DNA of 61,007 bases from Candidatus Saccharimonadota bacterium (GTDB lineage: Bacteria > Patescibacteriota > Saccharimonadia > Saccharimonadales > Saccharimonadaceae). The stretch lies in contig JAFWIK010000011.1 in the NCBI GenBank assembly GCA_017514905.1, forward strand, positions 1-61,007, written 5' to 3'. The translations under genes and the position numbers were made by a program. Positions 1 to 61,007 of the stretch are shown here, piece by piece (within the stretch, counting starts at the first letter, position 1; each line of letters opens with the position of its first letter). The notes beneath the pieces are model-generated. The model made no database searches. It saw nothing but the letters and a program-made list of their open reading frames with translations, and was not told the DNA's origin.

Positions 1-78
1 AGGCTTATCGCAGACTTCTACGGCCTTCATCGGTATTGATTGTCAAGGCATCCACTATCAGTGCCCTTAATTACCTTT
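1..78 (-). rRNA. rrl: 23S rRNA, 5' end (partial)
   Basis: Read on the minus strand, this stretch contains the conserved 23S start region, GTGGATGCCTTG followed by GATGAAGG and GATAAGCC. The mature 5' end is placed near 75-80 by analogy with the E. coli start; the exact base is uncertain. The gene runs off the left edge of the window. It is transcribed in the leading-strand direction suggested by the base skew. No 16S 3' end (anti-Shine-Dalgarno core CACCTCC) lies upstream before the opposite-strand helicase gene, so this 23S is not part of a contiguous 16S-23S unit here. Confidence 0.9.
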
Positions 79-413
79 TTATGCATTGACTTAACTAGCA
101 ATCGTTATTCAATTGCTCGTTCCGTCTTTAAAATCTTTATCAACTCAAATTGTTAAACAGAGAAGTTTAAGAGAAACCCCCTTGTAGTCGCTCAGCGACC
201 CCAAAAGATTCCCTCGCTTTTCTTATCTTTTTTACAGAGGTCGCAAAAGACGACTTGTCGAACTTCTTCCATTATATCGCACTTTTTTTAAAAAATCAAC
301 CCCCTTTTTCAAGTTTTTTGCTAAAATATTTCAATTTTTTCCAAAAATCTTAAAAAATTTCTACTTTTTAGAGGGGGGTTGTCAAACTACCCCTATTATG
401 ATAGGTTTTAGCA
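79..413 (-). other. 23S leader and intergenic region
   Basis: This 335-bp stretch holds no gene. It contains the 23S leader of about 190 nt, transcribed from the promoter at 271-299, with a small stem GTCGC-TGA-GCGAC near 190-202 that may belong to the precursor-processing structure. No tRNA is visible in it. The AT-rich part at 300-413 separates the divergent rRNA and helicase genes. Confidence 0.6.
271..299 (-). promoter_or_regulatory. Sigma70-type promoter for 23S rRNA
   Basis: On the minus strand a TTGATT -35 box (299-294) and a perfect TATAAT -10 box (276-271) are 17 bp apart. Transcription would begin near 264, giving a leader of about 190 nt before the 23S. A TTGACA further upstream (384-379) has only a poor -10 partner and is a weaker candidate. 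Confidence 0.75.
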
Positions 414-2189
414 ATGAAAAAATCCAAAAATTCCCTCGCCAAATCTATCCAAAAATGGTTTGAGGAGTCCGTTGCCTTCGAAGGCGAGCCCTACGTCATC
501 GATCTAGAACAAGCCGCAGCCATAGTAGACGATAGCAAAAGTACCATCGTCGCCGCTCGCGCCGGCTCCGGCAAAACCCGGACTATCGTAGCTAAAATCA
601 TTTATCTCGTCGCTAAGAAGGGCTTAAAACCAGATGAAATTATGATCTTCGTTTTTAACACCAACGCTGCCAAAGAAATCAACGCAAGACTCGCTAAAAT
701 GAAGGTTAACGGCAAAACTGTTATTAATGATGTCAAAATTGCTAGCACTTTTCATGCCTTTTCACGCCAAGTCGTCTATAACTGGTGCGGTGGCAAAGAA
801 AAATGTAAAGAAATCCTCGCCGAACAAAAGGAAAGTTACCTTTCTATGATTATTGATCAAATGCTTAAAGAAAACACCTGGAAATCAAAAATTAAAAGTT
901 TCCTACTTGGGGAAACAAGCGATGGAACTCTAGAAAATATGTGGCAAGAACCAAATTATTTAAAGGCCGAGCTCGATAAACTCTCCAAGCTCATGACGCA
1001 ATTCGTTAACCGCGCCCAACAAAAATATCTTGGTAGCGGTACTTCTTTAAACGAAAATGTCAAAGAATATTTAAACGCCCATTCACCTAAAATCCGCGAA
1101 AAACTTTTTATCGAGATCGGCACCGAATGCTATAACCGCTATCATCAGTGCCTCCTCAATCACAAACATCTCTTACTGAATGATTTCAATAAATACGGTA
1201 CCGACTTTAACCTCATCGTATCTTGGGCCAGCCAACTCATAAAAACCAAACGTGGCCAAACCGTTAGTCTCTTAAATCACAAAAAATATCTCCTTATCGA
1301 CGAATATCAAGATTTTTCGCAACTTTTTCTCTTTGCCGTCTTCGCAATTCGTAGCATAGCAACAGACGCTAAGCTCTTTGTCGTCGGCGACGACCTCCAA
1401 GCCATCAATCGCTTTGCTGGCTCCGAGGTTGAATACTTCAATAGTTTTGAAAAGTACTTCGGTCAAGACAGCCAACGCCTTACAATCTCAACCAATTACC
1501 GCTGTGGATATGAAATCATCCACGCCGCCCATAAATTCATGAAAAAAGCCTTACACGACAAAGGTAATTTCCGCGCTTTTAGCCGCTGTCCCGGCTCTAT
1601 TACCTTAGTAAATCTAAAAACAGTAGAAATTGAATATGCTAAGACTGATTACGATAAACGCGCCAATAAAACCGATAAACAACTAAAAACAATTGCGACA
1701 AAGATACTCTCTCATTCGCCCAAAATCACTACTCTTAAATATATCAAAATTATAGTTGAAATCATCAAAAAGAACCATTCCGCAAGCGACATTCTCATTC
1801 TACATCGCAACAACGAAATGAATGTCGAAACTCTTACCTTGGTGCAGCTAGAAAACGGTCTGAAAGACGCCCTAAAAACCTTAAAAATTATGAATCCAGA
1901 CGAGTTCGACCAAAAAATTCGTATCATGACCATACACAAAGCTAAGGGTCTCGAGGCCGAAGTTGTTATCATTCTTGAAGCAGATCCAGGCGTTATTCCC
2001 AGAACTCACCCTGATACTGAATTATTTACTGTTTTTGGCGAAACCACCGACATCGCTCTAGATGACCAAAAACGTCTTTTTTATGTGGCTATCACTAGAG
2101 CTAAAAAGAAACTCTATATCCTACATAACGAACCCATCAAAAATGGTTTTTTAAAATACCTAGGTAAAGGCCTAGACGAATGGCAATAA
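414..2189 (+). CDS. UvrD/Rep-family superfamily 1 DNA helicase
   Basis: This encodes a 591-residue ATP-dependent DNA helicase of the UvrD/Rep/PcrA family, expected to act 3'-5' in repair or replication restart. Motifs appear in order: Walker A GSGKT (about residues 51-55), the FNTNAA segment (Ia), Walker B with DEYQDF (about 296-301), GDDLQAINRF (motif III, about 325), STNYRC (motif IV), TIHKAKG (motif V) and the VAITRAKKKL end of motif VI. It is shorter than typical UvrD (about 720 residues), with less sequence in the accessory 1B/2B regions. No Shine-Dalgarno is evident; a TATGAT box sits 11 bp before the ATG, so the mRNA is nearly leaderless. The gene lies on the presumed lagging strand. 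Which of UvrD, PcrA or Rep it corresponds to cannot be decided here. Confidence 0.9.
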   Translation: MKKSKNSLAKSIQKWFEESVAFEGEPYVIDLEQAAAIVDDSKSTIVAARAGSGKTRTIVAKIIYLVAKKGLKPDEIMIFVFNTNAAKEINARLAKMKVNGKTVINDVKIASTFHAFSRQVVYNWCGGKEKCKEILAEQKESYLSMIIDQMLKENTWKSKIKSFLLGETSDGTLENMWQEPNYLKAELDKLSKLMTQFVNRAQQKYLGSGTSLNENVKEYLNAHSPKIREKLFIEIGTECYNRYHQCLLNHKHLLLNDFNKYGTDFNLIVSWASQLIKTKRGQTVSLLNHKKYLLIDEYQDFSQLFLFAVFAIRSIATDAKLFVVGDDLQAINRFAGSEVEYFNSFEKYFGQDSQRLTISTNYRCGYEIIHAAHKFMKKALHDKGNFRAFSRCPGSITLVNLKTVEIEYAKTDYDKRANKTDKQLKTIATKILSHSPKITTLKYIKIIVEIIKKNHSASDILILHRNNEMNVETLTLVQLENGLKDALKTLKIMNPDEFDQKIRIMTIHKAKGLEAEVVIILEADPGVIPRTHPDTELFTVFGETTDIALDDQKRLFYVAITRAKKKLYILHNEPIKNGFLKYLGKGLDEWQ

Positions 2190-2202
2190 ATTGTCCCATC
2201 AT

Positions 2203-2228
2203 TAAAAAACCGCCCGTTTCCGGGCGGT
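2203..2228 (-). terminator. Rho-independent terminator
   Basis: The stem ACCGCCCG/CGGGCGGT with a short loop is followed on the minus strand by six T residues. It lies 5 bp beyond the stop of the DUF916-like gene at 2233. Confidence 0.85.
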
Positions 2229-2232
2229 CTAA

Positions 2233-3216
2233 TTATTCTGCAACTTCTTCTTTTCTTTCTGATTGCTTATGCGATTTTTTATTTTTTGTCTTAGTTACGA
2301 TCCAAATCACCAAAGCCACAATCACAAACACAATCAAGAATAGTAACCATAGAGGACACATAAAGATCGTTTTTTCCATCACCGATTTTTCGCCAAAAAT
2401 TTCCACTGTTTGCTTTGCCCTATAAATTCCGATCGCCGGCAAGTTACATTCCTCTACATGTAATCTCTCTGTTTCTGGCATAATCAGACTTTCAGTCGGC
2501 TCCTCCTCATTTGTGCAAATCTCTTCATCACTAAACAGCGGCCAAACCTGCAAAGAATACTTTGCGTCTGTGTGCACATTACCATTATTCTTCACTGTAG
2601 AGCTTGCTGGAAGCGGACTACTAAATACAAAGGCCGGAATACTATTCTCTAAAATTTCACCACTTCTTCTAGTCTCACCTGCTATTTCCGCAATGACAGT
2701 CGAAGCAAACCTCACTACATTTTGAATAGATACGCTACCATCACCTGATCCTTCAGCAGACGAATCATTTTGTACGATAATTGTCGCATACTGCCCACCT
2801 GCCGGCGCGTCACTTGGCACTGTAATCGTAAATGGCACCGTATCGCTCTCGTTAGGCTCTATTGTACCTTTTTCTTTACCAAGTTTAATCCAATCCATAA
2901 TCTGATTATAGCCAGTTACTGTCTCTAAATCAGAATCCTCATAATCAGATTTACCATTTTCATCCTTATGCAAACCAAATGATCCAATCGTTACCGAATA
3001 CTTTAATGCTGAACTAGAATCCACGGCATTCGAAACCGTTATCGATCCCTCGAATGTCTCGCCAGGAACCAAAACTATCTTCTGTCTAGGAGGCGAAATC
3101 GTCATAATCGTGCCGTTCTCCTTCTTTTCCTCCTCTTCTTCTGCAGTAACACCCAACGCCCCAAAGAACAACCCACCAAGTACTATTATTAGTACAGCAA
3201 TTATAGATTTTTTCAT
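2233..3216 (-). CDS. Membrane-anchored DUF916/WxL-interacting-like surface protein
   Basis: This is a 327-residue protein with an N-terminal signal segment (residues 4-25), an acidic stretch of glutamates after the likely cleavage site, a beta-rich ectodomain, and a single C-terminal membrane helix (about 287-310) followed by a basic cytoplasmic tail. The N-terminal half reads like the DUF916/WxL-interacting family of Gram-positive surface proteins: a PPRQKIVLVPGE-type strand, then PFTITVPSDAPAGGQYATI. That family binds cell-surface partners. The neighbour at 3896 resembles a WxL-type secreted protein, which supports such a pairing, but the exact partner is inferred. The mRNA has both a TATAAT box and a good AAGGAGG ribosome-binding site before the ATG at 3216. 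Confidence 0.6.
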   Translation of the reverse strand: MKKSIIAVLIIVLGGLFFGALGVTAEEEEEKKENGTIMTISPPRQKIVLVPGETFEGSITVSNAVDSSSALKYSVTIGSFGLHKDENGKSDYEDSDLETVTGYNQIMDWIKLGKEKGTIEPNESDTVPFTITVPSDAPAGGQYATIIVQNDSSAEGSGDGSVSIQNVVRFASTVIAEIAGETRRSGEILENSIPAFVFSSPLPASSTVKNNGNVHTDAKYSLQVWPLFSDEEICTNEEEPTESLIMPETERLHVEECNLPAIGIYRAKQTVEIFGEKSVMEKTIFMCPLWLLFLIVFVIVALVIWIVTKTKNKKSHKQSERKEEVAE

Positions 3217-3243
3217 TAACCTCCTTTTCCTCCATTATATCAT

Positions 3244-3816
3244 TTATTTAGTTTCACCACAACTGAAATCTTTTGATTCATAATAATTCTTCATTTCGCT
3301 CATTGAATAATTTCCAAATTCAGAAACAGTCTCTTCATCCACATAGAAAAACACGGCCGTCGCTTTATTAAATTCCTTCTTTTCATCCGCAATTAAAGTC
3401 AAATGAAGTTTGTTCTTCACTACAGAGAACGAAGGCGACAAAGAAGATGCTGATACACTGTTATCACTCATATAAACATCATAATCGATGTGCATCCTCG
3501 TTTCATCTTTATCCGCAACCTCCGTATCACGATATACTCCTTCATAAGAATAATAAATCTTATCATATTCTTCACCTTCAAAGGTCACCTTGATCTCATT
3601 CATAATATTATTCGCCGATTCGGATTTGAAAAAGCTATCATCTCTACCACCACTTCGGCATACTAGAGCCGAAATCGACTCATTTCCCCTATTATCTGAA
3701 GTTCGCGTTTCACCACCATTCGTCATAATCAGAAGGAAAATTACGGCAAACACCCCAATCATAATTAGAAGTGTCCCAACTAAAGTTAATATTTTACTTT
3801 TCTTGTCTTCTTTCAT
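3244..3816 (-). CDS. Single-pass membrane protein of unknown function
   Basis: I do not recognise this 190-residue protein. A short lysine-rich N-terminus is followed by one hydrophobic segment (about residues 9-31) and then a Ser/Glu-rich extracytoplasmic domain. The ectodomain has only two cysteines, near residues 53 and 186, which could pair. A GAGGTGAT ribosome-binding site precedes the ATG, and a TATAAT box lies further upstream. It sits between the DUF916-like gene (27 bp downstream) and the WxL-like gene. It may belong to the same surface module, but nothing in the sequence proves that. Confidence 0.55.
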   Translation of the reverse strand: MKEDKKSKILTLVGTLLIMIGVFAVIFLLIMTNGGETRTSDNRGNESISALVCRSGGRDDSFFKSESANNIMNEIKVTFEGEEYDKIYYSYEGVYRDTEVADKDETRMHIDYDVYMSDNSVSASSLSPSFSVVKNKLHLTLIADEKKEFNKATAVFFYVDEETVSEFGNYSMSEMKNYYESKDFSCGETK

Positions 3817-3850
3817 ATCACCTCACTTATTAACCCTATTATAACACAAA

Positions 3851-3888
3851 ACAAAAAATACAGCCTCTTTCGAGACTGTATTTTTTTT
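3851..3888 (-). terminator. Rho-independent terminator
   Basis: An 11-bp stem with one G-T wobble (AATACAGTCTC / GAGGCTGTATT on the minus strand, GAAA loop) is flanked by A/T runs on both sides. It follows the WxL-like gene at 3896 and could work in either direction. Confidence 0.8.
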
Positions 3889-3895
3889 ACATTTA

Positions 3896-4474
3896 TTAGT
3901 CACCAGTACCAGTATCTACAGTGTAAGTAACCTTACCAGTGTAAGAACCAGCTTGCTGAGTAGCGCTTGCGTGTACCTTGTAACCAGTGTTAATGGTTCC
4001 TTCACTTACAGCAGCAGCAGCTCCAGCAACCTTAGTTGCAGTCGAAGGAATCCGACTAAAGCTATTATAAGCAGCCACCGTATTAGTACCAGTTACCTGG
4101 AATTGCCAACCAGAAGCATCACTTATAGTATCAACCGTTGGAATATCCGTTGCACTACCAGTAGCATTCATAGCAGTCTTATCAGTAGCATCATCACCAG
4201 AACCGACAGCCGTAATATGCCAACCAGAAGCATCATTACAAGTAACCTTAATCGTACCACCATCGGTACCAGCAGTAAACGTCACAGTACCACCGTTGGT
4301 AATATTTTCACTAAGAGTGGCACCAGCGCCAGACGTAGAAGACGACGACCCAACCGAACAAGCACTGGCAAGTTGGACAGTAACACTATCCGTGATATCG
4401 GCAAATGCGCCGAAAACAGGCATAGCAGCTAACGCCACTGCGGAAGCCGAAGCTGCAATTAATGATTTTTTCAT
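3896..4474 (-). CDS. Secreted WxL-like surface protein
   Basis: This encodes 192 residues starting at the ATG at 4474. An earlier in-frame ATG at 4492 is rejected because the strong GGAGGAG ribosome-binding site lies inside that extension. A classical signal peptide ends at about 'FGAFA'. The mature part is rich in Ser, Thr, Ala and Gly and contains two similar strands with SGWHI and SGWQFQV, then a C-terminal AGSYTGKVTYTV. That ending resembles WxL and related beta-sandwich surface domains. It has a perfect TTGACA promoter, a leader of about 64 nt and its own terminator, which suggests an abundant protein. The DUF916-like gene nearby fits a WxL/WxL-interacting pair; family assignment is tentative. 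Confidence 0.6.
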   Translation of the reverse strand: MKKSLIAASASAVALAAMPVFGAFADITDSVTVQLASACSVGSSSSTSGAGATLSENITNGGTVTFTAGTDGGTIKVTCNDASGWHITAVGSGDDATDKTAMNATGSATDIPTVDTISDASGWQFQVTGTNTVAAYNSFSRIPSTATKVAGAAAAVSEGTINTGYKVHASATQQAGSYTGKVTYTVDTGTGD

Positions 4475-4544
4475 ATTTTTTCTCCTCCACATTTGTGGAA
4501 ATTAGTTTATATTTATGTTAAATGTATAACCTTTAACAACTTCC

Positions 4545-4573
4545 ATTTTACATAAGCATCATTCCATTGTCAA
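4545..4573 (-). promoter_or_regulatory. Strong sigma70-type promoter of the WxL-like gene
   Basis: On the minus strand a perfect TTGACA (4573-4568) and TAAAAT (4550-4545) are separated by 17 bp. Transcription would start near 4538, giving a leader of about 64 nt before the ATG at 4474. Confidence 0.85.
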
Positions 4574-4623
4574 GTGTTTTTTAAGCTTTTCTTAAGCAAG
4601 TTTTCCACAACCTAGTTCAGGCT

Positions 4624-5136
4624 TTATTTTCCCCTAATGTGTTCGTCCATCCACCACTTAAACACTTCCTCATTATTATATATTTCCGCGTCCGCATCTA
4701 CATCTGCTCTCAAAAAAGCCTTCACCTTGCCCTCTCCCACTAACACCACAGACGGATAATACTTCACCAATTCATGTAGCGACGTTTCTTTCATCTCTTC
4801 AAACATAATCCGATGAACCTTTTCGCCATTTTTTGCTGCCCAATTCTGAACAAATCCTCTCAAGCGATCCGCCGTCGTACATCCATTTTGATCAACTAAT
4901 ACCACAAAGGACTTCTTTGCTTTTATCAAATCTTCGTATTCCGAAGCTGCAATATCCATAAACTTATCACACTCTTCCTCACAATCATATTCTGTATCTA
5001 TTACTATCGTCGCATCTTCAAACCATCCGCTCACCGCCCCCATAAATAGCACTCCACCACCTACTACCAAAAGTAGCAAAACCACCAACCAACCCGTTCT
5101 AATTTTCCGACTATGCTTCTGATCTTTTTTTGCCAT
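4624..5136 (-). CDS. Membrane-anchored thioredoxin-fold-like protein, single cysteine
   Basis: This 170-residue protein has a basic cytoplasmic N-terminus, one membrane helix (about residues 15-36) and a small extracytoplasmic domain. The stretch SFVVLVDQNGCTTADRL, followed later by YYPSVVLVGEGKV, resembles the beta strand, active-site loop and cis-Pro strand of the thioredoxin fold. The usual CxxC is reduced to one cysteine (CTTA). Two further cysteines sit near residue 52 (DCEEEC), just after the membrane segment. The start lies 1 bp after the stop of the rhodanese gene at 5138, so the two are almost certainly co-transcribed and may work together in extracytoplasmic sulfur or thiol chemistry. 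The fold call is from sequence pattern only. Confidence 0.55.
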   Translation of the reverse strand: MAKKDQKHSRKIRTGWLVVLLLLVVGGGVLFMGAVSGWFEDATIVIDTEYDCEEECDKFMDIAASEYEDLIKAKKSFVVLVDQNGCTTADRLRGFVQNWAAKNGEKVHRIMFEEMKETSLHELVKYYPSVVLVGEGKVKAFLRADVDADAEIYNNEEVFKWWMDEHIRGK

Positions 5137-5137
5137 T

Positions 5138-5818
5138 CTATTTTTCCGTCAATTTGTTAAAATCGATCTCGTGATAAGGGACCTTATAAAAATCATATAC
5201 AACCTTACCGCCATCAAGTTCCCTTTTCACTTTCACGTCATTTTCCCCTTCATAAAACCAATATCCACCCACGTCATAAATTTTCGATTCATCCCAACCA
5301 AGCTTCACTAGCATATTCTTCATCATACCAGAATACCCCCCACCTCCGCACATCAAAAAGATCACCTTATCCTTCGGAAATAGTGCTTCTAATATATCCA
5401 AGGATTCTTTATAATTTGTCGTATAGTTCGTCCCATCCGTCGTAAATAACGTCCTTCCTCTATAAGTTTCGCCTACTGCCTCTGGCAAACCTGTTACATT
5501 CACAATATAAGGATACGGCACGACTTCAAATCCGTCTACAAAACCAGAAAGATACGAATCCCCTCCAATCTTCTCGTAATTACCTGGATCCTTTAGCATT
5601 CTCAAATCTCGATACACTGCATCGCTTCGATTCAAATACTGGTCAATTGTACTTTCATTGATATTTTTATCAATACCGAGCGCCCCTCGCTCACCCTCAG
5701 CTAATTCTGGCGCTGGCAAATCTGCTAGTATATTCGGAAAAGCAAACCGTCCTAAAAGAAATGCCCCCACTATCAATACAACCGCCACAGCAAACGTCCA
5801 CCAAAACAGTTTTTTCAT
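5138..5818 (-). CDS. Membrane-anchored rhodanese-like protein
   Basis: This 226-residue protein has an N-terminal membrane anchor (about residues 4-23) and an extracytoplasmic rhodanese-like domain. The active-site loop reads MCGGGGYSGMMKNML, with the catalytic cysteine at its start, and is followed by the typical KIYDVGGYWFY strand. Rhodaneses move sulfane sulfur through this cysteine. The ATG at 5818 is chosen because GGAGG lies 5 bp upstream; the in-frame ATG at 5830 would place that site inside the gene. The thioredoxin-like gene follows after 1 bp. The natural substrate is unknown. Confidence 0.75.
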   Translation of the reverse strand: MKKLFWWTFAVAVVLIVGAFLLGRFAFPNILADLPAPELAEGERGALGIDKNINESTIDQYLNRSDAVYRDLRMLKDPGNYEKIGGDSYLSGFVDGFEVVPYPYIVNVTGLPEAVGETYRGRTLFTTDGTNYTTNYKESLDILEALFPKDKVIFLMCGGGGYSGMMKNMLVKLGWDESKIYDVGGYWFYEGENDVKVKRELDGGKVVYDFYKVPYHEIDFNKLTEK

Positions 5819-5854
5819 ATCTTCCTCCACTTATTTTATATTATTATAGCACAA

Positions 5855-6574
5855 CTATAATCCAATCGCAGGCTCATTCGGACAATTCTCTAATACTTTC
5901 TCAATTGCCTTCTTCTCTGCTTCCGTCACCCACAACTCATATTTATATTTCACCGAAACCTGTCTCGCCACATATTGGCAACGAAATTTCTTGTTTGGCG
6001 GTAACCACGTTGCCGCATCACCATCAGATTTCTGATTATTGGCTTTTCCGTCCACCGCCAGCAAATTCAAAGGGTCCGTAGCAATTTCATAACGTTTTTC
6101 CTGTGTCATATACTGGGCTCCCTTTTGCCATGCATCCGAAAGCGCCACTACGTGATCAATTTGAATCTTACCTACTTCCTCTCGATTCTTTAATACCCTG
6201 TGCTCGCCCGTATAAGGCTCGTCGTATTCACCTTTTACTACATTGCAACCATCTAACGCCGCCGAATCGCCTAATTCTCGCTTTAAAATCTTTTGCCGAA
6301 GAGAGCAGCCTTCCACCGTCGGCCAACCATCATAGAACTCCGTCCTCTTGTATCCAGTCTTTGGCGCCCGACCTTTTATCTCAAGCTGCGCTAGAACTTC
6401 CGTTGCTTTTTTATCGCTATCAGATCCAGTTTTAATAGGCCCAACTTCTTCTGCTTCGGTATCTTGTATTTGCGTAAAAATCTCTTCGTAGCTCGCCGGA
6501 TTCGTCACCAAAAATAACAGTACCGCAAGAAGCACACATGTCACCACCGAAACTCTTCGTACCTTCATCTTCAT
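5855..6574 (-). CDS. Secreted or membrane-anchored HNH nuclease (DUF1524/GmrSD C-terminal type)
   Basis: This 239-residue protein starts with a hydrophobic segment (about residues 8-26) that could be a signal peptide or anchor. The catalytic region carries the DUF1524-type HNH core: QIDHVVALSDAW (the DH pair), then DPLNLLAVDGKANNQKSD (the N) and WLPPNKKFRCQYVARQV. Standalone exported proteins of this family are common in Actinobacteria and presumably degrade or nick external DNA. For a reduced-genome organism that scavenges nucleotides or takes up DNA this would be useful, but that role is inference. Cysteines near residues 91, 110, 198 and 231 could form disulfides. Confidence 0.75.
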   Translation of the reverse strand: MKMKVRRVSVVTCVLLAVLLFLVTNPASYEEIFTQIQDTEAEEVGPIKTGSDSDKKATEVLAQLEIKGRAPKTGYKRTEFYDGWPTVEGCSLRQKILKRELGDSAALDGCNVVKGEYDEPYTGEHRVLKNREEVGKIQIDHVVALSDAWQKGAQYMTQEKRYEIATDPLNLLAVDGKANNQKSDGDAATWLPPNKKFRCQYVARQVSVKYKYELWVTEAEKKAIEKVLENCPNEPAIGL

Positions 6575-6625
6575 ATCAGAATTATATCAAATTTTTCCCC
6601 TTTAGCACAGATTAATCACAAAACT

Positions 6626-7600
6626 CTACTGAATCTTCTCAGGAGTTTTTGCCGAATTCACAATCTGATTCAATTTTTCGTTATAAAGCACATTCTCGTT
6701 ATATTCGTTCACCTTGGCATTATATTGATCGATCATCGTATTTATCTCATCTCGTAATCCTTTCAGGGCATCCTGTTCCCTCAATAACACATTTCGCCTC
6801 GTCTCAAAAATCATCTCATCTTCAAAGCAACCCTCTGTCTCCGCACAACGATTAAATTCCTCCACTTCCGCTTCTGTCTGGTCAAACCTTTGATCATATT
6901 CCTTGTTTTTTATCTCAATCGTAGCCTCAAGTTCCTCCATTTCTGCCTTCAAATCAGCCATTTTCGCCTCAAGCCTTCTAAACACTGCGATGTACTTATT
7001 ATAAAAAGCCACAATTTTATCTTGATCACTAAATACACCTGCATAATGCAGCTCTAACATTTCCGGCAAATCTGCCACTTCAGTCCCCGCCCTCACATAC
7101 AGCTCTTCAAACTGTTCCGAAGCGTCATAAGTCTGTAAATCCCGCTCCAATATATCTTTATTATCCTTATAAACCTGTTCCAGCAAGCTCTTCAGATCAT
7201 CTTTTTCCGTCTCCGACATCCTCGCAAACACTGCATGTAATAGCTCGTGTGCCGCCGTTAACTCTCTAATCCCATCTAATTCCTCTGCTTCTATATTATA
7301 TACGTAAATATTATTGTTCGCATAACAGCCTAGCACTGCAATCTCCGAATCCGCTCCATTTCTACAATGCGCATTAAACTCATTTCTATCATCTAATTCC
7401 GGCTGTGATGCATTAAATAAAAACTCTCCATTTACCGTCAAGGCCAAATCCTGTCGAATTCTCAACATCTCTCCCGTAGGTTCATATGACCTACCTCTAA
7501 AATAATCCTGTAGCCACTGTCGATTCAGAGTCGCTGTAATTGCTAGCACTAGTAAAGCAATCATAAATACCCACAAAAAGACTTGTAAAGCTTTCTTCAT
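6626..7600 (-). CDS. Membrane-anchored HELLH zinc metallopeptidase with coiled coil
   Basis: This 324-residue protein has an N-terminal membrane helix (about residues 5-24). A zincin signature AAHELLHAVF has the HExxH motif at about residues 118-122, and a conserved Glu in EELYVRAGTE about 45 residues later could be the third zinc ligand. From about residue 200 to the end the protein is Glu/Lys-rich and predicted to be coiled coil. The catalytic domain is probably outside the membrane, judging from the anchor and the cysteine-containing segment before the active site. The substrate is unknown. A role in trimming surface proteins or the wall is plausible because the upstream genes encode surface proteins. 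Confidence 0.65.
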   Translation of the reverse strand: MKKALQVFLWVFMIALLVLAITATLNRQWLQDYFRGRSYEPTGEMLRIRQDLALTVNGEFLFNASQPELDDRNEFNAHCRNGADSEIAVLGCYANNNIYVYNIEAEELDGIRELTAAHELLHAVFARMSETEKDDLKSLLEQVYKDNKDILERDLQTYDASEQFEELYVRAGTEVADLPEMLELHYAGVFSDQDKIVAFYNKYIAVFRRLEAKMADLKAEMEELEATIEIKNKEYDQRFDQTEAEVEEFNRCAETEGCFEDEMIFETRRNVLLREQDALKGLRDEINTMIDQYNAKVNEYNENVLYNEKLNQIVNSAKTPEKIQ

Positions 7601-7618
7601 AGCCCCGATTATATCAGA

Positions 7619-8608
7619 TTACACATTAAATTTAAACTCTACCACATCGCCATCTTGCATCACGTAGGTCTTACCCTCCGTGCGTAACTTACCAGCCTGT
7701 TTTACCGCTTGCTCTGAACCTAATTTTTCTAAGTCATCAAAATTGCAGATTTGTGCCGCAATAAACCCACGCTGGAAATCCGTATGAATCGTTCCTGCCG
7801 CTTCCGGTGCCGTTGCACCTTTTTTAATCGTCCAAGCTCTACATTCTTTTTTACCAGCCGTCAAAAATGATTGCAAACCTAATGTTTTATAGGCCGCCTT
7901 AATCAGCTCGCCCAGAGCATCATCCTTTACGCCGTAACTCTCCAAGAATTCCTTCCTTTCTTCGCGGTTCATGTCTGACATTTCTTCCTCTAGCTTCGCA
8001 TTTACAAAAATCGCTTCATTCGGTTTTACTAAGTCGTGCAGTTTCTCCTGCAAATCTTTGTCAGTTAGGCCATTCTCATCTACGTTAAACATATAAATTA
8101 CCGGCTTATCCGTCAGAAACGGAATGTTTTCATCATTTGGATCCTTTTTCCGCTTCGCCGCAATCTTCGCTTTTGTTTCGTCATCAGCTAGTTGTAACTC
8201 TAAATTAATAATGTCGATATCATCTTTAGCCTGTTTTATGATATCATCCTCTGGCACATTATCCGCTCGAACGATGTCACCATTTTTAAAGGCTCTCACT
8301 ACATGACAAATTGCCTGACATTCCCGAATATGCGCTAGAAACTGATTACCTAATCCTTCTCCCTTCGAAGCGCCTTTGACTAGACCAGCAATGTCCACGA
8401 ATTCCACTGTCGCAGGTACAACCTTTTCTGTTTCATACATTTTAGCTAGCACATCTAATCGCTCATCCGGCACCGGCACAATTCCGACGTTTGGTTCAAT
8501 CGTTGCAAAAGGATAATTCGCCGCAAGCGCTCCCGCGTTTGTCAACGCATTAAACAATGTGGATTTTCCCACATTTGGCAACCCTACAATTCCGATCTTT
8601 AAATTCAA
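7619..8608 (-). CDS. ychF: Redox-regulated ATPase/GTPase YchF (OLA1 family)
   Basis: This 329-residue protein has the Obg-family G1 motif GLPNVGKST near the N-terminus, G3 DIAGLVKGASKGEGLGN, the NVDE nucleotide-specificity motif typical of YchF, and the C-terminal TGS-like region with GFIAAQICNFDDL and the ending YVMQDGDVVEFKFNV. YchF associates with ribosomes and hydrolyses ATP. It is slightly shorter than the E. coli protein (363). The start is a TTG at 8608, six bases after AGAAAGG. An alternative TTG at 8614 would overlap that site. A diverged copy of this 5' end at 9463 begins ATG AAT TTA AAG at the same codon, which supports the choice. Confidence 0.92.
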   Translation of the reverse strand: MNLKIGIVGLPNVGKSTLFNALTNAGALAANYPFATIEPNVGIVPVPDERLDVLAKMYETEKVVPATVEFVDIAGLVKGASKGEGLGNQFLAHIRECQAICHVVRAFKNGDIVRADNVPEDDIIKQAKDDIDIINLELQLADDETKAKIAAKRKKDPNDENIPFLTDKPVIYMFNVDENGLTDKDLQEKLHDLVKPNEAIFVNAKLEEEMSDMNREERKEFLESYGVKDDALGELIKAAYKTLGLQSFLTAGKKECRAWTIKKGATAPEAAGTIHTDFQRGFIAAQICNFDDLEKLGSEQAVKQAGKLRTEGKTYVMQDGDVVEFKFNV

Positions 8609-8673
8609 AACCAACCTTTCTATCTGTTATTGTGAATAAAATTATAACATATTTTGATGTATAATATAAGTCA
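8589..8673. repeat. Imperfect direct repeat A: ychF 5' end and divergent promoter
   Basis: This segment covers the first codons of ychF, its ribosome-binding site and the back-to-back promoter shared with the Nudix gene. A diverged copy in the same orientation lies at 9463-9535. The first 29 bases differ at a single position, and the AT-rich promoter part is also clearly related. Both strands carry TATAAT boxes here (8660-8665 on plus, 8646-8641 on minus). Confidence 0.8.
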
Positions 8674-9077
8674 TGAATAAAGAAAAAAGTTGTGGGTGTA
8701 TTGTTTTGAGAGATAAAAAGGTGCTTTTGATTGGTGCTAAAGATGACAACGGTGAATTGTTTTGGTCATTTCCGAAAGGACACCAAGAGGATGGTGAAAC
8801 TGATATCGAGACGGCGATTCGGGAGACCAAGGAAGAAACTAATTTGGATGTTAAGATTGTTGACAATAAACCGATTAAAACTGGGCACCTTGTACACAAC
8901 GGAACTATTTATAAAGAGATTTTACTATTTATTGCTAAGCCATTAAATGATGAAATAAAAATACAAGAGGATGAGGTTGAAGAAATGCAGTGGGCGCGAA
9001 TTGATGAGGCTGGTAAATACTTTGATGACTACTATAGTGATGCCTGGTCGGAGTTATTGAATAGATTAAATAAATAA
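8673..9077 (+). CDS. Nudix hydrolase
   Basis: This 134-residue protein has an intact Nudix box, G-x5-E-x7-RETKEET, within GHQEDGETDIETAI and the residues that follow. Early in the protein is CGCIVLRDKKVLLIG, the first strand of the fold. Nudix enzymes cleave nucleoside diphosphates linked to another group; the size fits a small (d)NTP or Ap4A-type hydrolase, but the substrate cannot be read from sequence. The gene has a TATAAT box 7 bp before the ATG, so it may be leaderless. Its coding strand is G- and T-rich, opposite to every other plus-strand gene around it, which suggests recent inversion or transfer. Confidence 0.85.
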   Translation: MNKEKSCGCIVLRDKKVLLIGAKDDNGELFWSFPKGHQEDGETDIETAIRETKEETNLDVKIVDNKPIKTGHLVHNGTIYKEILLFIAKPLNDEIKIQEDEVEEMQWARIDEAGKYFDDYYSDAWSELLNRLNK

Positions 9078-9101
9078 AAAAGTTAGATAGGGGGTTGAAA
9101 A

Positions 9102-9293
9102 ATGAAGTAGATTAAGTATAATCTTCATACCGCTAGAAAACAATCGACTAACGTAATTATTGATTTGAGACGAATAAAAATGCATCAAACTAAGGCTCTT
9201 TCAAATATTAATTATTATTTTGCAAGCCACCGTAGCAAAATTCGTCACCTAATCGTTATAACAAAATCTGAAGAAATCCTTGAAATGCTCTAG
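9102..9293 (+). pseudogene. Remnant of a CdiA C-terminal-type nuclease toxin domain
   Basis: An ATG at 9102 follows a GGGGG ribosome-binding site, but the third codon is TAG. The same frame then stays open to TAG at 9291. It contains ARKQSTNVIIDLRRIK and later HLIVITKSEEILEML, which resemble the end of the CdiA_C or related contact-dependent/MuF-type tRNase domains (KQ-x-x-NVIIDLR, then a strand IVI-x-K-x-G/E). The upstream catalytic half is missing. I read this as the decayed 3' end of a polymorphic toxin gene. The family match is from memory of the motif pattern and is moderate. Confidence 0.5.
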
Positions 9294-9308
9294 AAAGTTT
9301 AGTATAAT
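9280..9308 (+). promoter_or_regulatory. Promoter directly before a hairpin terminator
   Basis: TTGAAA (9280-9285) and TATAAT (9303-9308) are 17 bp apart. The predicted start near 9315 lies immediately before the hairpin at 9319-9361, so the product would be only about 45-50 nt. It overlaps the end of the toxin remnant. Confidence 0.5.
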
Positions 9309-9318
9309 TACACGCATA

Positions 9319-9361
9319 AAAGATGCCCAAGATATTGAACTATATCAAGCGCATCTTTTTT
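9319..9361 (+). terminator. Hairpin with T-run, possible terminator or tiny RNA
   Basis: The outer stem AAGATGC/GCATCTT and an inner stem GATAT/ATATC enclose a six-base loop, and the hairpin is followed on plus by T6. It may end transcription of the toxin remnant or of the tiny unit starting at about 9315. Confidence 0.55.
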
Positions 9362-9462
9362 GCTTAATATTGATACTTTTCTACTTTGGTTTCGGAAGGT
9401 GAATTTTAGCGGTAAACGGGATATAAAAATCAGGTTGATTTAAAAAATCAAGATTCCGATCT

Positions 9463-9535
9463 TTAAATTCATAACCAACCTGTGATATCTATTATTATAG
9501 ATATGGAATTATAACACATTTTGATATATAATGCT
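9463..9535. repeat. Imperfect direct repeat B: diverged copy of ychF 5' region
   Basis: This segment matches 8589-8673. On the minus strand it still reads an ATG followed by codons for NLKIGI, the true N-terminus of ychF, then LIF and a stop. The promoter half now lies upstream of the His/Ser-rich gene at 9564. The patch between the two copies holds the Nudix gene and the toxin remnant. Confidence 0.8.
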
Positions 9536-9563
9536 TAGTATAAATAACGCAAGGAGAATATAA

Positions 9564-9830
9564 ATGTTCGATGATGATGACGACGATTCAATCCTCGGTA
9601 ATAAAACGGAAAGTTTCACGAGTCACAACTCTGATGGATCAATAATCCACTCGTTCGGTAACTCTTCTATTTCTCATAGTTCTAATGGGATTTCAAGCCA
9701 TCATAATTCATCCGATAGTTTTTCGACCTCACATCACTCTGATGGCTCAACTAGTCATAGTTTTAAAAATGGTGATTCAATAATCAGCCACAATTCAAAC
9801 GGAACTACTTCACATACGTTTTCAAACTAA
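9564..9830 (+). CDS. Small Asp/His/Ser-rich repeat protein
   Basis: This 88-residue protein is of a type I do not recognise. It opens with a run of six aspartates and then consists of about six degenerate 12-14-residue repeats of the pattern S-H-x-S-D/N-G-S-x-x-H-S-F-x-N. Histidines are spaced regularly, so metal binding is conceivable. There is no signal peptide or membrane segment. A good AAGGAG ribosome-binding site lies 8 bp before the ATG, and a TATAAT from the duplicated ychF promoter lies upstream at about 9528. It is an accessory gene in the patch between ychF and rplS. Confidence 0.6.
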   Translation: MFDDDDDDSILGNKTESFTSHNSDGSIIHSFGNSSISHSSNGISSHHNSSDSFSTSHHSDGSTSHSFKNGDSIISHNSNGTTSHTFSN

Positions 9831-10034
9831 GTTAGGCAAGTTAGTTTAAATGCGTTTTTTCCACCATAAACAATTTCACGACAACCAATGTGCACAAGAT
9901 TTTAGAATCATTATTCGTCGGAATATTATAATAAAGCTTTACGGTCTAATAGCCTTGACTAGTTTTATGCACACCTCCAACCCCTCCATATTTTGCAAGC
10001 TATAACACTAATTTTATGAACTAAAAGTTAACTC

Positions 10035-10063
10035 TTGAAAAACTCCTCAAAGTATGCTAAAAT
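10035..10063 (+). promoter_or_regulatory. Promoter of rplS
   Basis: TTGAAA (10035-10040) and TAAAAT (10058-10063) are 17 bp apart; the start near 10070 gives a leader of about 26 nt. The 200 bp upstream of it (9831-10034) shows nothing recognisable. Confidence 0.8.
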
Positions 10064-10095
10064 AACAGGTAATTGTCTAATAGTAAAGGTAAAAT

Positions 10096-10596
10096 ATGAG
10101 TTTTTCAATTTTAAAAGAAATTGGTGATGCACAAAAAAAGAAGGCCGTCGTTGACGTCCGCTCTGGTGATACTGTCAAAGTCACCCAAAAAATTAAGGAA
10201 GGCAACAAATTCCGTCTCCAGACTTTTGAAGGCGTAGTTATTCGTGTCGATCGCAAAGAATCTCACACTGCTCGCATTGTAGTTAGAAAAGTTACTTCTG
10301 GTGTAGGTGTCGAGAAATCTTACCTCATTCATTCCCCATTAGTAGAAAAAATCGAGATCGTCAAACGTTCCAAAGTTCGCCGCAACAATCTTAAATATTT
10401 GCGCGAACGTTCCGGTAAATCTGCTCGTCTCACCGGCAAAAGCTTTGACCGTGTCGCCGTTAATGACGTCACTGTAGCTGCAGAGCCAGCCGCAGAACCA
10501 AAAGCTCCAGCCGAAACTGAAAAAATTAAAGAGCCAACCATAGAACCAAAAGCCGAAGAAAAAACCGAAACACCTAAAGCTGAAGAAGCTAAATAA
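10096..10596 (+). CDS. rplS: 50S ribosomal protein L19 with extended acidic tail
   Basis: The first roughly 115 residues are a standard bL19: KAVVDVRSGDTVKVTQKIKEG, the FEGVVIRVDRK strand, GVGVEKSYLIHSPLVEKIE and KVRRNNLKYLRERSGKSARL. L19 sits at the 30S-50S interface. The 166-residue protein carries a C-terminal Ala/Pro/Glu/Lys-rich extension of about 45 residues that typical L19 (about 115) lacks; it is presumably disordered. The stop overlaps the start of the RNase HII gene by one base (TAATG), so the two are coupled. Co-occurrence of rplS and rnhB is common in bacteria. Confidence 0.95.
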   Translation: MSFSILKEIGDAQKKKAVVDVRSGDTVKVTQKIKEGNKFRLQTFEGVVIRVDRKESHTARIVVRKVTSGVGVEKSYLIHSPLVEKIEIVKRSKVRRNNLKYLRERSGKSARLTGKSFDRVAVNDVTVAAEPAAEPKAPAETEKIKEPTIEPKAEEKTETPKAEEAK

Positions 10597-11555
10597 TGCC
10601 CATTCTTGGTATTGATGAAGTTGGACGCGGGCCCCTAGCGGGTCCGCTTGTTGTTGGTGCCGTAATTCTACCCGCCGACGAAAAACCCTGGTTTAAAGAA
10701 CTCAAAGACTCTAAAAAACTCACTGCCAAAAAACGTGAAGCCCTCAGTGAATTAATTCTGGCAGAATCCGCCTCCGGACTTGGCTGGGTGCCAGCAAGCG
10801 AACTTGATCAAATCGGCATTTCAAAAGCTCTGTGTCTTGCCGCGAAGCGTGCTGTGAAGTCAGTTCAGGCGCTTCACACGCCATTTTCCCAGATCATTAT
10901 CGACGGCAACTTCAATTTTCTCAAGCATACCCCGTTAGAACCCTACGTCACTACCTGTGTCAAAGCCGACGCTCTCATCCGCGAAGTTTCCGCCGCCTCT
11001 ATTATAGCCAAAGTTGCTCGTGATAAGTATATGAAAAATCTCGCCACTAAATATCCTAACTATGGTTTTGAAAAACACGTCGGCTATGGCACCAAAGTTC
11101 ACGTCGCCGCCATTTATAAATACGGTCTCACACCTGAACATCGCAAATCCTTTGAACCATGCAAATCCATTTCTAATTTCAAAGCACCGAAAAATCCTAA
11201 GAAAAACACTACCAAAATCGGACAACAAGCCGAATCTGCCGTCGCTGATTATCTCACTGCAAACGGCCACACCATTATCGCTAGAAATCATAAAACCTAT
11301 TTCTATGAAATCGACATTATTTCCGCCAAAAATCATCAAATTTTCTTCACCGAAGTCAAATATCGTTCCAGCAATTCACACGGTTCTGGTCTCGACGCTA
11401 TCACGCCAGTTAAAAAACGACAAATGCAATTTGCTGCCAATTCCTACCTCAAATATCAAAACACTAAATTCAAATCCTACAACCCACTTCTCGCCGTCGC
11501 CTCAGTTACCGGTTCAAATTACGGCCAAATCAACTGGTTCCCCCTCCCAGAATAA
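10596..11555 (+). CDS. rnhB: RNase HII fused to a YraN-type (UPF0102) nuclease domain
   Basis: This 319-residue protein has two parts. Residues 1 to about 190 are ribonuclease HII, which removes ribonucleotides from DNA: GIDEVGRGPLAGP gives the first D and E, DSKKLTAKKRE follows, and KADALIREVSAASIIAKVARD has the later acidic residue. From about residue 205 a UPF0102/YraN restriction-endonuclease-like domain begins (GQQAESAVADYL, then YEIDIIS and FTEVKYRSS, matching E-x-D-x13-E-V-K). YraN is often encoded next to rnhB, so this is a natural fusion of neighbours. The start overlaps the rplS stop. Its stop abuts the convergent ruvA stop. Confidence 0.92.
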   Translation: MPILGIDEVGRGPLAGPLVVGAVILPADEKPWFKELKDSKKLTAKKREALSELILAESASGLGWVPASELDQIGISKALCLAAKRAVKSVQALHTPFSQIIIDGNFNFLKHTPLEPYVTTCVKADALIREVSAASIIAKVARDKYMKNLATKYPNYGFEKHVGYGTKVHVAAIYKYGLTPEHRKSFEPCKSISNFKAPKNPKKNTTKIGQQAESAVADYLTANGHTIIARNHKTYFYEIDIISAKNHQIFFTEVKYRSSNSHGSGLDAITPVKKRQMQFAANSYLKYQNTKFKSYNPLLAVASVTGSNYGQINWFPLPE

Positions 11556-12131
11556 TTACTTTTTGAGAGCCAGTCTAATTCTCTCTTCCACTGATAATTT
11601 AGGGTCCACGTTTTCAAGCGCCGCCGTCGCCTCTTTCAGTTGAAATCCTAACGCAATCAAAGCATCCAAAGCTTCATCCGGCTCTTCCTGAGCTCTAACT
11701 TTAATCTCCGTTTTGCCATAATGTGAAGGAATTCCCACTTTGTCTTTCAAATCTACAATCACTCTTTCCGCCGACTTTTTACCTACGCCTGCCGCCTTTG
11801 CCACAAAAGCACTATCTGCATTTGCAATCGCATTTCGCACTTCTTCCGCCTCTGCAAGTGACATAATTGCAATCCCCGCCTTCGGTCCTACATCTTGCAC
11901 ACTAATCAAAAGTTCAAAAATCTTTTTTGCCGTCAAAGAAGAAAAACCATAAAGTTCCTCTGCATTTTCCCGCACTTGATGATAAGTATAAAATTTCTTC
12001 TCCTCTCCCAAATTGCACGCTTCAAAATCTGTCACTGGTACCATTAACTCATATCCCACTCCGTTTACATCAATAATCAATCCGTTTGAACCAAATTTTT
12101 CTTCAATTTTTCCTCTCACATGTGCAATCAT
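11556..12131 (-). CDS. ruvA: Holliday junction branch migration protein RuvA
   Basis: This 191-residue protein begins MIAHVRGKIEEKFGS, the conserved OB-fold start of RuvA. It then has the helix-hairpin-helix regions (QDVGPKAGIAIM and AAGVGKKSAERVIVDLKDK) and the C-terminal RuvB-contact domain (EALDALIALGFQLKEA). RuvA tetramers bind four-way junctions. The ATG is preceded by TAAAAT ending exactly 6 bp upstream, so ruvA can be transcribed leaderless. It lies 4 bp downstream of the ruvC stop and may also be read through from ruvC. No ruvB is present in the window. Confidence 0.95.
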   Translation of the reverse strand: MIAHVRGKIEEKFGSNGLIIDVNGVGYELMVPVTDFEACNLGEEKKFYTYHQVRENAEELYGFSSLTAKKIFELLISVQDVGPKAGIAIMSLAEAEEVRNAIANADSAFVAKAAGVGKKSAERVIVDLKDKVGIPSHYGKTEIKVRAQEEPDEALDALIALGFQLKEATAALENVDPKLSVEERIRLALKK

Positions 12132-12135
12132 AATT

Positions 12136-12660
12136 CTATTTTACCACCTTCCGCGAATTGGAAAACTTATATTTATCATCTGGGCCTTCCTGATATAGGA
12201 AACTACACGTAATTGCCACTGCGAGAGCATCTGCCGCATCATCTGGCTTTGGCTTCTTCTCTAAATTTAAATGAATTCGCACCATTTCTTCTATTTGTGT
12301 TTTGGTCGCCGCTCCATAACCAGTCAGAGACTTTTTAATCTCGTTTGGCGAATATTCATAAACCGGCAATTTTCTTTGTTCTGCCACCAAAAGCACAATT
12401 CCTCTCGCCTCCGCCACTGCAATCCCAGTCGTAATATTCTTCGAAAAAAATAGTTTCTCCACTGCCACCATTTCAGGCTTCGTCTCATCGAATACCTCCA
12501 CTAAAGAATCGTACAGCTCCTTTAATCGCATCGGCAACGGTGCATCCACTGTCGTTGTCACTGCGCCAAAATCAAGTGCCTTTGCTCCTGCTCTAGTCGA
12601 AGTCGTAATCAGCCCAAATCCGCAAATCCCTAATCCCGGGTCAATTCCTAAAATTCTCAT
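12136..12660 (-). CDS. ruvC: Crossover junction endodeoxyribonuclease RuvC
   Basis: This 174-residue Holliday-junction resolvase has the four acidic active-site residues in MRILGIDPGLGICGFGL (Asp7), VAVEKLFFSKN (Glu), and PDDAADALAVAI (the two Asp). The ATG is preceded by TATAAT ending 6 bp upstream, so the message is probably leaderless. The promoter lies inside the left arm of the long hairpin at 12661-12825, which may affect its expression. ruvA follows after 4 bp and radA lies upstream on the same strand, giving a recombination cluster. Confidence 0.95.
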   Translation of the reverse strand: MRILGIDPGLGICGFGLITTSTRAGAKALDFGAVTTTVDAPLPMRLKELYDSLVEVFDETKPEMVAVEKLFFSKNITTGIAVAEARGIVLLVAEQRKLPVYEYSPNEIKKSLTGYGAATKTQIEEMVRIHLNLEKKPKPDDAADALAVAITCSFLYQEGPDDKYKFSNSRKVVK

Positions 12661-12825
12661 AAATATATTATAGCAAACACCCTAATTTATTTGCATATCA
12701 AGGCTGAAAATTCGAAAAAATAGTGATGGAAAGCCGGTACTGAAATACCGGAAGGCTTCCATCAAATTATTTTTTCAGATTTTCACCTCGCAAATAAATT
12801 AGGGTGTTTGCTATTTAATATATTT
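12661..12825. repeat. Long hairpin filling the ruvC-radA gap
   Basis: A perfect 24-bp inverted repeat (arms from TAGCAAACACCC and from GCAAATAAATTA) is extended outward by AAATATATTA/TAATATATTT. Inside, further arms pair: GAAAAAATA with TATTTTTTC, TGATGGAA with TTCCATCA, and CCGGTA-CTGAAA-TACCGG at the tip. The fold therefore spans nearly the whole region. The right arm includes the last radA codons and stop; the left arm includes the ruvC -10 box. There is no T-run, so it is not a normal terminator. Confidence 0.85.
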
Positions 12826-14160
12826 TATAAGCGTTTCCCTTAGGTCATTCACCGGCACCACAAATTTATCATGCACCGTCACCGGCCCAATCGCGTGTTT
12901 AAAACCAAGTTTCTTGGCCTCTGCGATTCTCTGATCAGCTCGAAAAGCCGACCGAATTTCCCCACCCAATCCTACTTCACCAAATACCACGTAATCTTCG
13001 TCTAGTTTCCTCCCAGCTACCGCCGATGCAATCGCCATGCATACCGCCAGATCCGCTGCTGAATCGTTGAGTTTCATCCCGCCTACCACATTCACAAAAA
13101 TATCTTTGTCTGATAATTTCAGTTTAGTTCGTCTTTCTAGTACCGCAATCAAAAGATTCAACCGATTTAAATCAAACCCACTCGCCGTTCGCTTTGGATA
13201 GCCAAAATTCGTCTTCGTCGCGAGCGCCTGAATCTCTACTAAAATTGGCCGGTTTCCATTCAGAGTCGCCAATATAATCGACCCGTCCGTATTAGTTCTT
13301 TCAGCCAGTAGTGCCGCCGACGGATTTTGCACTTCTTTGAGACCCGACCCTAGCATCTCAAAAATTGCCACCTCATTCGTTGAGCCAAAACGGTTTTTTA
13401 CCGCTCGCACCGTCTTGAATCCACCATATCGATCACCTTCAAAATTAAGCACCACATCCACTAAATGTTCTAGTACCTTTGGCCCAGCCAAAGTTCCTTC
13501 CTTTGTCACGTGCCCAACTATTACCACCGCAGTATCAGTCTTCTTCGCTGCCCGAATAATTAGATTCCCCGAATTCGTCACTTGTGAAACCGTTCCCGGC
13601 GCCGAAGAAATCTCATCCATCGCTAGCGTCTGAATCGAATCCACAATTACTAAATCAAATTCACCTGATTCAATGGTTTTCGCAATATCATTAGCGCTAG
13701 TCGAAGCCGCAAAACTCAGTTTTTCCGAATCTGCGCCCAATCTCACCGCACGTAGTTTCACCTGTCCAGCCGATTCTTCGCCCGAAATATAAAGCACGTT
13801 CCGTTTCTTTGCAATCTTCGCACATACTTGCATCAAAAGTGTAGATTTGCCAATTCCCGGCTGACCCGCCAGAAGTATCACTGACCCCATCAAAATTCCC
13901 CCACCAAGTACTACATCTAAATCGTTAAAATCTGTCAATAACCTCGCCTTCGCGTCCGACGGCACCACCGTCGACATTTTCACAAAATCTAACTTCTTTC
14001 CGCTTACTTTAGCCTTCTCTATCGCTGTTTTTTTACCTAACTCCGGCTCTACCACCTGTTCTATTAAAGAATTCCAAGCTTTGCAATTCGCGCACTGCCC
14101 CACCCACTTCACATAGGTAGCACCACACTGCTGACATACAAATTGAGTTTTTGCCTTCAT
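12811..14160 (-). CDS. radA: DNA repair protein RadA
   Basis: This 449-residue protein starts MKAKTQFVCQQCG with a four-cysteine zinc finger (CQQC, then CANC). It has the RecA-like Walker A GQPGIGKST, the RadA-specific KNRFG motif, and a Lon-protease-like C-terminal domain (FVNVVGGMKLNDSAADLAV and GEVGLGGEIR). RadA promotes branch migration in recombination and natural transformation. The start at 14160 is chosen because TATAAT ends exactly 6 bp upstream; an in-frame extension to 14268 would run through the promoter and into the preceding giant gene. The last codons form part of the long hairpin to ruvC. Confidence 0.95.
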   Translation of the reverse strand: MKAKTQFVCQQCGATYVKWVGQCANCKAWNSLIEQVVEPELGKKTAIEKAKVSGKKLDFVKMSTVVPSDAKARLLTDFNDLDVVLGGGILMGSVILLAGQPGIGKSTLLMQVCAKIAKKRNVLYISGEESAGQVKLRAVRLGADSEKLSFAASTSANDIAKTIESGEFDLVIVDSIQTLAMDEISSAPGTVSQVTNSGNLIIRAAKKTDTAVVIVGHVTKEGTLAGPKVLEHLVDVVLNFEGDRYGGFKTVRAVKNRFGSTNEVAIFEMLGSGLKEVQNPSAALLAERTNTDGSIILATLNGNRPILVEIQALATKTNFGYPKRTASGFDLNRLNLLIAVLERRTKLKLSDKDIFVNVVGGMKLNDSAADLAVCMAIASAVAGRKLDEDYVVFGEVGLGGEIRSAFRADQRIAEAKKLGFKHAIGPVTVHDKFVVPVNDLRETLIKYIK

Positions 14161-14180
14161 TCCCCTATTATAACACGCGT

Positions 14181-17100
14181 CTATTGTCGCGGCGAAATCT
14201 CTACAGTGTAAGCTGCCTCTAATCCACCGGTAATCGCCCCTTCGCCTTCGCCAGAAACTCTGTTCCATAAATAAAGTGATGGATCGAAATTAATTATTTC
14301 TGCCGGTACTATCGAATTCGCTCCAGTTGCCGCACCATAAGTCCTCCGCGGCTCTAAAGCATTTGCAATTACTGCTCCAAATATAGTCAATTGTCTGGAA
14401 TTACTCTTACTATTTAAATCGTCAGAATCTGCACAGGTTTTCACAGTCCCATTCGCAATCAAAAGCGCATCAATCTGTTCCACGGCACAATCAATTTCAA
14501 TATCACCTTCCGCATACACTACAATTTTTGGAATTTGGGAGAATGATTGATATGCACTATCACTGTATTTCAAGTTACCCTTGATTATGACGTTCTTTGT
14601 CGAATGGACCCGCTTTATAGCGCCACCTACTTCAGACAAACCAGCCTCAGTAATAACTACGCCGTTACCAGAGTCGTTATTGCCTCCGCTTATAACACTA
14701 TCATCATCCCATGTTTCACCTTCTTCTTCATCATCATCTCCTGTCCATTCTTCAGCATTATTTATATCATCATCAAAATCATAATCAACTATTTCTGGAT
14801 TGCCATCACCTTCTTCAATATCTATTATTACACTACCAAGTGTTAAATTATCATCGCTATAATAGCAATAGGTTCCAGGATCGCTAATGTCAGTTGCATT
14901 AGAAGAACAACTTGTATTCGTACTATCGCCAGCAAACAAACTATCTAACACTGCTTTTTTGTCAATCTTCATCGTATTTGTAGCTGACGTAGACCCCACG
15001 CCGCCCGCAGTCCCACTGTTGCAACTTTGATTTGCAAAAGTCAAAGGGCTCAATATACAAAAGCTTGTCGTAGTAGCACCGCCAGGACCGCCATTACTAA
15101 TAGAATCGTTGTTTCCATCACCATCTTCTGGTCGATAGTTTGGCCAAGTTTCACCATTGCTACTTGATTGATAACCTAGACTAGCACCACTACCAAAACC
15201 TTGCACCGTACCACTAGCTATTACGCCTAACTCGCCCCAAGATCCAAACACACGCCCACCAGTATATCCAGCAACAATTTTTTTATTCGCTAAGGCAGTT
15301 TTGATATTCCCTTTGCTATAAACACCACTACCCCATACCTGCAGACTCGGCTTCTTGGCTAGCTTATAGCACTTAGAATTCGAAACCTGCCATGCACTAT
15401 TACCATCTTTATCCTTATAATCAAGATCATTCCAGTTATCATCTCTACCACTATCAGCCGGGAAGACTGCCACCGAAACACAAAGTCTCGAACCAGCGTT
15501 CCAATCTACCATATTAAACGGATAGCTAGTTAATCCCGACGCGCTTGGTTGCACCGTACTAGTCATCTCATTCTGAACCCAACAATCCTCACTATCATCG
15601 ATACCATAGAATTGAGAACAAATATTTGCATTTCTTCCAGCCTCGTCCAGTTTTCCTCCCTCACTTTCTATAGACTCAAAATCATCCCTATACATAATCA
15701 ATTGTCTTTTTACCTGGTCCGCCTTCGTCACATAAGTACCGTCTGTCACATCATTGCTCTTTTCGTCTAGACCAAACGAATATGCCACAGAAGCCCCTTC
15801 GCCAGCATATACGATTTCTTCTTCATCATTCGGAATCTGCACCCAAGTTTCAAAGTTATATGGCACATACGTATGTGCAGAATCTTCAATCGCAGTCGTA
15901 TCAATAAGAGCCTCAAGCTTCTTGCCAGAACCCACCAGAAGAACTTCAGGATCCAAATAAATACTGGTAGAAAAAGTCTTTGTAGTTATAACTTCTTTAC
16001 CATTTTTATCCTTTTCTTTCTTTTCTCCGTAAATCGTAAGAGATCGTGTACCACCAGTTCCACTGAGACAACTATACTGCACAGTTATAGAAGAAGATGT
16101 TCCTGACCAACAGCTCACAGACCCAATTCCGCTAATTGAGATTGACTTCGGTGTATAACCGCTCCCGCTATAACTTACTGTCACCGAGCTTGGATATGTT
16201 TTGTAGGGAAAATCGACACTCTTTGGCGTTATCTTAGTGTTAGCATAATGGTTCGTCAAAGCCTTCTCTTCTAAGTCCTTGCCTACATCATCGCCCTTTA
16301 CTACATAAGCGCTGTGCTTTTCCTGCTCAGTCTTAGAACCCTTCGTAAAGATAAACCAATTATTCCAACCACCACTCCAACTCGCTAATGTGCCAAAAGC
16401 ATTATTCCAACTTGGCCAAGCCGGACCAACAGTTATTTGATCACCATGATTGACTATCTTCCCATCAACTCGAATTACATCTGCTTTCTTACTATAATTC
16501 TCTTGCACTAACGGATTATATTTTGCCCTAAAATCGAGATTATCACTTGGTTTAGCATAGATTTCCTTTAAATAGTCATTATAATCGTCTACATCTTCAT
16601 TTTTTACCATCATTTCTATCGCAGCTCCGCTACCTACAGGGTCTACTATGGGTTCATCAAGTTCAGTAGATATTTTCACATTTTCACATTTATCATTTGT
16701 CTTACCACTCACTTTATAGGTTTTTCCAGACTCCCATTCCACAGTACCTTTTGTCGCAGACTTTAAATAAAGCTTCTTATAGTTGGTCGCCGTAATTTTT
16801 AATTTATCTCCCCGATAAATATTACCTCCATCGGACATCATCTGATGTTTAGCATAAAACCCGCCTGTCCTTTCAACTGTAATAGTGGTCCCCTTCTTTG
16901 CTTTGATGGTTAATTTACAAATCGGCGCATAGTAAGCCCAGACAGTCTTGTTCCCCCCAGAAAGATTTGCATGAAGCTTACTATAAATCCTTTTTTCTTT
17001 ACCGTTATCGTTGTAATATATTACGTTTGCACTACTGATACTATCAGAATCTAGATATGTAGTATAAGTCTTACTATCTACTTTTTTTGAAGTTCTTGTA

Positions 17101-17909
17101 ATTAAATAATCAACTCCTTTCACAGCGTGGTCCTTAGTTACTTTCCAACCAATAAACTTATTACCACTTTTTCCCTTTTTAGATGCTGTAACCCAACCAG
17201 AACCATATCCAGCGCTCCATTTGTTTAAATTGTGGTTACTATAAATATTTTTTTCTTGTACCGTCAAATAGCCGCCCTTCAAAATCCGTAGCTTAATCGT
17301 CTGCCTCATGCAAGAACAAGCCGTAGACCATGACTTGCAACTAGAAGCCGCCCCATTCCGACGACATACCTGCACCTTCCTCTTATACTCAGTATATATT
17401 TTGCCACCAACCTTTATTTCATGCTTACAAATCTTACCGTCCCATTTACTACTAGGACATTTTCCTGCGCCTTTAATAAACTTTGCGATGTCTAGTGTTG
17501 TATTTTTGCTAGTCGGATGCGCCCATTTACCACGATTCAAATTGCCAGAATCATTAATTGAGCCATTATCTTCATTAACCCAAATACGACTTGTCCGGTT
17601 TTTTGCTTGAGTACACATTCCCCAAAACTTTATCGAAATCTTACCGCTAGTCTTCTGCGTATCAACCTTAATAGTAGTGTCCTTCGAGTCGCTTCCGCCA
17701 ATCCAAAGCGCACAGGAATTTGCTCCATTACTTTGTTCCTTTCCACACGCCCAATCCACCGATGCAATATCTTTCCTACCACCACTCGCGTTTAAACAAG
17801 CTTTCTTACTACTAAACTTTGCGTTTACTATTCCATTATCAATAATAATGCCGAGCAGCAGAACACCTAAACAAACCAAGCTAGCTTTTAAAAAGGTTTT
17901 CTTACCCAT
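14181..17909 (-). CDS. Giant secreted surface protein, paralogue 1
   Basis: This 1,242-residue protein has an N-terminal hydrophobic export segment (about residues 7-28). Its N-terminal part is cysteine-rich and contains InlB/Listeria-Bacteroides-like repeats (TTITVERTGGF, KLKITATNYK). A middle region contains SYSGSGYTPKSISI-type strands. The C-terminal 400 residues are shared with the paralogue at 18460: SLQVWGSGVYSKGNI, GFGSGASLGYQSSS, CILSPLTFANQSC and RTYGAATGANSIVPAEIINF. No catalytic motif is apparent. The start overlaps the end of the membrane-protein gene at 17902 by 8 bp, so translation is coupled. A surface role, perhaps in host attachment, is inferred from export and size. Confidence 0.7.
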   Translation of the reverse strand: MGKKTFLKASLVCLGVLLLGIIIDNGIVNAKFSSKKACLNASGGRKDIASVDWACGKEQSNGANSCALWIGGSDSKDTTIKVDTQKTSGKISIKFWGMCTQAKNRTSRIWVNEDNGSINDSGNLNRGKWAHPTSKNTTLDIAKFIKGAGKCPSSKWDGKICKHEIKVGGKIYTEYKRKVQVCRRNGAASSCKSWSTACSCMRQTIKLRILKGGYLTVQEKNIYSNHNLNKWSAGYGSGWVTASKKGKSGNKFIGWKVTKDHAVKGVDYLITRTSKKVDSKTYTTYLDSDSISSANVIYYNDNGKEKRIYSKLHANLSGGNKTVWAYYAPICKLTIKAKKGTTITVERTGGFYAKHQMMSDGGNIYRGDKLKITATNYKKLYLKSATKGTVEWESGKTYKVSGKTNDKCENVKISTELDEPIVDPVGSGAAIEMMVKNEDVDDYNDYLKEIYAKPSDNLDFRAKYNPLVQENYSKKADVIRVDGKIVNHGDQITVGPAWPSWNNAFGTLASWSGGWNNWFIFTKGSKTEQEKHSAYVVKGDDVGKDLEEKALTNHYANTKITPKSVDFPYKTYPSSVTVSYSGSGYTPKSISISGIGSVSCWSGTSSSITVQYSCLSGTGGTRSLTIYGEKKEKDKNGKEVITTKTFSTSIYLDPEVLLVGSGKKLEALIDTTAIEDSAHTYVPYNFETWVQIPNDEEEIVYAGEGASVAYSFGLDEKSNDVTDGTYVTKADQVKRQLIMYRDDFESIESEGGKLDEAGRNANICSQFYGIDDSEDCWVQNEMTSTVQPSASGLTSYPFNMVDWNAGSRLCVSVAVFPADSGRDDNWNDLDYKDKDGNSAWQVSNSKCYKLAKKPSLQVWGSGVYSKGNIKTALANKKIVAGYTGGRVFGSWGELGVIASGTVQGFGSGASLGYQSSSNGETWPNYRPEDGDGNNDSISNGGPGGATTTSFCILSPLTFANQSCNSGTAGGVGSTSATNTMKIDKKAVLDSLFAGDSTNTSCSSNATDISDPGTYCYYSDDNLTLGSVIIDIEEGDGNPEIVDYDFDDDINNAEEWTGDDDEEEGETWDDDSVISGGNNDSGNGVVITEAGLSEVGGAIKRVHSTKNVIIKGNLKYSDSAYQSFSQIPKIVVYAEGDIEIDCAVEQIDALLIANGTVKTCADSDDLNSKSNSRQLTIFGAVIANALEPRRTYGAATGANSIVPAEIINFDPSLYLWNRVSGEGEGAITGGLEAAYTVEISPRQ

Positions 17910-18405
17910 TCAACTCTCCTTCCGGTTCACCGCCTTCCTCTAAAGTTTTTTCATCAGCAATCTTATTATATTTTTTTGCTGTTTCTTTATCACCCAAATC
18001 CTCTGCCACGTTCGCAGCCTGGACCGCCGTGCTGACTGATGGTTCAAGCTCATATATTTTTATTGAATCTTTAACCGCTTGCTCAGAATAAGCCCCCTCA
18101 TCATCATTTTGTAAAATATAATCAATCCTTTGATTATAAATATTTATCTTTTCTTCCTCAGTTTCCGCAGCATCAATATATAATTGATAAATTCCCACTG
18201 CTTCACCCACCGACTCTACCATCGATATTTCTGCCTCAAGACCAGTCCACTCACCCTGCTCTTCCGGCTCAAGTTCTTCATCAACTTCATGACTATTTAA
18301 AGTAACTACCGTGATTGTAATTACCAAAACAAGTATGACAAAACACAGAAAAGCTAGTGCTACGATCAGCTTCTTATGCTTTAGCCCCTCCAAATCAAAC
18401 TTCAT
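17902..18405 (-). CDS. Single-pass membrane protein with acidic ectodomain, between giant paralogues
   Basis: This 167-residue protein has a short basic N-terminus, a membrane helix (about residues 14-36) and a Glu-rich helical ectodomain that may form TPR-like helices (ENAYDAAETEEEK-like spacing, AANVAEDLGDKETAKKYN). I do not recognise a named family. The ATG at 18405 is preferred over the ATG at 18411, because the TAATAT box would end only 2 bp before the latter. The 15-bp box TGGTTGTGGTAATAT upstream is identical to the one before the giant gene at 18460. It overlaps the downstream giant gene by 8 bp and may be a stoichiometric partner of it. Confidence 0.55.
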   Translation of the reverse strand: MKFDLEGLKHKKLIVALAFLCFVILVLVITITVVTLNSHEVDEELEPEEQGEWTGLEAEISMVESVGEAVGIYQLYIDAAETEEEKINIYNQRIDYILQNDDEGAYSEQAVKDSIKIYELEPSVSTAVQAANVAEDLGDKETAKKYNKIADEKTLEEGGEPEGELNG

Positions 18406-18413
18406 ATACATTT

Positions 18414-18428
18414 ATATTACCACAACCA
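18414..18428 (-). promoter_or_regulatory. Promoter box shared by the giant-protein genes, copy 1
   Basis: The 15-bp sequence TGGTTGTGGTAATAT, whose last six bases serve as the -10 box, is found here and at 21416-21430. It precedes the membrane-protein and giant-protein 1 pair. Confidence 0.6.
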
Positions 18429-18459
18429 GAATATAATTCAATAATTTTTATGGTTATTT

Positions 18460-21408
18460 CTAAAATCTTGGAGCTAGCTCGTGTGTATATGCCGTAATCA
18501 AACCACCCGAAACCGTATCTTCCACCTCTCCGTCGCTACCAGCCCACAAATAAAACGTTGGATCAAAATTGATAATTTCTGCTGGCACTATTGAATTTGC
18601 CCCAGTCGCCGCGCCATAAGTCCTATCCGGGTCTAACTCATTCGCAATCACTGCACCATTAATTTTAAGTTGCGTAATTGATCTCTCCTCACCTAACACT
18701 TCTGGTACACTGCCATTATCATCAAGTACACAAGTCTTTACAATTTGTTCCGCCATCAGTAGCGCATCGATTCTAGCAACATTACATTTGATATAAATAT
18801 TTTTTGCGTAAATCATCAGTTTTGGTACACTAGATAAAGTGTTATGGGGCATATCATTATACTTTAAATCTCCATTTATAATAATATTCTCCTCCGAATG
18901 TACGACTTTTACCACATTTTCTTGTGTAATTGTCGATTCTTCTAAAACTAGATCCTTATTACTATAGTAATAATCCTTATCATCATCCAAATTATTAACC
19001 GCAGACACTGTCTCCTTTTCGCCATCAGGAATTAATTTTTTAATGATTGCGGCTTTATTATTTTTGATTTGTTCCGCACCCTTCATTTTACCAGATAATG
19101 CCTGTTCTATACTGCTAGTTCCACAACCCTGATTCGGGAATGTCAAAGGACTTAGTACACAAAAGCTACTCATCATTTCATTCCCGCCTGGACCCGGTTG
19201 ACCATTTGTCACCAACCCGTTATTGCCTCTCGTATCATCGTCACTCAAAACTGGGTTATAACTCGGCCAAGGCTCACCACGACTACTCGATTGATACCCT
19301 AAACTCGCCCCACTCGCAAAACCATAAACACTTTTACTAGTAATCAGACCAAGTTCACCCCACGAACCGAATGCTCTCCTATCACTATAGCCAGCAATAT
19401 TATTCTTTTTTGCTAAAGCCGTATTAATAATCCCATTACTATAAACATTACCACCCCAAACTTGCAAGCTAGGTTTTTTCGCCACAGTATAACATATTGA
19501 ATTCGAAATTCGCCAAGCATTGTCTTCACCATAATTTACATTATCATTCCAGTTATCATCGCTACCACTATCCGCTGGGTACATCGCAAGCGCTACACAA
19601 ACCATCGAACCCGCATCTAAATCCAACGCATTAAATGACCCGCTATTGTTTGTTTCAGTTTCGTAGGCTGCAAAATTCTTTCTGCCATAATCTTCGACCT
19701 TACAATCAGCCGCATCAAAATATTCACAAAAATCATGATCGCTCAAAGTGCTATCACCACTGAACTCTTCTGATTCACCAGGATCACCCGACTCATCATC
19801 ACCCGAGCCATAAACTATAATCTTTCTGAGCACATTATCAGCTCGCGTGGCATAAGTTTCATTTTCGTCATTAGTTGTTTCTGCATTAGTCTTACCATTT
19901 ATCTTAAACTCAGTCTTAATTGATTTAGATTCCCCGGCATAGACAATAGTATCTTCGTTAGCGCGCTCTAGTTTAACGCTAGTTTCAAAATTATACGGCA
20001 CCGCCACATAAGCTACATCGTCCACTGAACCAGTATTAATGTCAGCCACAATCTTATCGTCCTCTTTATCAAAAGTTACCGACTTTGGAACTATTTTAAT
20101 TCGCGAATTCGTTTCCGCTTTTTCATCTAATTTATACCCCACGTCATTATTATCAATACTTCCTGATTTTAATCTTGTTTCTTCGATATCATGTCCATTT
20201 ATAAAGGAAAAAGCTTCGTTCCATTTTCTACCAATCGTACTAAAACCATTCTTCCATTCGCTAAAGGATGACCCCACAGTTCCATTATTAGTCACCTCAG
20301 ACCCATTAACTTTTACAACATCAGCCTTAGTCGCATACGCCGACTGCACACCAGGCCTATAAACTGCCTTATATTCTATTCCATCTCCAGGCTTCGCAAA
20401 CACCTCTTTGTCAAATTCACTATAATCATTCACATCTTTATTGCGAACTTCTATCATCACGCTAGTTTCTTCGTTGTCTGGAACCACCTTTTTATTTTCA
20501 CTATAAACAGCGTAAACCGTCGTGTCCTTTTGTATTACCTCGCTATATTTTGTCGTTTTTGGATTCAGGCTACCAGATTTCCTTTTTTTCCGCCAACCTT
20601 TAAAAGTATATCCCGAAATCTTTTTCTTTTTCACCGTCGCCTTTTTCCCGCTATATACTTTGCTACTGCTAATTACTTTCCCACCATTCAAATATTCACC
20701 CGTAGTCGTTACGGCATAAGCCTTCAAAGTTACTTTCTTCAAAGAAACACAGAAAAATCCTACACTATTAGGTATACTTTTAGCATCCGGCTTCCACATT
20801 TTATATAAAGCAAGTGCACCAGTTTTTTCATTCAATCTCCAACCATTGAAGTTCGTGCCTTTTTCCTCCGCATCCATTACCTGTTTAGCCGTATGCAAGG
20901 AATGCGTATTATACTTTGGATAATATTTCTTTCCGTTCGCTAACATATAAGTCCCTCGATGTACTGGGCCCCAATGCGTTGGAACATTCAATTTGCATGA
21001 CAAACTATCTTTATTACAATTGTCTTTTCTGCCATTCCAGCCATCCCAGCCAAAAGCTACGTAATAATTATACTTAGAAGCTGGACACTTTTTCTTAAGA
21101 TCTGAGTTTGAAAAACTCCAACCACCATTCGATAACAAACTACTTTTATACTTCGGCCCACCAGAAGTATTCGCCACATTCTTTATTTTATAAATATGCC
21201 AACTAGCCCGACCAGTCCCATCTTTACAACTAGAAGTCGTTACTGTCTTGCTATACATACATCCATTTTTCGTATTACCATTGACGTTCCCACCACCATG
21301 GCCACTATTGCCATCGGCAAAGCAAAGCCCAACATTAATAAGACCAAAAAAGAGCATAAAAACCAGCCCTAACGTCCTAGCCACAACTTGTGTATACCCA
21401 TCCTTCAT
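18460..21408 (-). CDS. Giant secreted surface protein, paralogue 2
   Basis: This 982-residue protein begins at the ATG at 21408, seven bases after TAATAT. It has an export segment (about residues 8-30), then a cysteine-containing region and an InlB B-type repeat (SGYTFKGWRKKRKSG, then TTVYAVY). The C-terminal half closely follows the paralogue at 14181: SLQVWGGNVYSNGIINTAL, RAFGSWGELGLITSKSV, CVLSPLTFPNQGC, KLMIYAKNIYIKCNV and RTYGAATGANSIVPAEIINF. The two arose by duplication, with diverged N-terminal parts. Function is unknown; the InlB-type repeat suggests surface adhesion. Confidence 0.7.
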   Translation of the reverse strand: MKDGYTQVVARTLGLVFMLFFGLINVGLCFADGNSGHGGGNVNGNTKNGCMYSKTVTTSSCKDGTGRASWHIYKIKNVANTSGGPKYKSSLLSNGGWSFSNSDLKKKCPASKYNYYVAFGWDGWNGRKDNCNKDSLSCKLNVPTHWGPVHRGTYMLANGKKYYPKYNTHSLHTAKQVMDAEEKGTNFNGWRLNEKTGALALYKMWKPDAKSIPNSVGFFCVSLKKVTLKAYAVTTTGEYLNGGKVISSSKVYSGKKATVKKKKISGYTFKGWRKKRKSGSLNPKTTKYSEVIQKDTTVYAVYSENKKVVPDNEETSVMIEVRNKDVNDYSEFDKEVFAKPGDGIEYKAVYRPGVQSAYATKADVVKVNGSEVTNNGTVGSSFSEWKNGFSTIGRKWNEAFSFINGHDIEETRLKSGSIDNNDVGYKLDEKAETNSRIKIVPKSVTFDKEDDKIVADINTGSVDDVAYVAVPYNFETSVKLERANEDTIVYAGESKSIKTEFKINGKTNAETTNDENETYATRADNVLRKIIVYGSGDDESGDPGESEEFSGDSTLSDHDFCEYFDAADCKVEDYGRKNFAAYETETNNSGSFNALDLDAGSMVCVALAMYPADSGSDDNWNDNVNYGEDNAWRISNSICYTVAKKPSLQVWGGNVYSNGIINTALAKKNNIAGYSDRRAFGSWGELGLITSKSVYGFASGASLGYQSSSRGEPWPSYNPVLSDDDTRGNNGLVTNGQPGPGGNEMMSSFCVLSPLTFPNQGCGTSSIEQALSGKMKGAEQIKNNKAAIIKKLIPDGEKETVSAVNNLDDDKDYYYSNKDLVLEESTITQENVVKVVHSEENIIINGDLKYNDMPHNTLSSVPKLMIYAKNIYIKCNVARIDALLMAEQIVKTCVLDDNGSVPEVLGEERSITQLKINGAVIANELDPDRTYGAATGANSIVPAEIINFDPTFYLWAGSDGEVEDTVSGGLITAYTHELAPRF

Positions 21409-21415
21409 ACAACCG

Positions 21416-21430
21416 ATATTACCACAACCA
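21416..21430 (-). promoter_or_regulatory. Promoter box shared by the giant-protein genes, copy 2
   Basis: TGGTTGTGGTAATAT is identical to 18414-18428. Here a TTGTAT -35 lies 17 bp before the TAATAT, and the ATG follows 7 bp after it. Confidence 0.65.
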
Positions 21431-21447
21431 CAATTAAAATACAAATT

Positions 21448-22674
21448 TTATTCTCTAAAATTATTCTTTAGCCACCCATCTGCTGGACCAGCCGTCATTA
21501 ATACCACTATATACCCCTCTGCTAAATCTTTTTCAATCGCTTTTTTTAATCCTGGCGACAAAATCGCTAGACTAACTATCTCCTGGTTTTTTAATCCCCC
21601 CGCTAATTCGCTCGGCTTTAGCACTGGTAAATCCGGGTTTTCCCGTGTCAAATAAGTCGGCAACCAATAAATTTTATCTGCGCCTTCAAAAGCCCCGTAA
21701 TACTGATCTCGTACTTCATACTGTCTGGTATTTTGATGAGGTTGATATATCACCACCACACCTTTTTTGTGTAACCTCTCACACTCCTCACGCGCAATCT
21801 CTATTGTTGCCGTAATTTCCTCCGGATGATGAGCATAGTCCGAATACACTCCGTCAGAAATCCGTTCAAATCTCCGTCCAACACCCGGAAATTCATCCAG
21901 TATTTTCACTAACTCGGCTAGATCATAGGAGCTTCCTTCATCTTTTATCATCTGTTCAATTGCTGCCACTGCTAGCGCAGCATCCTGCCTTCTCACTTCG
22001 CCAGCCAAACCAAATTTTGCTTTCACGCCCTCTTTAATCACCTGTTCTGATTGGGCCTCGAACTGTGAAAATGCTGCTAAGTAATCTTCCTTCGTCGGAT
22101 AAATATCCGGATGATCGTACGAAACCACCGGAATCACCGAAAGCCACGGATGATATTTCAAAAAATTCCGGTCATATTCATCTGCTTCATAAACGAAATA
22201 TTTATCACCTTTCTTATAAGATCCCGACTTTGCAAAACCGAGTGTCGTTCCTACAATATACGACACCGGTAACCCCAACTTTAAAGCTGCCCACACAATC
22301 ATAGCTGTCGTAGTCGTTTTTCCATGCGTTCCAGCTACTGCTACCATTTTAAGTCCCAGTTTTTCTACCAAAAACGCTGTCAGTTCATCTCGTTTCGTAC
22401 ATTTAATACCGGATTCTTCCGCCATCCTTAATTCCGGGTGATCTTTAGATAACGCCGATGTATAGACAAACCAATCTATTCCTTCTTTTAACTTTTCTTG
22501 TAAAAACTCGCCGTTCTGTTCACCAATTTTTATTTCAATCCCTGCCTTTTCTAGCTCGCTATAAATTGCTCCTTCTGCTAAATCAGATCCACAAACGTTC
22601 AGTCCCGCCGCTTTTGCCATCAATGCCAACGGCCCCATCCCTGTCCCTGATATTCCAGATATATATATATTCAT
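21448..22674 (-). CDS. murC: UDP-N-acetylmuramate--L-alanine ligase (MurC)
   Basis: This 408-residue Mur ligase has the Rossmann-like N-terminal motif ISGISGTGMGPLA, the ATP-binding GTHGKTTTTAM (about residues 112-122), EADEYDRNF, and the MurC-type SDYAHHPEEI followed by YQPHQNTRQYE. It joins L-alanine to UDP-MurNAc in the cytoplasm. It is shorter than usual MurC (about 450-490) and could also be the related Mpl ligase, but MurC is favoured and murB is elsewhere in the window. The ATG at 22674 lies 10 bp from its -10 box inside a perfect palindrome shared with the divergent tsaE-tsaB gene. Confidence 0.8.
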   Translation of the reverse strand: MNIYISGISGTGMGPLALMAKAAGLNVCGSDLAEGAIYSELEKAGIEIKIGEQNGEFLQEKLKEGIDWFVYTSALSKDHPELRMAEESGIKCTKRDELTAFLVEKLGLKMVAVAGTHGKTTTTAMIVWAALKLGLPVSYIVGTTLGFAKSGSYKKGDKYFVYEADEYDRNFLKYHPWLSVIPVVSYDHPDIYPTKEDYLAAFSQFEAQSEQVIKEGVKAKFGLAGEVRRQDAALAVAAIEQMIKDEGSSYDLAELVKILDEFPGVGRRFERISDGVYSDYAHHPEEITATIEIAREECERLHKKGVVVIYQPHQNTRQYEVRDQYYGAFEGADKIYWLPTYLTRENPDLPVLKPSELAGGLKNQEIVSLAILSPGLKKAIEKDLAEGYIVVLMTAGPADGWLKNNFRE

Positions 22675-22676
22675 GA

Positions 22677-22690
22677 TATAATATATTATA
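22677..22690. promoter_or_regulatory. Perfect palindrome carrying two divergent -10 boxes
   Basis: The 14-bp sequence TATAATATATTATA is its own reverse complement. Each strand reads TATAAT, and each box ends exactly 10 bp before the ATG of its gene (murC at 22674, tsaE-tsaB at 22693). The two coding regions are 18 bp apart. Confidence 0.75.
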
Positions 22691-22692
22691 CA

Positions 22693-23661
22693 ATGAAAAT
22701 TACTTCCGAACAAGAAATGCTAGCCTTTGGCACACGCTTTGCCAAGCAAGTTTATAACTACAGCACGCCTAAAGGAGAGAAAAAAACGCAGGCAAGCCCA
22801 TCCAATGCGGCCATCGTCATTGAACTAATCGGTGACGTCGGCGCCGGTAAAACCACTTTTGTACGTGGCTTTGCCAAAGGACTTGGCATCAACAGCCCTG
22901 TTACCAGTCCTAGCTATACTATCTCAAAAACCTACGCTTTACCTCACGACGGCGAACTCGTCCATTATGATTTTTACCGTCTCGAAGATCCTGGTCTCAT
23001 GGCCAATAATTTAGATGAAGCCATCAAGGACAATTCGATTGTCGTGGTTGAATGGGGAAAATCCGTCCAAAACATTTTACCCAAAAATCGTATCACTATC
23101 TCGATCAAATTGCAGGATGATAATTCCCGGAAACTAATAATTAGAAACAATTGTAATGGTACTTCTCGGGGGCTTCCGGAGGTTACGACCGACCGCTGTA
23201 GGAGACGAAGCATAAAAAACAAAGTTTTTCATACTAAGTCGACGCCCAGCGGACGACCCGTCAGGGTCGAGGATGAGGGCTTGGTCCCCGTGACGACGGG
23301 CGCGAGCGACCCGTCCCCCGAAAGTACCTTACAATTGTTTCTAGACACTAGTACTCCGGAAACCATTTTAAAGTTGAATGACCACGAATATCGACATATT
23401 TTCGCAAATGATCTTGCCGAAAAATTACTCGAATTCATTAAAGAGAAACTCACTGAAAATGGCAAAACCTGGCAGGACGTCACTAAAATTATTTTCATGT
23501 CCGGCCCCGGCTCGTTTACTGGTCTTCGCATTGGCGCTAGTGTAGTTAATGCTCTCGCTCACGAACTAAACATTCCGCTTTACGATCATCACGGGGAAAG
23601 GCATCCCATCATTTTACCAGACTACGGCCGTCCCGCCAATATCGGTAAACCCAAAAAATAG
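22693..23661 (+). CDS. tsaE: TsaE-TsaB fusion (tRNA t6A synthesis)
   Basis: This 322-residue protein joins two components of the threonylcarbamoyladenosine (t6A) machinery. Residues 1 to about 145 are the TsaE ATPase: GDVGAGKTTFVRGFAKGLG (P-loop), SPSYTISKTY and LVHYDFYRLEDP. From about residue 215 the start of TsaB follows: LFLDTSTPETIL, then SGPGSFTGLRIGASVVNALAH. Only about 110 residues of TsaB are present against a usual 200-230, so its C-terminal half is missing or encoded elsewhere. The junction is occupied by the palindromic element at 23142-23343, read in frame. It is possible that the element itself created the fusion. Confidence 0.8.
   Translation: MKITSEQEMLAFGTRFAKQVYNYSTPKGEKKTQASPSNAAIVIELIGDVGAGKTTFVRGFAKGLGINSPVTSPSYTISKTYALPHDGELVHYDFYRLEDPGLMANNLDEAIKDNSIVVVEWGKSVQNILPKNRITISIKLQDDNSRKLIIRNNCNGTSRGLPEVTTDRCRRRSIKNKVFHTKSTPSGRPVRVEDEGLVPVTTGASDPSPESTLQLFLDTSTPETILKLNDHEYRHIFANDLAEKLLEFIKEKLTENGKTWQDVTKIIFMSGPGSFTGLRIGASVVNALAHELNIPLYDHHGERHPIILPDYGRPANIGKPKK
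23142..23343 (+). repeat. GC-rich palindromic element, copy T (in tsaE-tsaB)
   Basis: Locus-specific arms of 15 bp match perfectly (TAGAAACAATTGTAA and its complement) and continue as GGTAC/GTACC and CGGGGG/CCCCCG with two single-base bulges. The core contains CTTCCGGAGGTTACGACC, CCCCGTGACGACGGG and GCGAGCGACCCGTCC, as in the lepA copy. An extra module of about 75 nt with its own hairpins (CCGCT/AGCGG and AAAAAC/GTTTTT) is inserted after ACGACCGA. Confidence 0.85.
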
Positions 23662-23662
23662 T

Positions 23663-24787
23663 TTATTTATTTGTCTTATTCTTTAACAAACCTTTAATCG
23701 AAAAAGCTGTAAACACTGCTAAAGCCATTACTAACACACCCTCAATTGTCGCCATTATTACAAGACCTTTAGTATTATCTGGCTTCACTATCATACTTTC
23801 ACCAAGCGGAGCCACATATGTCGGATCCGTCGGATCGTAGGCGATCTGTAAACCCTCGCCTTTTCGATTTGCCAACTTCGCGTCAGTAATACCCAAATTC
23901 ATACCGGAAAACTTAATTTTAAACACTGACGCATCTGCATCGCGATCCGCATGAAATATTCTCACCATCGAGCCATCACTATCATCCAAAGTGATCCCAG
24001 CATAGGCAAGGCCCTCATCTTGTGTACTTGCATATACCTCACCCTGTTCATTAATCATAAATCGCCCAGTTGTAGCCTCATGTATACCGCCCATATCAAT
24101 CGCCAATTTATCGCCCACAAACACAAACGTATCATCATCCGCCGTGATTTCAAAGCTCTCATTTCCACTCTTTAGCACTGTGAATGGCACCACAAAATTC
24201 ATCGTAAACAGATGATTATGTCCGTCCTCATTCACCACATCACCCTGGCTGAATTCCACCTCATCCAAAGGATAAAACTGACTTTTATAAAACGAAAACT
24301 CCGCTCCTGCAGCCTTATAATCCAACTTCAAATTTCCGATATAATTAGCACTCTTACCTTCCACCTCATCAAACCAACGCGTCAAATCATTCATACCTTT
24401 ATTTGGCGTCAATTCACCACCCTTAGCCACTGGCAGATAATCCTTGCCCAAATTATAATCTACCAAGCCTTTTTCAACCGCCTTATTATAGTATTCACAA
24501 TTACTCCAACCAAACTGTCTTTTAGATAAAGCTTCATTAAGAGTTGGATCATATATATTTACACATTCATCAGATCTCTGGTCAAAATACATCACTGACA
24601 AAAAAACGTCCTCTTGATCCGAAACCCCAGCGCTCGCCAAGATCGCATCCGGAGAATGAGAAATCGCCGTTTCATCTATCGCTTTCATCGTCTGAGACAT
24701 TCCAATAATAGTGAGTACCATCGCCATCGCAAATACTCCCAAAGCTATCAGTCCGAAAATGATCGATTTGTCTCGTTTTTTAGTCAT
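23663..24787 (-). CDS. Membrane-anchored fibro-slime-domain protein
   Basis: This 374-residue protein starts MTKKRDKS at 24787, after a GGAGAAA ribosome-binding site. It has an N-terminal membrane helix (about residues 10-33) and a second near the C-terminus (about 342-364), placing the middle outside. That middle matches the fibro-slime domain pattern: ADDDTFVFVGDKLAIDMGG, then IRIFHADRDADASVFKIKF-like spacing (here VRIFHADRDADASV). Fibro-slime domains are found in surface and extracellular matrix proteins. The stop faces the tsaE-tsaB stop with 1 bp between them. No partner is evident. Confidence 0.7.
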   Translation of the reverse strand: MTKKRDKSIIFGLIALGVFAMAMVLTIIGMSQTMKAIDETAISHSPDAILASAGVSDQEDVFLSVMYFDQRSDECVNIYDPTLNEALSKRQFGWSNCEYYNKAVEKGLVDYNLGKDYLPVAKGGELTPNKGMNDLTRWFDEVEGKSANYIGNLKLDYKAAGAEFSFYKSQFYPLDEVEFSQGDVVNEDGHNHLFTMNFVVPFTVLKSGNESFEITADDDTFVFVGDKLAIDMGGIHEATTGRFMINEQGEVYASTQDEGLAYAGITLDDSDGSMVRIFHADRDADASVFKIKFSGMNLGITDAKLANRKGEGLQIAYDPTDPTYVAPLGESMIVKPDNTKGLVIMATIEGVLVMALAVFTAFSIKGLLKNKTNK

Positions 24788-24844
24788 ATCTTTCTCCGAT
24801 TTTAGTATAAGCCCTTTTGTTAAAAAAAGCAAGCTTCATCTATT

Positions 24845-25246
24845 CTATTCTGCACCTTCCTCATTCTTATCGTCAGGCTCTTCTTCTGGCACTATACCAA
24901 ACTTTTCGTCCGAAAGCACTTTTGAATCAAAAGGCTTTTCATATTCGTCAATTTCCTCAACTTCAGCAGATAATCTTTCCAAATATTCCGTCAATCCTTC
25001 ATTCGTCAACTCACCATCTTTACCAAAATCATATTCTTCTTCATCTTTATTGTCGTCGCTGATTTCTGATTCGTCCGGCAAAAACCCTGGCCGCGACCGA
25101 TCAAGATATATATCACCAGAGTTATGATAGACCGCCAAGCTTACGCCAGTTGTTACAAGTGCCACTACAATAGAAACTAATCCCAGAATCAAAAGATTTC
25201 TCGATCCCTCCCTCATTCGAAACTTCAAACCACCATTCTCCATCAA
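24845..25246 (-). CDS. Small membrane-anchored acidic protein
   Basis: I do not recognise this 133-residue protein. It has a basic N-terminus, a membrane helix (about residues 18-37) and a strongly acidic ectodomain with repeated Asp-Glu stretches. The start overlaps the upstream gene by 4 bp (ATGA), so the two are translated together. It may interact with the product of 25243. Confidence 0.55.
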   Translation of the reverse strand: MMENGGLKFRMREGSRNLLILGLVSIVVALVTTGVSLAVYHNSGDIYLDRSRPGFLPDESEISDDNKDEEEYDFGKDGELTNEGLTEYLERLSAEVEEIDEYEKPFDSKVLSDEKFGIVPEEEPDDKNEEGAE

Positions 25247-25755
25247 ATCTTCTCCTTCAGTTTTGTCACCAACCGTATATGTTTAGAAATCAAATGCCGA
25301 AGCAGCATTGTGTCCTGATCCATTGTCTTTCGTTTCTGTCGTACCTTTACTAACTTATCATAAAACTTTTCTGGTTCCTCTTTGCAATCCATCGCCACGA
25401 GTTCTTCTAGTTGCTGCTGATAAGAAATATAATCATTTGAAAATGTAGTCTTAGCATCCACAAAATTATTCTGATTTTCCACCAAATCCGCATTTGATAG
25501 ATTCTTCTCCACTAGCTTTACATTGAGAGGCATAATATAATTATTCAAAATCAACTCATATTTACTGCCTAAATGCACCCGAACTTTCGCATCTTCCCGC
25601 TGCACATTTTTTAGACCATCTTTAATCGTATCACAGCGCTCTTTAATTAACTCTTCTTTCTTTTCATTAATTGCCACCACCGGGGCCACCACAGCAAAAA
25701 CTTGACAAATTAGCATAAATATGATAATATAGAGAGATAGAGATTTCTTCTTCAT
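25243..25755 (-). CDS. Secreted helical protein of unknown function
   Basis: This 170-residue protein has a signal-like hydrophobic segment (about residues 6-28) and a charged, all-helical mature part with only two cysteines (CDTIKDG, MDCKEE). The pattern suggests a coiled coil. The ATG is preceded by TACAAT ending 7 bp upstream, so the mRNA is probably leaderless. The gene overlaps the next by ATGA, forming a two-gene operon with the acidic membrane protein. No family is recognised. Confidence 0.55.
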   Translation of the reverse strand: MKKKSLSLYIIIFMLICQVFAVVAPVVAINEKKEELIKERCDTIKDGLKNVQREDAKVRVHLGSKYELILNNYIMPLNVKLVEKNLSNADLVENQNNFVDAKTTFSNDYISYQQQLEELVAMDCKEEPEKFYDKLVKVRQKRKTMDQDTMLLRHLISKHIRLVTKLKEKI

Positions 25756-25784
25756 AATCTATATTGTATCACAGAAAAGCGCCT

Positions 25785-27644
25785 TTAGTTTCTTTTCAGC
25801 ATCACAGTAAAAGCTTCTGCAGGGATATCTATCTTACCAAATCTCTTCATTCGCGCTTTGCCTCGTTTCTGCTTATTCAAAAGTTTCGCCTTGCGATCTC
25901 GGTCACCTGTATGAATTTTGACTGTCACATCCTTGCGATACGCACCAATCGTCTCTCGCGCAATTATTCTCGCTCCAATCGCCGCTTGAAGTGCCACTTC
26001 ATAGTTTTGACGTGGAATGATCTCCTTCAACTTTTTCGTCACGTCTCGGCCAATCGCCTCTGCCTCTGCCCGATGTGCTACCACTGATAATGCATCCATT
26101 TTATGTCCCCCTACCAAAAAATCAATCCGCACCAAATCCCCTGCTTGATAGCCTTTTAATTCATAATTAAATGAAGCATAGCCCGACGTCACCGACTTTA
26201 ACTGATCATAAAAATCCGTAAGTAAATTCGCCATCGGTGCTTCAAAATCAATAATAGCCCGATCTTCAATATAGCTTAAATTAGTCTGATGTCCTCGTCT
26301 CTCGTTAATCAAATTTAGTACATTGCCAATCATTGGTTTCGGCAAAATTATCTCCCCCTTTGCCCACGGCTCTCGAATTTCCAAAATCTCCGACGCATCC
26401 GGTAACTCCGCCGCTGATTTGATTTCTCGTACCTCACCATTATTCATTACCACTTCATAATTTGTCGACGGATTCGTCACAATTAAATCTAATTTAAACT
26501 CTCGTTCAAGTCTCTCCTTAATAATATCTAAATGTAAAAGTCCCAAAAATCCGATTCTAAGTCCAAACCCTAAAATAGGTGAATTTTCCGGCTCAAACTC
26601 TAGCGCCGAATCCGACAAACTTAGTTTTTCAATCGCCTCTTTTAGCCCTTTATATTGATCGTTCGAAACAGGGAAAAACCCGGCATATACAAACGGCACC
26701 ACATGCTTATAGCCTGGCAAAGCCACTTCCGCCGGATTCTTTAAAAGTGTTACTGTGTCACCAACTCGCGCTTCCCTGGTTGATTTCAAATTCGTCACGA
26801 TATAGCCAATTTCTCCTACCTCTAATTCCTCCTGAGGAGTCATTTTTGGAGTCAAAAAACCTACCTCAAGTGCCTCGCCTCTGGTTTTTGTTCCCATCAT
26901 CCAAATCTCAGCATTTTTCGGAATTTCCCCCTCAAATACCCGTACGTACAAGACTACGCCCCGATAATCATCAAAATATGAATCAAATATCAATGCCCTC
27001 GTAGGCCCAGAGCCAAGGATTATTTCAGGGGACGGGTCGCTCGCTCCCGTCGTCACGGGGCTCGCGCCCTCATCCTCGGTCGTAACCTCCGGAAGCCCCC
27101 GAAACAACCTTGGCTCTGGCCCCCAATCAATAATTGCATCCAAGATTTTATCCACGCCTACGCCAGTCTTACCAGAAACTTCAATTATTTCCTTTCGCTC
27201 ACAACCTAACAAATTCATTATCTGTGCCGCAACTTTATCTACGTCTGCCGCCGGTAAATCAATTTTGTTAATCACCGGAATAATTTTGAGGTCTTGTTCT
27301 AAAGCTAAATACACATTCGCGAGCGTCTGCGCCTGAATTCCCTGCGTCGCGTCCACCACCAGAACCACCGTTTCCACCGCCGCAAGCGACCTCGATACCT
27401 CATACGAAAAATCCACATGTCCTGGCGTATCAATCAAATTCAAGATAAAACCTTTCCAATGCATCGTCACTGGAGTTAGCTTTATCGTAATCCCTTTCTC
27501 ACGCTCTAGTTCCATCGAATCGAGTAGCTGCGACTTCATCTCGCGCTTCGCTACCGTCCCCGTGAGCTCCATCATCCGATCCGCAATCGTGGATTTCCCA
27601 TGATCAATATGCGCAATGATGCAAAAATTCCGTATCTTTTCCAT
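25785..27644 (-). CDS. lepA: Elongation factor 4 (LepA) with an in-frame palindromic insertion
   Basis: This 619-residue translational GTPase has AHIDHGKST (G1), IDTPGHVDF (G3) and INKIDLPAAD (G4), followed by the domain II-V and C-terminal parts of LepA (GFLGLLHLDIIKERLEREF, then the end KLLNKQKRGKARMKRFG). LepA back-translocates or remodels stalled ribosomes. It is about 20 residues longer than E. coli LepA because an insertion with RGLPEVTTEDEG and SPVTTGASDPSPE lies between the G domain and domain II, just before TRALIFDSYFDDYRG. This corresponds to the palindromic element at 27007-27119. A TTGCTT-17-TATAAT promoter ends 8 bp before the ATG. Confidence 0.95.
   Translation of the reverse strand: MEKIRNFCIIAHIDHGKSTIADRMMELTGTVAKREMKSQLLDSMELEREKGITIKLTPVTMHWKGFILNLIDTPGHVDFSYEVSRSLAAVETVVLVVDATQGIQAQTLANVYLALEQDLKIIPVINKIDLPAADVDKVAAQIMNLLGCERKEIIEVSGKTGVGVDKILDAIIDWGPEPRLFRGLPEVTTEDEGASPVTTGASDPSPEIILGSGPTRALIFDSYFDDYRGVVLYVRVFEGEIPKNAEIWMMGTKTRGEALEVGFLTPKMTPQEELEVGEIGYIVTNLKSTREARVGDTVTLLKNPAEVALPGYKHVVPFVYAGFFPVSNDQYKGLKEAIEKLSLSDSALEFEPENSPILGFGLRIGFLGLLHLDIIKERLEREFKLDLIVTNPSTNYEVVMNNGEVREIKSAAELPDASEILEIREPWAKGEIILPKPMIGNVLNLINERRGHQTNLSYIEDRAIIDFEAPMANLLTDFYDQLKSVTSGYASFNYELKGYQAGDLVRIDFLVGGHKMDALSVVAHRAEAEAIGRDVTKKLKEIIPRQNYEVALQAAIGARIIARETIGAYRKDVTVKIHTGDRDRKAKLLNKQKRGKARMKRFGKIDIPAEAFTVMLKRN
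27007..27119 (-). repeat. GC-rich palindromic element, copy L (in lepA)
   Basis: The arms are CCAGAGCCAAGG and its exact complement, extended by about 12 more pairs using G-U wobbles on the mRNA strand. The 113-bp copy is the shortest and simplest. Its core, read with the gene, forms GGT-TACG-ACC, GGGC-GCGA-GCCC and CCCG-TGACGA-CGGG hairpins. The frame continues without a stop through lepA. Confidence 0.88.
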
Positions 27645-27687
27645 ACTCTTATATTATATAATCTTTATCTTAATCAAGCAACTATAG

Positions 27688-28683
27688 CTAAGGTTGCACT
27701 TTCGATTCTGTCATATCTTCCGCATAGCAAGCTTCACCCGAAAAAGCCTTTTTCAAATCATCCGTGTCGTAAGCACTACAATCCTGCAATGTCTGCCCTC
27801 CAGTAAAGTACTGCCATTCCGCTTCTGGGCTAATCCGATAAAACTTAGCATAGCCACCGCCAATTGCTACATCTATTATCTGATATGGTTCAACTGTACT
27901 ATCTTCTACTTCTGCATCGAGCCCATATAATACCGACGGATACTCACCAGTCTTATCATGATAAGCTTTTTCAAGTGCACTGGCTAACTGCTTTTCTTCA
28001 TCAGTCAACCAAATCCAATCCGTCTTTGCGCATTCCAAATAAGCTGAATCATAGCCATCATTTGGATCATTCGGATTTTGATAAGTCCCTTCCGAATATA
28101 AACCACAGACAATATTTTTTTCGGAATTCAAATATCCTTGGATTATTGGCCCAGTTGAGCCCATAACCGGTAACTGTCCAATCGCGCTAAAGCCTATTTT
28201 TTCAAGTTTAGATTTTGTAGCCGATTCGCTCGCATCGCCGCTATTATTACTCCTAATTTCCACATTCAAATCTAATTTCATTGGAATAAACGTATTCATT
28301 CCATCTGGCTTATAAACCAATCCGTAGCTATTTCCAACTGTTCCCCAAGCGCCATCAATTTCATCAACAATACCTTCCATCATCTGCTTAACTTCATTGT
28401 AATCCTGAGCTATATTGCTAGCACTTACCATTGTGCCTTCCCCACCTTGCTCGGCATTTCCACTTCCACCACCACTCTGTTCATTTCCCCCCTTATCCGA
28501 ACTGAAATAATTAATACCAAAAAACACCGCCGCTCCCGCACATAACAAAGTAGTAATACCGAGAATTATTGCTGGCACATTTAACTTTTTCTTAGATTCT
28601 GTCGATCCAAGCTTCAAACCACTAGAACTGTCCGTGTTTCCACCCAGATTTGACGTTCTATTCGCTAATTCTTGATTATCCAT
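27688..28683 (-). CDS. Membrane-anchored extracytoplasmic protein of unknown function
   Basis: This 331-residue protein has a polar cytoplasmic N-terminus of about 34 residues, one membrane helix (about 35-56), a Gly/Ser/Glu-rich linker and an ectodomain of about 230 residues. Four cysteines in the ectodomain (IVCGLY, LECAKT, LQDCSAY, EACYAED) suggest disulfides. I do not recognise the domain. A TAAAAT box and an AAGGGA ribosome-binding site precede the ATG. It lies between pnp (upstream, with its own terminator) and lepA. Confidence 0.55.
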   Translation of the reverse strand: MDNQELANRTSNLGGNTDSSSGLKLGSTESKKKLNVPAIILGITTLLCAGAAVFFGINYFSSDKGGNEQSGGGSGNAEQGGEGTMVSASNIAQDYNEVKQMMEGIVDEIDGAWGTVGNSYGLVYKPDGMNTFIPMKLDLNVEIRSNNSGDASESATKSKLEKIGFSAIGQLPVMGSTGPIIQGYLNSEKNIVCGLYSEGTYQNPNDPNDGYDSAYLECAKTDWIWLTDEEKQLASALEKAYHDKTGEYPSVLYGLDAEVEDSTVEPYQIIDVAIGGGYAKFYRISPEAEWQYFTGGQTLQDCSAYDTDDLKKAFSGEACYAEDMTESKVQP

Positions 28684-28730
28684 TGTATTTCCCTTTTTAC
28701 TTAAACTTATTTTATCACATTTTTCTAGAC

Positions 28731-28760
28731 AAAAAAATAAATCGGAGCATACTCCGATTT
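28731..28760 (-). terminator. Terminator of pnp
   Basis: The stem AAATCGGAG/CTCCGATTT with a four-base loop is followed on the minus strand by a T-run (28737-28731). It lies 12 bp past the pnp stop. Confidence 0.9.
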
Positions 28761-28771
28761 ATTCTAGCAAA

Positions 28772-30949
28772 TTATCTATCAACACCAATCATCGAAAGCG
28801 ACAATTTCCCATGATCAATCGCCACTAATCGCACCTTCACCGTGTCACCTACGTGCAATACTTCTTCCACTTTCTTCAACCGTCGGCCTTCCACAATCTG
28901 CGAAATATGAAGCATCCCATCTACTCCTGGTAAAATATTCACAAACGCACCAAAATCCTTAATCGATACTACCGTGCCTTCATAAACTTTACCTACTTCC
29001 GGCTCTTCAACTAAGCCCTTAATCCAATCTAAGGCCTTTTTAATCTTCTCCGGATCATTCCCAGCTACCGTCACTAGTCCAGAATCTTCAATGTCTACCT
29101 CTGCACCAGTCTCTGTGGTAATTTTATTAATCATCTCACCACCTTTACCGATCACCGCCCCAATTTTATCTGGACTGATCATCAGCTTTTCAATTCTTGG
29201 TGCATATTTAGAAATCTCAGCTCGCGGCTTGTCGATTACACTCAAGATGTGTTTCAAAATAAACATCCTACCTTCATGCGATTGCTTCAAAGCTTTTTCC
29301 ATAATTTCTACAGGTAGACCATGCACTTTCATATCCATTTGAAGCGCAGTTACGCCCTCAGTCGTACCAGTTACCTTAAAATCCATATCACCAGCAAAAT
29401 CTTCTGCATCCATCAAATCGGTAAGGACATAAGCCTTATCTACATCAGAAGGTTCAATTGGTGTTCCCTTAGGCACATCTACCATTAATCCCATTGCTAC
29501 CCCAGAAACCGGTCGTTTCAAAGGCACGCCTGCATCCATGAGTGCCATACAAGACGAACAAGTTGCCGCCATCGAAGTTGAACCATTTTGTGACATAATC
29601 TCCGTCACTGAACGAATTGCATAAGGAAATTCTTCCTCTGACGGTAGAACTGGTAAGAGTGCTCTTTCTGCTAAATAGCCATGTCCAATTTCCCGTCGTC
29701 CAGGCGAGCCAATTCTGCCTGGTTCACCCACTGTATAAGATGGCGCATTATAATGATGCATATAACGACGCTTACCATCTGTTACTTCCATCGTATCTAC
29801 ATCTTGTGAATAAGAAAGTGGTGCAAGAGTTACGATATTCATCGCCTGAGTTACACCCCTAGTAAATAGTGAAGAGCCATGCACTCTCGGCAAAATCGAT
29901 ACTTGGGAGCTTAGCGGCCTCACTTCATCAAGTTTTCGCCCATCCGGTCGTACACCTTCCTCTAAAATTCCCCTCCTAACCTCTTTATGCACCGCCAGTT
30001 CAAACGCCTGATCATATACATCTCTCAAATTCTCATCGTACCACTCTACTTTTTCGTTATCCGTCTCGCCCTGCCCCTTGGAAAGCGCAAATTCATCATG
30101 CATCGCATATTTCAGGTCATCCAAAACGTGTGCTCTTTCTATTACATTACCACGCACTTTTGAGCCAAATTTACCCTTAGTCCATTCTTCTACCTCTTTT
30201 GTCACTTCTTCGCTAGGAAGCACTAACTCGTATTCTTGCTCAGGAGCTGCTACCTGTTTAGCTAATTCTCTCTGTAAATCCAACACTGGTTGGACATTCT
30301 TTACTGCCCAGTGCATGCCCTCAATAATCATTTCTTCTGGCACTTCTTTCATGCCAGCTTCCACCATCATCACTTTACCATCTTTACAGGCTACCACGAG
30401 GTCCATCGGTGAAGTTTCACGCTCTTCAGGAGACAAAAATCCTTTGAATTCGCCACCAATTCTACCAATTCTAATCCCCGCTACTGGACCATCAAATGGC
30501 ACTCCGGCATTCATCAGAGCCGAAGAAGCCGCAATCATCGCCACGCAATCTGGTCTAAACGTTGGATCCATTGAAAGCACTGTACAAACTACCTGAATCT
30601 CCTGACGATAACCCTTTGGAAACAGAGGTCGAATCGGACGGTCAATCAAACGCCCAACTAAAACTGCCTCATCTGCCGGTTTACCTTCCCGTTTAATAAA
30701 TTTCGAGCCCGAAATCTTACCCGCCGCATACCATTTTTCCTCATAATCAATAGATAGAGGGAAAAAGTCTTGCACTACAGGCTTAGTTCCAACCACCACT
30801 GACCCCAGTACTACTGTATCGCCATAGGTCACTAACACTGAAGAAGTCGAACGGAATCCCACCCTATTCACTTCTAAAGTGAGTTTACGTCCCAACCAAT
30901 CAGTCGAAACTTGCACGGTTTTTTTACCGCTTGGATTAATAATATCCAT
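28772..30949 (-). CDS. pnp: Polyribonucleotide nucleotidyltransferase (PNPase)
   Basis: This 725-residue protein has two RNase PH-like domains (GRLIDRPIRPLFPKGYR in the first, VRPDGRKLDEVRPLSSQVSILPRVHGSSLFTRG in the second), then a KH domain (IGAVIGKGGEMINKI) and an S1 domain (VYEGTVVSIKDFGAFVNILPGVDGMLHIS). PNPase degrades RNA from the 3' end with phosphate. A ribosome-binding site AAAGGG precedes the ATG. The leader of about 270 nt is mostly occupied by palindromic element P, a long double-stranded RNA stem. E. coli pnp is autoregulated through a leader stem cut by RNase III, so a similar role here is conceivable. Confidence 0.96.
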   Translation of the reverse strand: MDIINPSGKKTVQVSTDWLGRKLTLEVNRVGFRSTSSVLVTYGDTVVLGSVVVGTKPVVQDFFPLSIDYEEKWYAAGKISGSKFIKREGKPADEAVLVGRLIDRPIRPLFPKGYRQEIQVVCTVLSMDPTFRPDCVAMIAASSALMNAGVPFDGPVAGIRIGRIGGEFKGFLSPEERETSPMDLVVACKDGKVMMVEAGMKEVPEEMIIEGMHWAVKNVQPVLDLQRELAKQVAAPEQEYELVLPSEEVTKEVEEWTKGKFGSKVRGNVIERAHVLDDLKYAMHDEFALSKGQGETDNEKVEWYDENLRDVYDQAFELAVHKEVRRGILEEGVRPDGRKLDEVRPLSSQVSILPRVHGSSLFTRGVTQAMNIVTLAPLSYSQDVDTMEVTDGKRRYMHHYNAPSYTVGEPGRIGSPGRREIGHGYLAERALLPVLPSEEEFPYAIRSVTEIMSQNGSTSMAATCSSCMALMDAGVPLKRPVSGVAMGLMVDVPKGTPIEPSDVDKAYVLTDLMDAEDFAGDMDFKVTGTTEGVTALQMDMKVHGLPVEIMEKALKQSHEGRMFILKHILSVIDKPRAEISKYAPRIEKLMISPDKIGAVIGKGGEMINKITTETGAEVDIEDSGLVTVAGNDPEKIKKALDWIKGLVEEPEVGKVYEGTVVSIKDFGAFVNILPGVDGMLHISQIVEGRRLKKVEEVLHVGDTVKVRLVAIDHGKLSLSMIGVDR

Positions 30950-30964
30950 AAAAAATACCCTTTC

Positions 30965-31207
30965 TTGGGAAAACTTCAGGTATATCGACTAAAGCGTTTA
31001 TAACTATTTTCAGGACATTTCGGAGGTCACGACCGAGAATTAGGGCTTGGTCCCCGTGACGACCGTCGCAGGAGCCGAGCAGACGGAAAGCTTGCTTTCC
31101 GTATCGAGGCGACGCCCGACGGACGACCTTTGGTCGACGGGAGCGAGCGACCCGTGTCCTGGAAATATGTTATAAACGCTTTATTCAGATATATCTGCCG
31201 TCTTCCC
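30965..31207 (-). repeat. GC-rich palindromic element, copy P (pnp leader)
   Basis: Perfect 14-bp arms AAAGCGTTTATAAC (30991-31004 and complement to 31182) continue inward to GGACA/TGTCC and outward, with mismatches, through TATATC to TTGGGAA/TTCCCAA. The core shares CGGAGGTCACGACCGA, CCCCGTGACGAC and GCGAGCGACCCGT with the other copies. It carries an extra module with the hairpin ACGGAAAGC-TT-GCTTTCCGT. This is the only copy outside a coding region. Confidence 0.85.
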
Positions 31208-31228
31208 AAATGTTAATTTACAATAATT

Positions 31229-31270
31229 ATTATACCAAACCTTGCATTTTTTCGCAAAATGTGCTATAAT
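31229..31270. promoter_or_regulatory. Divergent promoters for pnp and the 31320 gene
   Basis: On minus, TTGCGA (31257-31252) and TATAAT (31234-31229) are 17 bp apart and read toward pnp. On plus, TTGCAT (31242-31247) and TATAAT (31265-31270) are 17 bp apart and read toward 31320. The two promoters interleave, so they may compete for polymerase. Confidence 0.75.
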
Positions 31271-31319
31271 ATAGGTGATAAGTTAATGCTTATAGTAAAT
31301 TACTATAGGGGGTAATAGT

Positions 31320-31634
31320 ATGATAAATATCGTACACTTAAACGTTCATTTCAATGACGAAAGACGAATCACAGCAGTCGAAATAAAGCTGAAAGCGATT
31401 CCAGAAGAGAAAGAGAATAAGTATAAACATAATCTCGTGGCAAGAGTATCAGCGGCATTCTTTGCCACCACTCTCTTTACAGATAACGGAGCGTCATTAA
31501 AAACGATACTAAACCCAAAAAGAGAAGACGTCGTAGATTTATATATATCACTGAAAGAAAATAGTTTAAATTTCGACGATGTAGCAAAATTTGTCAATTA
31601 TTTGCAAAAAGAGCTAGATAATTCTCCTTTCTAA
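31320..31634 (+). CDS. Small protein of unknown function
   Basis: I do not recognise this 104-residue protein. It has no signal or membrane segment. An early segment VHLNVHFNDERRITAVEIKL could form two strands, and the C-terminal half looks helical. It has its own promoter, a leader of about 43 nt and a GGGGG ribosome-binding site. A terminator follows 7 bp after the stop, so it is a single-gene unit. Its base composition is A-rich and less C-biased than neighbouring plus-strand core genes, which may mean accessory origin. Confidence 0.6.
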   Translation: MINIVHLNVHFNDERRITAVEIKLKAIPEEKENKYKHNLVARVSAAFFATTLFTDNGASLKTILNPKREDVVDLYISLKENSLNFDDVAKFVNYLQKELDNSPF

Positions 31635-31640
31635 TCAAAA

Positions 31641-31668
31641 ACCCGCCGGTTTTACCGACGGGCTTTTT
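31641..31668 (+). terminator. Terminator of the 31320 gene
   Basis: The stem CCCGCCGGT/ACCGACGGG (one mismatch) with a short T loop is followed by C and T5 on plus. Confidence 0.85.
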
Positions 31669-31692
31669 CTAACCCGCCAAAATTCATTTTCT

Positions 31693-31816
31693 TCAGGGAA
31701 TAGAATTTGTGCAAAAGACGAGGCAGCGTTGAGCAACGCAAAGGGGACGTACTTTTTGTACGTCCCCTGCGTAGCGCAAACGCTAACGAAGTATTTTGCC
31801 AAATTCTATTTCCTGA
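31693..31816. repeat. Long branched hairpin after rpsO
   Basis: Arms of about 22 bp pair almost perfectly (TCAGG-G/A-AATAGAATTTG, then GCAAAA). Inside are three smaller hairpins: GCGTTG-AG-CAACGC, a perfect 10-bp GGGGACGTAC-TTTTT-GTACGTCCCC, and TAGCG-CAAA-CGCTA. The right arm contains the last codons and stop of rpsO. The fold resembles a cloverleaf but does not match a tRNA. Confidence 0.8.
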
Positions 31817-32072
31817 GGCCTAATTTACTGATGGTCTTCTTATATAGCTCAAAATCCGTCTCTTCCAGATATTTCAGCAGCTTCTTTCGCTTACCAACCA
31901 TCTGCATCAGACCTCTTTTGGCCATAAAGTCATGTTTGTTATTCTTGACATGTTCGGTCACTTCTTTGATCCGTTCCGTCAGAATCGAAACTTGAACTTC
32001 AGGAGAACCAACATCCGCCTTATTTCGGGCGACCTTGGCAATAGCCTTGTCTTTATTCTCTTTTGTTATCAT
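31806..32072 (-). CDS. rpsO: 30S ribosomal protein S15
   Basis: This 88-residue protein matches uS15: DVGSPEVQVSILTERIKEVTEHVK, then HDFMAKRGLMQMVGKRKKLLKYL and the ending SKLGLRK. S15 binds the 16S central domain early in 30S assembly. TATAAT ends exactly 6 bp before the ATG, so the gene appears leaderless; the classical S15 autoregulatory leader is therefore absent. pnp lies downstream on the same strand as in many bacteria, but an opposite-strand gene and terminators intervene, so they are separate units here. The 3' end of the gene lies in the long hairpin at 31693-31816. Confidence 0.96.
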   Translation of the reverse strand: MITKENKDKAIAKVARNKADVGSPEVQVSILTERIKEVTEHVKNNKHDFMAKRGLMQMVGKRKKLLKYLEETDFELYKKTISKLGLRK

Positions 32073-32091
32073 ACTCTCATTATATCATTTC

Positions 32092-32129
32092 AAGAGAAAA
32101 AAGTAAACCCTCGCAAATAGCGAGGGTTT
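32092..32129 (-). terminator. Terminator of the 32133 gene
   Basis: The stem AAACCCTCG/CGAGGGTTT with a seven-base loop is followed on minus by ACTTTTTTC. Confidence 0.88.
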
Positions 32130-32132
32130 CAA

Positions 32133-33137
32133 CTACTCGTAGATTTTTACTCTGGGAGCTATTCTATCACCCACTTTACCACCACGTTCAAATGCTTCAA
32201 TAAATTTCCTAACCGGCGTCTTCCTGCCCTTTCCCGTCCAATAAGTCCGATAGTGTCCAGAAACCAAATGACGGTTCGGAGACTTATGCATTCCTTTTTG
32301 AACTACAATTTCTTCTTGACGCTCACTAGGCGGAATCAAACTCTCAACGCTTAAAGCAGATCCAGGCGCAGAAATCCCCTCCTTTTCAGCTGAAGTATAG
32401 GTTACTCTTTCGTAAGTTGCATCTCCAAAAAAATAATCAGATGATTCTGCTTTGACACCATTTTTACCCTTAAGCTTAATTCGTCTTACAGCTTCAATCT
32501 TACGATTACGATTATAAGCCGCCAGAAACAAAATGACGTGCCAAGCCCAATTCAGATAAGTCCTCGTAAAAGAATCGTTCCCATATTCAGAAAACCTCTC
32601 ACTTACAAAATTAACAATTGTCTCATCACAAATCGGAAAATAAAAAACCTCTCCATCGACAATAGCTGAAACATCAAATCTACTCTTATCTCTTTTACAA
32701 ATAATATACGAGACACTATGTCTCTCTCCGTCAGGAAAATCTTTTAAATCGATTACTGCCATAACCGCAGGAAAAGGCATCTTTATGTCCTCTATTTTAG
32801 GTTTTTCAATAATATAATCCCGAGTATAAGCAGCTGCCATTGACATCTTTAAAACATACGTCATTTGATATTTTGCCCAGAAACGTAAATTACAATCACC
32901 ATAAATGCTATTCTCAATATCATATGTCATATCTGCAGTTTTTCCATAATCTCTCCGGTATTCGCGGACATATTCATTCAGGCTCATTCCAAGTTTTTTA
33001 GCTTGAGTCTCATGATCATATTTACCTTCTAAATCACATACTGACTCAAATAAAAACTTACTGTCCCTAATCACTCTAAATGCAATCGAATTCTCATCTA
33101 GAGCAAATTCTCCACAATCAAGTAAATTTTTTGGCAT
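32133..33137 (-). CDS. Accessory protein, paralogue of 33338
   Basis: This 334-residue protein of unknown function is a diverged paralogue of the next gene. Shared features in order are LDENSIAF near the N-terminus, KKLGMSLNEYV, PFPAVMAVIDLK, a VFYFPICDETI segment, LIPPSERQEEIVV and a C-terminal SPNRHLVSGHYRTYWTGKG with FERGGK. The basic His/Arg/Trp C-terminus recalls short segments of phage-associated proteins, but I cannot name the family. The start at 33137 (MPKN) aligns with the paralogue; an ATG at 33188 would add 17 residues. It has its own strong promoter and terminator. Confidence 0.55.
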   Translation of the reverse strand: MPKNLLDCGEFALDENSIAFRVIRDSKFLFESVCDLEGKYDHETQAKKLGMSLNEYVREYRRDYGKTADMTYDIENSIYGDCNLRFWAKYQMTYVLKMSMAAAYTRDYIIEKPKIEDIKMPFPAVMAVIDLKDFPDGERHSVSYIICKRDKSRFDVSAIVDGEVFYFPICDETIVNFVSERFSEYGNDSFTRTYLNWAWHVILFLAAYNRNRKIEAVRRIKLKGKNGVKAESSDYFFGDATYERVTYTSAEKEGISAPGSALSVESLIPPSERQEEIVVQKGMHKSPNRHLVSGHYRTYWTGKGRKTPVRKFIEAFERGGKVGDRIAPRVKIYE

Positions 33138-33208
33138 CCTCCATACACATCCTTTCAAAAATCTACAAAAAATTAACGTCCAATCCATATTTAAATGGCT
33201 ATAATGAT

Positions 33209-33237
33209 ATTATACAATACAACTGCTTAAAAGTCAA
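33209..33237 (-). promoter_or_regulatory. Promoter of the 32133 gene
   Basis: TTGACT (33237-33232) and TATAAT (33214-33209) on minus are 17 bp apart. The first ten bases TTGACTTTTA are identical to the promoter of the paralogue at 34377-34405. Confidence 0.8.
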
Positions 33238-33304
33238 GTATCTCAATCTGTTTCAGGTACACATCTTATAACTCCATTAAAAAATGTAGCCAAAACCCCA
33301 AATT

Positions 33305-33331
33305 AAATTAACCCCGCTTAAAAGCGGGGTC
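33305..33331 (-). terminator. Terminator of the 33338 gene
   Basis: The stem ACCCCGCTT/AAGCGGGGT is followed on minus by an AT-rich tail TAATTTAATTT, a weak T-tract. Confidence 0.75.
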
Positions 33332-33337
33332 AATAAA

Positions 33338-34309
33338 TTAATCAGGTTTGCAAATTCTTTTTGCTCCCATAGCGTGATCGGTCTTTTTTCCTCCACGCTC
33401 ATAACTCTGTATTGTTCTAACTACTGGTATCTTCCGGCCTTTGCCAGTCCAGTAAACGCACGTATGAGTTCTCACGTGATGACGCCGCGGTGAAGCATGT
33501 GTATGCTCCGCCTCAACAATTACCTCTTCTTTTCTCTCGCTAGGCGGAATCAAATCATCCAGATTAAAAGCCGCCCTTAAACTAGTCTTTGCATCAGGCA
33601 ATTTTTCTAAAACCACCGAATCGTCGAACCTCCATTCCGAGGCCTGTAACCTCTTAGAATCTACCCGACCTCTTCTCACTACTCTGTTTACCTTCACAAC
33701 CTTACGTTCCTGCCGATAAACCGACAGAAATGCCACTAAAAACAAAGTATAAGCAGCTGTGACCATACCAAGCTCATCCGCAAAAAAATCCCCAAGCTGC
33801 CGCTTTGCTATCTGATCAATAGTCTGATCGTTCAACGGAAAATAAATCAACGCGTCATGCTTTATCATCGTCACGTCAAAATCACCATTTTCCCTCTGAC
33901 TAATCAAAAAACCTATAGATGTTTTTTCTTTTTTCAACTCCATAATCACCAGAATCGCTGGAAATGGTAATTTCAAATCCTTCAAGTCATCGGCAGGCAT
34001 CCTGTCTACAGCATCCTCCAACATTTCATCACTCAATACAAACGTCTGCTGATAATTACACCATTCCTTGAAACTAATCAATGCAAAAACCGCCACCGTT
34101 GAATTTGTCATCTCTTTTTCATCTCTAGTAGTATCACTACAAAACTTCATCACATAGTCCGAAAGTGGTACCCCCAACTTCTTAGCATCCGCTACAAAGT
34201 TACAACCTTCAATGTCACCTTCAAATGCATCCGCAAAAAACTTATTTTTTCTCAAAAATTTCACAGCCAAAGAATTCTTGTCTAACTTGTACCTGTTAAT
34301 GGTCTTCAT
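33338..34309 (-). CDS. Accessory protein, paralogue of 32133
   Basis: This 323-residue protein of unknown function shares LDKNSLAV, KKLGVPLSDYV, PFPAILVIMELK, IYFPLNDQTI, LIPPSERKEEVIV and a C-terminal SPRRHHVRTHTCVYWTGKG with the preceding paralogue. There is no signal peptide; a hydrophobic stretch (TAAYTLFLVAFLSV, about residues 196-209) may be a buried helix. A strong promoter, a leader of about 60 nt and a GAGAGGGGG ribosome-binding site precede the ATG. The tandem, separately transcribed copies suggest an accessory function that benefits from variants. Confidence 0.55.
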   Translation of the reverse strand: MKTINRYKLDKNSLAVKFLRKNKFFADAFEGDIEGCNFVADAKKLGVPLSDYVMKFCSDTTRDEKEMTNSTVAVFALISFKEWCNYQQTFVLSDEMLEDAVDRMPADDLKDLKLPFPAILVIMELKKEKTSIGFLISQRENGDFDVTMIKHDALIYFPLNDQTIDQIAKRQLGDFFADELGMVTAAYTLFLVAFLSVYRQERKVVKVNRVVRRGRVDSKRLQASEWRFDDSVVLEKLPDAKTSLRAAFNLDDLIPPSERKEEVIVEAEHTHASPRRHHVRTHTCVYWTGKGRKIPVVRTIQSYERGGKKTDHAMGAKRICKPD

Positions 34310-34376
34310 CTTATATTCCCCCTCTCTGCAAACCTGTTAAACAACAAATTACCAAAAATCAGGTAATCACACTTAC

Positions 34377-34405
34377 ATTATATCATATTTTAGCATAAAA
34401 GTCAA
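34377..34405 (-). promoter_or_regulatory. Promoter of the 33338 gene
   Basis: TTGACT (34405-34400) and TATAAT (34382-34377) on minus are 17 bp apart. Confidence 0.82.
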
Positions 34406-34462
34406 CTATTACAGCACTTCCACCCCTTGAAAAAACTCTGTTTTTGTAGTAATATTAAGCTA

Positions 34463-35251
34463 ATGGATGAAAATCAGATCATATTAATCGATAAGCCCGC
34501 CGACATTTCTAGCTTTGGTGTAGTTGCTAAGGTTCGCGGCTTTCTCAAGGCTCAGTTTAATCACAAAATCAAAGTCGGTCACACCGGAACGTTGGACCCC
34601 TTCGCCACCGGCCTCCTCATCATTTTGACTGGCAAAAACACCAAAAAATCTTCCGAGTTTCTCAAGCTCGACAAAATCTACGACGCCACCCTGAAGCTTG
34701 GTTACACTTCCACCACTGGCGACCCAGAGGGGCAGATTGTGCCATATAAAGAATCTGAAGAGCTTCAACGACATTTCAGTGAAGGGGGATTCCGGAGCGC
34801 GGCAGCGCGAGGATTAGCGCGCTCGCCCCGTGGCAGACCGCCCCTTGGGACGCGGACGACCCGAAGGGTCGACGGGCGCGAGCGACGCGACCCCGAACGA
34901 AATGTCGTTGAAGCTGCGATTAAATCATTTGTGGGTAAAATCACCCAAACTCCTCCCAGGTTCTCCGCCATCAAAGTAAACGGTGAGCGTGCTTACAAAC
35001 TCGCCAGAAAAGGCAAAAATTTTGAAATTCCCTCTCGCAAAGTCGAAATCTACAGCATTGATATCTTAGATTACCACTATCCCGAGCTCCAAATCCGCGT
35101 CCACTGCAGCTCCGGCACTTATATCCGCACCCTCGCCGAAGATATCGGCAAAAAACTCGGTACCGGCGCTTATCTCACTTCCCTTCGCCGTCTTAAAATC
35201 GGTAACTACGACGTCAGAAACGCCTTACCTCTCTCTCATTTCGCCAAATAG
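34463..35251 (+). CDS. truB: tRNA pseudouridine-55 synthase TruB with an in-frame palindromic insertion
   Basis: This 262-residue protein has IDKPADISSFGVVAKVR at the start, the catalytic HTGTLDPFATGLL with its Asp, LGYTSTTGDPEG, and the later TPPRFSAIKVNGERAYKLARKG and CSSGTYIRTLAEDIG. TruB makes pseudouridine 55 in the T loop of tRNAs. The palindromic element at 34761-34915 adds about 45 residues rich in Arg, Gly and Pro between EELQRHF and VVEAAIKSFVGK, a surface loop before a helix. The C-terminal RNA-binding extension is absent. The start at 34463 is chosen because TAATAT ends 7 bp before; a GTG-type upstream extension to 34427 is not supported. Confidence 0.93.
   Translation: MDENQIILIDKPADISSFGVVAKVRGFLKAQFNHKIKVGHTGTLDPFATGLLIILTGKNTKKSSEFLKLDKIYDATLKLGYTSTTGDPEGQIVPYKESEELQRHFSEGGFRSAAARGLARSPRGRPPLGTRTTRRVDGRERRDPERNVVEAAIKSFVGKITQTPPRFSAIKVNGERAYKLARKGKNFEIPSRKVEIYSIDILDYHYPELQIRVHCSSGTYIRTLAEDIGKKLGTGAYLTSLRRLKIGNYDVRNALPLSHFAK
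34761..34915 (+). repeat. GC-rich palindromic element, copy B (in truB)
   Basis: The arms AGCTTCAACGACATTTC and complement are perfect over 17 bp. The core is the most diverged but keeps TTCCGGAG, CGCCCCGTGGC, GGACGACCC-GAA-GGGTCGACGGG and GCGAGCGACGC. Differences from the lepA copy often preserve pairing (GCGC-GGCA-GCGC instead of GGT-TACG-ACC). The reading frame is shifted relative to the lepA, recX and tsaE-tsaB copies, yet contains no stop. Confidence 0.82.
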
Positions 35252-35286
35252 ATCCTTGTTTTGTTTTTTTGTGCTAAAATAAAGTT

Positions 35287-35868
35287 ATGTTAATCACTAA
35301 CTCGCATTTGCAAGGTACTCCAATTCTTAGTGTCCAAGCCGGTGGATCAATTGGCCATCTAGAAGCCGCTATCATTGATCCTGATTCTCTCAAAATTATC
35401 GCTTTTCGTGTTCATGGCGCACCCGATAAAACCGCCAATATTCTCGACGTTCAAAGCATCCGCGAGTATTCTAGCCTAGGCGTGGTAATCGACGATGCCG
35501 ATGAACTCATTAGTTCAGAAGACGTCATCAAAATCAAAAATGTTCTTGACCTCAATTTTGATCTTTTAAATCTCAAAGTTGAGACCAAAAAAGGCTCCAA
35601 ACTTGGACACGTCATAGATTTTACCGTCACACCAGAAGATTTCATCGTGCAACAACTCATCGTCAAACGCCCTGTCGTCAAATCTTTTCTTGACTCTGAA
35701 CTGACTATTCCTCGCACCGAAATTGTCGAAATCACTGATTACAAAATAATTGTCAAAGACGAAGAAAAAACCATCAAAGAACGCGCCGAAAAAGAAGATT
35801 TTGTCCCCAATTTTGTCAATCCCTTTAGAAAAACCGACTACGTTTCTGCCGAAAATTCCGACAACTAA
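35287..35868 (+). CDS. PRC-barrel domain protein
   Basis: This 193-residue protein appears to contain two PRC-barrel-like repeats. The first includes GTPILSVQAGGSIGHLEAAIIDPDSLKI with its Gly-x-Ile/Leu turn; the second includes KGSKLGHVIDFTVTPEDFIVQQLIV. PRC barrels occur in RimM and in photosynthetic reaction-centre H subunits, and standalone ones are of unknown role. TAAAAT ends 6 bp before the ATG, indicating leaderless expression. It follows truB by 35 bp. The stop overlaps the convergent recX stop by a few bases. Confidence 0.75.
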   Translation: MLITNSHLQGTPILSVQAGGSIGHLEAAIIDPDSLKIIAFRVHGAPDKTANILDVQSIREYSSLGVVIDDADELISSEDVIKIKNVLDLNFDLLNLKVETKKGSKLGHVIDFTVTPEDFIVQQLIVKRPVVKSFLDSELTIPRTEIVEITDYKIIVKDEEKTIKERAEKEDFVPNFVNPFRKTDYVSAENSDN

Positions 35869-36653
35869 TCGCTTGTCTCTTTACACTCTTGCACCGTCTC
35901 TTTCACTAAATCATAGGGAAACCCTTGTCGCACCAAGTATTCAATTAGCTTCTCATCGTCATACTTTGCTCGTTTCTTATTAATCATCTTCAAAAGTTCT
36001 TCTTTGTCATCTCGTGCGTCCAACACTTCGTCAATAATCTCCCTCGAAACACCCTTTTTCATGAGCTCCATTCTTAGTCGCTTCTTCGAAATCCCCTTCT
36101 TCACAAAACGGTTTTCCACATAGTACTTCGCGAATGCCCGGTCGTCCAAATACCCCCGCACCGAAAGACGTTCTAATACCTTATCAGAAAGTCCAGAAAC
36201 TTCCCCTCGGACACGCTCGTCTCGGCCCGTCGTCACGGGCGAGACTTCGCTAACTCGCTCCCCGTTGGTCGCGAAATGTCCTCGGGAAATGTTTCTGGAC
36301 TTTCTAAACAAATAATCTCGCACCTCTTTTTCAGATCTTGGGCGTATCAATACCCACTCAAGCGTCCTCTGATATAGTTTGCCAAATTCACTCGCCCTTC
36401 TTAATTCCGCCAACTCGTCTTCAGACAATACTCTTCCAACCTTTAGCTTATAATCCACTACTTGTGCCACATCTAGCGAAAGCTCAAATTTACCGTTTAT
36501 AAACACATTCACTCGATTCGGATTCTTCACTCCTTGTTTCAAAGCCGTGATTTTAAAACCATCGACTTTTAAAGCTTCAGCTTCCGTTAAAGCGGAGTTT
36601 TCACTAGCTTTTTCCCGACTCGACCCTTCATCCTTTAGGCTAAAAATCTCCAT
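35865..36653 (-). CDS. recX: Regulatory protein RecX with an in-frame palindromic insertion
   Basis: This 262-residue protein carries RecX-type three-helix repeats: LYQRTLEWVLIRPRSEKEVRDYL, then LERLSVRGYLDDRAFAKYYVENR, and GVSREIIDEVLDA and ending LVRQGFPYDLVKETVQ. RecX modulates RecA filaments; recA lies two genes upstream in the same operon. The start at 36653 overlaps the Nudix stop by one base (TGATG), favouring it over an ATG at 36680. The element at 36186-36305 interrupts the first repeat after DYLFRK and adds about 38 residues, including SPVTTGRDERVRG. A long N-terminal segment before the repeats is also present. Confidence 0.85.
   Translation of the reverse strand: MEIFSLKDEGSSREKASENSALTEAEALKVDGFKITALKQGVKNPNRVNVFINGKFELSLDVAQVVDYKLKVGRVLSEDELAELRRASEFGKLYQRTLEWVLIRPRSEKEVRDYLFRKSRNISRGHFATNGERVSEVSPVTTGRDERVRGEVSGLSDKVLERLSVRGYLDDRAFAKYYVENRFVKKGISKKRLRMELMKKGVSREIIDEVLDARDDKEELLKMINKKRAKYDDEKLIEYLVRQGFPYDLVKETVQECKETSD
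36186..36305 (-). repeat. GC-rich palindromic element, copy R (in recX)
   Basis: The arms AGAAAGTCCAGAAAC and complement are perfect over 15 bp, continuing to TTTCCC/GGGGAA and GGACA/TGTCC. The core on the recX strand keeps GGACATTTCG (as in copy P) and the CCCG-TGACGA-CGGG hairpin. The translated SPVTTG matches the frame used in the lepA copy (and VPVTTG in tsaE-tsaB). Confidence 0.85.
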
Positions 36654-37210
36654 CAGATTAGCCCGTGCATTCTTAACCAATTATTTAATGTCAAAAAGGT
36701 AAATTCATCTTCCCTTAATGGTTTTTTGGCAAATTTTTTTCTGAATTCTTCCATTTCCTCATAGGGCACCCATTTAATTTCACTTACCTCACCATCATCA
36801 AACTTAAATTCGTCTTTTCTCCTTGTAAAATCCACTACATAAACCCAAGCAAACCTATTTCGGTTAAACGGAGCCTCAATCATAAATTGTAAATCTTTCG
36901 CTTCAATTTTTACGCCAATTTCTTCTCTTGTTTCGCGTATCGCTGCCTCCACCAAAGTCTCGCCCAAATTAACGTGTCCACCCGCCGAAATATCATAATC
37001 ACCCGGATACCGATCAACTTTTTCGGATCTTTTTTGCCACAAAAATTCCAGCCCGCCCTTATCATTTAAACGATACAAAAACACAATCGCCACCCCCACA
37101 ATTTTATTTGAACCAGTTACCTCAGGATTACCTAATGTAGAATCCCACCCTTCACCGAGAATAGGCTCCCCATCAGAAGCGTAAACTTGCCACAGCTCGT
37201 CTTTATGCAT
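36653..37210 (-). CDS. Nudix hydrolase (isopentenyl-diphosphate-isomerase-like subfamily)
   Basis: This 185-residue protein starts [10 protein letters not shown] at 37210, overlapping the recA stop by 8 bp (ATGCATAA). The Nudix box is [18 protein letters not shown] followed by REEIGV. The N-terminal [14 protein letters not shown] and [20 protein letters not shown] resemble the YfcD/IDI-like group of Nudix proteins. The substrate is not predictable. An ATG at 37243 would overlap recA by 41 bp and is less likely. It is co-transcribed with recA and recX. Confidence 0.82.
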
Positions 37211-38234
37211 CAGCGGCAGCTTTCTCTCGTACTTTTGCTTCAATCTCTGCCATCAACTCTGGTTTTTCCTTAAACAGTTTCTTTACCGCTTCACGTCCTT
37301 GGCCCAGAGTTTCACCGTTGTATTTAATAAACGCGCCAGATTTTTCTAACACACCGTAAGAAACCCCGAGGTCTAAGACGTCCCCAGCTTTTGAAATCCC
37401 TTCGTTATACATAATGTCAAACTCTGCCGTCTTAAATGGCGCTGCAATTTTATTTTTCACCACCTTGATCTTAGTGCGGTTACCAGAAATATTGTCTCCT
37501 TCCTTAATCTGCCCGATCCGCCGAATATCTACTCTCACTGACGCGTAAAACTTCAATGCATTACCACCTGTCGTAGTCTCTGGATTGCCAAACATCACAC
37601 CAATTTTCATCCGGATCTGATTAATAAAGATCACTGTTGCACGCGATTTGCTAATAATACCTGTAAGTTTCCGCATTGCTTGCGACATCAAACGTGCCTG
37701 AAGGCCCATCTGCGCATCGCCCATTTCGCCGTCAATTTCCGCTTGCGGCACCAACGCCGCCACTGAATCTACCACAATGAGGTCTACTGCATTAGAACGT
37801 ACCAAAGTTTCACAAATTTCAAGCGCCTGTTCCCCATTATCTGGCTGTGAAATCAGAAGGTCTGTTGTATTGACACCAATTTTTTTCGCATAAGCCGGAT
37901 CTAAAGCGTGTTCCGCATCGATAAACGCCGCTTGACCACCTTGTTTCTGGATTTCCGCAATCGCGTGAAGCGCCAAAGTAGTCTTCCCAGAAGATTCTGG
38001 CCCGTAAATTTCAATAATTCTACCCTTTGGCCAACCTCCACCAAGTGCCAAATCCAGCGACAAAGACCCCGAAGGCAAAAGCTCTACGTCCATTTTTGGC
38101 GTCTCACCCAGCTTCATAATTGAGCCATCGCCAAACTGTTTTGTAATTTGTGCAATCGCAAGTTTCAAAGCCTCACTCTTGCCACTGTCTTCTTTAGAAT
38201 TTTTCTTTTCCACCACCGCATCTTTTTTTGCCAT
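37203..38234 (-). CDS. recA: Recombinase RecA
   Basis: This 343-residue RecA has Walker [10 protein letters not shown], Walker [15 protein letters not shown], loop L1 and L2 regions ([40 protein letters not shown]) and a full C-terminal domain. It forms filaments on single-stranded DNA for recombination and SOS-type control. A TATAAT box and a GAAAGG ribosome-binding site precede the ATG, giving a short leader. The operon order is recA, Nudix, recX. Confidence 0.97.
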
Positions 38235-38357
38235 AATAGTATTACCTTTCTGTATATATTATACATTAAATTTTTGACATCCGCCACCCCATTTTTTGCC
38301 CTTATAGCACAGCCTCAAAAATTTTACAACCCCCCTCACGAATGGTATAATGATTCT

Positions 38358-39356
38358 ATGCGTGTAAACGAAAACATTTTGATTTCTAGTCTTACTACTA
38401 TGCGCCTCGGCGGCCCAGCTCGCTATGTCTTAGAAGTCGAAACTCCTAGAGATGTCGCCGACGCTTTTGGCTTCGCCGCTCAGTATCGTCTCCCGACCTT
38501 TATCCTCGGCTACGGCGCCAACACTATCGGCCACGACGAAGGCTTTAGTGGTGTCATCATTATCAATCGTATGCGTGGCATCTCCGAAACCGATACTGGC
38601 ATTAAAGTCATGGGAGGTGAATACTGGGATAATGTCGTCGCTTATGCCTGCGATAGAGGCCTCACTGGCATCGAAGCTTTATCTAAAATCCCAGGTCTCG
38701 CCGGCGCCGCTCCCGTCCAGAACATCGGTGCCTACGGTCAACAAATTTCTGATGTACTCGAAAGCATCGACGTCTATGATTCTTCCACTCAAACTTTCAA
38801 AACACTCACCCAATCCGACCTTAACTTTTCTTATCGCCAAAGCATTCTCAATACCACCGAGCGCAATCGTTATTTCGTCATATCTCTTAACCTCAACCTC
38901 AAACCCGGCCAAATGCTCCGTCCATTCTATAATTCCATCGAAAGATACATCTCCGATCACAATTGCACTGACTTCAGTCCGAATGGCGTCCGCACTATTG
39001 TCTCTGCTATTCGCGCCGACAAACTGCCAGACCCTCTGGTTAAACCCAGCGCCGGCTCCTTTTTCAAAAATATCTACCTTTCCAATAAAGATGCTGAAAT
39101 CGCCGAAGACAAAGGTTATCCAGTCCACCGTGGCAACGATGGCAACAAAATCAATTCTGGCTGGCTCATCGAACAAGCCGGTTTCAAAGGTAAACTTCTT
39201 CACGGTTTTCGCGTCAACGATAAAGCCTGCCTCGTCCTCATCAACGAATCCGCAAGAAGCTACAACGACCTCGTCAAGGCTCGCAGCGAAATCACCGGCA
39301 AAGTCTACGATAAATTTGGCTATTGGCTAGACCAAGAGCCCGTGGAGCTCCAATGA
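38358..39356 (+). CDS. murB: UDP-N-acetylenolpyruvoylglucosamine reductase (MurB)
   Basis: This 332-residue FAD enzyme has the FAD-binding signatures LILGYGANTIGH-like ILGYGANTIGHDEGF and SKIPGLAGAAPVQNIGAYGQ, the catalytic serine region PSAGSFFKNI, and SGWLIEQAGFKG. It reduces enolpyruvyl-UDP-GlcNAc to UDP-MurNAc. TATAAT ends exactly 6 bp before the ATG at 38358, so an extended in-frame start at 38148 is rejected. folD starts inside its stop (ATGA overlap at 39353), so the two genes are translationally coupled. Confidence 0.95.
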   Translation: MRVNENILISSLTTMRLGGPARYVLEVETPRDVADAFGFAAQYRLPTFILGYGANTIGHDEGFSGVIIINRMRGISETDTGIKVMGGEYWDNVVAYACDRGLTGIEALSKIPGLAGAAPVQNIGAYGQQISDVLESIDVYDSSTQTFKTLTQSDLNFSYRQSILNTTERNRYFVISLNLNLKPGQMLRPFYNSIERYISDHNCTDFSPNGVRTIVSAIRADKLPDPLVKPSAGSFFKNIYLSNKDAEIAEDKGYPVHRGNDGNKINSGWLIEQAGFKGKLLHGFRVNDKACLVLINESARSYNDLVKARSEITGKVYDKFGYWLDQEPVELQ

Positions 39357-40147
39357 AAATTCTCAGTGGCCGTGAACTTGCCGGTTTTATCAAGGAACGC
39401 CAGGCCCATCAAGTTGCAAGCCTAGAAAAAAAACCTAAACTTTTGATCCTACGCGACAATAATGATCCAGTCATTCAAAAATACGTCAATCTTAAAAAAG
39501 CCTATGCTAAAGATCTTGGCATCATTACCGAAGATTTTTATACCAATAGTATTGAAGAAATTGCCACTCGTATTAAAAAAGCAAATGAGGATAAAAACGT
39601 AAACGGTATCATCATTCAGCTTCCCCTCATTCATCAAAAAGATACCGAAACGCTCTGCAATCTCATTTCGCCCACAAAAGACGTCGATGGTCTCGGTGAG
39701 CACGCCGCCTATGATTCTGCCACCGCTACCGCCATCAACTGGCTCCTTACCGGCTTCGACATCAATCTAAACAATCAAAAAATCGCTATCGTCGGACGCG
39801 GCAAACTTGTCGGCGCTCCGCTCTACCGTATATTCAAAAGCTCAAACTTAAACGTCAACCTCTTTCACCGCGGCTCTGACTTGACAAAACTTAAGCAGTA
39901 TGATATAATCATCACTGCCACGGGCGTTCCGGGGCTGATTGTTGATTCTATGGTCAAACCTGGCGCCTCTATCGTTGACGCTGGTACTGCCAGCGAAAAC
40001 GGTGTCTTAAAAGGTGATATCGACGCAAAAGTCCGCGAAAGAAATGATCTTAATGCCATCACTCCTACCCTCGGTGGAGTTGGCCCCCTCACGATCTCCT
40101 GTCTTTTTGATCACGTCATTGAATCCGCCATCAGATCCCAACAATAA
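39353..40147 (+). CDS. folD: Bifunctional methylenetetrahydrofolate dehydrogenase/cyclohydrolase (FolD)
   Basis: This 264-residue enzyme interconverts methylene-, methenyl- and formyl-tetrahydrofolate with NADP. The motifs are YVNLKKAYAKDLGI (catalytic Tyr and Lys), GIIIQLPLIH, SPTKDVDGL, VGRGKLVGAPLYRI (nucleotide binding, usually GRSxxVGxP) and TPTLGGVGPLT (usually TPVPGGVGPMT). The small changes in the two glycine-rich motifs are noticeable but conservative. It overlaps the murB stop by ATGA. Confidence 0.93.
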   Translation: MKILSGRELAGFIKERQAHQVASLEKKPKLLILRDNNDPVIQKYVNLKKAYAKDLGIITEDFYTNSIEEIATRIKKANEDKNVNGIIIQLPLIHQKDTETLCNLISPTKDVDGLGEHAAYDSATATAINWLLTGFDINLNNQKIAIVGRGKLVGAPLYRIFKSSNLNVNLFHRGSDLTKLKQYDIIITATGVPGLIVDSMVKPGASIVDAGTASENGVLKGDIDAKVRERNDLNAITPTLGGVGPLTISCLFDHVIESAIRSQQ

Positions 40148-40153
40148 AACGAC

Positions 40154-40181
40154 AAAAAACGAGCTATAAAGCTCGTTTTTT
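40154..40181. terminator. Bidirectional terminator
   Basis: The stem AAAAAACGAGC/GCTCGTTTTTT lies between the convergent folD and 40207 genes and has T-runs in both directions. Confidence 0.92.
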
Positions 40182-40206
40182 GTTATGAAGCGGTCCTCCC
40201 CACCTC

Positions 40207-41493
40207 TTACATTAACTTCTTACGGCTAGCAAGATAATAACCAAGCGTAGTTACCATCGAACCGGCACCAATCGCACCAGTCACAACAGTACCAGCACCA
40301 GTATTGACAATCGTAGTTGGAGTTTCCTCTGGAGTACTAGGATTATCAGGAGTTACTGGCTTGTCTGGATTGACAGGCTCAGGTTCCTTACAAGTCTTAT
40401 CAACCATTACGGAAGCATCGTCCTTGTAAACAGCGTCTTTCACCGTAGAACTATTTACGGTAACATTGGCCCAGTTAACTAGCTGGTTCTTGCCACAATC
40501 CATAGTTTTGTCAACTACTTTACCGGTAAAGCGTACATAAGCATTACTCTTGGCAGTATAGCTACCAATGTTAATACCAGTCGTAGTTACAGTGTTTTCC
40601 GTAATATGGAAACCATTTGGATTAGAGGCATTAAAGAGTGTAGTAGAATCAGCTACGTACTCTACGTTAGTAGGAAGTACATCACGAATCATTACATTCT
40701 TTACTTCTTCGGCGAGCAAGTTTTGGTATTCAATCTGATACTCAACCTCGTCACCGATTTTTGCGTCTACGGATTCGCTCCATTCTTTCGTACCTTTGAT
40801 ACGAACTTTTTTCTGTAATTTAGCGGCTACTGAACTGTGAACTTTCACATTAATAGTCACTACACCAGAATATTCATAACAACCAGGAATTTCACCATTC
40901 ATAGAAGTGTAACCAAGGGTCGCACCACTAGTAATGACTTCATTAGGAAGCTTGAAATCACCCTTATTGTTGTTATACATTGCTGAACCATCTACATATT
41001 CAAGATAGATGTTCTCATCAGCTACTAATTTAACTTCGTCCCAGTATCTTGTTGGGGTTGCATTCGAAGAATCGAGGTAACCCACAATTGTCTGAGTCTT
41101 AGCTACATTGGTAGGAATCGAAAAAGTAGCTTTTACATTCTTTGCAATTGCTTGCATGCCACGAGGGCTGTTATTGTGAACGAACAAACGAATCGTATAA
41201 GTTTCGCCGTCTTTCACCTTAATTTCGTTAGCATTCCAAGTTTTTACCGTTGCACCGGCTACCTTAGCACCAACGAAGTTCTTTTCATCACCGATTTTAC
41301 CGTTAGAAATCGAGTTAAACGTAATTTTATCGCCGAGTTTACCGGCATTAACCTGTTCAAGCGTATAGCTAGGACGACCATCAGCACTACCAGTATTGTC
41401 ACCCCAAGCACCAACCATCACAGGCGCAAGCGCTGCCGCTGCAACAACTGCTGCCGCAGCCACACCCGCTACAGTGTTAAAGATTTTACTCAT
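40207..41493 (-). CDS. Exported surface protein with DUF11-like domain and C-terminal sorting-like anchor
   Basis: This 428-residue protein starts MSKIFNTVAG at 41493 after an AAAGGA site. It has an Ala-rich signal peptide, a beta-rich N-terminal domain, and a DUF11-like domain (DAKIGDEVEYQIEYQNLLAEEVKNV type, then RDVLPTNVEYV). A Pro-rich spacer of repeated PDKPVTPDNP follows. The C-terminus reads TTIVNTGAGTVVTGAIGAG, a hydrophobic helix, and SRKKLM. This looks like a sortase or similar C-terminal signal with NTG in place of LPxTG. A bidirectional terminator follows the stop. Confidence 0.7.
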   Translation of the reverse strand: MSKIFNTVAGVAAAAVVAAAALAPVMVGAWGDNTGSADGRPSYTLEQVNAGKLGDKITFNSISNGKIGDEKNFVGAKVAGATVKTWNANEIKVKDGETYTIRLFVHNNSPRGMQAIAKNVKATFSIPTNVAKTQTIVGYLDSSNATPTRYWDEVKLVADENIYLEYVDGSAMYNNNKGDFKLPNEVITSGATLGYTSMNGEIPGCYEYSGVVTINVKVHSSVAAKLQKKVRIKGTKEWSESVDAKIGDEVEYQIEYQNLLAEEVKNVMIRDVLPTNVEYVADSTTLFNASNPNGFHITENTVTTTGINIGSYTAKSNAYVRFTGKVVDKTMDCGKNQLVNWANVTVNSSTVKDAVYKDDASVMVDKTCKEPEPVNPDKPVTPDNPSTPEETPTTIVNTGAGTVVTGAIGAGSMVTTLGYYLASRKKLM

Positions 41494-41621
41494 AATTGAT
41501 ATTCCTTTCATTAAAATTAAATAACGAAAAATTAATAATTCTTTTGCTTTCCTTACTAGCCGAATTGTTAATCTTCGTCCCACAACCAAATCATCTCAGT
41601 TTCAAATAATTCCAGGTTTCT

Positions 41622-41689
41622 GCCCGGCAGCATTAAAGCCGCCGGGCAAGTAATGTGCTTGGACGTTTAGCCCCGTTTTTTAAACGCCC
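41622..41689. other. Two hairpins between surface-protein genes
   Basis: In the 209-bp gap there are two strong stems: GCCCGGCGGC/GCTGCCGGGC (10 bp with one wobble) and GGGCGTTTA/TAAACGTCC (9 bp with one wobble). Neither has a clear T-run. They may end transcription of the 41703 gene or form a leader for the gene at 41493; I see no clear promoter in between. Confidence 0.5.
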
Positions 41690-41702
41690 TGCTATCAAAC
41701 CT

Positions 41703-43418
41703 TTACGATGGTTCACTTACTTGGCCATCGTTCTTTTGATCGGCAGCTGAGCCATCATGCTCCTTAGTTGGAGTATCGGCTTTGCTACCGTTATTGTCTT
41801 GCTTGGCACCACCGCCGTCAGTTGATGGTTTCGATGAATCTCCGCCACTCTTCTGATTAGCATTGGTGTCAGCTTTGTCTTGCTGGTCCTTCTTGTAGTC
41901 TTCATAACTACCAGAAGTCGAAGAATCCTTAGTGTCCTCTGTCGAGTGGTTAGGATCGCTAGGATCTATGGTCTTCGGACCAGGTCCTGGATCGTCATTC
42001 GGTTCCGTGTTCTTCTTCGGAGCCTTATTCGGATCCTTATTGTATTTAGGCTTACCGTCATCGCCTTTACCAGGCTTTGACGGTTTTTTCGGCTTACCAC
42101 TGTCGCCCTTGCCAGGGTTACTTGGCTTTTTCGGTGTACCCTTGCTCGGCTTGCTCGGAGTAACTCCAAACTTCTTAGCCACATTACATGGCTGATAGCC
42201 GCATGGAATTCTGTAGATTATTTCTACTTCTTTTCCATTTTTCAAGATATATGTACACACTAGGCACCAAGAAGACTTCGCGTTCGTCTCATAGATAACC
42301 AGTTCTGGTCTGTCGATCATTGTATATGGCTCCATATACATCTGATCGGTCAAATTGTCCAGCTTCTTGAGGCGAATTCTTGCCTCTCCCTGCCTTGCAT
42401 CAACTACCGAAACTGCCTTATTAAACAGTTCTTCATTGGTGCAAAGAGTCTCCGCGACCGCATTCGCAAGATCCAACTTGCTAATACTCTCGTCATAGCC
42501 ACTATACAGGACTTCTCCTGCATAATCTGTGCCGAAGCAACAGTCGTAGCTAAGCAGTATTGCAGCCAAGAGCACAGGGTCCTCGTGATAACGGTCCTGC
42601 ATATCTGCCGCATAGTAGTCAGCAGACATGCCATCAACCCAAGGGTCTGGACCAAAGTTCCTGTCGTTCTTAGTAGAACCACCCTGGACGTCATCATTAT
42701 AAAAATGAATTCCGTCCCAGAACTTGGACCTCGCCTCTTCACGAGCATCGGCATAGGCTTCATCTGTCGTCGGAACCTTAGGGTCTTTCAACCCTAACGC
42801 CTTCCAGTTGACAGCACCATAGGAAGTGCCAGCCACCGCGAGCAGCATTATTGCAATTACTGCAATAGCACCAACTCTCTGGCGATGTGCTGCAGCATCA
42901 TCTTTGTTTTTCAGCGCCTGCTGTTCCTTATAGGACAAGCAAAAACAGATGATAGCTGCAGTAGTCACGAGCAAGGCGATTATAGTTAGTGCCATAATCA
43001 CTGAGCCCCAGAAGCTGCCAACAAACTTGCCAAGTCGAGCTGCCGGTGTCAGCATCGCAAAAGCCATACTTACTCCAGCCAGACCAACTGGTATCAGCTG
43101 CCTCAGCTTATCGCACTGCCAGTAGCACCAGTGAGCCAACCAGGCCAATGCACCAGCCATAGCGAGAAGGCAAAGACATGCCCAAAGGGCGTTTGCCTTA
43201 TACGAAACAGCCGCAAGCCCGCTGGCTACACCGATGGCTACGATTCTTTTGTAGTCATCGGCATCCACTTTATCCCTGCAAGCCTCAAAGAGGATGGAAA
43301 AGAAGCCTTTTTCGGCTCTCTCGTCCTCAGGTGCATTGAAAGATACACCTTTGAATCCGCAAGCTGCGGTGAGGAGGCAAGCAAAAATCCAAATGAATAC
43401 AATCAAAAATGTGAACAT
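41703..43418 (-). CDS. Polytopic membrane protein with long low-complexity tail
   Basis: This 571-residue protein has about five predicted membrane helices in its first 210 residues, an extracytoplasmic domain with several cysteines (about residues 220-400), and a C-terminal disordered tail of about 160 residues. The tail contains repeats of KPSNPGKGDSGKP type and is rich in Lys, Asp, Gly, Ser and Pro. No family is recognised. A TTGACA promoter (43634-43606) and a leader of about 180 nt precede a strong GGAGGTGAT ribosome-binding site. Together with the coiled-coil gene at 43720 it looks like accessory rather than core content. Confidence 0.55.
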   Translation of the reverse strand: MFTFLIVFIWIFACLLTAACGFKGVSFNAPEDERAEKGFFSILFEACRDKVDADDYKRIVAIGVASGLAAVSYKANALWACLCLLAMAGALAWLAHWCYWQCDKLRQLIPVGLAGVSMAFAMLTPAARLGKFVGSFWGSVIMALTIIALLVTTAAIICFCLSYKEQQALKNKDDAAAHRQRVGAIAVIAIMLLAVAGTSYGAVNWKALGLKDPKVPTTDEAYADAREEARSKFWDGIHFYNDDVQGGSTKNDRNFGPDPWVDGMSADYYAADMQDRYHEDPVLLAAILLSYDCCFGTDYAGEVLYSGYDESISKLDLANAVAETLCTNEELFNKAVSVVDARQGEARIRLKKLDNLTDQMYMEPYTMIDRPELVIYETNAKSSWCLVCTYILKNGKEVEIIYRIPCGYQPCNVAKKFGVTPSKPSKGTPKKPSNPGKGDSGKPKKPSKPGKGDDGKPKYNKDPNKAPKKNTEPNDDPGPGPKTIDPSDPNHSTEDTKDSSTSGSYEDYKKDQQDKADTNANQKSGGDSSKPSTDGGGAKQDNNGSKADTPTKEHDGSAADQKNDGQVSEPS

Positions 43419-43719
43419 TATATCACCTCCAAAAAAAAAGGATTTCTCTGGAGGTCGTACCTCCAGATTTACTACACATAAAAATGGGGTACGGGGTTTG
43501 ATAGCTTATCTAAACAGATTTCAAGTGTATTTGAAATCTGGGATGATTTGGTTGTTAAGTTTCTTCTGTGCTCCGAAAAACACACCCAAAACTCAGACTA
43601 CCTACATTGTATCACACTTTAGCTTTTTTGTCAATAGTTTTAACACCGAAACCACCCATAATCAAGTTTATGTTTAAAACATGAAAAAGCCGGTCATTTC
43701 GACCGGCTCTTTCCGCACG
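43419..43719 (-). promoter_or_regulatory. Structured leader and promoter of the 41703 gene
   Basis: TTGACA (43634-43629) and TACAAT (43611-43606) are 17 bp apart on minus. The leader holds a perfect 10-bp hairpin CAGATTTCAA/TTGAAATCTG and, close to the gene, CTGGAGGT-ACG-ACCTCCAG followed by AGAAATCC and T9. The ACCTCC strand of that second hairpin is complementary to the GGAGGT of the ribosome-binding site just downstream, so alternative pairing is possible. The rest of the gap is the terminator of 43720 and unstructured AT-rich sequence. Confidence 0.55.
43684..43710 (-). terminator. Terminator of the 43720 gene
   Basis: The stem GAGCCGGTC/GACCGGCTTT with GAAAT loop is followed by T5 on minus. 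Confidence 0.9.
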
Positions 43720-44385
43720 TTATCTCTTTTCCTCTTCCTCGATAAGATTATCGATGAAGGCCTTCTCTTCTCTAAGTTTAAGCATCATTTCATGATGCTT
43801 CTTTTCTTTTTCGAGTGCAGCTTTCTTCACTGCTCTTTCCTTTTTTGCTGCCTCGAGCGAAGCCCGAAGCTCCTTCTCGATCTCCGCTTTAGTGGTACTA
43901 ACATCAGCATTGAATTCGGCAACGAATTTAGAAAAGAACTCTTTGAGTTTCTTTTCAATCAAAACCTCATTCTCCTCCATTAGCTTTTCTACTACAGCAT
44001 CTTCGAGAGCGAGAGGTTCAGCCTCTAACTTCAGAGGAACAGACTTCGCGTCTTTTACCTCTTTTTTCGCCTTCGCCAGCTCAGCTTCCAACTTCGAAAC
44101 TTCTTCTTGATGGTCCTTCCTTACCTTTTGTCCAAGACGGTCCAAATCATCTAGCTGCTTCTTCAGATTGATAGAAGCTCCCTTAGAAGAATTCAATTCC
44201 TTTTCTAAGGTTGCTATCTTCTTTTCATACTGAACTGCCTTGTCCTCATAGGACCTGAGCAGTTTTTCATTTTCTTCAGACTTTTTTTCCAAGTCTTCAA
44301 CCTTCTTCTTTAAATTATCTTTCTGAAGCTCTTCCACCGTTTTGGCGGGTTTCTGCCCCATTTCAAGGTCATCTTTTCTCGACAT
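43720..44385 (-). CDS. Cytoplasmic coiled-coil protein
   Basis: This 221-residue protein is almost entirely charged heptad-like sequence (Lys, Glu, Leu), predicted to be one long coiled coil from about residue 15 to 200. It has no signal peptide or membrane helix and no recognised domain. The ATG at 44385 is chosen 8 bp after AGGAGG; a GTG at 44394 would overlap that site. A perfect TTGACA-17-TATAAT promoter and a terminator make it a single-gene unit. Confidence 0.6.
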   Translation of the reverse strand: MSRKDDLEMGQKPAKTVEELQKDNLKKKVEDLEKKSEENEKLLRSYEDKAVQYEKKIATLEKELNSSKGASINLKKQLDDLDRLGQKVRKDHQEEVSKLEAELAKAKKEVKDAKSVPLKLEAEPLALEDAVVEKLMEENEVLIEKKLKEFFSKFVAEFNADVSTTKAEIEKELRASLEAAKKERAVKKAALEKEKKHHEMMLKLREEKAFIDNLIEEEEKR

Positions 44386-44430
44386 TTTCTTCACCTCCTG
44401 TCGAACTCTGTTAACGTGCGGATTATTTTC

Positions 44431-44459
44431 ATTATAGCATACTTATTTAAATTTGTCAA
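44431..44459 (-). promoter_or_regulatory. Promoter of the coiled-coil gene
   Basis: On minus TTGACA (44459-44454) and TATAAT (44436-44431) are both perfect and separated by 17 bp. Confidence 0.9.
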
Positions 44460-44531
44460 TTCTAAAACAATATACTAGGAAAACTTACAATTTCAAAGGC
44501 TCCTGCGAAACACTACCCGGCTAAACCCCAA

Positions 44532-44562
44532 TCAGAGGCATTAATGCGGGTGAGGGTAGTCG
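44532..44562 (-). repeat. Duplicated tRNA-Gly 3' end
   Basis: This 31-bp segment repeats 44600-44630 with two changes; it covers the T-arm, acceptor 3' half and part of the terminator stem. The changes turn the encoded CCA into TTA. It lies 68 bp downstream of the intact tRNA 3' end. The intervening DNA also has GGGTAGTCG facing CGACTACCC as a hairpin. Confidence 0.8.
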
Positions 44563-44586
44563 CACCGCCAGGTTCGACTACCCGAC

Positions 44587-44608
44587 AAAAAAGCCTCTGT
44601 CAGAGGCA
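44587..44608 (-). terminator. Terminator of the tRNA pair
   Basis: GCCTC-TGACA-GAGGC followed by T6 on minus, directly after the tRNA-Gly CCA end. Confidence 0.9.
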
Positions 44609-44609
44609 T

Positions 44610-44684
44610 TGGTGCGGGTGAGGGTAGTCGAAACCCTATCCCAAGTTTGGAAAACTTGTATACTAACCGCTGTACTACACCCGC
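44610..44684 (-). tRNA. tRNA-Gly (TCC)
   Basis: The acceptor stem GCGGGTG/CACCCGC, the anticodon arm CAAGT-TTTCCAA-ACTTG with anticodon TCC, and the T-arm AGGGT-TTCGACT-ACCCT are all clear. The CCA end is encoded. It lies 14 bp after tRNA-His and is probably co-transcribed with it. Confidence 0.93.
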
Positions 44685-44698
44685 GCAAATTGTAAACA

Positions 44699-44776
<78 letters not shown>

Positions 44777-44799
44777 ATGTAAGAAACATTATATCATAT

Positions 44800-45207
44800 T
44801 TACCAGGAAATACCAGGATTTCGTCGCGCAGGAGGCGTTACCTGGGTTGATCCACCCTCTAAACTACCCTTCAAATTACCACTAACCTTCTCGTTATTCG
44901 TACCCTGAAACTGTCGTTCTCTCCGATCTCCAAATTTCTCTTTAATTGCCGCAATCTGACTAGCTTCTTTCTGTGTATCAAATTTTGCAGCTTTCGCCAA
45001 GCCCTTTCCTACCTCAGTAATTACTTCCGAATCCTTATAGACTTTTATATTCTGTCGATTTTGGTCAATCTCCCGTCGCGCCGTAAAACTCTGTGAAGAA
45101 TCCGCCCCAATCCTGTCAGCATTTTGTGCTTGTGCATAAGCCGAAGAATGCACCACATCTCCCAGTTTATCTTTCATCAACTGAACAAGTAATGGATTAT
45201 CATTCAT
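44800..45207 (-). CDS. Small hydrophilic protein in the tpiA operon
   Basis: I do not recognise this 135-residue protein. It has no signal or membrane segment and looks helical in its first 90 residues, with many Ala, Gln and Lys. The C-terminal 40 residues are Gly/Asn/Pro-rich. It starts 8 bp after the stop of the tail-anchored protein gene at 45216, so it is likely the last gene of the tpiA operon. A partner role with that protein is possible but not shown by sequence. Confidence 0.55.
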   Translation of the reverse strand: MNDNPLLVQLMKDKLGDVVHSSAYAQAQNADRIGADSSQSFTARREIDQNRQNIKVYKDSEVITEVGKGLAKAAKFDTQKEASQIAAIKEKFGDRRERQFQGTNNEKVSGNLKGSLEGGSTQVTPPARRNPGISW

Positions 45208-45215
45208 CGCTGCCT

Positions 45216-46085
45216 CTATTTAGGTAATAACAAAAACGCCACTGTACCAGCCGCCGCGCCCAAGATAATTGTAATAATAATCGTCACCACAATACTCACA
45301 TGAGCATCTTTCTCAGGTTTAGCAATAATCGTCACTGGACCTTTCGGCTCCACTGTCTTAATATTCTTCTTTACGGTCTGTTTTTGATAAACATTCTTCG
45401 AAAGTGGCCTTTTAACTATCTTTTCCGAATTAATGAATGGCGTCACCGGCGGCTTAAAAGCACTGCTCGCTCCCATCTTCATAGATTTTTCCACAGGTTT
45501 TTCCACAGGGTTGACTCTGTCTGTAGCGTTAACTCCACCCATTGACCTCAATGCACTTCCGGCTTTGATTCTCTTCGCTTTTGCCTTTAATAGCGCTTCC
45601 TCGCTCCGGTTACGGCTATCAAGCGACCTTTTCGGTACATTCGTCTCTACAAATCGCTTATTTAAATTTTCAATCTCATCTAAAGCCGAAACTTCTTTTA
45701 ACTTAGCACTCGACATCGCTGCCCTTGGCATCGATTCATTTATTTCAGTTCTACTAGTCGTCAAAGTCCGCATCGTCGCCACCCTCGTCGCACTCGCTCG
45801 TGGAACCTCTGCTCGCACCGTCCTCGCCTGAGTATTAGCTCGTCTAACTGGTGCAGCTTGCTTGACATTCTGATTCACAGGCTGTCTAACGCTCCGACTT
45901 GCAGCCCGTCGTACAGATTGACCCACAGGCCGTCTCACGGGTTGATTCGAAACCTGATTTACAGATTGGCTCGAATCCTCTTTCGCAAGCTGTTTTGTAG
46001 GCCTTGCTGTAACCTGTTTAGCAGGTTGCACAGTTTGAGCACCCTTTTTCTTCGTCGGCACAAAATCTATATATCTCTTATTCAT
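45216..46085 (-). CDS. Tail-anchored basic low-complexity membrane protein
   Basis: This 289-residue protein is very rich in Arg, Gln, Val, Ser and Ala over residues 15-120, with degenerate repeats around NQPVRRPVGQSVRRA. It ends in a single hydrophobic helix (about residues 264-285) and LLLPK. There is no N-terminal signal, so the basic part is probably cytoplasmic and could touch nucleic acids or membrane lipids. The start overlaps the tpiA stop (ATGA), giving coupled translation. No family is recognised. Confidence 0.6.
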   Translation of the reverse strand: MNKRYIDFVPTKKKGAQTVQPAKQVTARPTKQLAKEDSSQSVNQVSNQPVRRPVGQSVRRAASRSVRQPVNQNVKQAAPVRRANTQARTVRAEVPRASATRVATMRTLTTSRTEINESMPRAAMSSAKLKEVSALDEIENLNKRFVETNVPKRSLDSRNRSEEALLKAKAKRIKAGSALRSMGGVNATDRVNPVEKPVEKSMKMGASSAFKPPVTPFINSEKIVKRPLSKNVYQKQTVKKNIKTVEPKGPVTIIAKPEKDAHVSIVVTIIITIILGAAAGTVAFLLLPK

Positions 46086-46852
46086 ACCTTTACTCTTTTA
46101 GCAACCTCTATTATATCAGTAAATTCACTCAGAATCAAACTCGAACCCCCAATCAAAAGTCCATTGATACCTGGCACAGTTAAATATGCACCCGCATTTG
46201 ATGGATTCACGCTTCCACCAAATAATACCGATACTTTTTCAGTAGCCTTTTTACCATAAGTATCAACTAGTGTTTTTCTAATTAATTTCACTACTTCCGC
46301 TACTTCATCCGGCGTCGCTAGCTTTGACACTTTCGTCGAAGAAATTGCCCACACTGGCTCATAGGCAATTATCACTTTTTCAAGATCATCATCCGCAATC
46401 TCCGATAAACCGCCTAATAACTGGTCTCGAATCACGTCCGTAGTCTCACCAAAAGCCCTCTCTGACTCCGTTTCACCAATACATAAAATCGGTCGGATCC
46501 GATTCCGTACCGCCGCTGCTACCTCTTTTGCAATCATTTTATCATCTTGGCCAAAAATATATCTTTGTTCCGAATGTCCCACAATTGCATAATCTACTAT
46601 CCCACTCAGTTGCAAAAAAGATGTTTCACCAGTATACGCCCCATAATCTCGGTAAAATGCATTCTGAGCTGCCAACTTCATCTTGTGTCGATCTATCTGC
46701 AGCGACAGAGGTTGCAATGCAACCGTCGATGGTGCCACCACCACTTCCATGTCACGATGATTTGGTAAAGCCTTCATTAGCTTATGAAGATAAATCGAAG
46801 CCTCTCCCACGGTAAAGTTCAGCTTCCAGTTGCCCACAATATAAGTTTTCAT
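46082..46852 (-). CDS. tpiA: Triosephosphate isomerase
   Basis: This 256-residue glycolytic enzyme interconverts DHAP and glyceraldehyde-3-phosphate. Visible are GNWKLNFT (Asn and Lys), VGHSEQRYIFG (catalytic His), IIAYEPVWAISS (catalytic Glu), the loop-6 region, and LFGGSVNPSNAGAYL with the phosphate-binding GLLIGGSSL. TATAAT ends exactly 6 bp before the ATG. It heads an operon with two proteins of unknown function. A class I aldolase fusion gene lies nearby on the opposite strand. Confidence 0.95.
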   Translation of the reverse strand: MKTYIVGNWKLNFTVGEASIYLHKLMKALPNHRDMEVVVAPSTVALQPLSLQIDRHKMKLAAQNAFYRDYGAYTGETSFLQLSGIVDYAIVGHSEQRYIFGQDDKMIAKEVAAAVRNRIRPILCIGETESERAFGETTDVIRDQLLGGLSEIADDDLEKVIIAYEPVWAISSTKVSKLATPDEVAEVVKLIRKTLVDTYGKKATEKVSVLFGGSVNPSNAGAYLTVPGINGLLIGGSSLILSEFTDIIEVAKRVKV

Positions 46853-46898
46853 AACCTCATTATATCATATAAAAATCCGAATATGCTATAATGAAACT

Positions 46899-47657
46899 AT
46901 GAAAAAAGTTTTAGCATTTGATATAGATCAAACCTTAAACGTCGCCAAGACTCCTATCACCGACGACATCGCAGAATTACTCGTTAAATGCCTCAACCAT
47001 TTCGAAATCTGCCCTATTTCAGGCCAAAAATTTGACCAATTCCTTATCCAAATCGTCAACCGTTTACCTCATCCTACACCTGAGCAATTGTCCCATCTAC
47101 ATTTATTTGTCGCCCAAGGCACTCAGTACTACCGATACGAAAACGGCGACTGGCATCAAGTCTATAATTATCCTCTAACCGACGAGCAAGTCGCCAAAAT
47201 TACTAATACTCTTGAGCAAGCTGCAAAAGAACTTGGTTACTGGGAAGAAGACAAATTACAACCAGGTGACGAAATTATCGAAAATCGCCTCTCTCAAGTT
47301 ACTTTTTCCGCCTTAGGTCAGCATGCCGGCACCGAAGCCAAATACGCCTGGGATCCTGACTGCAAAAAACGTGAAAAAATTGTCACCCGTTGCAAAGAAC
47401 TTGCCCCCGAATTTGATTATGAAATTGGTGGCACCACTTCCATCAATGCCATTACCCCCGGAATGAACAAAGTTTTTGGCATGACGCATCTTCTCAAAGA
47501 GCTCAAAGTTGAGAAAAAAGATATCCTCTATTTTGGCGACATGACTCAGCCTGGCGGCAATGATTACCCTGTCGTCGAAATGGGCATCGATACTATTACT
47601 GTCAGAAATCACGAAGACACTGCTTACGCCCTACGCGGTATCCTTGGCATCCTATAG
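46899..47657 (+). CDS. HAD-IIB phosphatase/phosphomannomutase-like protein
   Basis: This 252-residue protein has the HAD motif I FDIDQTL (about residues 7-13), motif II ICPISGQ, and a motif IV region LYFGDMTQPGGNDYPV. The last resembles the eukaryotic-type phosphomannomutase signature (GDKTxPGGNDxE). The cap contains IGGTTSINAITPGMNK, close to the PMM substrate loop. It may therefore interconvert hexose phosphates, or be a Cof-like phosphatase. TATAAT ends 6 bp before the ATG. It diverges from tpiA. Confidence 0.75.
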   Translation: MKKVLAFDIDQTLNVAKTPITDDIAELLVKCLNHFEICPISGQKFDQFLIQIVNRLPHPTPEQLSHLHLFVAQGTQYYRYENGDWHQVYNYPLTDEQVAKITNTLEQAAKELGYWEEDKLQPGDEIIENRLSQVTFSALGQHAGTEAKYAWDPDCKKREKIVTRCKELAPEFDYEIGGTTSINAITPGMNKVFGMTHLLKELKVEKKDILYFGDMTQPGGNDYPVVEMGIDTITVRNHEDTAYALRGILGIL

Positions 47658-47741
47658 TTTTTTCATTATTATTATCAAAAATGTTTTATAAACTTCATTT
47701 TTGGTGTATAATAAGCATAATAATTATTAAGCGAGGAAAAA

Positions 47742-48308
47742 ATGGACGAACCTAAACCACAGGATTCAACTAATAATAATAAAAACACTATGCGTGCCGT
47801 CATCGTATCGCTCATCATTTGTATGATTCTAGCAGTACTTGGCACCGGATTTGGCATTTATGGCTCCATTCAAGCCAATCGAGCTCTTGGAATCATCGAG
47901 CCAAAATCCGACGAGGACGACGAATCAAACGACGAAAATTCCTACGGCAAACCCACAAATGCCGATGAAATCCAATATATCACTATCGCTTATAACGATA
48001 TTAAAGATTACGTCGATATTTCAAGAGAAGAAGGCACTATCGACTATTACACGTATAATGCTGATGAAGAATATGTCGGCGACCCCATCGAGACTAATGT
48101 CACCGATATTATTAACTACATCTTTGATAATGACTTACAGTATTTAGGTGATAATGACTATCTAGACAACACAACTTGGGCCATCGAAATCACCTCCGAT
48201 CAAGGCTATAGCTATGTTAGCGGCGAGTCTGATCCTCCAGAATGGTTTAACGCATTACTTAAAAAACTTGATGTCGACAAGAAAGGCTATAAGTCTAAAT
48301 CGCTTTAA
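47742..48308 (+). CDS. Single-pass membrane protein of unknown function
   Basis: This 188-residue protein has a polar N-terminus, one membrane helix (about residues 19-42), and an acidic ectodomain with many Asp, Glu and Tyr. No cysteine is present in the ectodomain. A TATAAT (47707-47712) and a GAGG ribosome-binding site precede the ATG at 47742. I do not recognise the domain. The general plan (short cytoplasmic tail, helix, ectodomain) matches several other unknown proteins in this window. Confidence 0.55.
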   Translation: MDEPKPQDSTNNNKNTMRAVIVSLIICMILAVLGTGFGIYGSIQANRALGIIEPKSDEDDESNDENSYGKPTNADEIQYITIAYNDIKDYVDISREEGTIDYYTYNADEEYVGDPIETNVTDIINYIFDNDLQYLGDNDYLDNTTWAIEITSDQGYSYVSGESDPPEWFNALLKKLDVDKKGYKSKSL

Positions 48309-48393
48309 ACTAAAAGTAGCCTCGCTTTAATCTTATTCTTTTTATACTAGTATAGTCTTGTCTACGTTTTACTGCTTATGTTATAATAAAAAC

Positions 48394-50220
48394 ATGCATA
48401 TCTTAGTCGTGGGCAATGTCTTGAAAGACGTTTATCTCAATCTTGATTCCAGATCTGACCACTTTGAAACTGATCAAAACTCTATCGAGTGGCTCGATCT
48501 TAGTTTTAATGCTAGCGAACATCACTTTTTTAACCGCAACTCGAGTTTTGGCGGTGCTGCCGTCACGCTCGAAGTTCTCTCAAAACTCGGTCTATCCGCT
48601 ACTATTAGTGGCTCAAGCCTGTCCATCACCAAAGATGGCCCCTCTAATCAACAACCTCCCGAAACATACCGCTACATCCTGATTTCAAACGGTAAACCCT
48701 GTTATTTTGTTCCCACCGCTTATCAATCCACTCATTTCGAAACCCCTACCGATTTCTACGACTATATCTTTATTGACCGTTCCGCAAACCTCAATGATAC
48801 CTCAATTAATCATATTCATTCATACCTCAATCTATCCAGCAACACCAAACTTGTTGTTTATCTTCAAAACTCTAAAAACACCGCCATTTTATCTTTACTA
48901 TCCAGAGCCAGCCTCGTCTTTTGTGAAAACAACGTCACTGCACCAGAATTGTCATCAATTTCTACCGAAAGCCTCGTCCATCTTTCCGAAACCAACTTTT
49001 CCTATTTAGATCTTTCCGAAAAAATTTCGCCTCAGCGAATCGACGTTTTAACTCATCTTTCGTTCTATTCCATCGCTGCCGCCACCATTTTTGGCTGTTT
49101 CATTCTGGGTAAATCCGTCGAAGAAAGTCTCAAACTTGCCAAAATGAATGTCGAAAACTCCACCTTAAACGCCACACTTCCCTTATCACAATTAGAATCT
49201 CTCGCCGCTGAAACTCCCAACTCTGCCATTAATAACCTTGAACTTATTGCTTCAAATCTAGTTTTAAAACCCAAAGGCATCCTTGCCGCTGATGAGTCTG
49301 GCGGTTCCATTCATAAAAAATTCGAAAAACTAAATATCCCCGATACCTACGAAAATCGTCGTGATTATCGTAATCTCCTCTTCACTACCCCAAATTTGGA
49401 AAACTACGTCAATGGCGTTATTCTCTTCGATGAAACCGCCCATCAGCTTGCCGATAATGGGGAAACTTTTACAGAATTTCTCACTTCTAAGCTCATTATC
49501 CCCGGCATCAAAGTCGATCAAGGCCTCGAAAATTTTCCAGACTCCACCGAAACCTTCACTAAAGGTCTAGATGGTCTCTCTAATCGTCTTAAAAGCTATT
49601 TCGAAATGGGTTTACGCTTCGCAAAATGGCGCGCCGCCTTTAACGTTACATATGATGAAAGCCAAAAAATAGTCACACCCTCCGACTACGCCATCACCGA
49701 AAACTGTCGCCTCCTTGCCGAATACGCTTCGATATGTCAAAACAATGGCCTCGTTCCTATTGTTGAACCAGAATTAGTTTACGATGGATATTATTCTATT
49801 GAAGATTCCGCCACCCTAACTGGTAAAATTCTCGACCAGCTCTTTCAAAAACTCAAAGACAAGCAAGTAAATCTTAGAGCTTGTCTCCTCAAAGTCAATA
49901 TGGTTATCGCTGGCAAACAATTCAGCATAGCCTCAACTTCAGATGAAATTGGTGCTAAAACTGCTGACGTCTTGAAAAACCACGTTCCTTCCGATCTCGC
50001 CGGTATCGTTTTTCTTTCCGGTGGGCAAACTCCAGAACAAGCTACCGATAACCTTGCCGCTATTATCAAACATGGTCCTTTTCCCTGGCCCATCACTTTT
50101 TCCTTTGCTCGTGCCTTGCAAGATCCCGCTCTCTATGCTTGGAAAGGCGATAATAGCAACACCAAATCTGCCCAAGATGCCTTCGCGGCCCGTCTCCAAG
50201 CTAATTGCAACGTTTTATAA
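48394..50220 (+). CDS. Fusion of a degenerate PfkB-type sugar kinase and class I fructose-bisphosphate aldolase
   Basis: This 608-residue protein starts MHILVVGNVLKDVYLN at 48394, six bases after TATAAT; a longer in-frame start at 48358 is rejected. Residues 1 to about 265 resemble a PfkB/ribokinase-type carbohydrate kinase (SSFGGAAVTLEVLSKLG as motif 1). Where the catalytic DTxGAGD loop is expected, the protein reads DVLTHLSFYSIAAATIFG, so the catalytic Asp is missing. From about residue 275 a class I aldolase follows: PKGILAADESGGSIHKKF, GLVPIVEPELVYDG and RACLLKVNMVIAG (Schiff-base Lys). The aldolase half looks active; the kinase half is probably a pseudokinase. Confidence 0.82.
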   Translation: MHILVVGNVLKDVYLNLDSRSDHFETDQNSIEWLDLSFNASEHHFFNRNSSFGGAAVTLEVLSKLGLSATISGSSLSITKDGPSNQQPPETYRYILISNGKPCYFVPTAYQSTHFETPTDFYDYIFIDRSANLNDTSINHIHSYLNLSSNTKLVVYLQNSKNTAILSLLSRASLVFCENNVTAPELSSISTESLVHLSETNFSYLDLSEKISPQRIDVLTHLSFYSIAAATIFGCFILGKSVEESLKLAKMNVENSTLNATLPLSQLESLAAETPNSAINNLELIASNLVLKPKGILAADESGGSIHKKFEKLNIPDTYENRRDYRNLLFTTPNLENYVNGVILFDETAHQLADNGETFTEFLTSKLIIPGIKVDQGLENFPDSTETFTKGLDGLSNRLKSYFEMGLRFAKWRAAFNVTYDESQKIVTPSDYAITENCRLLAEYASICQNNGLVPIVEPELVYDGYYSIEDSATLTGKILDQLFQKLKDKQVNLRACLLKVNMVIAGKQFSIASTSDEIGAKTADVLKNHVPSDLAGIVFLSGGQTPEQATDNLAAIIKHGPFPWPITFSFARALQDPALYAWKGDNSNTKSAQDAFAARLQANCNVL

Positions 50221-50226
50221 GCTAAA

Positions 50227-50931
50227 CTATTCTTCTTTTGATTCTTCTTCAGTCGTTTTTTCTGCTGCACTCTCAGCTGCTTCTTCAGCACCTTCAGTTT
50301 CGCCTTCTGCTTCAGCCTCTGCCTGCTTCTCCGCCTCTTCTTCTGCTGCACGTTTTTCAGCTTCAGCTGCTGGGTCAAACAACGAGACCACTACTTGTTC
50401 AGGATCTAACTCCTTATCTGCAAACTCTACGCCTTCCGGCAATTTAATATCACCAATTGTCAGCTTATCCTCAACTGTTTCCAGTTTTGTACCATCAATC
50501 GTCAACTCTTGTGGCAAATCTGCTGGCTTTGCTTTTACAGCAACTTCCATGATCGTCTGCGTCATTGCCAAATGTAAAGTCTTCGAAGCCTCTGATTCTT
50601 CAAAACCTTCTACCACTATTGGCGTCGTTGCTTCAACCACTTCCTTCGCCGAAATTGCCTGGAATTCAATATTAATCATTTTTCTCGAAACTGGGTCAAT
50701 TCCTACGTGTTTAGCAATTGCTAGCTTCTTCTTTCCGTCAAAATTTAAATCAATTGGAGAGTGATATCCAGCTTTCTCCAAAACTTTTTCTGTAGCCACG
50801 TATTCCGAAGCTAACAAAATCGGCTCCTTACCACCATAAACTACCGATGGAATCATGCCAGCAGCTCTCAAACTCTTCAATTTTTTACCAGTAACTTCAC
50901 GCTTTTTCAGCGTCAACTTGTATTCAGCCAT
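50227..50931 (-). CDS. rplY: 50S ribosomal protein L25 (Ctc form)
   Basis: This 234-residue bL25 protein begins EYKLTLKKREVTGKKLKSLRAAGMIPSVVYG (5S-binding domain) and has the CTC-type C-terminal beta domain (VKAKPADLPQELTIDGTKLE, DIKLPEGVEFADKEL). It ends with an acidic Glu/Ala tail of about 45 residues. L25 binds 5S rRNA. It follows grpE and hrcA in the same direction, with 28 bp between it and grpE, and so may be co-expressed with the heat-shock genes, which is unusual. Confidence 0.94.
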   Translation of the reverse strand: MAEYKLTLKKREVTGKKLKSLRAAGMIPSVVYGGKEPILLASEYVATEKVLEKAGYHSPIDLNFDGKKKLAIAKHVGIDPVSRKMINIEFQAISAKEVVEATTPIVVEGFEESEASKTLHLAMTQTIMEVAVKAKPADLPQELTIDGTKLETVEDKLTIGDIKLPEGVEFADKELDPEQVVVSLFDPAAEAEKRAAEEEAEKQAEAEAEGETEGAEEAAESAAEKTTEEESKEE

Positions 50932-50959
50932 TTTATTCCTTTCTATTATTTTTATTATA

Positions 50960-51442
50960 TCATATTTTCTTTACTTTGACCATAGCCGGACGCAATACTT
51001 CCTTCTTATACAAATATCCTGGCCTCAAAGTTTCCGCAATCACTTCTTTTTCACCATCCCCTTCTACCATCACCGCTTCGTGCAAATCTGGATTAAATTC
51101 TACATCTGCTACCGAATTAATCTTAGCAAGCTCTAGCTCATTCATCGTTTTTTCTAAAGTCTTTGTTAACGGCTTTAACTCTTCATAGCTTCTAATTGCT
51201 CTATCCATATCGTCAATTAACGGCAAAATTTTAAACACTGTTGCAAATTCTACTGCTTCTTTGGCTTTTTCTTTTTGAATTTCTGTCTGCTTGCGAAAAT
51301 TTTCAAAATCAGCTCTTGTCCTTTGCAAATCATTAGTTAACTCTTGAGTCTTCTTTTCAAAATCCGCACGCACCTGCTGCAAATCGCTAGTTAGTTTCTG
51401 ATTTTTGCCCTCCGGTTCCACGTCTTTTATATTTTTTTTCAT
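50960..51442 (-). CDS. grpE: Nucleotide exchange factor GrpE
   Basis: This 160-residue GrpE has an N-terminal coiled coil (repeated ELTNDLQRTRADFENFRKQ-type units), then FKILPLIDDMDRAI and the C-terminal beta domain VEFNPDLHEAVMVEG and ETLRPGYLYKKEVLRPAMVKV. GrpE releases ADP from DnaK. The start overlaps the hrcA stop by 4 bp (ATGA). No dnaK or dnaJ follows; rplY is next. Confidence 0.94.
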   Translation of the reverse strand: MKKNIKDVEPEGKNQKLTSDLQQVRADFEKKTQELTNDLQRTRADFENFRKQTEIQKEKAKEAVEFATVFKILPLIDDMDRAIRSYEELKPLTKTLEKTMNELELAKINSVADVEFNPDLHEAVMVEGDGEKEVIAETLRPGYLYKKEVLRPAMVKVKKI

Positions 51443-52164
51443 AAAACCTCCTCTAACATATTACCTGCATATTTTACTAATGACATCACTTTCGAATAGT
51501 TTTGCCGTGTCGGACCAAGCACCCCGATATAACTCCGGTCCGAAAACGGCGACCGAAACTTCGAAATGATCAAAGATACCTCTGAATTTCGTCCAATTGG
51601 ATTCTCCTGTCCAATAAAAATATTTAGCGGCTCACCTGGCGCCGTCTCTCGCAGCCACGGCTCCAAATTATCCAGTAGCCTCGCCACCGCTTGTACTCTC
51701 CTAGTATCCATAAACTCTGGCTGCCTAAACAAATTCGAAATTCCCGAAAGATATAGCTGCCCACCAATTGTTGCAAGCCCCAAATCACCAGTCAACTCCA
51801 CTAGAATGTCTACTGCTCCCCGAATCGCCGCATCCGCCTGCGATTGCGCCGAAATCCGCCTTACAAGCGCATGTATGCTACGATCCAAGTGTTCGTCCTC
51901 TTCTTCTATAACCTTTTCATTTCGCCCCGCTTCTAAGCTATTCACATAATAACGATATCCAGCATCCGTTGGTACTCTACCCGCCGAAGTATGTGGTTGC
52001 GCTATTAGCCCAAGTGCCTCCAGCCTCGCCATTTCGGCTCGAATCGTTGCCGACGACACTTGAAAAAGCTTCGCCATCGTCACGCTACCTACTGGCGCTG
52101 CAGTTTCAGCATATTCTTCGATAATCTGGCGTAGAATTTCCTCTTGTCTAGGTGTTATTTCCAT
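51439..52164 (-). CDS. hrcA: Heat-inducible transcription repressor HrcA
   Basis: This 241-residue repressor starts MEITPRQEEILRQI at 52164. It has the winged-helix part (EYAETAAPVGSVTMAK, SSATIRAEMARLEALGLIAQPHTSAGRVPTDAGYRYYV) and the C-terminal effector domain with GQENPIGRNSEVSLI and SYIGVLGPTRQNYSKVMSLV. HrcA binds CIRCE and represses chaperone genes. TATAAT ends exactly 6 bp before this ATG, so the longer in-frame start at 52230 lies in the promoter and is rejected. A CIRCE operator overlaps its -35 region, so hrcA-grpE is autoregulated. Confidence 0.95.
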   Translation of the reverse strand: MEITPRQEEILRQIIEEYAETAAPVGSVTMAKLFQVSSATIRAEMARLEALGLIAQPHTSAGRVPTDAGYRYYVNSLEAGRNEKVIEEEDEHLDRSIHALVRRISAQSQADAAIRGAVDILVELTGDLGLATIGGQLYLSGISNLFRQPEFMDTRRVQAVARLLDNLEPWLRETAPGEPLNIFIGQENPIGRNSEVSLIISKFRSPFSDRSYIGVLGPTRQNYSKVMSLVKYAGNMLEEVL

Positions 52165-52170
52165 AACTTC

Positions 52171-52199
52171 ATTATACAAAATTAGCACTGAAATGTAAA
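52171..52199 (-). promoter_or_regulatory. Promoter of hrcA-grpE
   Basis: TTTACA (52199-52194) and TATAAT (52176-52171) on minus are 17 bp apart, and the ATG follows 6 bp after the -10. The CIRCE element covers the -35. Confidence 0.88.
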
Positions 52200-52208
52200 G
52201 AGTGCTAA
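52182..52208. promoter_or_regulatory. CIRCE operator (HrcA binding site)
   Basis: TTAGCACTG-N9-GAGTGCTAA differs from the consensus TTAGCACTC-N9-GAGTGCTAA at one base. It overlaps the -35 of hrcA and lies about 30 bp upstream of the divergent -10 at 52238, so it may also affect the gene at 52309. Confidence 0.92.
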
Positions 52209-52237
52209 TTACACTAGCAAAAGTTTTCAAACCGTGT

Positions 52238-52270
52238 TATAATAGGAAAATCTCGCGCTCAAGCGAGAGT
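52238..52270 (+). promoter_or_regulatory. -10 box and leader hairpin of the 52309 gene
   Basis: TATAAT (52238-52243) has only a weak -35 (TAGCAA near 52215). The predicted transcript begins at a stem TCTCGC-GCTCAA-GCGAGA (52250-52268), which may stabilise the 5' end. Confidence 0.6.
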
Positions 52271-52308
52271 ATAGCTAGCTCTATTGTACTTTTTAGGAGG
52301 GGAATAAA

Positions 52309-52560
52309 ATGGGTAAACCTAAAAAAGGCAAAAACAAAAGCAGTAAACCAAAAAGAACCGTAACAATCAAATCAAAAAAGGGGGTAAAGTTCTACGGCAC
52401 CTTCGAGGGAGGCAAAGTCAAAGTCGATGAAGAACGTACAGCACCAGGGCAGAATCTCACAGTAGGAGTGTTAGACATTAATGCTAAAAAATGGTATAAC
52501 GATTCACTTCCGGGTGAGATTAAGCGAAAATTTGAGCTAATTGCGTTTACCGACGAATAG
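52309..52560 (+). CDS. Small basic protein of unknown function
   Basis: This 83-residue protein has a Lys-rich N-terminal 28 residues and then a compact domain with GVKFYGTFEGGKVKVDE and LTVGVLDINAKKWYND, suggestive of a small beta barrel. A nucleic-acid-binding role is possible but unproven. It has an AGGAGGGG ribosome-binding site, a structured leader and its own terminator. It lies divergent to hrcA next to CIRCE, so heat regulation is possible. Confidence 0.6.
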   Translation: MGKPKKGKNKSSKPKRTVTIKSKKGVKFYGTFEGGKVKVDEERTAPGQNLTVGVLDINAKKWYNDSLPGEIKRKFELIAFTDE

Positions 52561-52573
52561 CATTTTATTCCTA

Positions 52574-52601
52574 GGTCCTAGCCATCAGCTAGGGCCTTTT
52601 T
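52574..52601 (+). terminator. Terminator of the 52309 gene
   Basis: The stem GGTCCTAGC/GCTAGGGCC (one wobble) is followed by T5 on plus. Confidence 0.9.
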
Positions 52602-52619
52602 CTATGCTATAATTATCTC

Positions 52620-53243
52620 ATGGAAGATAAGATCTCTACAATCAAAAATTGGCTCGGCACCGGCAGTATCAATCTATTTGGTCTACCTATGTCCGGCAAA
52701 GACACCCAAGGCATTAAGCTCGCAAAAGCTTTAAATGCGAAATTTCTATCCTCTGGCATGATTATTCGTGCCATGGAAGAATCCAATCAAAAAAACTATA
52801 CAGGCAAAGGAAATCTTCTTCCGACTAGTCTTTTTTATGAATGGGTTTTACCATATTTTGAACGTAAAGATCTCTTTAATTATCCACTAGTTCTTTCTTC
52901 AATCGGTCGTTGGCATGGTGAAGAGCTTCAAGTTATGTCTGTCGCCGCTGGCGCCAATCACGAAATCAAAGCTGTCATTGTTCTTAATATTTCCGAAGCC
53001 GACGTCGAGAAACGCTTCAAAGAAGCTAAATCCTTAAACGATCGTGGCTCTCGCGCCGACGACAAATCACTCGAAATCTTCAAAACCCGGCTCCAGGAAT
53101 TCCGCACCAAGACTATACCAGTACTCAAATACTACCATGATCTCAATCTTCTCATCACCGTTAACGGCAATCAAACTCGTGAAGCCGTCTTTAATGAAAT
53201 AATCGACAAACTCTACGCCAAAGCTTTGCAATCTCGTGTCTAA
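52620..53243 (+). CDS. Adenylate-kinase-like nucleoside monophosphate kinase
   Basis: This 207-residue protein has an altered P-loop FGLPMSGKDTQGIKLAKAL (adenylate kinase normally GxPGSGKGTQ), an NMP-binding-like SSGMIIRAM, and a LID/Arg segment RGSRADDKSLEIFKTRL corresponding to the GRxDD signature. The fold is therefore that of adenylate kinase, although the changes may alter specificity. TATAAT ends 6 bp before the ATG. The last 53 bp overlap, on the opposite strand, the end of the lamin-tail gene at 53191. Confidence 0.8.
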   Translation: MEDKISTIKNWLGTGSINLFGLPMSGKDTQGIKLAKALNAKFLSSGMIIRAMEESNQKNYTGKGNLLPTSLFYEWVLPYFERKDLFNYPLVLSSIGRWHGEELQVMSVAAGANHEIKAVIVLNISEADVEKRFKEAKSLNDRGSRADDKSLEIFKTRLQEFRTKTIPVLKYYHDLNLLITVNGNQTREAVFNEIIDKLYAKALQSRV

Positions 53244-54735
53244 ATTCGTACACTAAATAGATTAATCCCAAAACCGCCACGCCTATTACGGCATACAGGC
53301 CCGTAAAAGATGAGCTTTCTTCATAAGTTTCTGGCACCAAACTATAATCCGCGCCACTATTCTCTTTCATTTTCCGACAACGATTCGTTTCTGGATTCAA
53401 ATAGTATCCTTCTTTACAAGTTTTTTTAGTCTTAGTTCCAATTTTCTTGCATCTGCCAGTTAAAGGATTCAAATACTGCCCTTTTTTGCAAGTCTTTTTG
53501 TTCTTTGTTTCAAGCTTCCTACATCTGCCAGTTGTAGAGTTTAGATAATAGCCTTTTTTACATGTTTTCTGAGTTTTAGCTTCAATTTTCTTGCATCTAT
53601 CAGTTAAAGGATTCAAATACTGTCCCTCTTCACAGACTTTTTCTTTCACCTCCGAAACTTTCACGCAATTTCCTGTAATCTTATTTATTACTTTACCCTT
53701 CTCGCAAGTTTTAAATTCTTGATAGTTATTCGACTGCCCCGGTGTCGGTGTATAAGTCATTCGCCAAATCGGCTCTCCCTTTTTATCGTATTGAATTAAA
53801 GCATACGCCGTGCCCTTCCTTTGCCCATTTGAATAGCCCACCGTGTCCACCACCTTTTCGTCAACATCAATCAGTTCCAAAATATTCTGATTAGTTGGAT
53901 TTTTTGTGAGGCTAAATTCACGCGGATAATACACATAGTATTCTCTCGGTTTAATTGTCCCCTTCAAAACATACTGCTTATTTTTATATCGAATCGAACA
54001 ACCATTCATTATAATCGCTTCTGCACTCGGATTATAAAACTCAATAAACTGTTCTGACCGCAACGACTCATAGTAACTTAAAATTTCTGAAAATCTTAGC
54101 TTTTCGCACTGACTTCCTTTTTTCTGCTCTTCTCCTTCCTCTTCCTCTTCTTTTTCTTCTAACGGTCCATTTAGAACATAGCTCTTATCGTCGTAATCTG
54201 GTTCATAACTCTCCAAATGCTCAAATGAACCAGTCTCCAAATCCCGCACCAAAGTAGTTGGCTTCGTCGACTTAAACTCTTTATAACAATCATCTTTTCC
54301 AGTCCAGCAAACCTCATCCAAAACTTTTTCGCCCAATTTCAATTTTAATCCACCCGTCATCGCTAACGTCTTGGTATAATTCACGGCGGCTAGCTCGTAC
54401 TCTGGCGAGCTAGCCAAACGAAGGAGGATGGTCTCGCCGGTCATCAAACTGTTCTCGGGAAATTCTAACAACGTAGAATAGTTCCCGCTTGAGTTAGTAT
54501 AGCCTACAGTTAGGCCAGCGAGCAAAATCGGTGTGTCGGAGTTTTTCCGGGCAATTTCAATCATCTCCCCGACATTTGACGTACCATTGACTACATATCC
54601 CGGATTAACCGCCTTGATATATATTTCTGGTATTTCTTTCGTAATAATACCTTCTGCCTTAGTAGCAATTATCCCACCCCATCCTGCGATTATTGACCCT
54701 ACTATTATGATTAAAATAATTAAAAATTTTCTCAT
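53191..54735 (-). CDS. Surface protein with lamin-tail domain and cysteine repeats
   Basis: This 514-residue protein starts MRKFLIILII at 54735 with a signal segment. A lamin-tail (LTD) domain spans about residues 210-350 (LRFSEILSYYES, FIEFYNPSAEAI, TYTPTPGQSNN). Then come five repeats of about 24 residues with the pattern C-x-x-G-x-Y-L-N-x-x-T-x-R-C-x-K, each with two cysteines. A membrane helix (about 478-498) and a short basic tail end the protein. The upstream in-frame extension to 54810 overlaps the divergent promoter and is rejected. The final codons overlap the end of the adenylate-kinase-like gene. Confidence 0.75.
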   Translation of the reverse strand: MRKFLIILIIIVGSIIAGWGGIIATKAEGIITKEIPEIYIKAVNPGYVVNGTSNVGEMIEIARKNSDTPILLAGLTVGYTNSSGNYSTLLEFPENSLMTGETILLRLASSPEYELAAVNYTKTLAMTGGLKLKLGEKVLDEVCWTGKDDCYKEFKSTKPTTLVRDLETGSFEHLESYEPDYDDKSYVLNGPLEEKEEEEEGEEQKKGSQCEKLRFSEILSYYESLRSEQFIEFYNPSAEAIIMNGCSIRYKNKQYVLKGTIKPREYYVYYPREFSLTKNPTNQNILELIDVDEKVVDTVGYSNGQRKGTAYALIQYDKKGEPIWRMTYTPTPGQSNNYQEFKTCEKGKVINKITGNCVKVSEVKEKVCEEGQYLNPLTDRCKKIEAKTQKTCKKGYYLNSTTGRCRKLETKNKKTCKKGQYLNPLTGRCKKIGTKTKKTCKEGYYLNPETNRCRKMKENSGADYSLVPETYEESSSFTGLYAVIGVAVLGLIYLVYEFRHEIAKLWRRVCRLFH

Positions 54736-54796
54736 GACACGACACGCTAGCACAGTCCCACTAGAAATGCAACCCCCTTCATGATATAATAAAACC

Positions 54797-55501
54797 ATGA
54801 GCATTTTCACCTCTTTTAGTATTATTATCGCTGCTATGCTTATTCTAGGTTTTTCACAATTATCTTCCGGTGTTTTGGCACTTCAAACCCATTACGCTCT
54901 TGGTAAATTCAGTAGGTCCAAAGCCTCAAGCCTAGCACTTTTTTTCATCCTTGGCGTCGTCATTCTCTCTATTTGCTTCTTCGTATCTATCTATTTCCTA
55001 ATTTCAATTCTCTCTCTGAGCAACCAAATAGTGTTTAACCAAATTACCATCTGGATCTTTGGCAGTATTTTTATTACTCTAGCATTATTCTGTCTCTTAT
55101 TTTATTATCGCCGTGACAAAAATAGCCAGCTCTTTATTCCTAGATCTCTAGCTAAAGCTCTCGGCCACGACGCCGCTTCCATCCGAACTAGGCCAAATGC
55201 CACCAGGCTCGGTCTCTTTTCTTATTGTTGTGAGTTTTTCCTTACTCTCCCCCTCTACATCATTGTCTCCATCGCTCTATTCAAAATTGAAAACTTCGGT
55301 CTTCTTTCCATCTTTCTAGCAATTCTTTTCATACTTGCGCCCACCATACCACTTTTCCTTATTCTTTTAGAATACCATTCCGGTTTTAATCTCGCCGATA
55401 TTTTAAAGAATCGCATCAAAAACAAACCTTTCATTCGCATTCTTTTAAGCTTTTGCTTTTTTATCATCGCCGCATTAATTATTTATTCGGGGACATTCTA
55501 A
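54797..55501 (+). CDS. Polytopic membrane protein of unknown function
   Basis: This 234-residue protein has about six predicted membrane helices and little hydrophilic sequence except a basic loop around residues 104-138 (YYRRDKNSQLFIPRSLAKAL). No transport motif is recognised. TATAAT ends exactly 6 bp before the ATG. The stop overlaps the next start (TAATG), so it is coupled to the 79-residue protein and the flavoprotein in a three-gene operon. Confidence 0.6.
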   Translation: MSIFTSFSIIIAAMLILGFSQLSSGVLALQTHYALGKFSRSKASSLALFFILGVVILSICFFVSIYFLISILSLSNQIVFNQITIWIFGSIFITLALFCLLFYYRRDKNSQLFIPRSLAKALGHDAASIRTRPNATRLGLFSYCCEFFLTLPLYIIVSIALFKIENFGLLSIFLAILFILAPTIPLFLILLEYHSGFNLADILKNRIKNKPFIRILLSFCFFIIAALIIYSGTF

Positions 55502-55740
55502 TGGATAATCTAAATGCTGACAATTACATCAAGCTACTAAAAATTGACGCCAAAGCTTTAGGTATTCCAGCTGGAGCTGCCGAAATTTTTATTCAGAAAT
55601 CTATCATCGCCGCCTTTAAAACTCTTCAGAAAAAATCTATCGTCACTGAACTCGATGTCAAAAAAGCAATTGTAAAAGAACTTAAAAAATATCACACAGA
55701 TTTGGCTTATGTTTTCGAAAATCGTGATAAAATAGTATAA
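55501..55740 (+). CDS. Small helical protein of unknown function
   Basis: This 79-residue protein starts MDNLNADNYIKLL, overlapping the previous stop by one base. It seems entirely helical (AGAAEIFIQKSIIAAFKTL, DVKKAIVKELKKY). It lies 2 bp before the flavoprotein gene. No family is recognised; a subunit role with its operon neighbours is possible. Confidence 0.6.
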   Translation: MDNLNADNYIKLLKIDAKALGIPAGAAEIFIQKSIIAAFKTLQKKSIVTELDVKKAIVKELKKYHTDLAYVFENRDKIV

Positions 55741-55742
55741 AG

Positions 55743-57110
55743 ATGGGTAAAAAATATGATTTTAGATATATAGTAATAGGTAGTGGACCTGCCGGTTCCA
55801 CCACCGCTCTTAGGCTTGCAGAAGCAAAAAAGAGCGTCGCTATCATAGAAGGCCACTTTTTTGGCGGTTCAGAGCTCAACACACGTGACGTTCCATACAG
55901 TGTTGCTCTAGATTTTTCACATCATTATAACAATCTTTTTACTTATCCAGAATTACAAAATCAAGACATTTCCTTTAATCTTCCTACCATATCTGCACGT
56001 GAACTAAACACCGTTATCAAAGTCGGGGGCAATGACAAAAAACGATTCGAAAACGCCGGCATCGTCTGTCTAGCTGGATATGCCAATTTTCTCGATCCTC
56101 ACACTGTTGCAGTCAACCAAAAAAAATTTACTGCCGAGCACTTTATCATTGCAACCGGTTCACATCTCAAAATTAGCGAAATCTCTGGCACTGAAATTGT
56201 TCAATACCTCACTCCAGACACAGCTATCAAATCTCACCATTTACCCAAAGTCGTAGCAGTAGTAGGCGGTGGTGCGTCTGGTTGTGAAATTGCTGAATAT
56301 TTCGCCGAGCTCGGTTCCAAAGTCGTCCTTCTTGAAATGACCGATCATTTGCTTCCACGCGAAGATCAAGAAGTTGGTGATCTCATGTCAGAATATTTCA
56401 ATCGCCAACTCGATCTCACAGTACTTCTAAACAGCAAAGTCGTCGCTCTCGAAGAAGACAGCCTCAGCAAACGCGTCATTTTCCGCTACGATAACACCGA
56501 AAAAATGGTTCGCGTTGACACAATCGTCCTTGCCACTGGCAGCGAACCAAACCTAGATCTCGGTCTCGAAAATGCCGGCGTCAAATTCAAAAACACTGGC
56601 ATCACAGTCAATAATCTATTTCAAGCTTCAACTAAACATATTTATGCCATCGGCGATTGTATTGGAAACGAATCTTCCACTGACCGCGCTTATCTCGAAG
56701 GATTTAATCTTTCATCTAATCTAATTAATAAATCCAAAACTCTAACGAATTACAACGGCCTCATTCGCCTAGTTAACACATATCCCGAAATCGCCACCGT
56801 CGGATTCAACGAAAACGATCTTGCTCGTCGTGATCGCAAGCACAAAAAGGCCTTTATACCACTCGACGAGACCATCGCCAGCCAAACTCTCGGCTGCGAA
56901 TACGGTTTCATAAAACTTCTTACCGACAAAACTGGCCATATCTTTGGCGCCACCATCGTTTCACCTCATGCTGGACTTATAGCCGAAGAAATCTCCCTTG
57001 CCATCCGTCATAATCTCACTACCATGGAATTAGCTAGTACTCCACATCTTATCGGCAGCTACAACTATCTAGTCAAACTCGCTGCCAAAAAGCTCCTCCC
57101 CAGACGCTAA
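55743..57110 (+). CDS. Lipoamide-dehydrogenase-like flavoprotein lacking redox cysteines
   Basis: This 455-residue protein has the FAD motif IVIGSGPAGSTTALRLAE, the NAD(P) motif VVAVVGGGASGCEIAEYFAELG, ATGSEPNLDL and the second FAD motif IYAIGDCIGN, plus a dimerisation domain. It thus has the fold of class I pyridine nucleotide-disulfide oxidoreductases. The disulfide site normally reads GGTCxNxGCxP, but here it is GGSELNTRDVPYS, so both cysteines are gone. The C-terminal His-Glu site (HxHPTxxE) is also changed, to STPHLIGSYN. It may act as a diaphorase or oxidase that passes electrons from NAD(P)H via FAD, not as a disulfide reductase. Confidence 0.85.
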   Translation: MGKKYDFRYIVIGSGPAGSTTALRLAEAKKSVAIIEGHFFGGSELNTRDVPYSVALDFSHHYNNLFTYPELQNQDISFNLPTISARELNTVIKVGGNDKKRFENAGIVCLAGYANFLDPHTVAVNQKKFTAEHFIIATGSHLKISEISGTEIVQYLTPDTAIKSHHLPKVVAVVGGGASGCEIAEYFAELGSKVVLLEMTDHLLPREDQEVGDLMSEYFNRQLDLTVLLNSKVVALEEDSLSKRVIFRYDNTEKMVRVDTIVLATGSEPNLDLGLENAGVKFKNTGITVNNLFQASTKHIYAIGDCIGNESSTDRAYLEGFNLSSNLINKSKTLTNYNGLIRLVNTYPEIATVGFNENDLARRDRKHKKAFIPLDETIASQTLGCEYGFIKLLTDKTGHIFGATIVSPHAGLIAEEISLAIRHNLTTMELASTPHLIGSYNYLVKLAAKKLLPRR

Positions 57111-57206
57111 AAATCACAAACACACTTTTCAAAAAGCTTGACTTTTTTAATAAAATGGTTTAGCATATACTTTGTAACAAGGTCAACACAAAAAGGAAAA
57201 CCAAAG

Positions 57207-60200
57207 ATGAAATTAGGCGTCAAAAGCCATTGCCATAAAAGCAAAAAAGTTTTAGCGGTAACTGCCTTAACTATTCTTGCAGCTTCCGGCATTTTTGGTT
57301 TAACCAGACAAATCTGGGCTGATAGCACCGAAATGACCAGATTACAATTCGGTAATGTACTATTCTGCCAACGAATGTCTGAAGCCATCAATGATAGCCT
57401 AGGCCACGGCAAAGCTGATGGTAGTGATTGTACCAATTTCAATCTTTCTGTCTCTACTGCTGCCATTGGCAACATTCAAACTTTAAACATTGTGCCTCCA
57501 CCAAACGGTTTTGGCGATATTGATTTCGATACTCAGCCAATTAGCATCAATGGTACATGGGTAGACGAATTCTACAATCTAAACTCACTGTCCATTACCA
57601 ATATGCACGTACGCGACATTTCGCCATTACAATACATCGAAAGCGACCTGACGTATCTCGATCTCTCTAATAATCAAATCTACGATATCGAACCACTTGC
57701 ACAATTTGAAGACGTTCTAGAATACCTAGATCTTTCTGGCAATCCAGTTAGCTCTGGATTAAGAAATTTAAGTTATTTCAGCCATCTAACTACCCTAAAA
57801 CTCGCCAACACAGGGGTAACTTATTTCGACGACTTATTTCGGCCAGTAGATATCTATATAGACACAAACAATATCAGATACGACGACCAAGGAGGCGTAA
57901 CATATTTACCGATATATAAAGCAGACACTATTGTTTATGATGATGAAACCGGAGAAATTCTCTACGGAGAGCAACTATCGAAAATTCCACTTAGTTCAAC
58001 CTTAGCAAAAGTCTTACGAAACTTTGATATTAGCAATAACGAGTCTTTATCCAACGAAAAAAATGAATATGAGTATCTAAATGAATGCGACGGGAACTTA
58101 ATAGTGTTCAAAAACTATCCGCAAAACCCAAATATATATTCAGAAAGCTATGCAAGATTTATAGAGACCCCACAAAACCTAGCAATTAACAATCTAAATG
58201 CTAGCAAAGATAGTTTAAATTCCGACGATTTGATTTGCATAGCCAATCTAGTTGAGCTAACAAATCTTGACGTAAGTGGAAATCACATCGAAGATTTTGT
58301 CTCAATCAAAAACAAAACCTACTCCTCTCTCAAAGCAGACTCACAAGTATTCACACGTTCAATAGAAGAATTAGATTATAGCCCCCTACCTGATCTATTT
58401 GACCAAGCCAGTCAGACAAACTATTTCAGTAACATACCCAGCGCCACCAACATTGCAATTTCACAAAATAGTCTCATGCTCACTAATGCTAGGTTCAATG
58501 GCTCAAAGGTTCGCTTCATCAACGCTGCCATTGCATCTCCTTACGACGAAAATCCTCAACCAGCTACCGTCACCATACCATCAGGCAGTGGCGTCTTCGA
58601 AAACTCAAAACTACAAATATACTTTGATGGACAAGTAGTCACGTTTAACGATACTAACCTATGCAATTCAATTTATCGGCAAGGTACTTCAACCTGGGCC
58701 TTCACTGACGCAGAAGGCTATCCATCTATAGGCGGATTACCGGTGGTCCTCACCAACGCTTGTGATCAGCCCAAAAAACAAATTGCCATGATCAGTGGCG
58801 GTTCAAGCCTATTTAGAAGACTCACTCTAGACAACATCAATAACGGCGCAATCGTTGATTTAACCGGTCTAGACGAATTTTTCGGTCTTCAGGTATTATC
58901 CTTACAAAATGACGGTCTTTCTGACCTCAGTAAAATCTCTGGTTTAGGCTCGTTACAACAACTTTGGCTTAATAAAAACAATCTCGAAAACGATGATTGG
59001 TCAATTATCACGGATTCTCTTTATGGCCTCAAAATCTTAAGCCTCAATTACAACAACATGAACGAAATCCCATCAGCTATTAGCAATCTATATGGTTTAG
59101 GAAATCTCTACTTAGTCGATAACGGCATCAGCGACGTTTCCCCTCTAGCCTACGTACCATCAATTACAGCTCTAGATCTCAGCGAGAATAGCAATATTAC
59201 CGAAATTTCAAGTTTAGTGCAAGAAAACACAGCATGTAATCCATCTGTTCTTAAAATCGAAAATGCTGGGATAACCGAACTACCAAGCGCAAATCAGATT
59301 GCAAGAGGTTTTTCAAATCTCACTTCACTTAATTTAAATAGCAATCAAATCACAAGTAGTACCATTTCTAACTTAAGCCAAGCCCCTAGACTAGGAGAGC
59401 TTTATCTAGAAAACAATCGTATCACCGACACTACCGGATTTAGGGGAATTACCACTCTCAGCAAATTATTCTTAGATAATAACCAAATCAATAATGTCAG
59501 CGGCCTTGCTAGTTTAACAGGACTAGTAGAATTACATCTCAAAAACAATCAAATCAGCACTATAGCATCACTTAATCCTAACACTTTGACAGAACTAGCT
59601 ACCTTCAATCTTAACAACCAAACTCTAACTGGATCAATTTCGAATGCTGAAGAAGCCTATCCCCTACCAGCAATCTTTTCACAAGCAAAAACCTCAAACT
59701 ACCCTAAAGTAGAAGGTTTCCGATCAGAAGTAGACTTTCAAATAGCCAATGGATCTATAAATTATGACACCATGATGGTTACCATGACAGATACTTCAGT
59801 TCCAATGACCGTTACAATCCCAGATGGTAGTTTAACCGGCACAAAAATAACCATTACATATGCCGGACAAGATGAAGGATTTAGTGGAAATCTAATTGAT
59901 TATACCAATAGTGGCGCCACCACTTCTATCACTTCGAATAACAGTTTCACGGTCACAAGTAACCGAGCCTGCATGGCTATCTGGTCACCAGATAACGGAA
60001 ACACATGGAATCGTCTCGCCGCCAACACCACCGCAAGTAGCGATACTCGCAGTTTCACCCTTGATCAAAATGGACTTGAAATCATCATAGCCTACATCGG
60101 AGATGCAAACTCAGACAACAAAATTAACATCGGTGATGCCAGAAAAATCATTAATGCAATTACAGGACGTGATACTCTATCTAGCCTGCAAGCCAAACTG

Positions 60201-60290
60201 GCTGATGCCAACAATTCAAATAGTATTAATGTCAGTGATGCAAGAGCAATTATTAACAGTTTAATAGGAAGGGGCGCAATTAATTGGTAA
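57207..60290 (+). CDS. Secreted leucine-rich-repeat protein with C-terminal dockerin
   Basis: This 1,027-residue protein starts MKLGVKSHCHKSKKV at 57207 after an AAAGGA site and has a signal segment. Two blocks of leucine-rich repeats follow: an N-terminal one (LTYLDLSNNQIYDI, LEYLDLSGNPV) and a central one (LQVLSLQNDGLSDLS, LGELYLENNRITD, LSKLFLDNNQINNV). The C-terminal 65 residues are a dockerin with two Ca-binding repeats, GDANSDNKINIGDARKIIN and ADANNSNSINVSDARAIIN. LRR proteins of this kind often mediate adhesion. The next gene encodes a cohesin-like protein, a natural dockerin partner. Confidence 0.87.
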   Translation: MKLGVKSHCHKSKKVLAVTALTILAASGIFGLTRQIWADSTEMTRLQFGNVLFCQRMSEAINDSLGHGKADGSDCTNFNLSVSTAAIGNIQTLNIVPPPNGFGDIDFDTQPISINGTWVDEFYNLNSLSITNMHVRDISPLQYIESDLTYLDLSNNQIYDIEPLAQFEDVLEYLDLSGNPVSSGLRNLSYFSHLTTLKLANTGVTYFDDLFRPVDIYIDTNNIRYDDQGGVTYLPIYKADTIVYDDETGEILYGEQLSKIPLSSTLAKVLRNFDISNNESLSNEKNEYEYLNECDGNLIVFKNYPQNPNIYSESYARFIETPQNLAINNLNASKDSLNSDDLICIANLVELTNLDVSGNHIEDFVSIKNKTYSSLKADSQVFTRSIEELDYSPLPDLFDQASQTNYFSNIPSATNIAISQNSLMLTNARFNGSKVRFINAAIASPYDENPQPATVTIPSGSGVFENSKLQIYFDGQVVTFNDTNLCNSIYRQGTSTWAFTDAEGYPSIGGLPVVLTNACDQPKKQIAMISGGSSLFRRLTLDNINNGAIVDLTGLDEFFGLQVLSLQNDGLSDLSKISGLGSLQQLWLNKNNLENDDWSIITDSLYGLKILSLNYNNMNEIPSAISNLYGLGNLYLVDNGISDVSPLAYVPSITALDLSENSNITEISSLVQENTACNPSVLKIENAGITELPSANQIARGFSNLTSLNLNSNQITSSTISNLSQAPRLGELYLENNRITDTTGFRGITTLSKLFLDNNQINNVSGLASLTGLVELHLKNNQISTIASLNPNTLTELATFNLNNQTLTGSISNAEEAYPLPAIFSQAKTSNYPKVEGFRSEVDFQIANGSINYDTMMVTMTDTSVPMTVTIPDGSLTGTKITITYAGQDEGFSGNLIDYTNSGATTSITSNNSFTVTSNRACMAIWSPDNGNTWNRLAANTTASSDTRSFTLDQNGLEIIIAYIGDANSDNKINIGDARKIINAITGRDTLSSLQAKLADANNSNSINVSDARAIINSLIGRGAINW

Positions 60291-60350
60291 AAATATTTTT
60301 AATACAACAATAAAAAAACAACAAAAGGAACAATAAAAGAAAGGGTTAAA

Positions 60351-61007
60351 ATGAAAATAAAATCTTCAAAAACACAAATTAAGCAAATCTCATCTCGAGC
60401 TGGTATCGCCACGTTCGGCACGCTACTTTTAGCTGGTAGCATCGGAATGACATATCAATTCACTAGCGCTGCTGCAACTGATTACAGCCTAACTGGTAGT
60501 AACGTCACGCTAAACGGTACTGCAAATGGTACTACGACTGTAACTCTAAAAAATGCTGTCGCGAGAACCTATGTCGCTATTCAAGGAGATTGGTCAACTA
60601 AGGAAGAAGTAGAAGCTGGAGAAACCCAAACCTCCTATCTAACTCTCTCTGGGTTAAAGCTAGGTAGTTCAACTACATTAACTTTTGATAGTAGCACTGG
60701 AACAGTTGCCTGGACACCACTAGACGGCAATGGGGTCTCAATTCCAGCTAACAGTAGCGTCTTAACGGCTACTTACACAGTCGATAAAGACACGCCAGCT
60801 GGATCCTATAAAGTCATCTTTACCGATGAACCTGACGGCGTCATTACATACGATGAAAATGATAGCGATGTAGATGAAACCGATGCTATTACACTAGATG
60901 CTACGATTACGGTAACCCGAAGTGGTTCCAGCGGAGACGATAGTAGCGATTCAACCACGCCAACCGATGATAAAGAAAAAGAGGAAGAGAAAGAATCAGA
61001 AGTAGAA
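60351..61007 (+). CDS. Secreted cohesin-like protein (partial, cut by window end)
   Basis: The first 219 codons are visible; the 3' end lies outside the window. An AAGGG site precedes the ATG at 60351. A signal segment (about residues 18-36) ends near SAAAT. Residues about 45-180 read like a cohesin/CBM-type beta sandwich: NVTLNGTANGTTTVTLKNA, YLTLSGLKL, STGTVAWTPLDGNGVS, TATYTVDKDTPAGSYKVIF, ITLDATITV. After that comes an acidic Ser/Asp/Glu linker. The fold is inferred from its pattern. Given the dockerin in the previous gene, a cohesin-dockerin pair is suggested. Confidence 0.6.
   Translation, partial: MKIKSSKTQIKQISSRAGIATFGTLLLAGSIGMTYQFTSAAATDYSLTGSNVTLNGTANGTTTVTLKNAVARTYVAIQGDWSTKEEVEAGETQTSYLTLSGLKLGSSTTLTFDSSTGTVAWTPLDGNGVSIPANSSVLTATYTVDKDTPAGSYKVIFTDEPDGVITYDENDSDVDETDAITLDATITVTRSGSSGDDSSDSTTPTDDKEKEEEKESEVE

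Follow-up and report, generated by a model that had tools for sequence, protein, structure and literature searches.

In this Saccharibacteria genome (G000), tsaE and tsaB, two essential tRNA-modification genes, are joined into one open reading frame by a 201-nt palindrome, which is probably a member of a lineage-specific, GC-rich and structured family of mobile palindromes that enters protein genes in frame and behaves like the palindromic elements of Rickettsia. The features found in the window, i.e., the whole stretch of 61,007 nucleotides that was analysed, are collected in the table. The TsaB match covers residues 215-297 of the 322-aa ORF (Pfam/NCBIfam), and this ORF is the sole tsaE/tsaB match of the genome, element copies aside. 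The left outer arm of the palindrome (AGAAACAATTGTAA) is perfectly complementary to the right one (TTACAATTGTTTCT) and the pairing extends inwards, giving an outer helix of 31 bp around an inner part made of GC-rich branches; the fold reaches about -100 kcal/mol in context, and the GC content is 60% against 41% for the window. The first-pass annotation had placed the element at the TsaE-TsaB junction, in one frame with both genes, and had read its right arm as the start of TsaB (LQLFL); both points hold, the latter by alignment with M-K-L-Y-L-DTS of the relatives. It had also taken the left arm for the end of TsaE, which is mistaken: TsaE conservation stops ahead of this arm, with the residues DDNSRKLII. 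The arm itself translates as RNNCN, is the reverse complement of the first TsaB codons and is without counterpart at the TsaE end of the relatives.

Features of the window, with positions, strand and the evidence on which each one rests
Feature	Position	Strand	Evidence
TsaE-(element)-TsaB single ORF, 322 aa	22693..23661	+	ORF and domain matches
TsaE domain, residues 4-147	22702..23133	+	Pfam PF02367 1.9e-30; TIGR00150 1.2e-29
Whole palindromic element including arms, in-frame TsaE/TsaB link	23142..23343	+	sequence and fold
Left outer arm, inverted copy of the TsaB start codons	23143..23156	+	perfect complement of 23329-23342
Nested hairpin module, 78 nt, CGA before it and at its end	23193..23270	+	missing from other copies at the same site
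Right outer arm, host DNA, TsaB codons LQLFL	23329..23342	+	aligned with M-K-L-Y-L-DTS of relatives
Short TsaB domain	23329..23658	+	TIGR03725 2.2e-19; 55-79% identity to separate TsaB of relatives
Element copy in lepA, in frame, without nested module	27007..27119	-	DNA search, orthologue reading
Element copy in the 5' region of pnp, intergenic	30987..31186	+	DNA search, fold
Nested module in the pnp copy, 75 nt	31063..31137	+	different loop from the tsaE-tsaB copy
Element copy in truB, in frame, short nested module 34836-34872	34761..34915	+	covariance model
Variant-type element copy in recX, in frame	36196..36290	-	covariance model

Reading 39 tsaE/tsaB junctions, we found separate genes at 27 and fused genes at 12. 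In most relatives of the same genus the separate genes overlap at ATGA and hold no element, and separate tsaE and tsaB occupy different reading frames; in this genome the tsaE stop and the tsaB ATG are replaced by the element (ATG to TTA), and the right-arm codons TTA CAA TTG TTT CTA align with M K L Y L at the TsaB start of the relatives. In G267 and G071 the stem likewise runs into the TsaB codons, and the arm of each species matches its own codons. The present family sits at four fused junctions (G000, G006, G267 and G071), and unrelated palindromes sit at five others (G287, G072 and G289, one clade with a common palindrome; G178; G250). G294, the probable sister of this genome (85/73 in the TsaE+TsaB tree), has a fused gene whose linker aligns to the recX-type element with 29/35 identical positions, nearly all changes being G to A, and with a score of 23, where 500 shuffles reached at most 13; given this alignment, we read the linker as a decayed, A-rich copy of the element. 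Across the TsaE+TsaB tree the fused lineages are scattered and not in one place (the G287 clade adjoins unfused G001, G259 adjoins unfused G012, and G250 falls in the other main clade), so that the fusion arose several times, mostly along with a palindrome. Since fusions occur with the element, with other palindromes and without any, insertion of the element is likely to have caused the fusion in this genome and other routes to fusion exist. The earlier proposal that the insertion made the fusion by replacing stop and start codons is therefore well supported, most relatives having separate, element-free genes. The observation that the first-pass annotation had named as refuting it, the same fusion in relatives that lack the element, was made only in part: no palindrome is recognised at the fused junctions of G283 and G259, while the probable sister carries its decayed copy. 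It is worth recording, as a caveat to the tie between palindrome and fusion, that G018 (L033) has an unrelated palindrome (TTGAAATCCAAAAATG...CATTTTTGGATTTCAA) between separate tsaE and tsaB.

The core of the element recurs at about 20 places of the genome in a DNA search (700 kb, 26 contigs). From copies gathered by searches and in the stretches that were read, we built a covariance model (16 copies, 28 pairs), which at E <= 0.01 gives 42 matches in this genome and 26 in the related G006, and at E <= 0.001 gives matches in 59 of the 60 sampled genomes of the same genus (rumen/gut Saccharibacteria). Across the order, matches were obtained in 20 of 198 genomes, all from three genera (122 sampled) of one family, and among named genomes those picked up by a pattern scan were almost exclusively Candidatus Saccharibacteria from ruminant gut. 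Both sides have changed in 15 of the 28 pairs, with 60 double against 8 single-side changes; this is a repeat family with a conserved core structure. No match to the element came from the phage and plasmid records searched, and such a vehicle of spread was rejected on that ground. Separately, 2.9 million viral contigs held one match to the core pattern (L380, IMGVR_UViG_3300017989_000118), which may be due to chance or to a prophage or host fragment. Regarding enzymes, the Y1 transposase PF01797 (RAYT/IS200-type) was not found in this genome and is present in two of the 60 genomes of the genus, the other 58 being without it; no transposase or other mobilising enzyme was identified for the element. 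Our literature search, with most subscription journals outside its coverage, found no report of such repeats in Saccharibacteria, Patescibacteria or CPR.

Coding copies number at least 11 in this genome, in tsaE-tsaB, pheT, uvrC, lepA, gatB, der, polA, a cysteine desulfurase gene, trmD, priA and a DEDD exonuclease gene that resembles orn, and additional ones lie in truB, recX and obgE (the names truB and obgE rest on sequence only). All of these are in frame and both orientations are used, the element having open frames in both directions. In the named relatives, 47 of 79 copies fall within a frame that is free of stops and extends for 60 codons or more to each side, 22 of them oriented with the gene and 25 against it. 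Many essential proteins carry the copies in their loops and linkers, and the inserts are probably translated, to judge by their open frames. The remaining copies of this genome are intergenic, often straight after a stop codon; those at L003, L004, L009, L010, L011, L012, L014 and L020 are directly 3' of genes and, with an A-tract as left arm and a T-tract as right arm, look like bidirectional terminators. Two other observations belong here: tsaE has a second hotspot within the gene itself, with copies near residue 30 (G007:C10:64186-64281 and G065:C27:11099-11195), and the window holds a tandem 72-nt in-phase repeat of three copies (53396-53647) within the ORF 53191-54810 on the minus strand.

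The sites in lepA, der, polA, uvrC, gatB, trmD, priA and the desulfurase gene, read in eight relatives, are either empty or occupied, by the element in one or the other orientation or by unrelated palindromes, and the frame is always kept. For trmD, 71 genomes with the gene comprise 45 empty sites and 26 interrupted at the same codons, with an open reading frame in 26/26; folding energies are -2 to -15.5 kcal/mol for 22 empty sites and -38 to -112 kcal/mol for 23 occupied ones. The trmD site of G052 (L365), which was counted as empty, reads REFAFHSGLRPASHYI, like the left end of an element joined to host sequence, and is probably the scar of a lost element. A second large family of coding palindromes (GCTGAACCTGTTTTT...; GLEFSSTSYAGTPAEPSLRDEPVGSV) is seen at the same hotspots, in trmD of G259, G254 and G070 (L342, L344 and L341), in priA of G007 (L310) and in der of G018 (L260).

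The outer arms are different in each copy and yet match each other. In 19 copies of this genome the mean pairing energy is -24.5 kcal/mol for matched and -7.2 for swapped arms, and none of 20000 permutations was as good; chance pairing of the arms is excluded. The trmD copies mirror the arrangement at tsaE-tsaB, in that the left flank is host sequence (the codons for A-R-E-F-A) and the right arm pairs with it: the left 15 nt of occupied sites compare with empty sites at 0.598, empty with empty sites giving 0.599, and pairing of the right arm with the left flank of its site reaches -23.3 against -12.9 when swapped (again 0/20000 permutations as good). Large trmD inserts of other types (G003, G013, G046 and G056) have host-adjoining arms that pair no better than swapped ones. 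We relied on this duplex test of matched against swapped arms because short AT-rich windows match anyway in a comparison of 10-mers, where the reverse complement of the right arm gave no contrast with the left flanks of empty orthologues (best 10-mer, 6.56 vs 6.48). For the primary element no direct target duplication could be shown; direct repeats were not seen at the trmD insertion sites, which show an inverted copy of the flank instead. Some outer arms, as in der and uvrC, have conserved codons on either side, so that the copied side is not always distinguishable. One outer arm is host DNA and the other its inverted copy. The matched arms, the intact host flank on one side and the few G-U pairs in the outer stems (4-5%) point to fold-back (template-switch) synthesis; few G-U pairs fit copying, as compensatory selection, though it too keeps arms matched, would be expected to leave more of them. 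Template switching makes and maintains such perfect stems (PMC8794818).

The element is also built from modules. An extra module of about 75 nt absent from the lepA copy had been noted, with a related one elsewhere in the pnp copy; the former proves to be 78 nt long, and the latter, of 75 nt, is placed in another loop, the CCCGTGACGACGGG apical loop. Relatives of the module are found in pnp and obgE (both 75 nt, in a loop other than that of tsaE-tsaB) and, shortened, in truB, i.e., a family with four members that adjoin CGA, occupy two different positions in the primary element and have in common the sequence CGGACGACC...GGTCGA. The full-length sizes (78, 75 and 75 nt) are each a multiple of three, and a further insert type is common to the pheT and polA copies. 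Presence of this second-order module in different copies and in different loops means that hairpins do enter the loops of hairpins, which supports the idea, already put forward in the first-pass annotation, of modular growth by self-insertion.

It is probable that, at or soon after insertion, the 3' end of the element folds back onto its own 5' end and primes synthesis on the adjoining host strand, as an intrastrand template switch; such synthesis would add an inverted copy of the flank, lengthen the stem and keep the arms matched over time. Insertions would survive only where the frame is preserved and the loop is tolerant, and the element would in this way spread as translated selfish DNA. 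It is conceivable, and we put it forward with less than even confidence, that fold-back copying of the host flank, as an inverted target duplication, is part of the insertion step, and that many unrelated palindromes of the genus share this process at the same permissive sites. We consider it unlikely that the genes were fused beforehand, by a point change or a small deletion joining overlapping ORFs, and that palindromes later entered a tolerant linker. The two fused genomes with no recognisable palindrome and the three unrelated palindromes that occupy this junction in further fused genomes, as a permissive linker predicts, would suit that order of events; however, the arm starts exactly on the TsaB start codons in G000, G267 and G071, no fused element-free relative is found near this genome, whose probable sister has a decayed copy, and the separate genes are in different frames, so that a simple overlap does not fuse them.

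Compensatory selection, and not copying, would account for the matched arms if the palindrome were selected as an RNA device acting on mRNA stability, translational pausing or termination. The strong conserved structure with covariation and the terminator-like intergenic copies agree with such a role, but we hold it to be quite unlikely, as the same sites show gain, loss and replacement by unrelated palindromes, G-U pairs are rare (5%) while double outnumber single changes by 60 to 8, and genes carry the element in both orientations. Entry into ready-made inverted repeats such as terminators, which would make both outer arms old host sequence, is improbable in our view and mostly refuted at coding sites: intergenic copies do lie directly after genes with terminator-like A-tract and T-tract arms, but the 22 empty trmD sites are without a hairpin, and separate tsaE/tsaB junctions do not show the TsaB start repeated in inverted form. 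The great stability of these hairpins, their presence in essential genes and the way in which their arms draw the flanks together also recall inserts that are removed from the message (a self-splicing intron or an RNase III-type intervening sequence) or skipped by the ribosome, as in the translational bypass of the byp elements of Magnusiomyces mitochondria. We give this very little credence, since all coding copies examined are in frame and stop-free, which removal would not need, and the element has open frames both ways. A group I or II intron or a ribozyme was rejected, the Rfam scan of the window giving two tRNAs and no intron or ribozyme match. The preferred reading is a mobile palindrome that enters genes in frame, with fold-back synthesis as the probable source of its matched arms.

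The closest likeness is to the Rickettsia palindromic elements (RPE-1 to RPE-8 and others), of which different families occupy the same orthologue site, including in uvrC and pheT (PMC3767692; PMC10969869), and which reportedly lose repeat identity with time (PMC6649704). Like these, the present element is a palindrome of roughly 100-150 bp, dispersed in many copies (42 in G000, 26 in G006), inserted in frame and without destruction in unrelated housekeeping genes (11/11 coding copies; 26/26 for trmD) and also found between genes; in both cases different palindromes are seen at the same site and no mobilising enzyme has been identified. It differs by its GC-rich multi-branched core, its host-copied outer arms, its nested second-order module, the gene fusion and the phylum. 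Membership of RPE1 was rejected, as TIGR01045 gave no match over the cut-off in 20 genomes, and for ten host proteins no RPE model was among the NCBIfam matches. The REP sequences (GTAG and CGTC super-families) are likewise short structured palindromes, dispersed and partly intragenic, and the CGTC type is also without dedicated transposase (PMC3733652); they measure 20-40 bp, their stems are short and they carry an unpaired tag, whereas the present element has 95-200 nt, a branched core and a variable, long, site-specific outer stem. A REP/RAYT assignment was rejected in view of the rarity of the Y1 transposase (2/60 genomes) and of this size and structure, which are not those of a 20-40 bp single hairpin with a conserved tetranucleotide, and a MITE assignment likewise, as no shared terminal inverted repeats and, at trmD, no fixed-length direct target duplication were seen. 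In the mitochondria of Nematomorpha, long matched inverted repeats are translated within conserved genes, their arms being kept identical by a conversion-like process, and they are gained and lost between species (PMC6649704); these palindromes have no dispersed repeat core, whereas here the core is conserved and mobile and only the outer arms are host-derived. Reverse-complement copies of neighbouring sequence are the product of template-switch, or quasi-palindrome, mutation (PMC8794818), which is known as a mutation process but is not known to belong to the life cycle of any dispersed element.

Coding palindromes were previously known from Rickettsia and Wolbachia and, to our knowledge, their spread has never been explained. 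Saccharibacteria, with their very small genomes, are a second and apparently unrelated lineage in which such palindromes are frequent, and well over a hundred related genomes present the same site in several states (empty, occupied, decayed, nested). The inverted flank copy is a direct footprint of the mechanism, testable by sequence comparison alone. If insertion does include copying of the flank, the genus would possess a general activity that inserts palindromes, time and again fusing adjacent genes and placing hairpins within hairpins. The recurrent TsaE-TsaB fusions illustrate, on the preferred reading, how selfish DNA makes new protein architectures in an essential pathway.

Follow-up and report, generated by a model that had tools for sequence, protein, structure and literature searches.

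Why should a bacterium retain a sugar kinase that has lost its catalytic loop, and retain it in front of a glycolytic enzyme? The question is raised by a gene encoding a protein of 608 amino acids (48394..50220, plus strand) in the window, a stretch of 61,007 nucleotides whose genus is assigned to the Saccharibacteria by contig labels. Saccharibacteria are tiny parasitic bacteria. The first-pass annotation had described the gene as a PfkB-type domain fused to a class I fructose-bisphosphate (FBP) aldolase and had weighed two roles for the fused kinase, a substrate channel and a dead kinase serving as a sugar-phosphate sensor. The best explanation as a whole, to which we assign a probability of about 0.55, is that a dead, PfkB2-derived domain is selectively maintained on a working aldolase and has a non-catalytic role, most likely as a ligand-binding module.

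The fusion of a degenerate PfkB-fold domain and an aldolase was established from the open reading frame, profile searches and orthologues. The window protein (P0001) was matched, mostly over its full length, in 34 of the 36 genomes of the genus (the window's own included), and since the same uninterrupted ORF recurs in many genomes, a gene-calling or assembly artefact was ruled out. Residues 282-605 (49237..50208, plus strand) matched the class I aldolase profile PF00274 with an E-value of 9.5e-107 and a score of 357.2 bits (cut-off, 22.2), and P0001 scored 386.6 bits against NF033379 (cut-off, 250). The aldolase fold was recovered by VIA, with a Z score of 49.5 over 329 aligned residues and an rmsd of 1.3 to rabbit aldolase (3bv4); a fold search with the full-length model returned only aldolases among the matches listed and nothing on the N-terminal domain. 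The Schiff-base lysine is retained, as annotated: K500 (49891..49893, plus strand) aligns with its counterpart in class I aldolases of solved structure and is invariant in all 35 orthologues. The same invariance was found for D300, K411, E458 and R573, whose catalytic roles we assume from rabbit aldolase numbering. Because searches with PF00274 and PF01116 return no other FBP aldolase in the window genome (87% complete), the fused enzyme very probably works as one, judging from the sequence.

The two neighbours named in the annotation were confirmed. On the minus strand, tpiA (46082..46852) encodes triosephosphate isomerase (PF00121, E 2.5e-71), and the PMM-like gene (46899..47657, plus strand) encodes a HAD-family protein that matches the eukaryotic-PMM profile PF03332 (E 2e-10) as well as PF08282 (E 1.1e-6). 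A gene for ribosomal protein L25/TL5 (50227..50931, minus strand; PF01386 and PF14693) converges on the fusion gene. Next to tpiA, positions 45216-46085 (minus strand) encode a basic protein of low sequence complexity that has a hydrophobic segment in its C-terminal part and is kept, with the motif KRPLSKNVY, in other genomes of the genus (L149:135-758, L150:238-861 and L152:106-870). Elsewhere in the window, positions 53191-54810 (minus strand) encode a predicted surface protein carrying, near its C-terminus, several near-identical cysteine-containing units of the TCKKGYYLN...GRCRK kind.

The N-terminal part, residues 1-275 (48394..49218, plus strand), had no match in Pfam or NCBIfam. PF00294 did not match P0001, and it matched just one of 35 fusion members, with an E-value of 0.19 that leaves the gathering score unreached. 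When folded separately, the domain was matched by Foldseek to PfkB/ribokinase-superfamily kinases with a probability of 1.00 (best E, 8.5e-6, to HldA), E. coli Pfk-2 being among the matches, and VIA aligned 243 residues with 3k9e (Z, 19.7; rmsd, 3.3). The model was built from six sequences (the window's and L001-L005) and is of middling quality (mean pLDDT, 73.7; pTM, 0.79), with residues 25-50 and 91-109 below 50, so that it is weak exactly at the lid. The model supports a predicted PfkB (ribokinase-superfamily) fold; chance similarity, or absence of a PfkB fold, was ruled out by hhalign, Foldseek and VIA.

Two PfkB paralogues recur in a sample of 294 genomes of the order. PfkB1 is a stand-alone gene of ~320 amino acids; PfkB2 is a second gene, which in many genera encodes ~500 amino acids with an N-terminal extension and lies directly behind PfkB1. 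By hhalign, the dead domain matched PfkB2 over 267 columns (probability, 99.5%; E 4.5e-22), whereas the match to PfkB1 covered only 145 columns (95.1%). A PfkB2 model scored the pseudokinase ORFs at 14-65 bits, four listed ORFs falling under the threshold, and a PfkB1 model gave no score for any of them. By these profile comparisons, the dead domain is descended from an active-looking PfkB2. The N-terminal extension of PfkB2 is ~170 amino acids long in many related genera, e.g. L098:820-2322 (minus strand), L097:1036-2529 (plus strand) and L113:725-2221 (plus strand). It had no Pfam match in L098, the one protein scanned, and is missing in the fused forms and in G188.

Catalytic motifs were compared in an alignment of 36 dead-type N-terminal domains, chosen for diversity from the listed ones, and 27 PfkB2 domains; 32 of the dead rows carry a full-length fused aldolase, and four come from genomes G005, G284, G306 and G305. 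The GAGD anion-hole loop with the catalytic Asp was found in all 27 PfkB2 domains versus none of the 36 dead rows, bearing out its annotated loss. In its place the window protein has T220-H-L-S-F-Y-S-I227 (49051..49074, plus strand), which hhalign and the alignment put at the kinase motif [DE]RTGAGDA. The column of the lost catalytic Asp corresponds to S226 by MAFFT and to Y225 by hhalign, and an Asp is absent from both candidate positions in 36/36 rows; the active-site comparison that the annotation had proposed as a check therefore returned a PfkB-like fold without this residue. In the N-x-x-E motif, the Asn is changed to Glu or Asp in 34/36 dead rows and the Glu is replaced too, and the Asp of the nucleotide-site TDG motif is present in none of the 36. 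Among 76 columns invariant in PfkB2 (at least 26/27), 45 are kept in at most 10% of the dead rows and 11 in at least 70%. Judged by these motifs, the dead domain is incapable of PfkB chemistry.

The sugar side of the domain has been kept and remodelled. The sugar-site motif G-D-x-x-x-D of PfkB2 is represented by G7-N8-x-x-x-D12 (48412..48429, plus strand), with G7 and D12 in 36/36 dead rows; D12, the sugar-site Asp after the first strand, is also present in 27/27 PfkB2 domains. Gained positions, conserved in at least 90% of the dead rows and not so in PfkB2, number 22, of which 16 never occur in the 27 PfkB2 rows; they include N8, K11, R48, G54, R93, D128, R129, S130, T220, L222 and E254. R93 (48670..48672, plus strand), which may sit near the phosphate-binding Arg of Pfk-2, is found in all 36 pseudokinase rows and in 0/27 PfkB2 domains, and D128-R129-S130 (48775..48783, plus strand) in 35, 33 and 34 of the 36, respectively, and again in 0/27. 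H221 is replaced by Arg in five of the 36 rows. The DRS and THL motifs are missing from the most divergent members, G226 and G116, which means that the new motif does not extend to every member. Conservation is highest at residues 1-60, which span the first strand and the lid with a mean entropy of 0.99-1.63 bits, and lowest at residues 161-220 on the former nucleotide side (2.45-2.83 bits), where the nucleotide-binding segment is shortened. From PfkB structures, we take the remodelled conserved positions to line the sugar pocket.

We examined the distribution of the dead domain in the order sample and found it in 50 of the 294 genomes (matches with E 1e-25 or better). In 45 of the 50 it is joined to a full-length aldolase (35 genomes of the window's genus g1, eight of g32 and one each of g28 and g42), and the class II aldolase PF01116 was found in none of the 50. 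Every full-length PF00274 match of the window's family in this sample is a fusion. The first-pass annotation had called for a survey of the fusion across CPR genomes, and the fusion was not seen to be widespread: PF00274 occurs in 58 of 379 genomes sampled across the phylum, and only ten of these matches, which all belong to the window's family, sit in an ORF of more than 500 amino acids. A contig scan yielded five fusions; the contig labels were Saccharibacteria for four and Nomurabacteria for one. The last, L005 (JAISOF010000017.1, labelled Candidatus Nomurabacteria), is a fusion without the THL motif, and its aldolase groups with that of G226 of the Saccharibacteria family (97/80), indicating a mislabelled bin or transfer.

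Four states of the gene pair were observed. Where the genes are separate, the PfkB genes are immediately preceded by a class II aldolase in most families, and PfkB2 is immediately preceded by a stand-alone class I aldolase in G145, G159, G185, G275 and G279. In three genomes of a sister genus (G128, G197 and G239), a PfkB2 with DRTGAGDAF is fused to the class I aldolase in proteins of 668-669 amino acids, counted from the first start codon; these genomes also carry a class II aldolase and PfkB1 elsewhere. The third state is the dead fusion of the window. In five further genomes the dead domain occurs without a full aldolase, the ORF ending at the domain in G005 and G284 and the aldolase being truncated in G232, G306 and G305; all five keep G7, D12, R93, D128-R-S and T220-x-L (G232 was read by eye). 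Neither domain was found in G017, G262 and G302 of the genus. Because the three sister-genus fusions have intact motifs, a form compatible with a channel and a dead-kinase form both exist, and the dead kinase is one stage of a fusion whose relatives retain GAGD.

A branch supported at 100/97 divided the aldolase tree into 31 fusion rows, among them those with an intact kinase, and 18 stand-alone rows. This was the second tree, to which G056 and nine sequences of other families in the phylum had been added and from which the very long G098 and five fusion rows had been removed; in the first, which was without G056, the fusions were supported at 97/78. The dead fusion of G116 branched outside the intact fusions (92/81) if the root lies among the stand-alone rows, although this long branch (1.04) is placed with little certainty. 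Such a position would mean two separate losses of catalysis. The tree fits one fusion event, perhaps with two such losses.

Selection on the dead domain was estimated by the Nei-Gojobori method in 23 close pairs, of which one was identical, 12 had saturated dS in the N-terminal domain and ten gave finite ratios, several with dS above 1; the ratios were dN/dS 0.023-0.12. For G232/G306, in which both aldolases are truncated, dN/dS was 0.074 in the dead domain and 0.121 in the aldolase remnant, which partly overlaps the opposite-strand L25 gene. Since this remnant is constrained, to speak of the aldolase as lost may be too strong there. In L033, L035 and L085 the aldolase part has a dN of 0.40-0.44, two to three times that of the N-terminal domain (0.13-0.19), and the aldolase catalytic residues checked in L033-L035 are kept. 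The sub-clade of L033, L034, L035 and L166 combines this fast fused aldolase, in which the ADESGGSI segment is altered, with a slow dead kinase domain. By these ratios, the dead domain is under purifying selection, which fits a pseudoenzyme derived from an active paralogue (GAGD in 27/27 PfkB2 domains).

The separate kinase PfkB1 was then compared across these genomes. In the window genome, PfkB1 (G000:C13, L112) has both GAGD and the sugar-site Asp and adjoins a ribulose-phosphate epimerase gene and an ORF read as GAPDH. PF00294 was found in 47 of the 50 dead-domain genomes and is missing in G005, G241 and G202, which are 97-98% complete; the sugar-site Asp is kept in all 30 PfkB1 loci of one set (four by eye). 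The picture differs in the five genomes whose dead domain lacks a complete aldolase. G005 has no PfkB1; in G232 (L222) and G306 (L223), LQD is changed to LQN and GAGD to GAGS; in G284 (L219), LQD is changed to TQY; and in G305 (L218), LQD is changed to LQS, with GSGD. As G232 and G306 are close relatives, these amount to about four events of loss or change. G017, G262 and G302, which have no PF00274 or PF01116 match, carry PfkB1 with intact motifs and so reject, as a rule, a strict tie between PfkB1 and the aldolase. Taken together, the PfkB1 states in the five aldolase-deficient genomes and in these three suggest that PfkB1 chemistry tends to decay in genomes whose dead domain is without its aldolase, and not wherever an aldolase is absent. 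In the fast-aldolase clade, PfkB1 has Glu for Asp and GVGD in G014 and GVGD in G313, and is intact in G024. By its motifs, PfkB1 of G232, G306, G284 and G305 is apparently a second PfkB protein turning into a pseudokinase.

These data make it highly probable that the N-terminal domain is a PfkB2-derived module, catalytically dead as a PfkB kinase, selectively maintained and attached to a working aldolase. The sequences show that, within a single Saccharibacteria family, an active-looking PfkB2 was joined to the N-terminal side of a class I FBP aldolase. In the window lineage, the fused kinase then lost its phosphoryl-transfer and nucleotide motifs, with the fold, the sugar-site Asp and the strongly conserved N-terminal/lid segment kept, and gained the conserved R48, R93, D128-R-S130, T220-H-L and E254. 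The aldolase part retains its catalytic residues, and the two aldolase profiles detect no other FBP aldolase in these genomes. Phosphorylation of fructose 6-phosphate, if any, would fall to the separate PfkB1. The dead domain would bind a ligand without catalysis, most likely a sugar phosphate in the remodelled former sugar pocket, and would signal to, or dock, a partner; it would not be merely a cis regulator of the aldolase, because it is kept in five genomes in which the aldolase is gone or truncated. Selection, the remodelled conserved residues and survival without the aldolase together favour such a non-catalytic binding role, with sugar-phosphate binding as the favoured first choice and docking to PfkB1 as the second. 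We hold the ligand-binding mechanism itself tentatively, at slightly short of even odds. In a bolder form, which we consider somewhat unlikely, the dead kinase would be a regulator in its own right, a sensor or adaptor born in an active fusion that outlives its enzyme, and with PfkB1 it may form a non-catalytic signalling pair where upper glycolysis has stopped.

PfkB kinases dimerise by lid-to-lid contact, and the dead domain might use such a contact to pair with active PfkB1 and bring this phosphofructokinase candidate to the aldolase in a two-gene metabolon. The first strand and lid are the best conserved part of the domain, PfkB1 accompanies the dead domain in nearly all genomes, and PfkB1 persists, despite its sugar-site or catalytic losses, in four of the five genomes that lack a complete aldolase. 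A distance correlation with L25 held constant (18 genomes, no significance test) leans weakly to docking, the N-domain/PfkB1 value (0.45) being near that between the N-terminal domain and its own aldolase (0.50) and above that between aldolase and PfkB1 (0.25). However, PfkB1 is present in most genomes anyway, the lid dimer is known from the PfkB family and not from these proteins, and the three nearly complete genomes with a dead domain and no PF00294 match weaken the case for an obligatory PfkB1 partner. We regard this docking reading as rather unlikely.

The uniform loss of kinase motifs, perhaps in two lineages separately if the position of G116 holds, would also be expected if the domain were a passive relic, merely a folding or oligomerisation aid whose removal would destabilise the aldolase. 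This seems quite improbable: five genomes that lack a complete aldolase retain the domain, dN/dS indicates purifying selection on it in the sole testable pair of these (G232/G306), it changes more slowly than the aldolase in L033, L035 and L085, and new invariant polar residues are unexpected in a passive scaffold. The same polar residues and strong purifying selection, together with D217 in 30 of the 36 rows, could instead point to an enzyme that still phosphorylates, or otherwise acts on, a sugar through a rearranged site (e.g. D217, H221 or D128) and another phosphoryl donor. No candidate base is invariant in the loop, however, and conservation within the domain is lowest in the former nucleotide-binding segment, which is also shortened; a surviving activity is very improbable. 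The preferred reading remains a non-catalytic module that would bind a ligand, most likely a sugar phosphate.

The phosphofructokinase step is a familiar gap in the glycolysis of CPR bacteria (PMC7304191, PMC8386444), and PF00365 scored above its cut-off in only two of the 294 order genomes. The fusion directs the search for the missing enzyme to the PfkB/aldolase pair, and apparently bifunctional and dead-kinase forms are both present in sister genera. Separate genes, intact fusion, dead fusion and dead domain alone would form an evolutionary series in which a metabolic enzyme becomes a non-enzymatic protein. In line with the annotation, which knew of no description of this fusion, a search of the literature outside subscription papers and preprints found no description of it or of PfkB pseudokinases.

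Kinase-aldolase fusions as such are already known elsewhere. An IolC-DUF2090 fusion of inositol catabolism occurs in nine bacteria, with DUF2090 proposed as the aldolase (PMC9007349). This fusion (NF047869; 5-dehydro-2-deoxygluconokinase and its aldolase) and the KHG/KDPG aldolase-kinase (NF041633) likewise join a PfkB-family kinase to an aldolase acting on the kinase product, and the window protein shares with the former type an N-terminal kinase-derived domain and a C-terminal aldolase. IolC-DUF2090 differs in that it serves another pathway, uses another aldolase family (DUF2090, LacD-like) and has a presumably active kinase. P0001, in which the intact GAGD motif is absent, matched neither NF047869 nor NF041633, and an intact Saccharibacteria fusion matched them weakly, at 22.8 and 20.0 bits versus cut-offs of 600 and 700, respectively. 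In TM7x, a cultured member of the Saccharibacteria with genetic tools, TM7x_02415 is a predicted PfkB-type phosphofructokinase in the operon of the aldolase (PMC12815258). TM7x_02415 and TM7x_02420 place the same two functions side by side, but as two separate genes, and in the order sample the PfkB genes mostly adjoin a class II aldolase. For a non-catalytic role, the plant proteins FLN1 and FLN2 belong to the PfkB family and reside in the plastid RNA polymerase complex, where their role need not be catalytic (PMC3409070); they resemble the dead domain as PfkB proteins kept in a larger complex and differ in being from plants and not fused to a metabolic enzyme. Gal3p-type sensors, summarised in the same paper, are sugar kinase relatives without catalysis that bind sugar and signal, as we propose for the dead domain, but they belong to the galactokinase family, bind ATP too and act in yeast transcription control.
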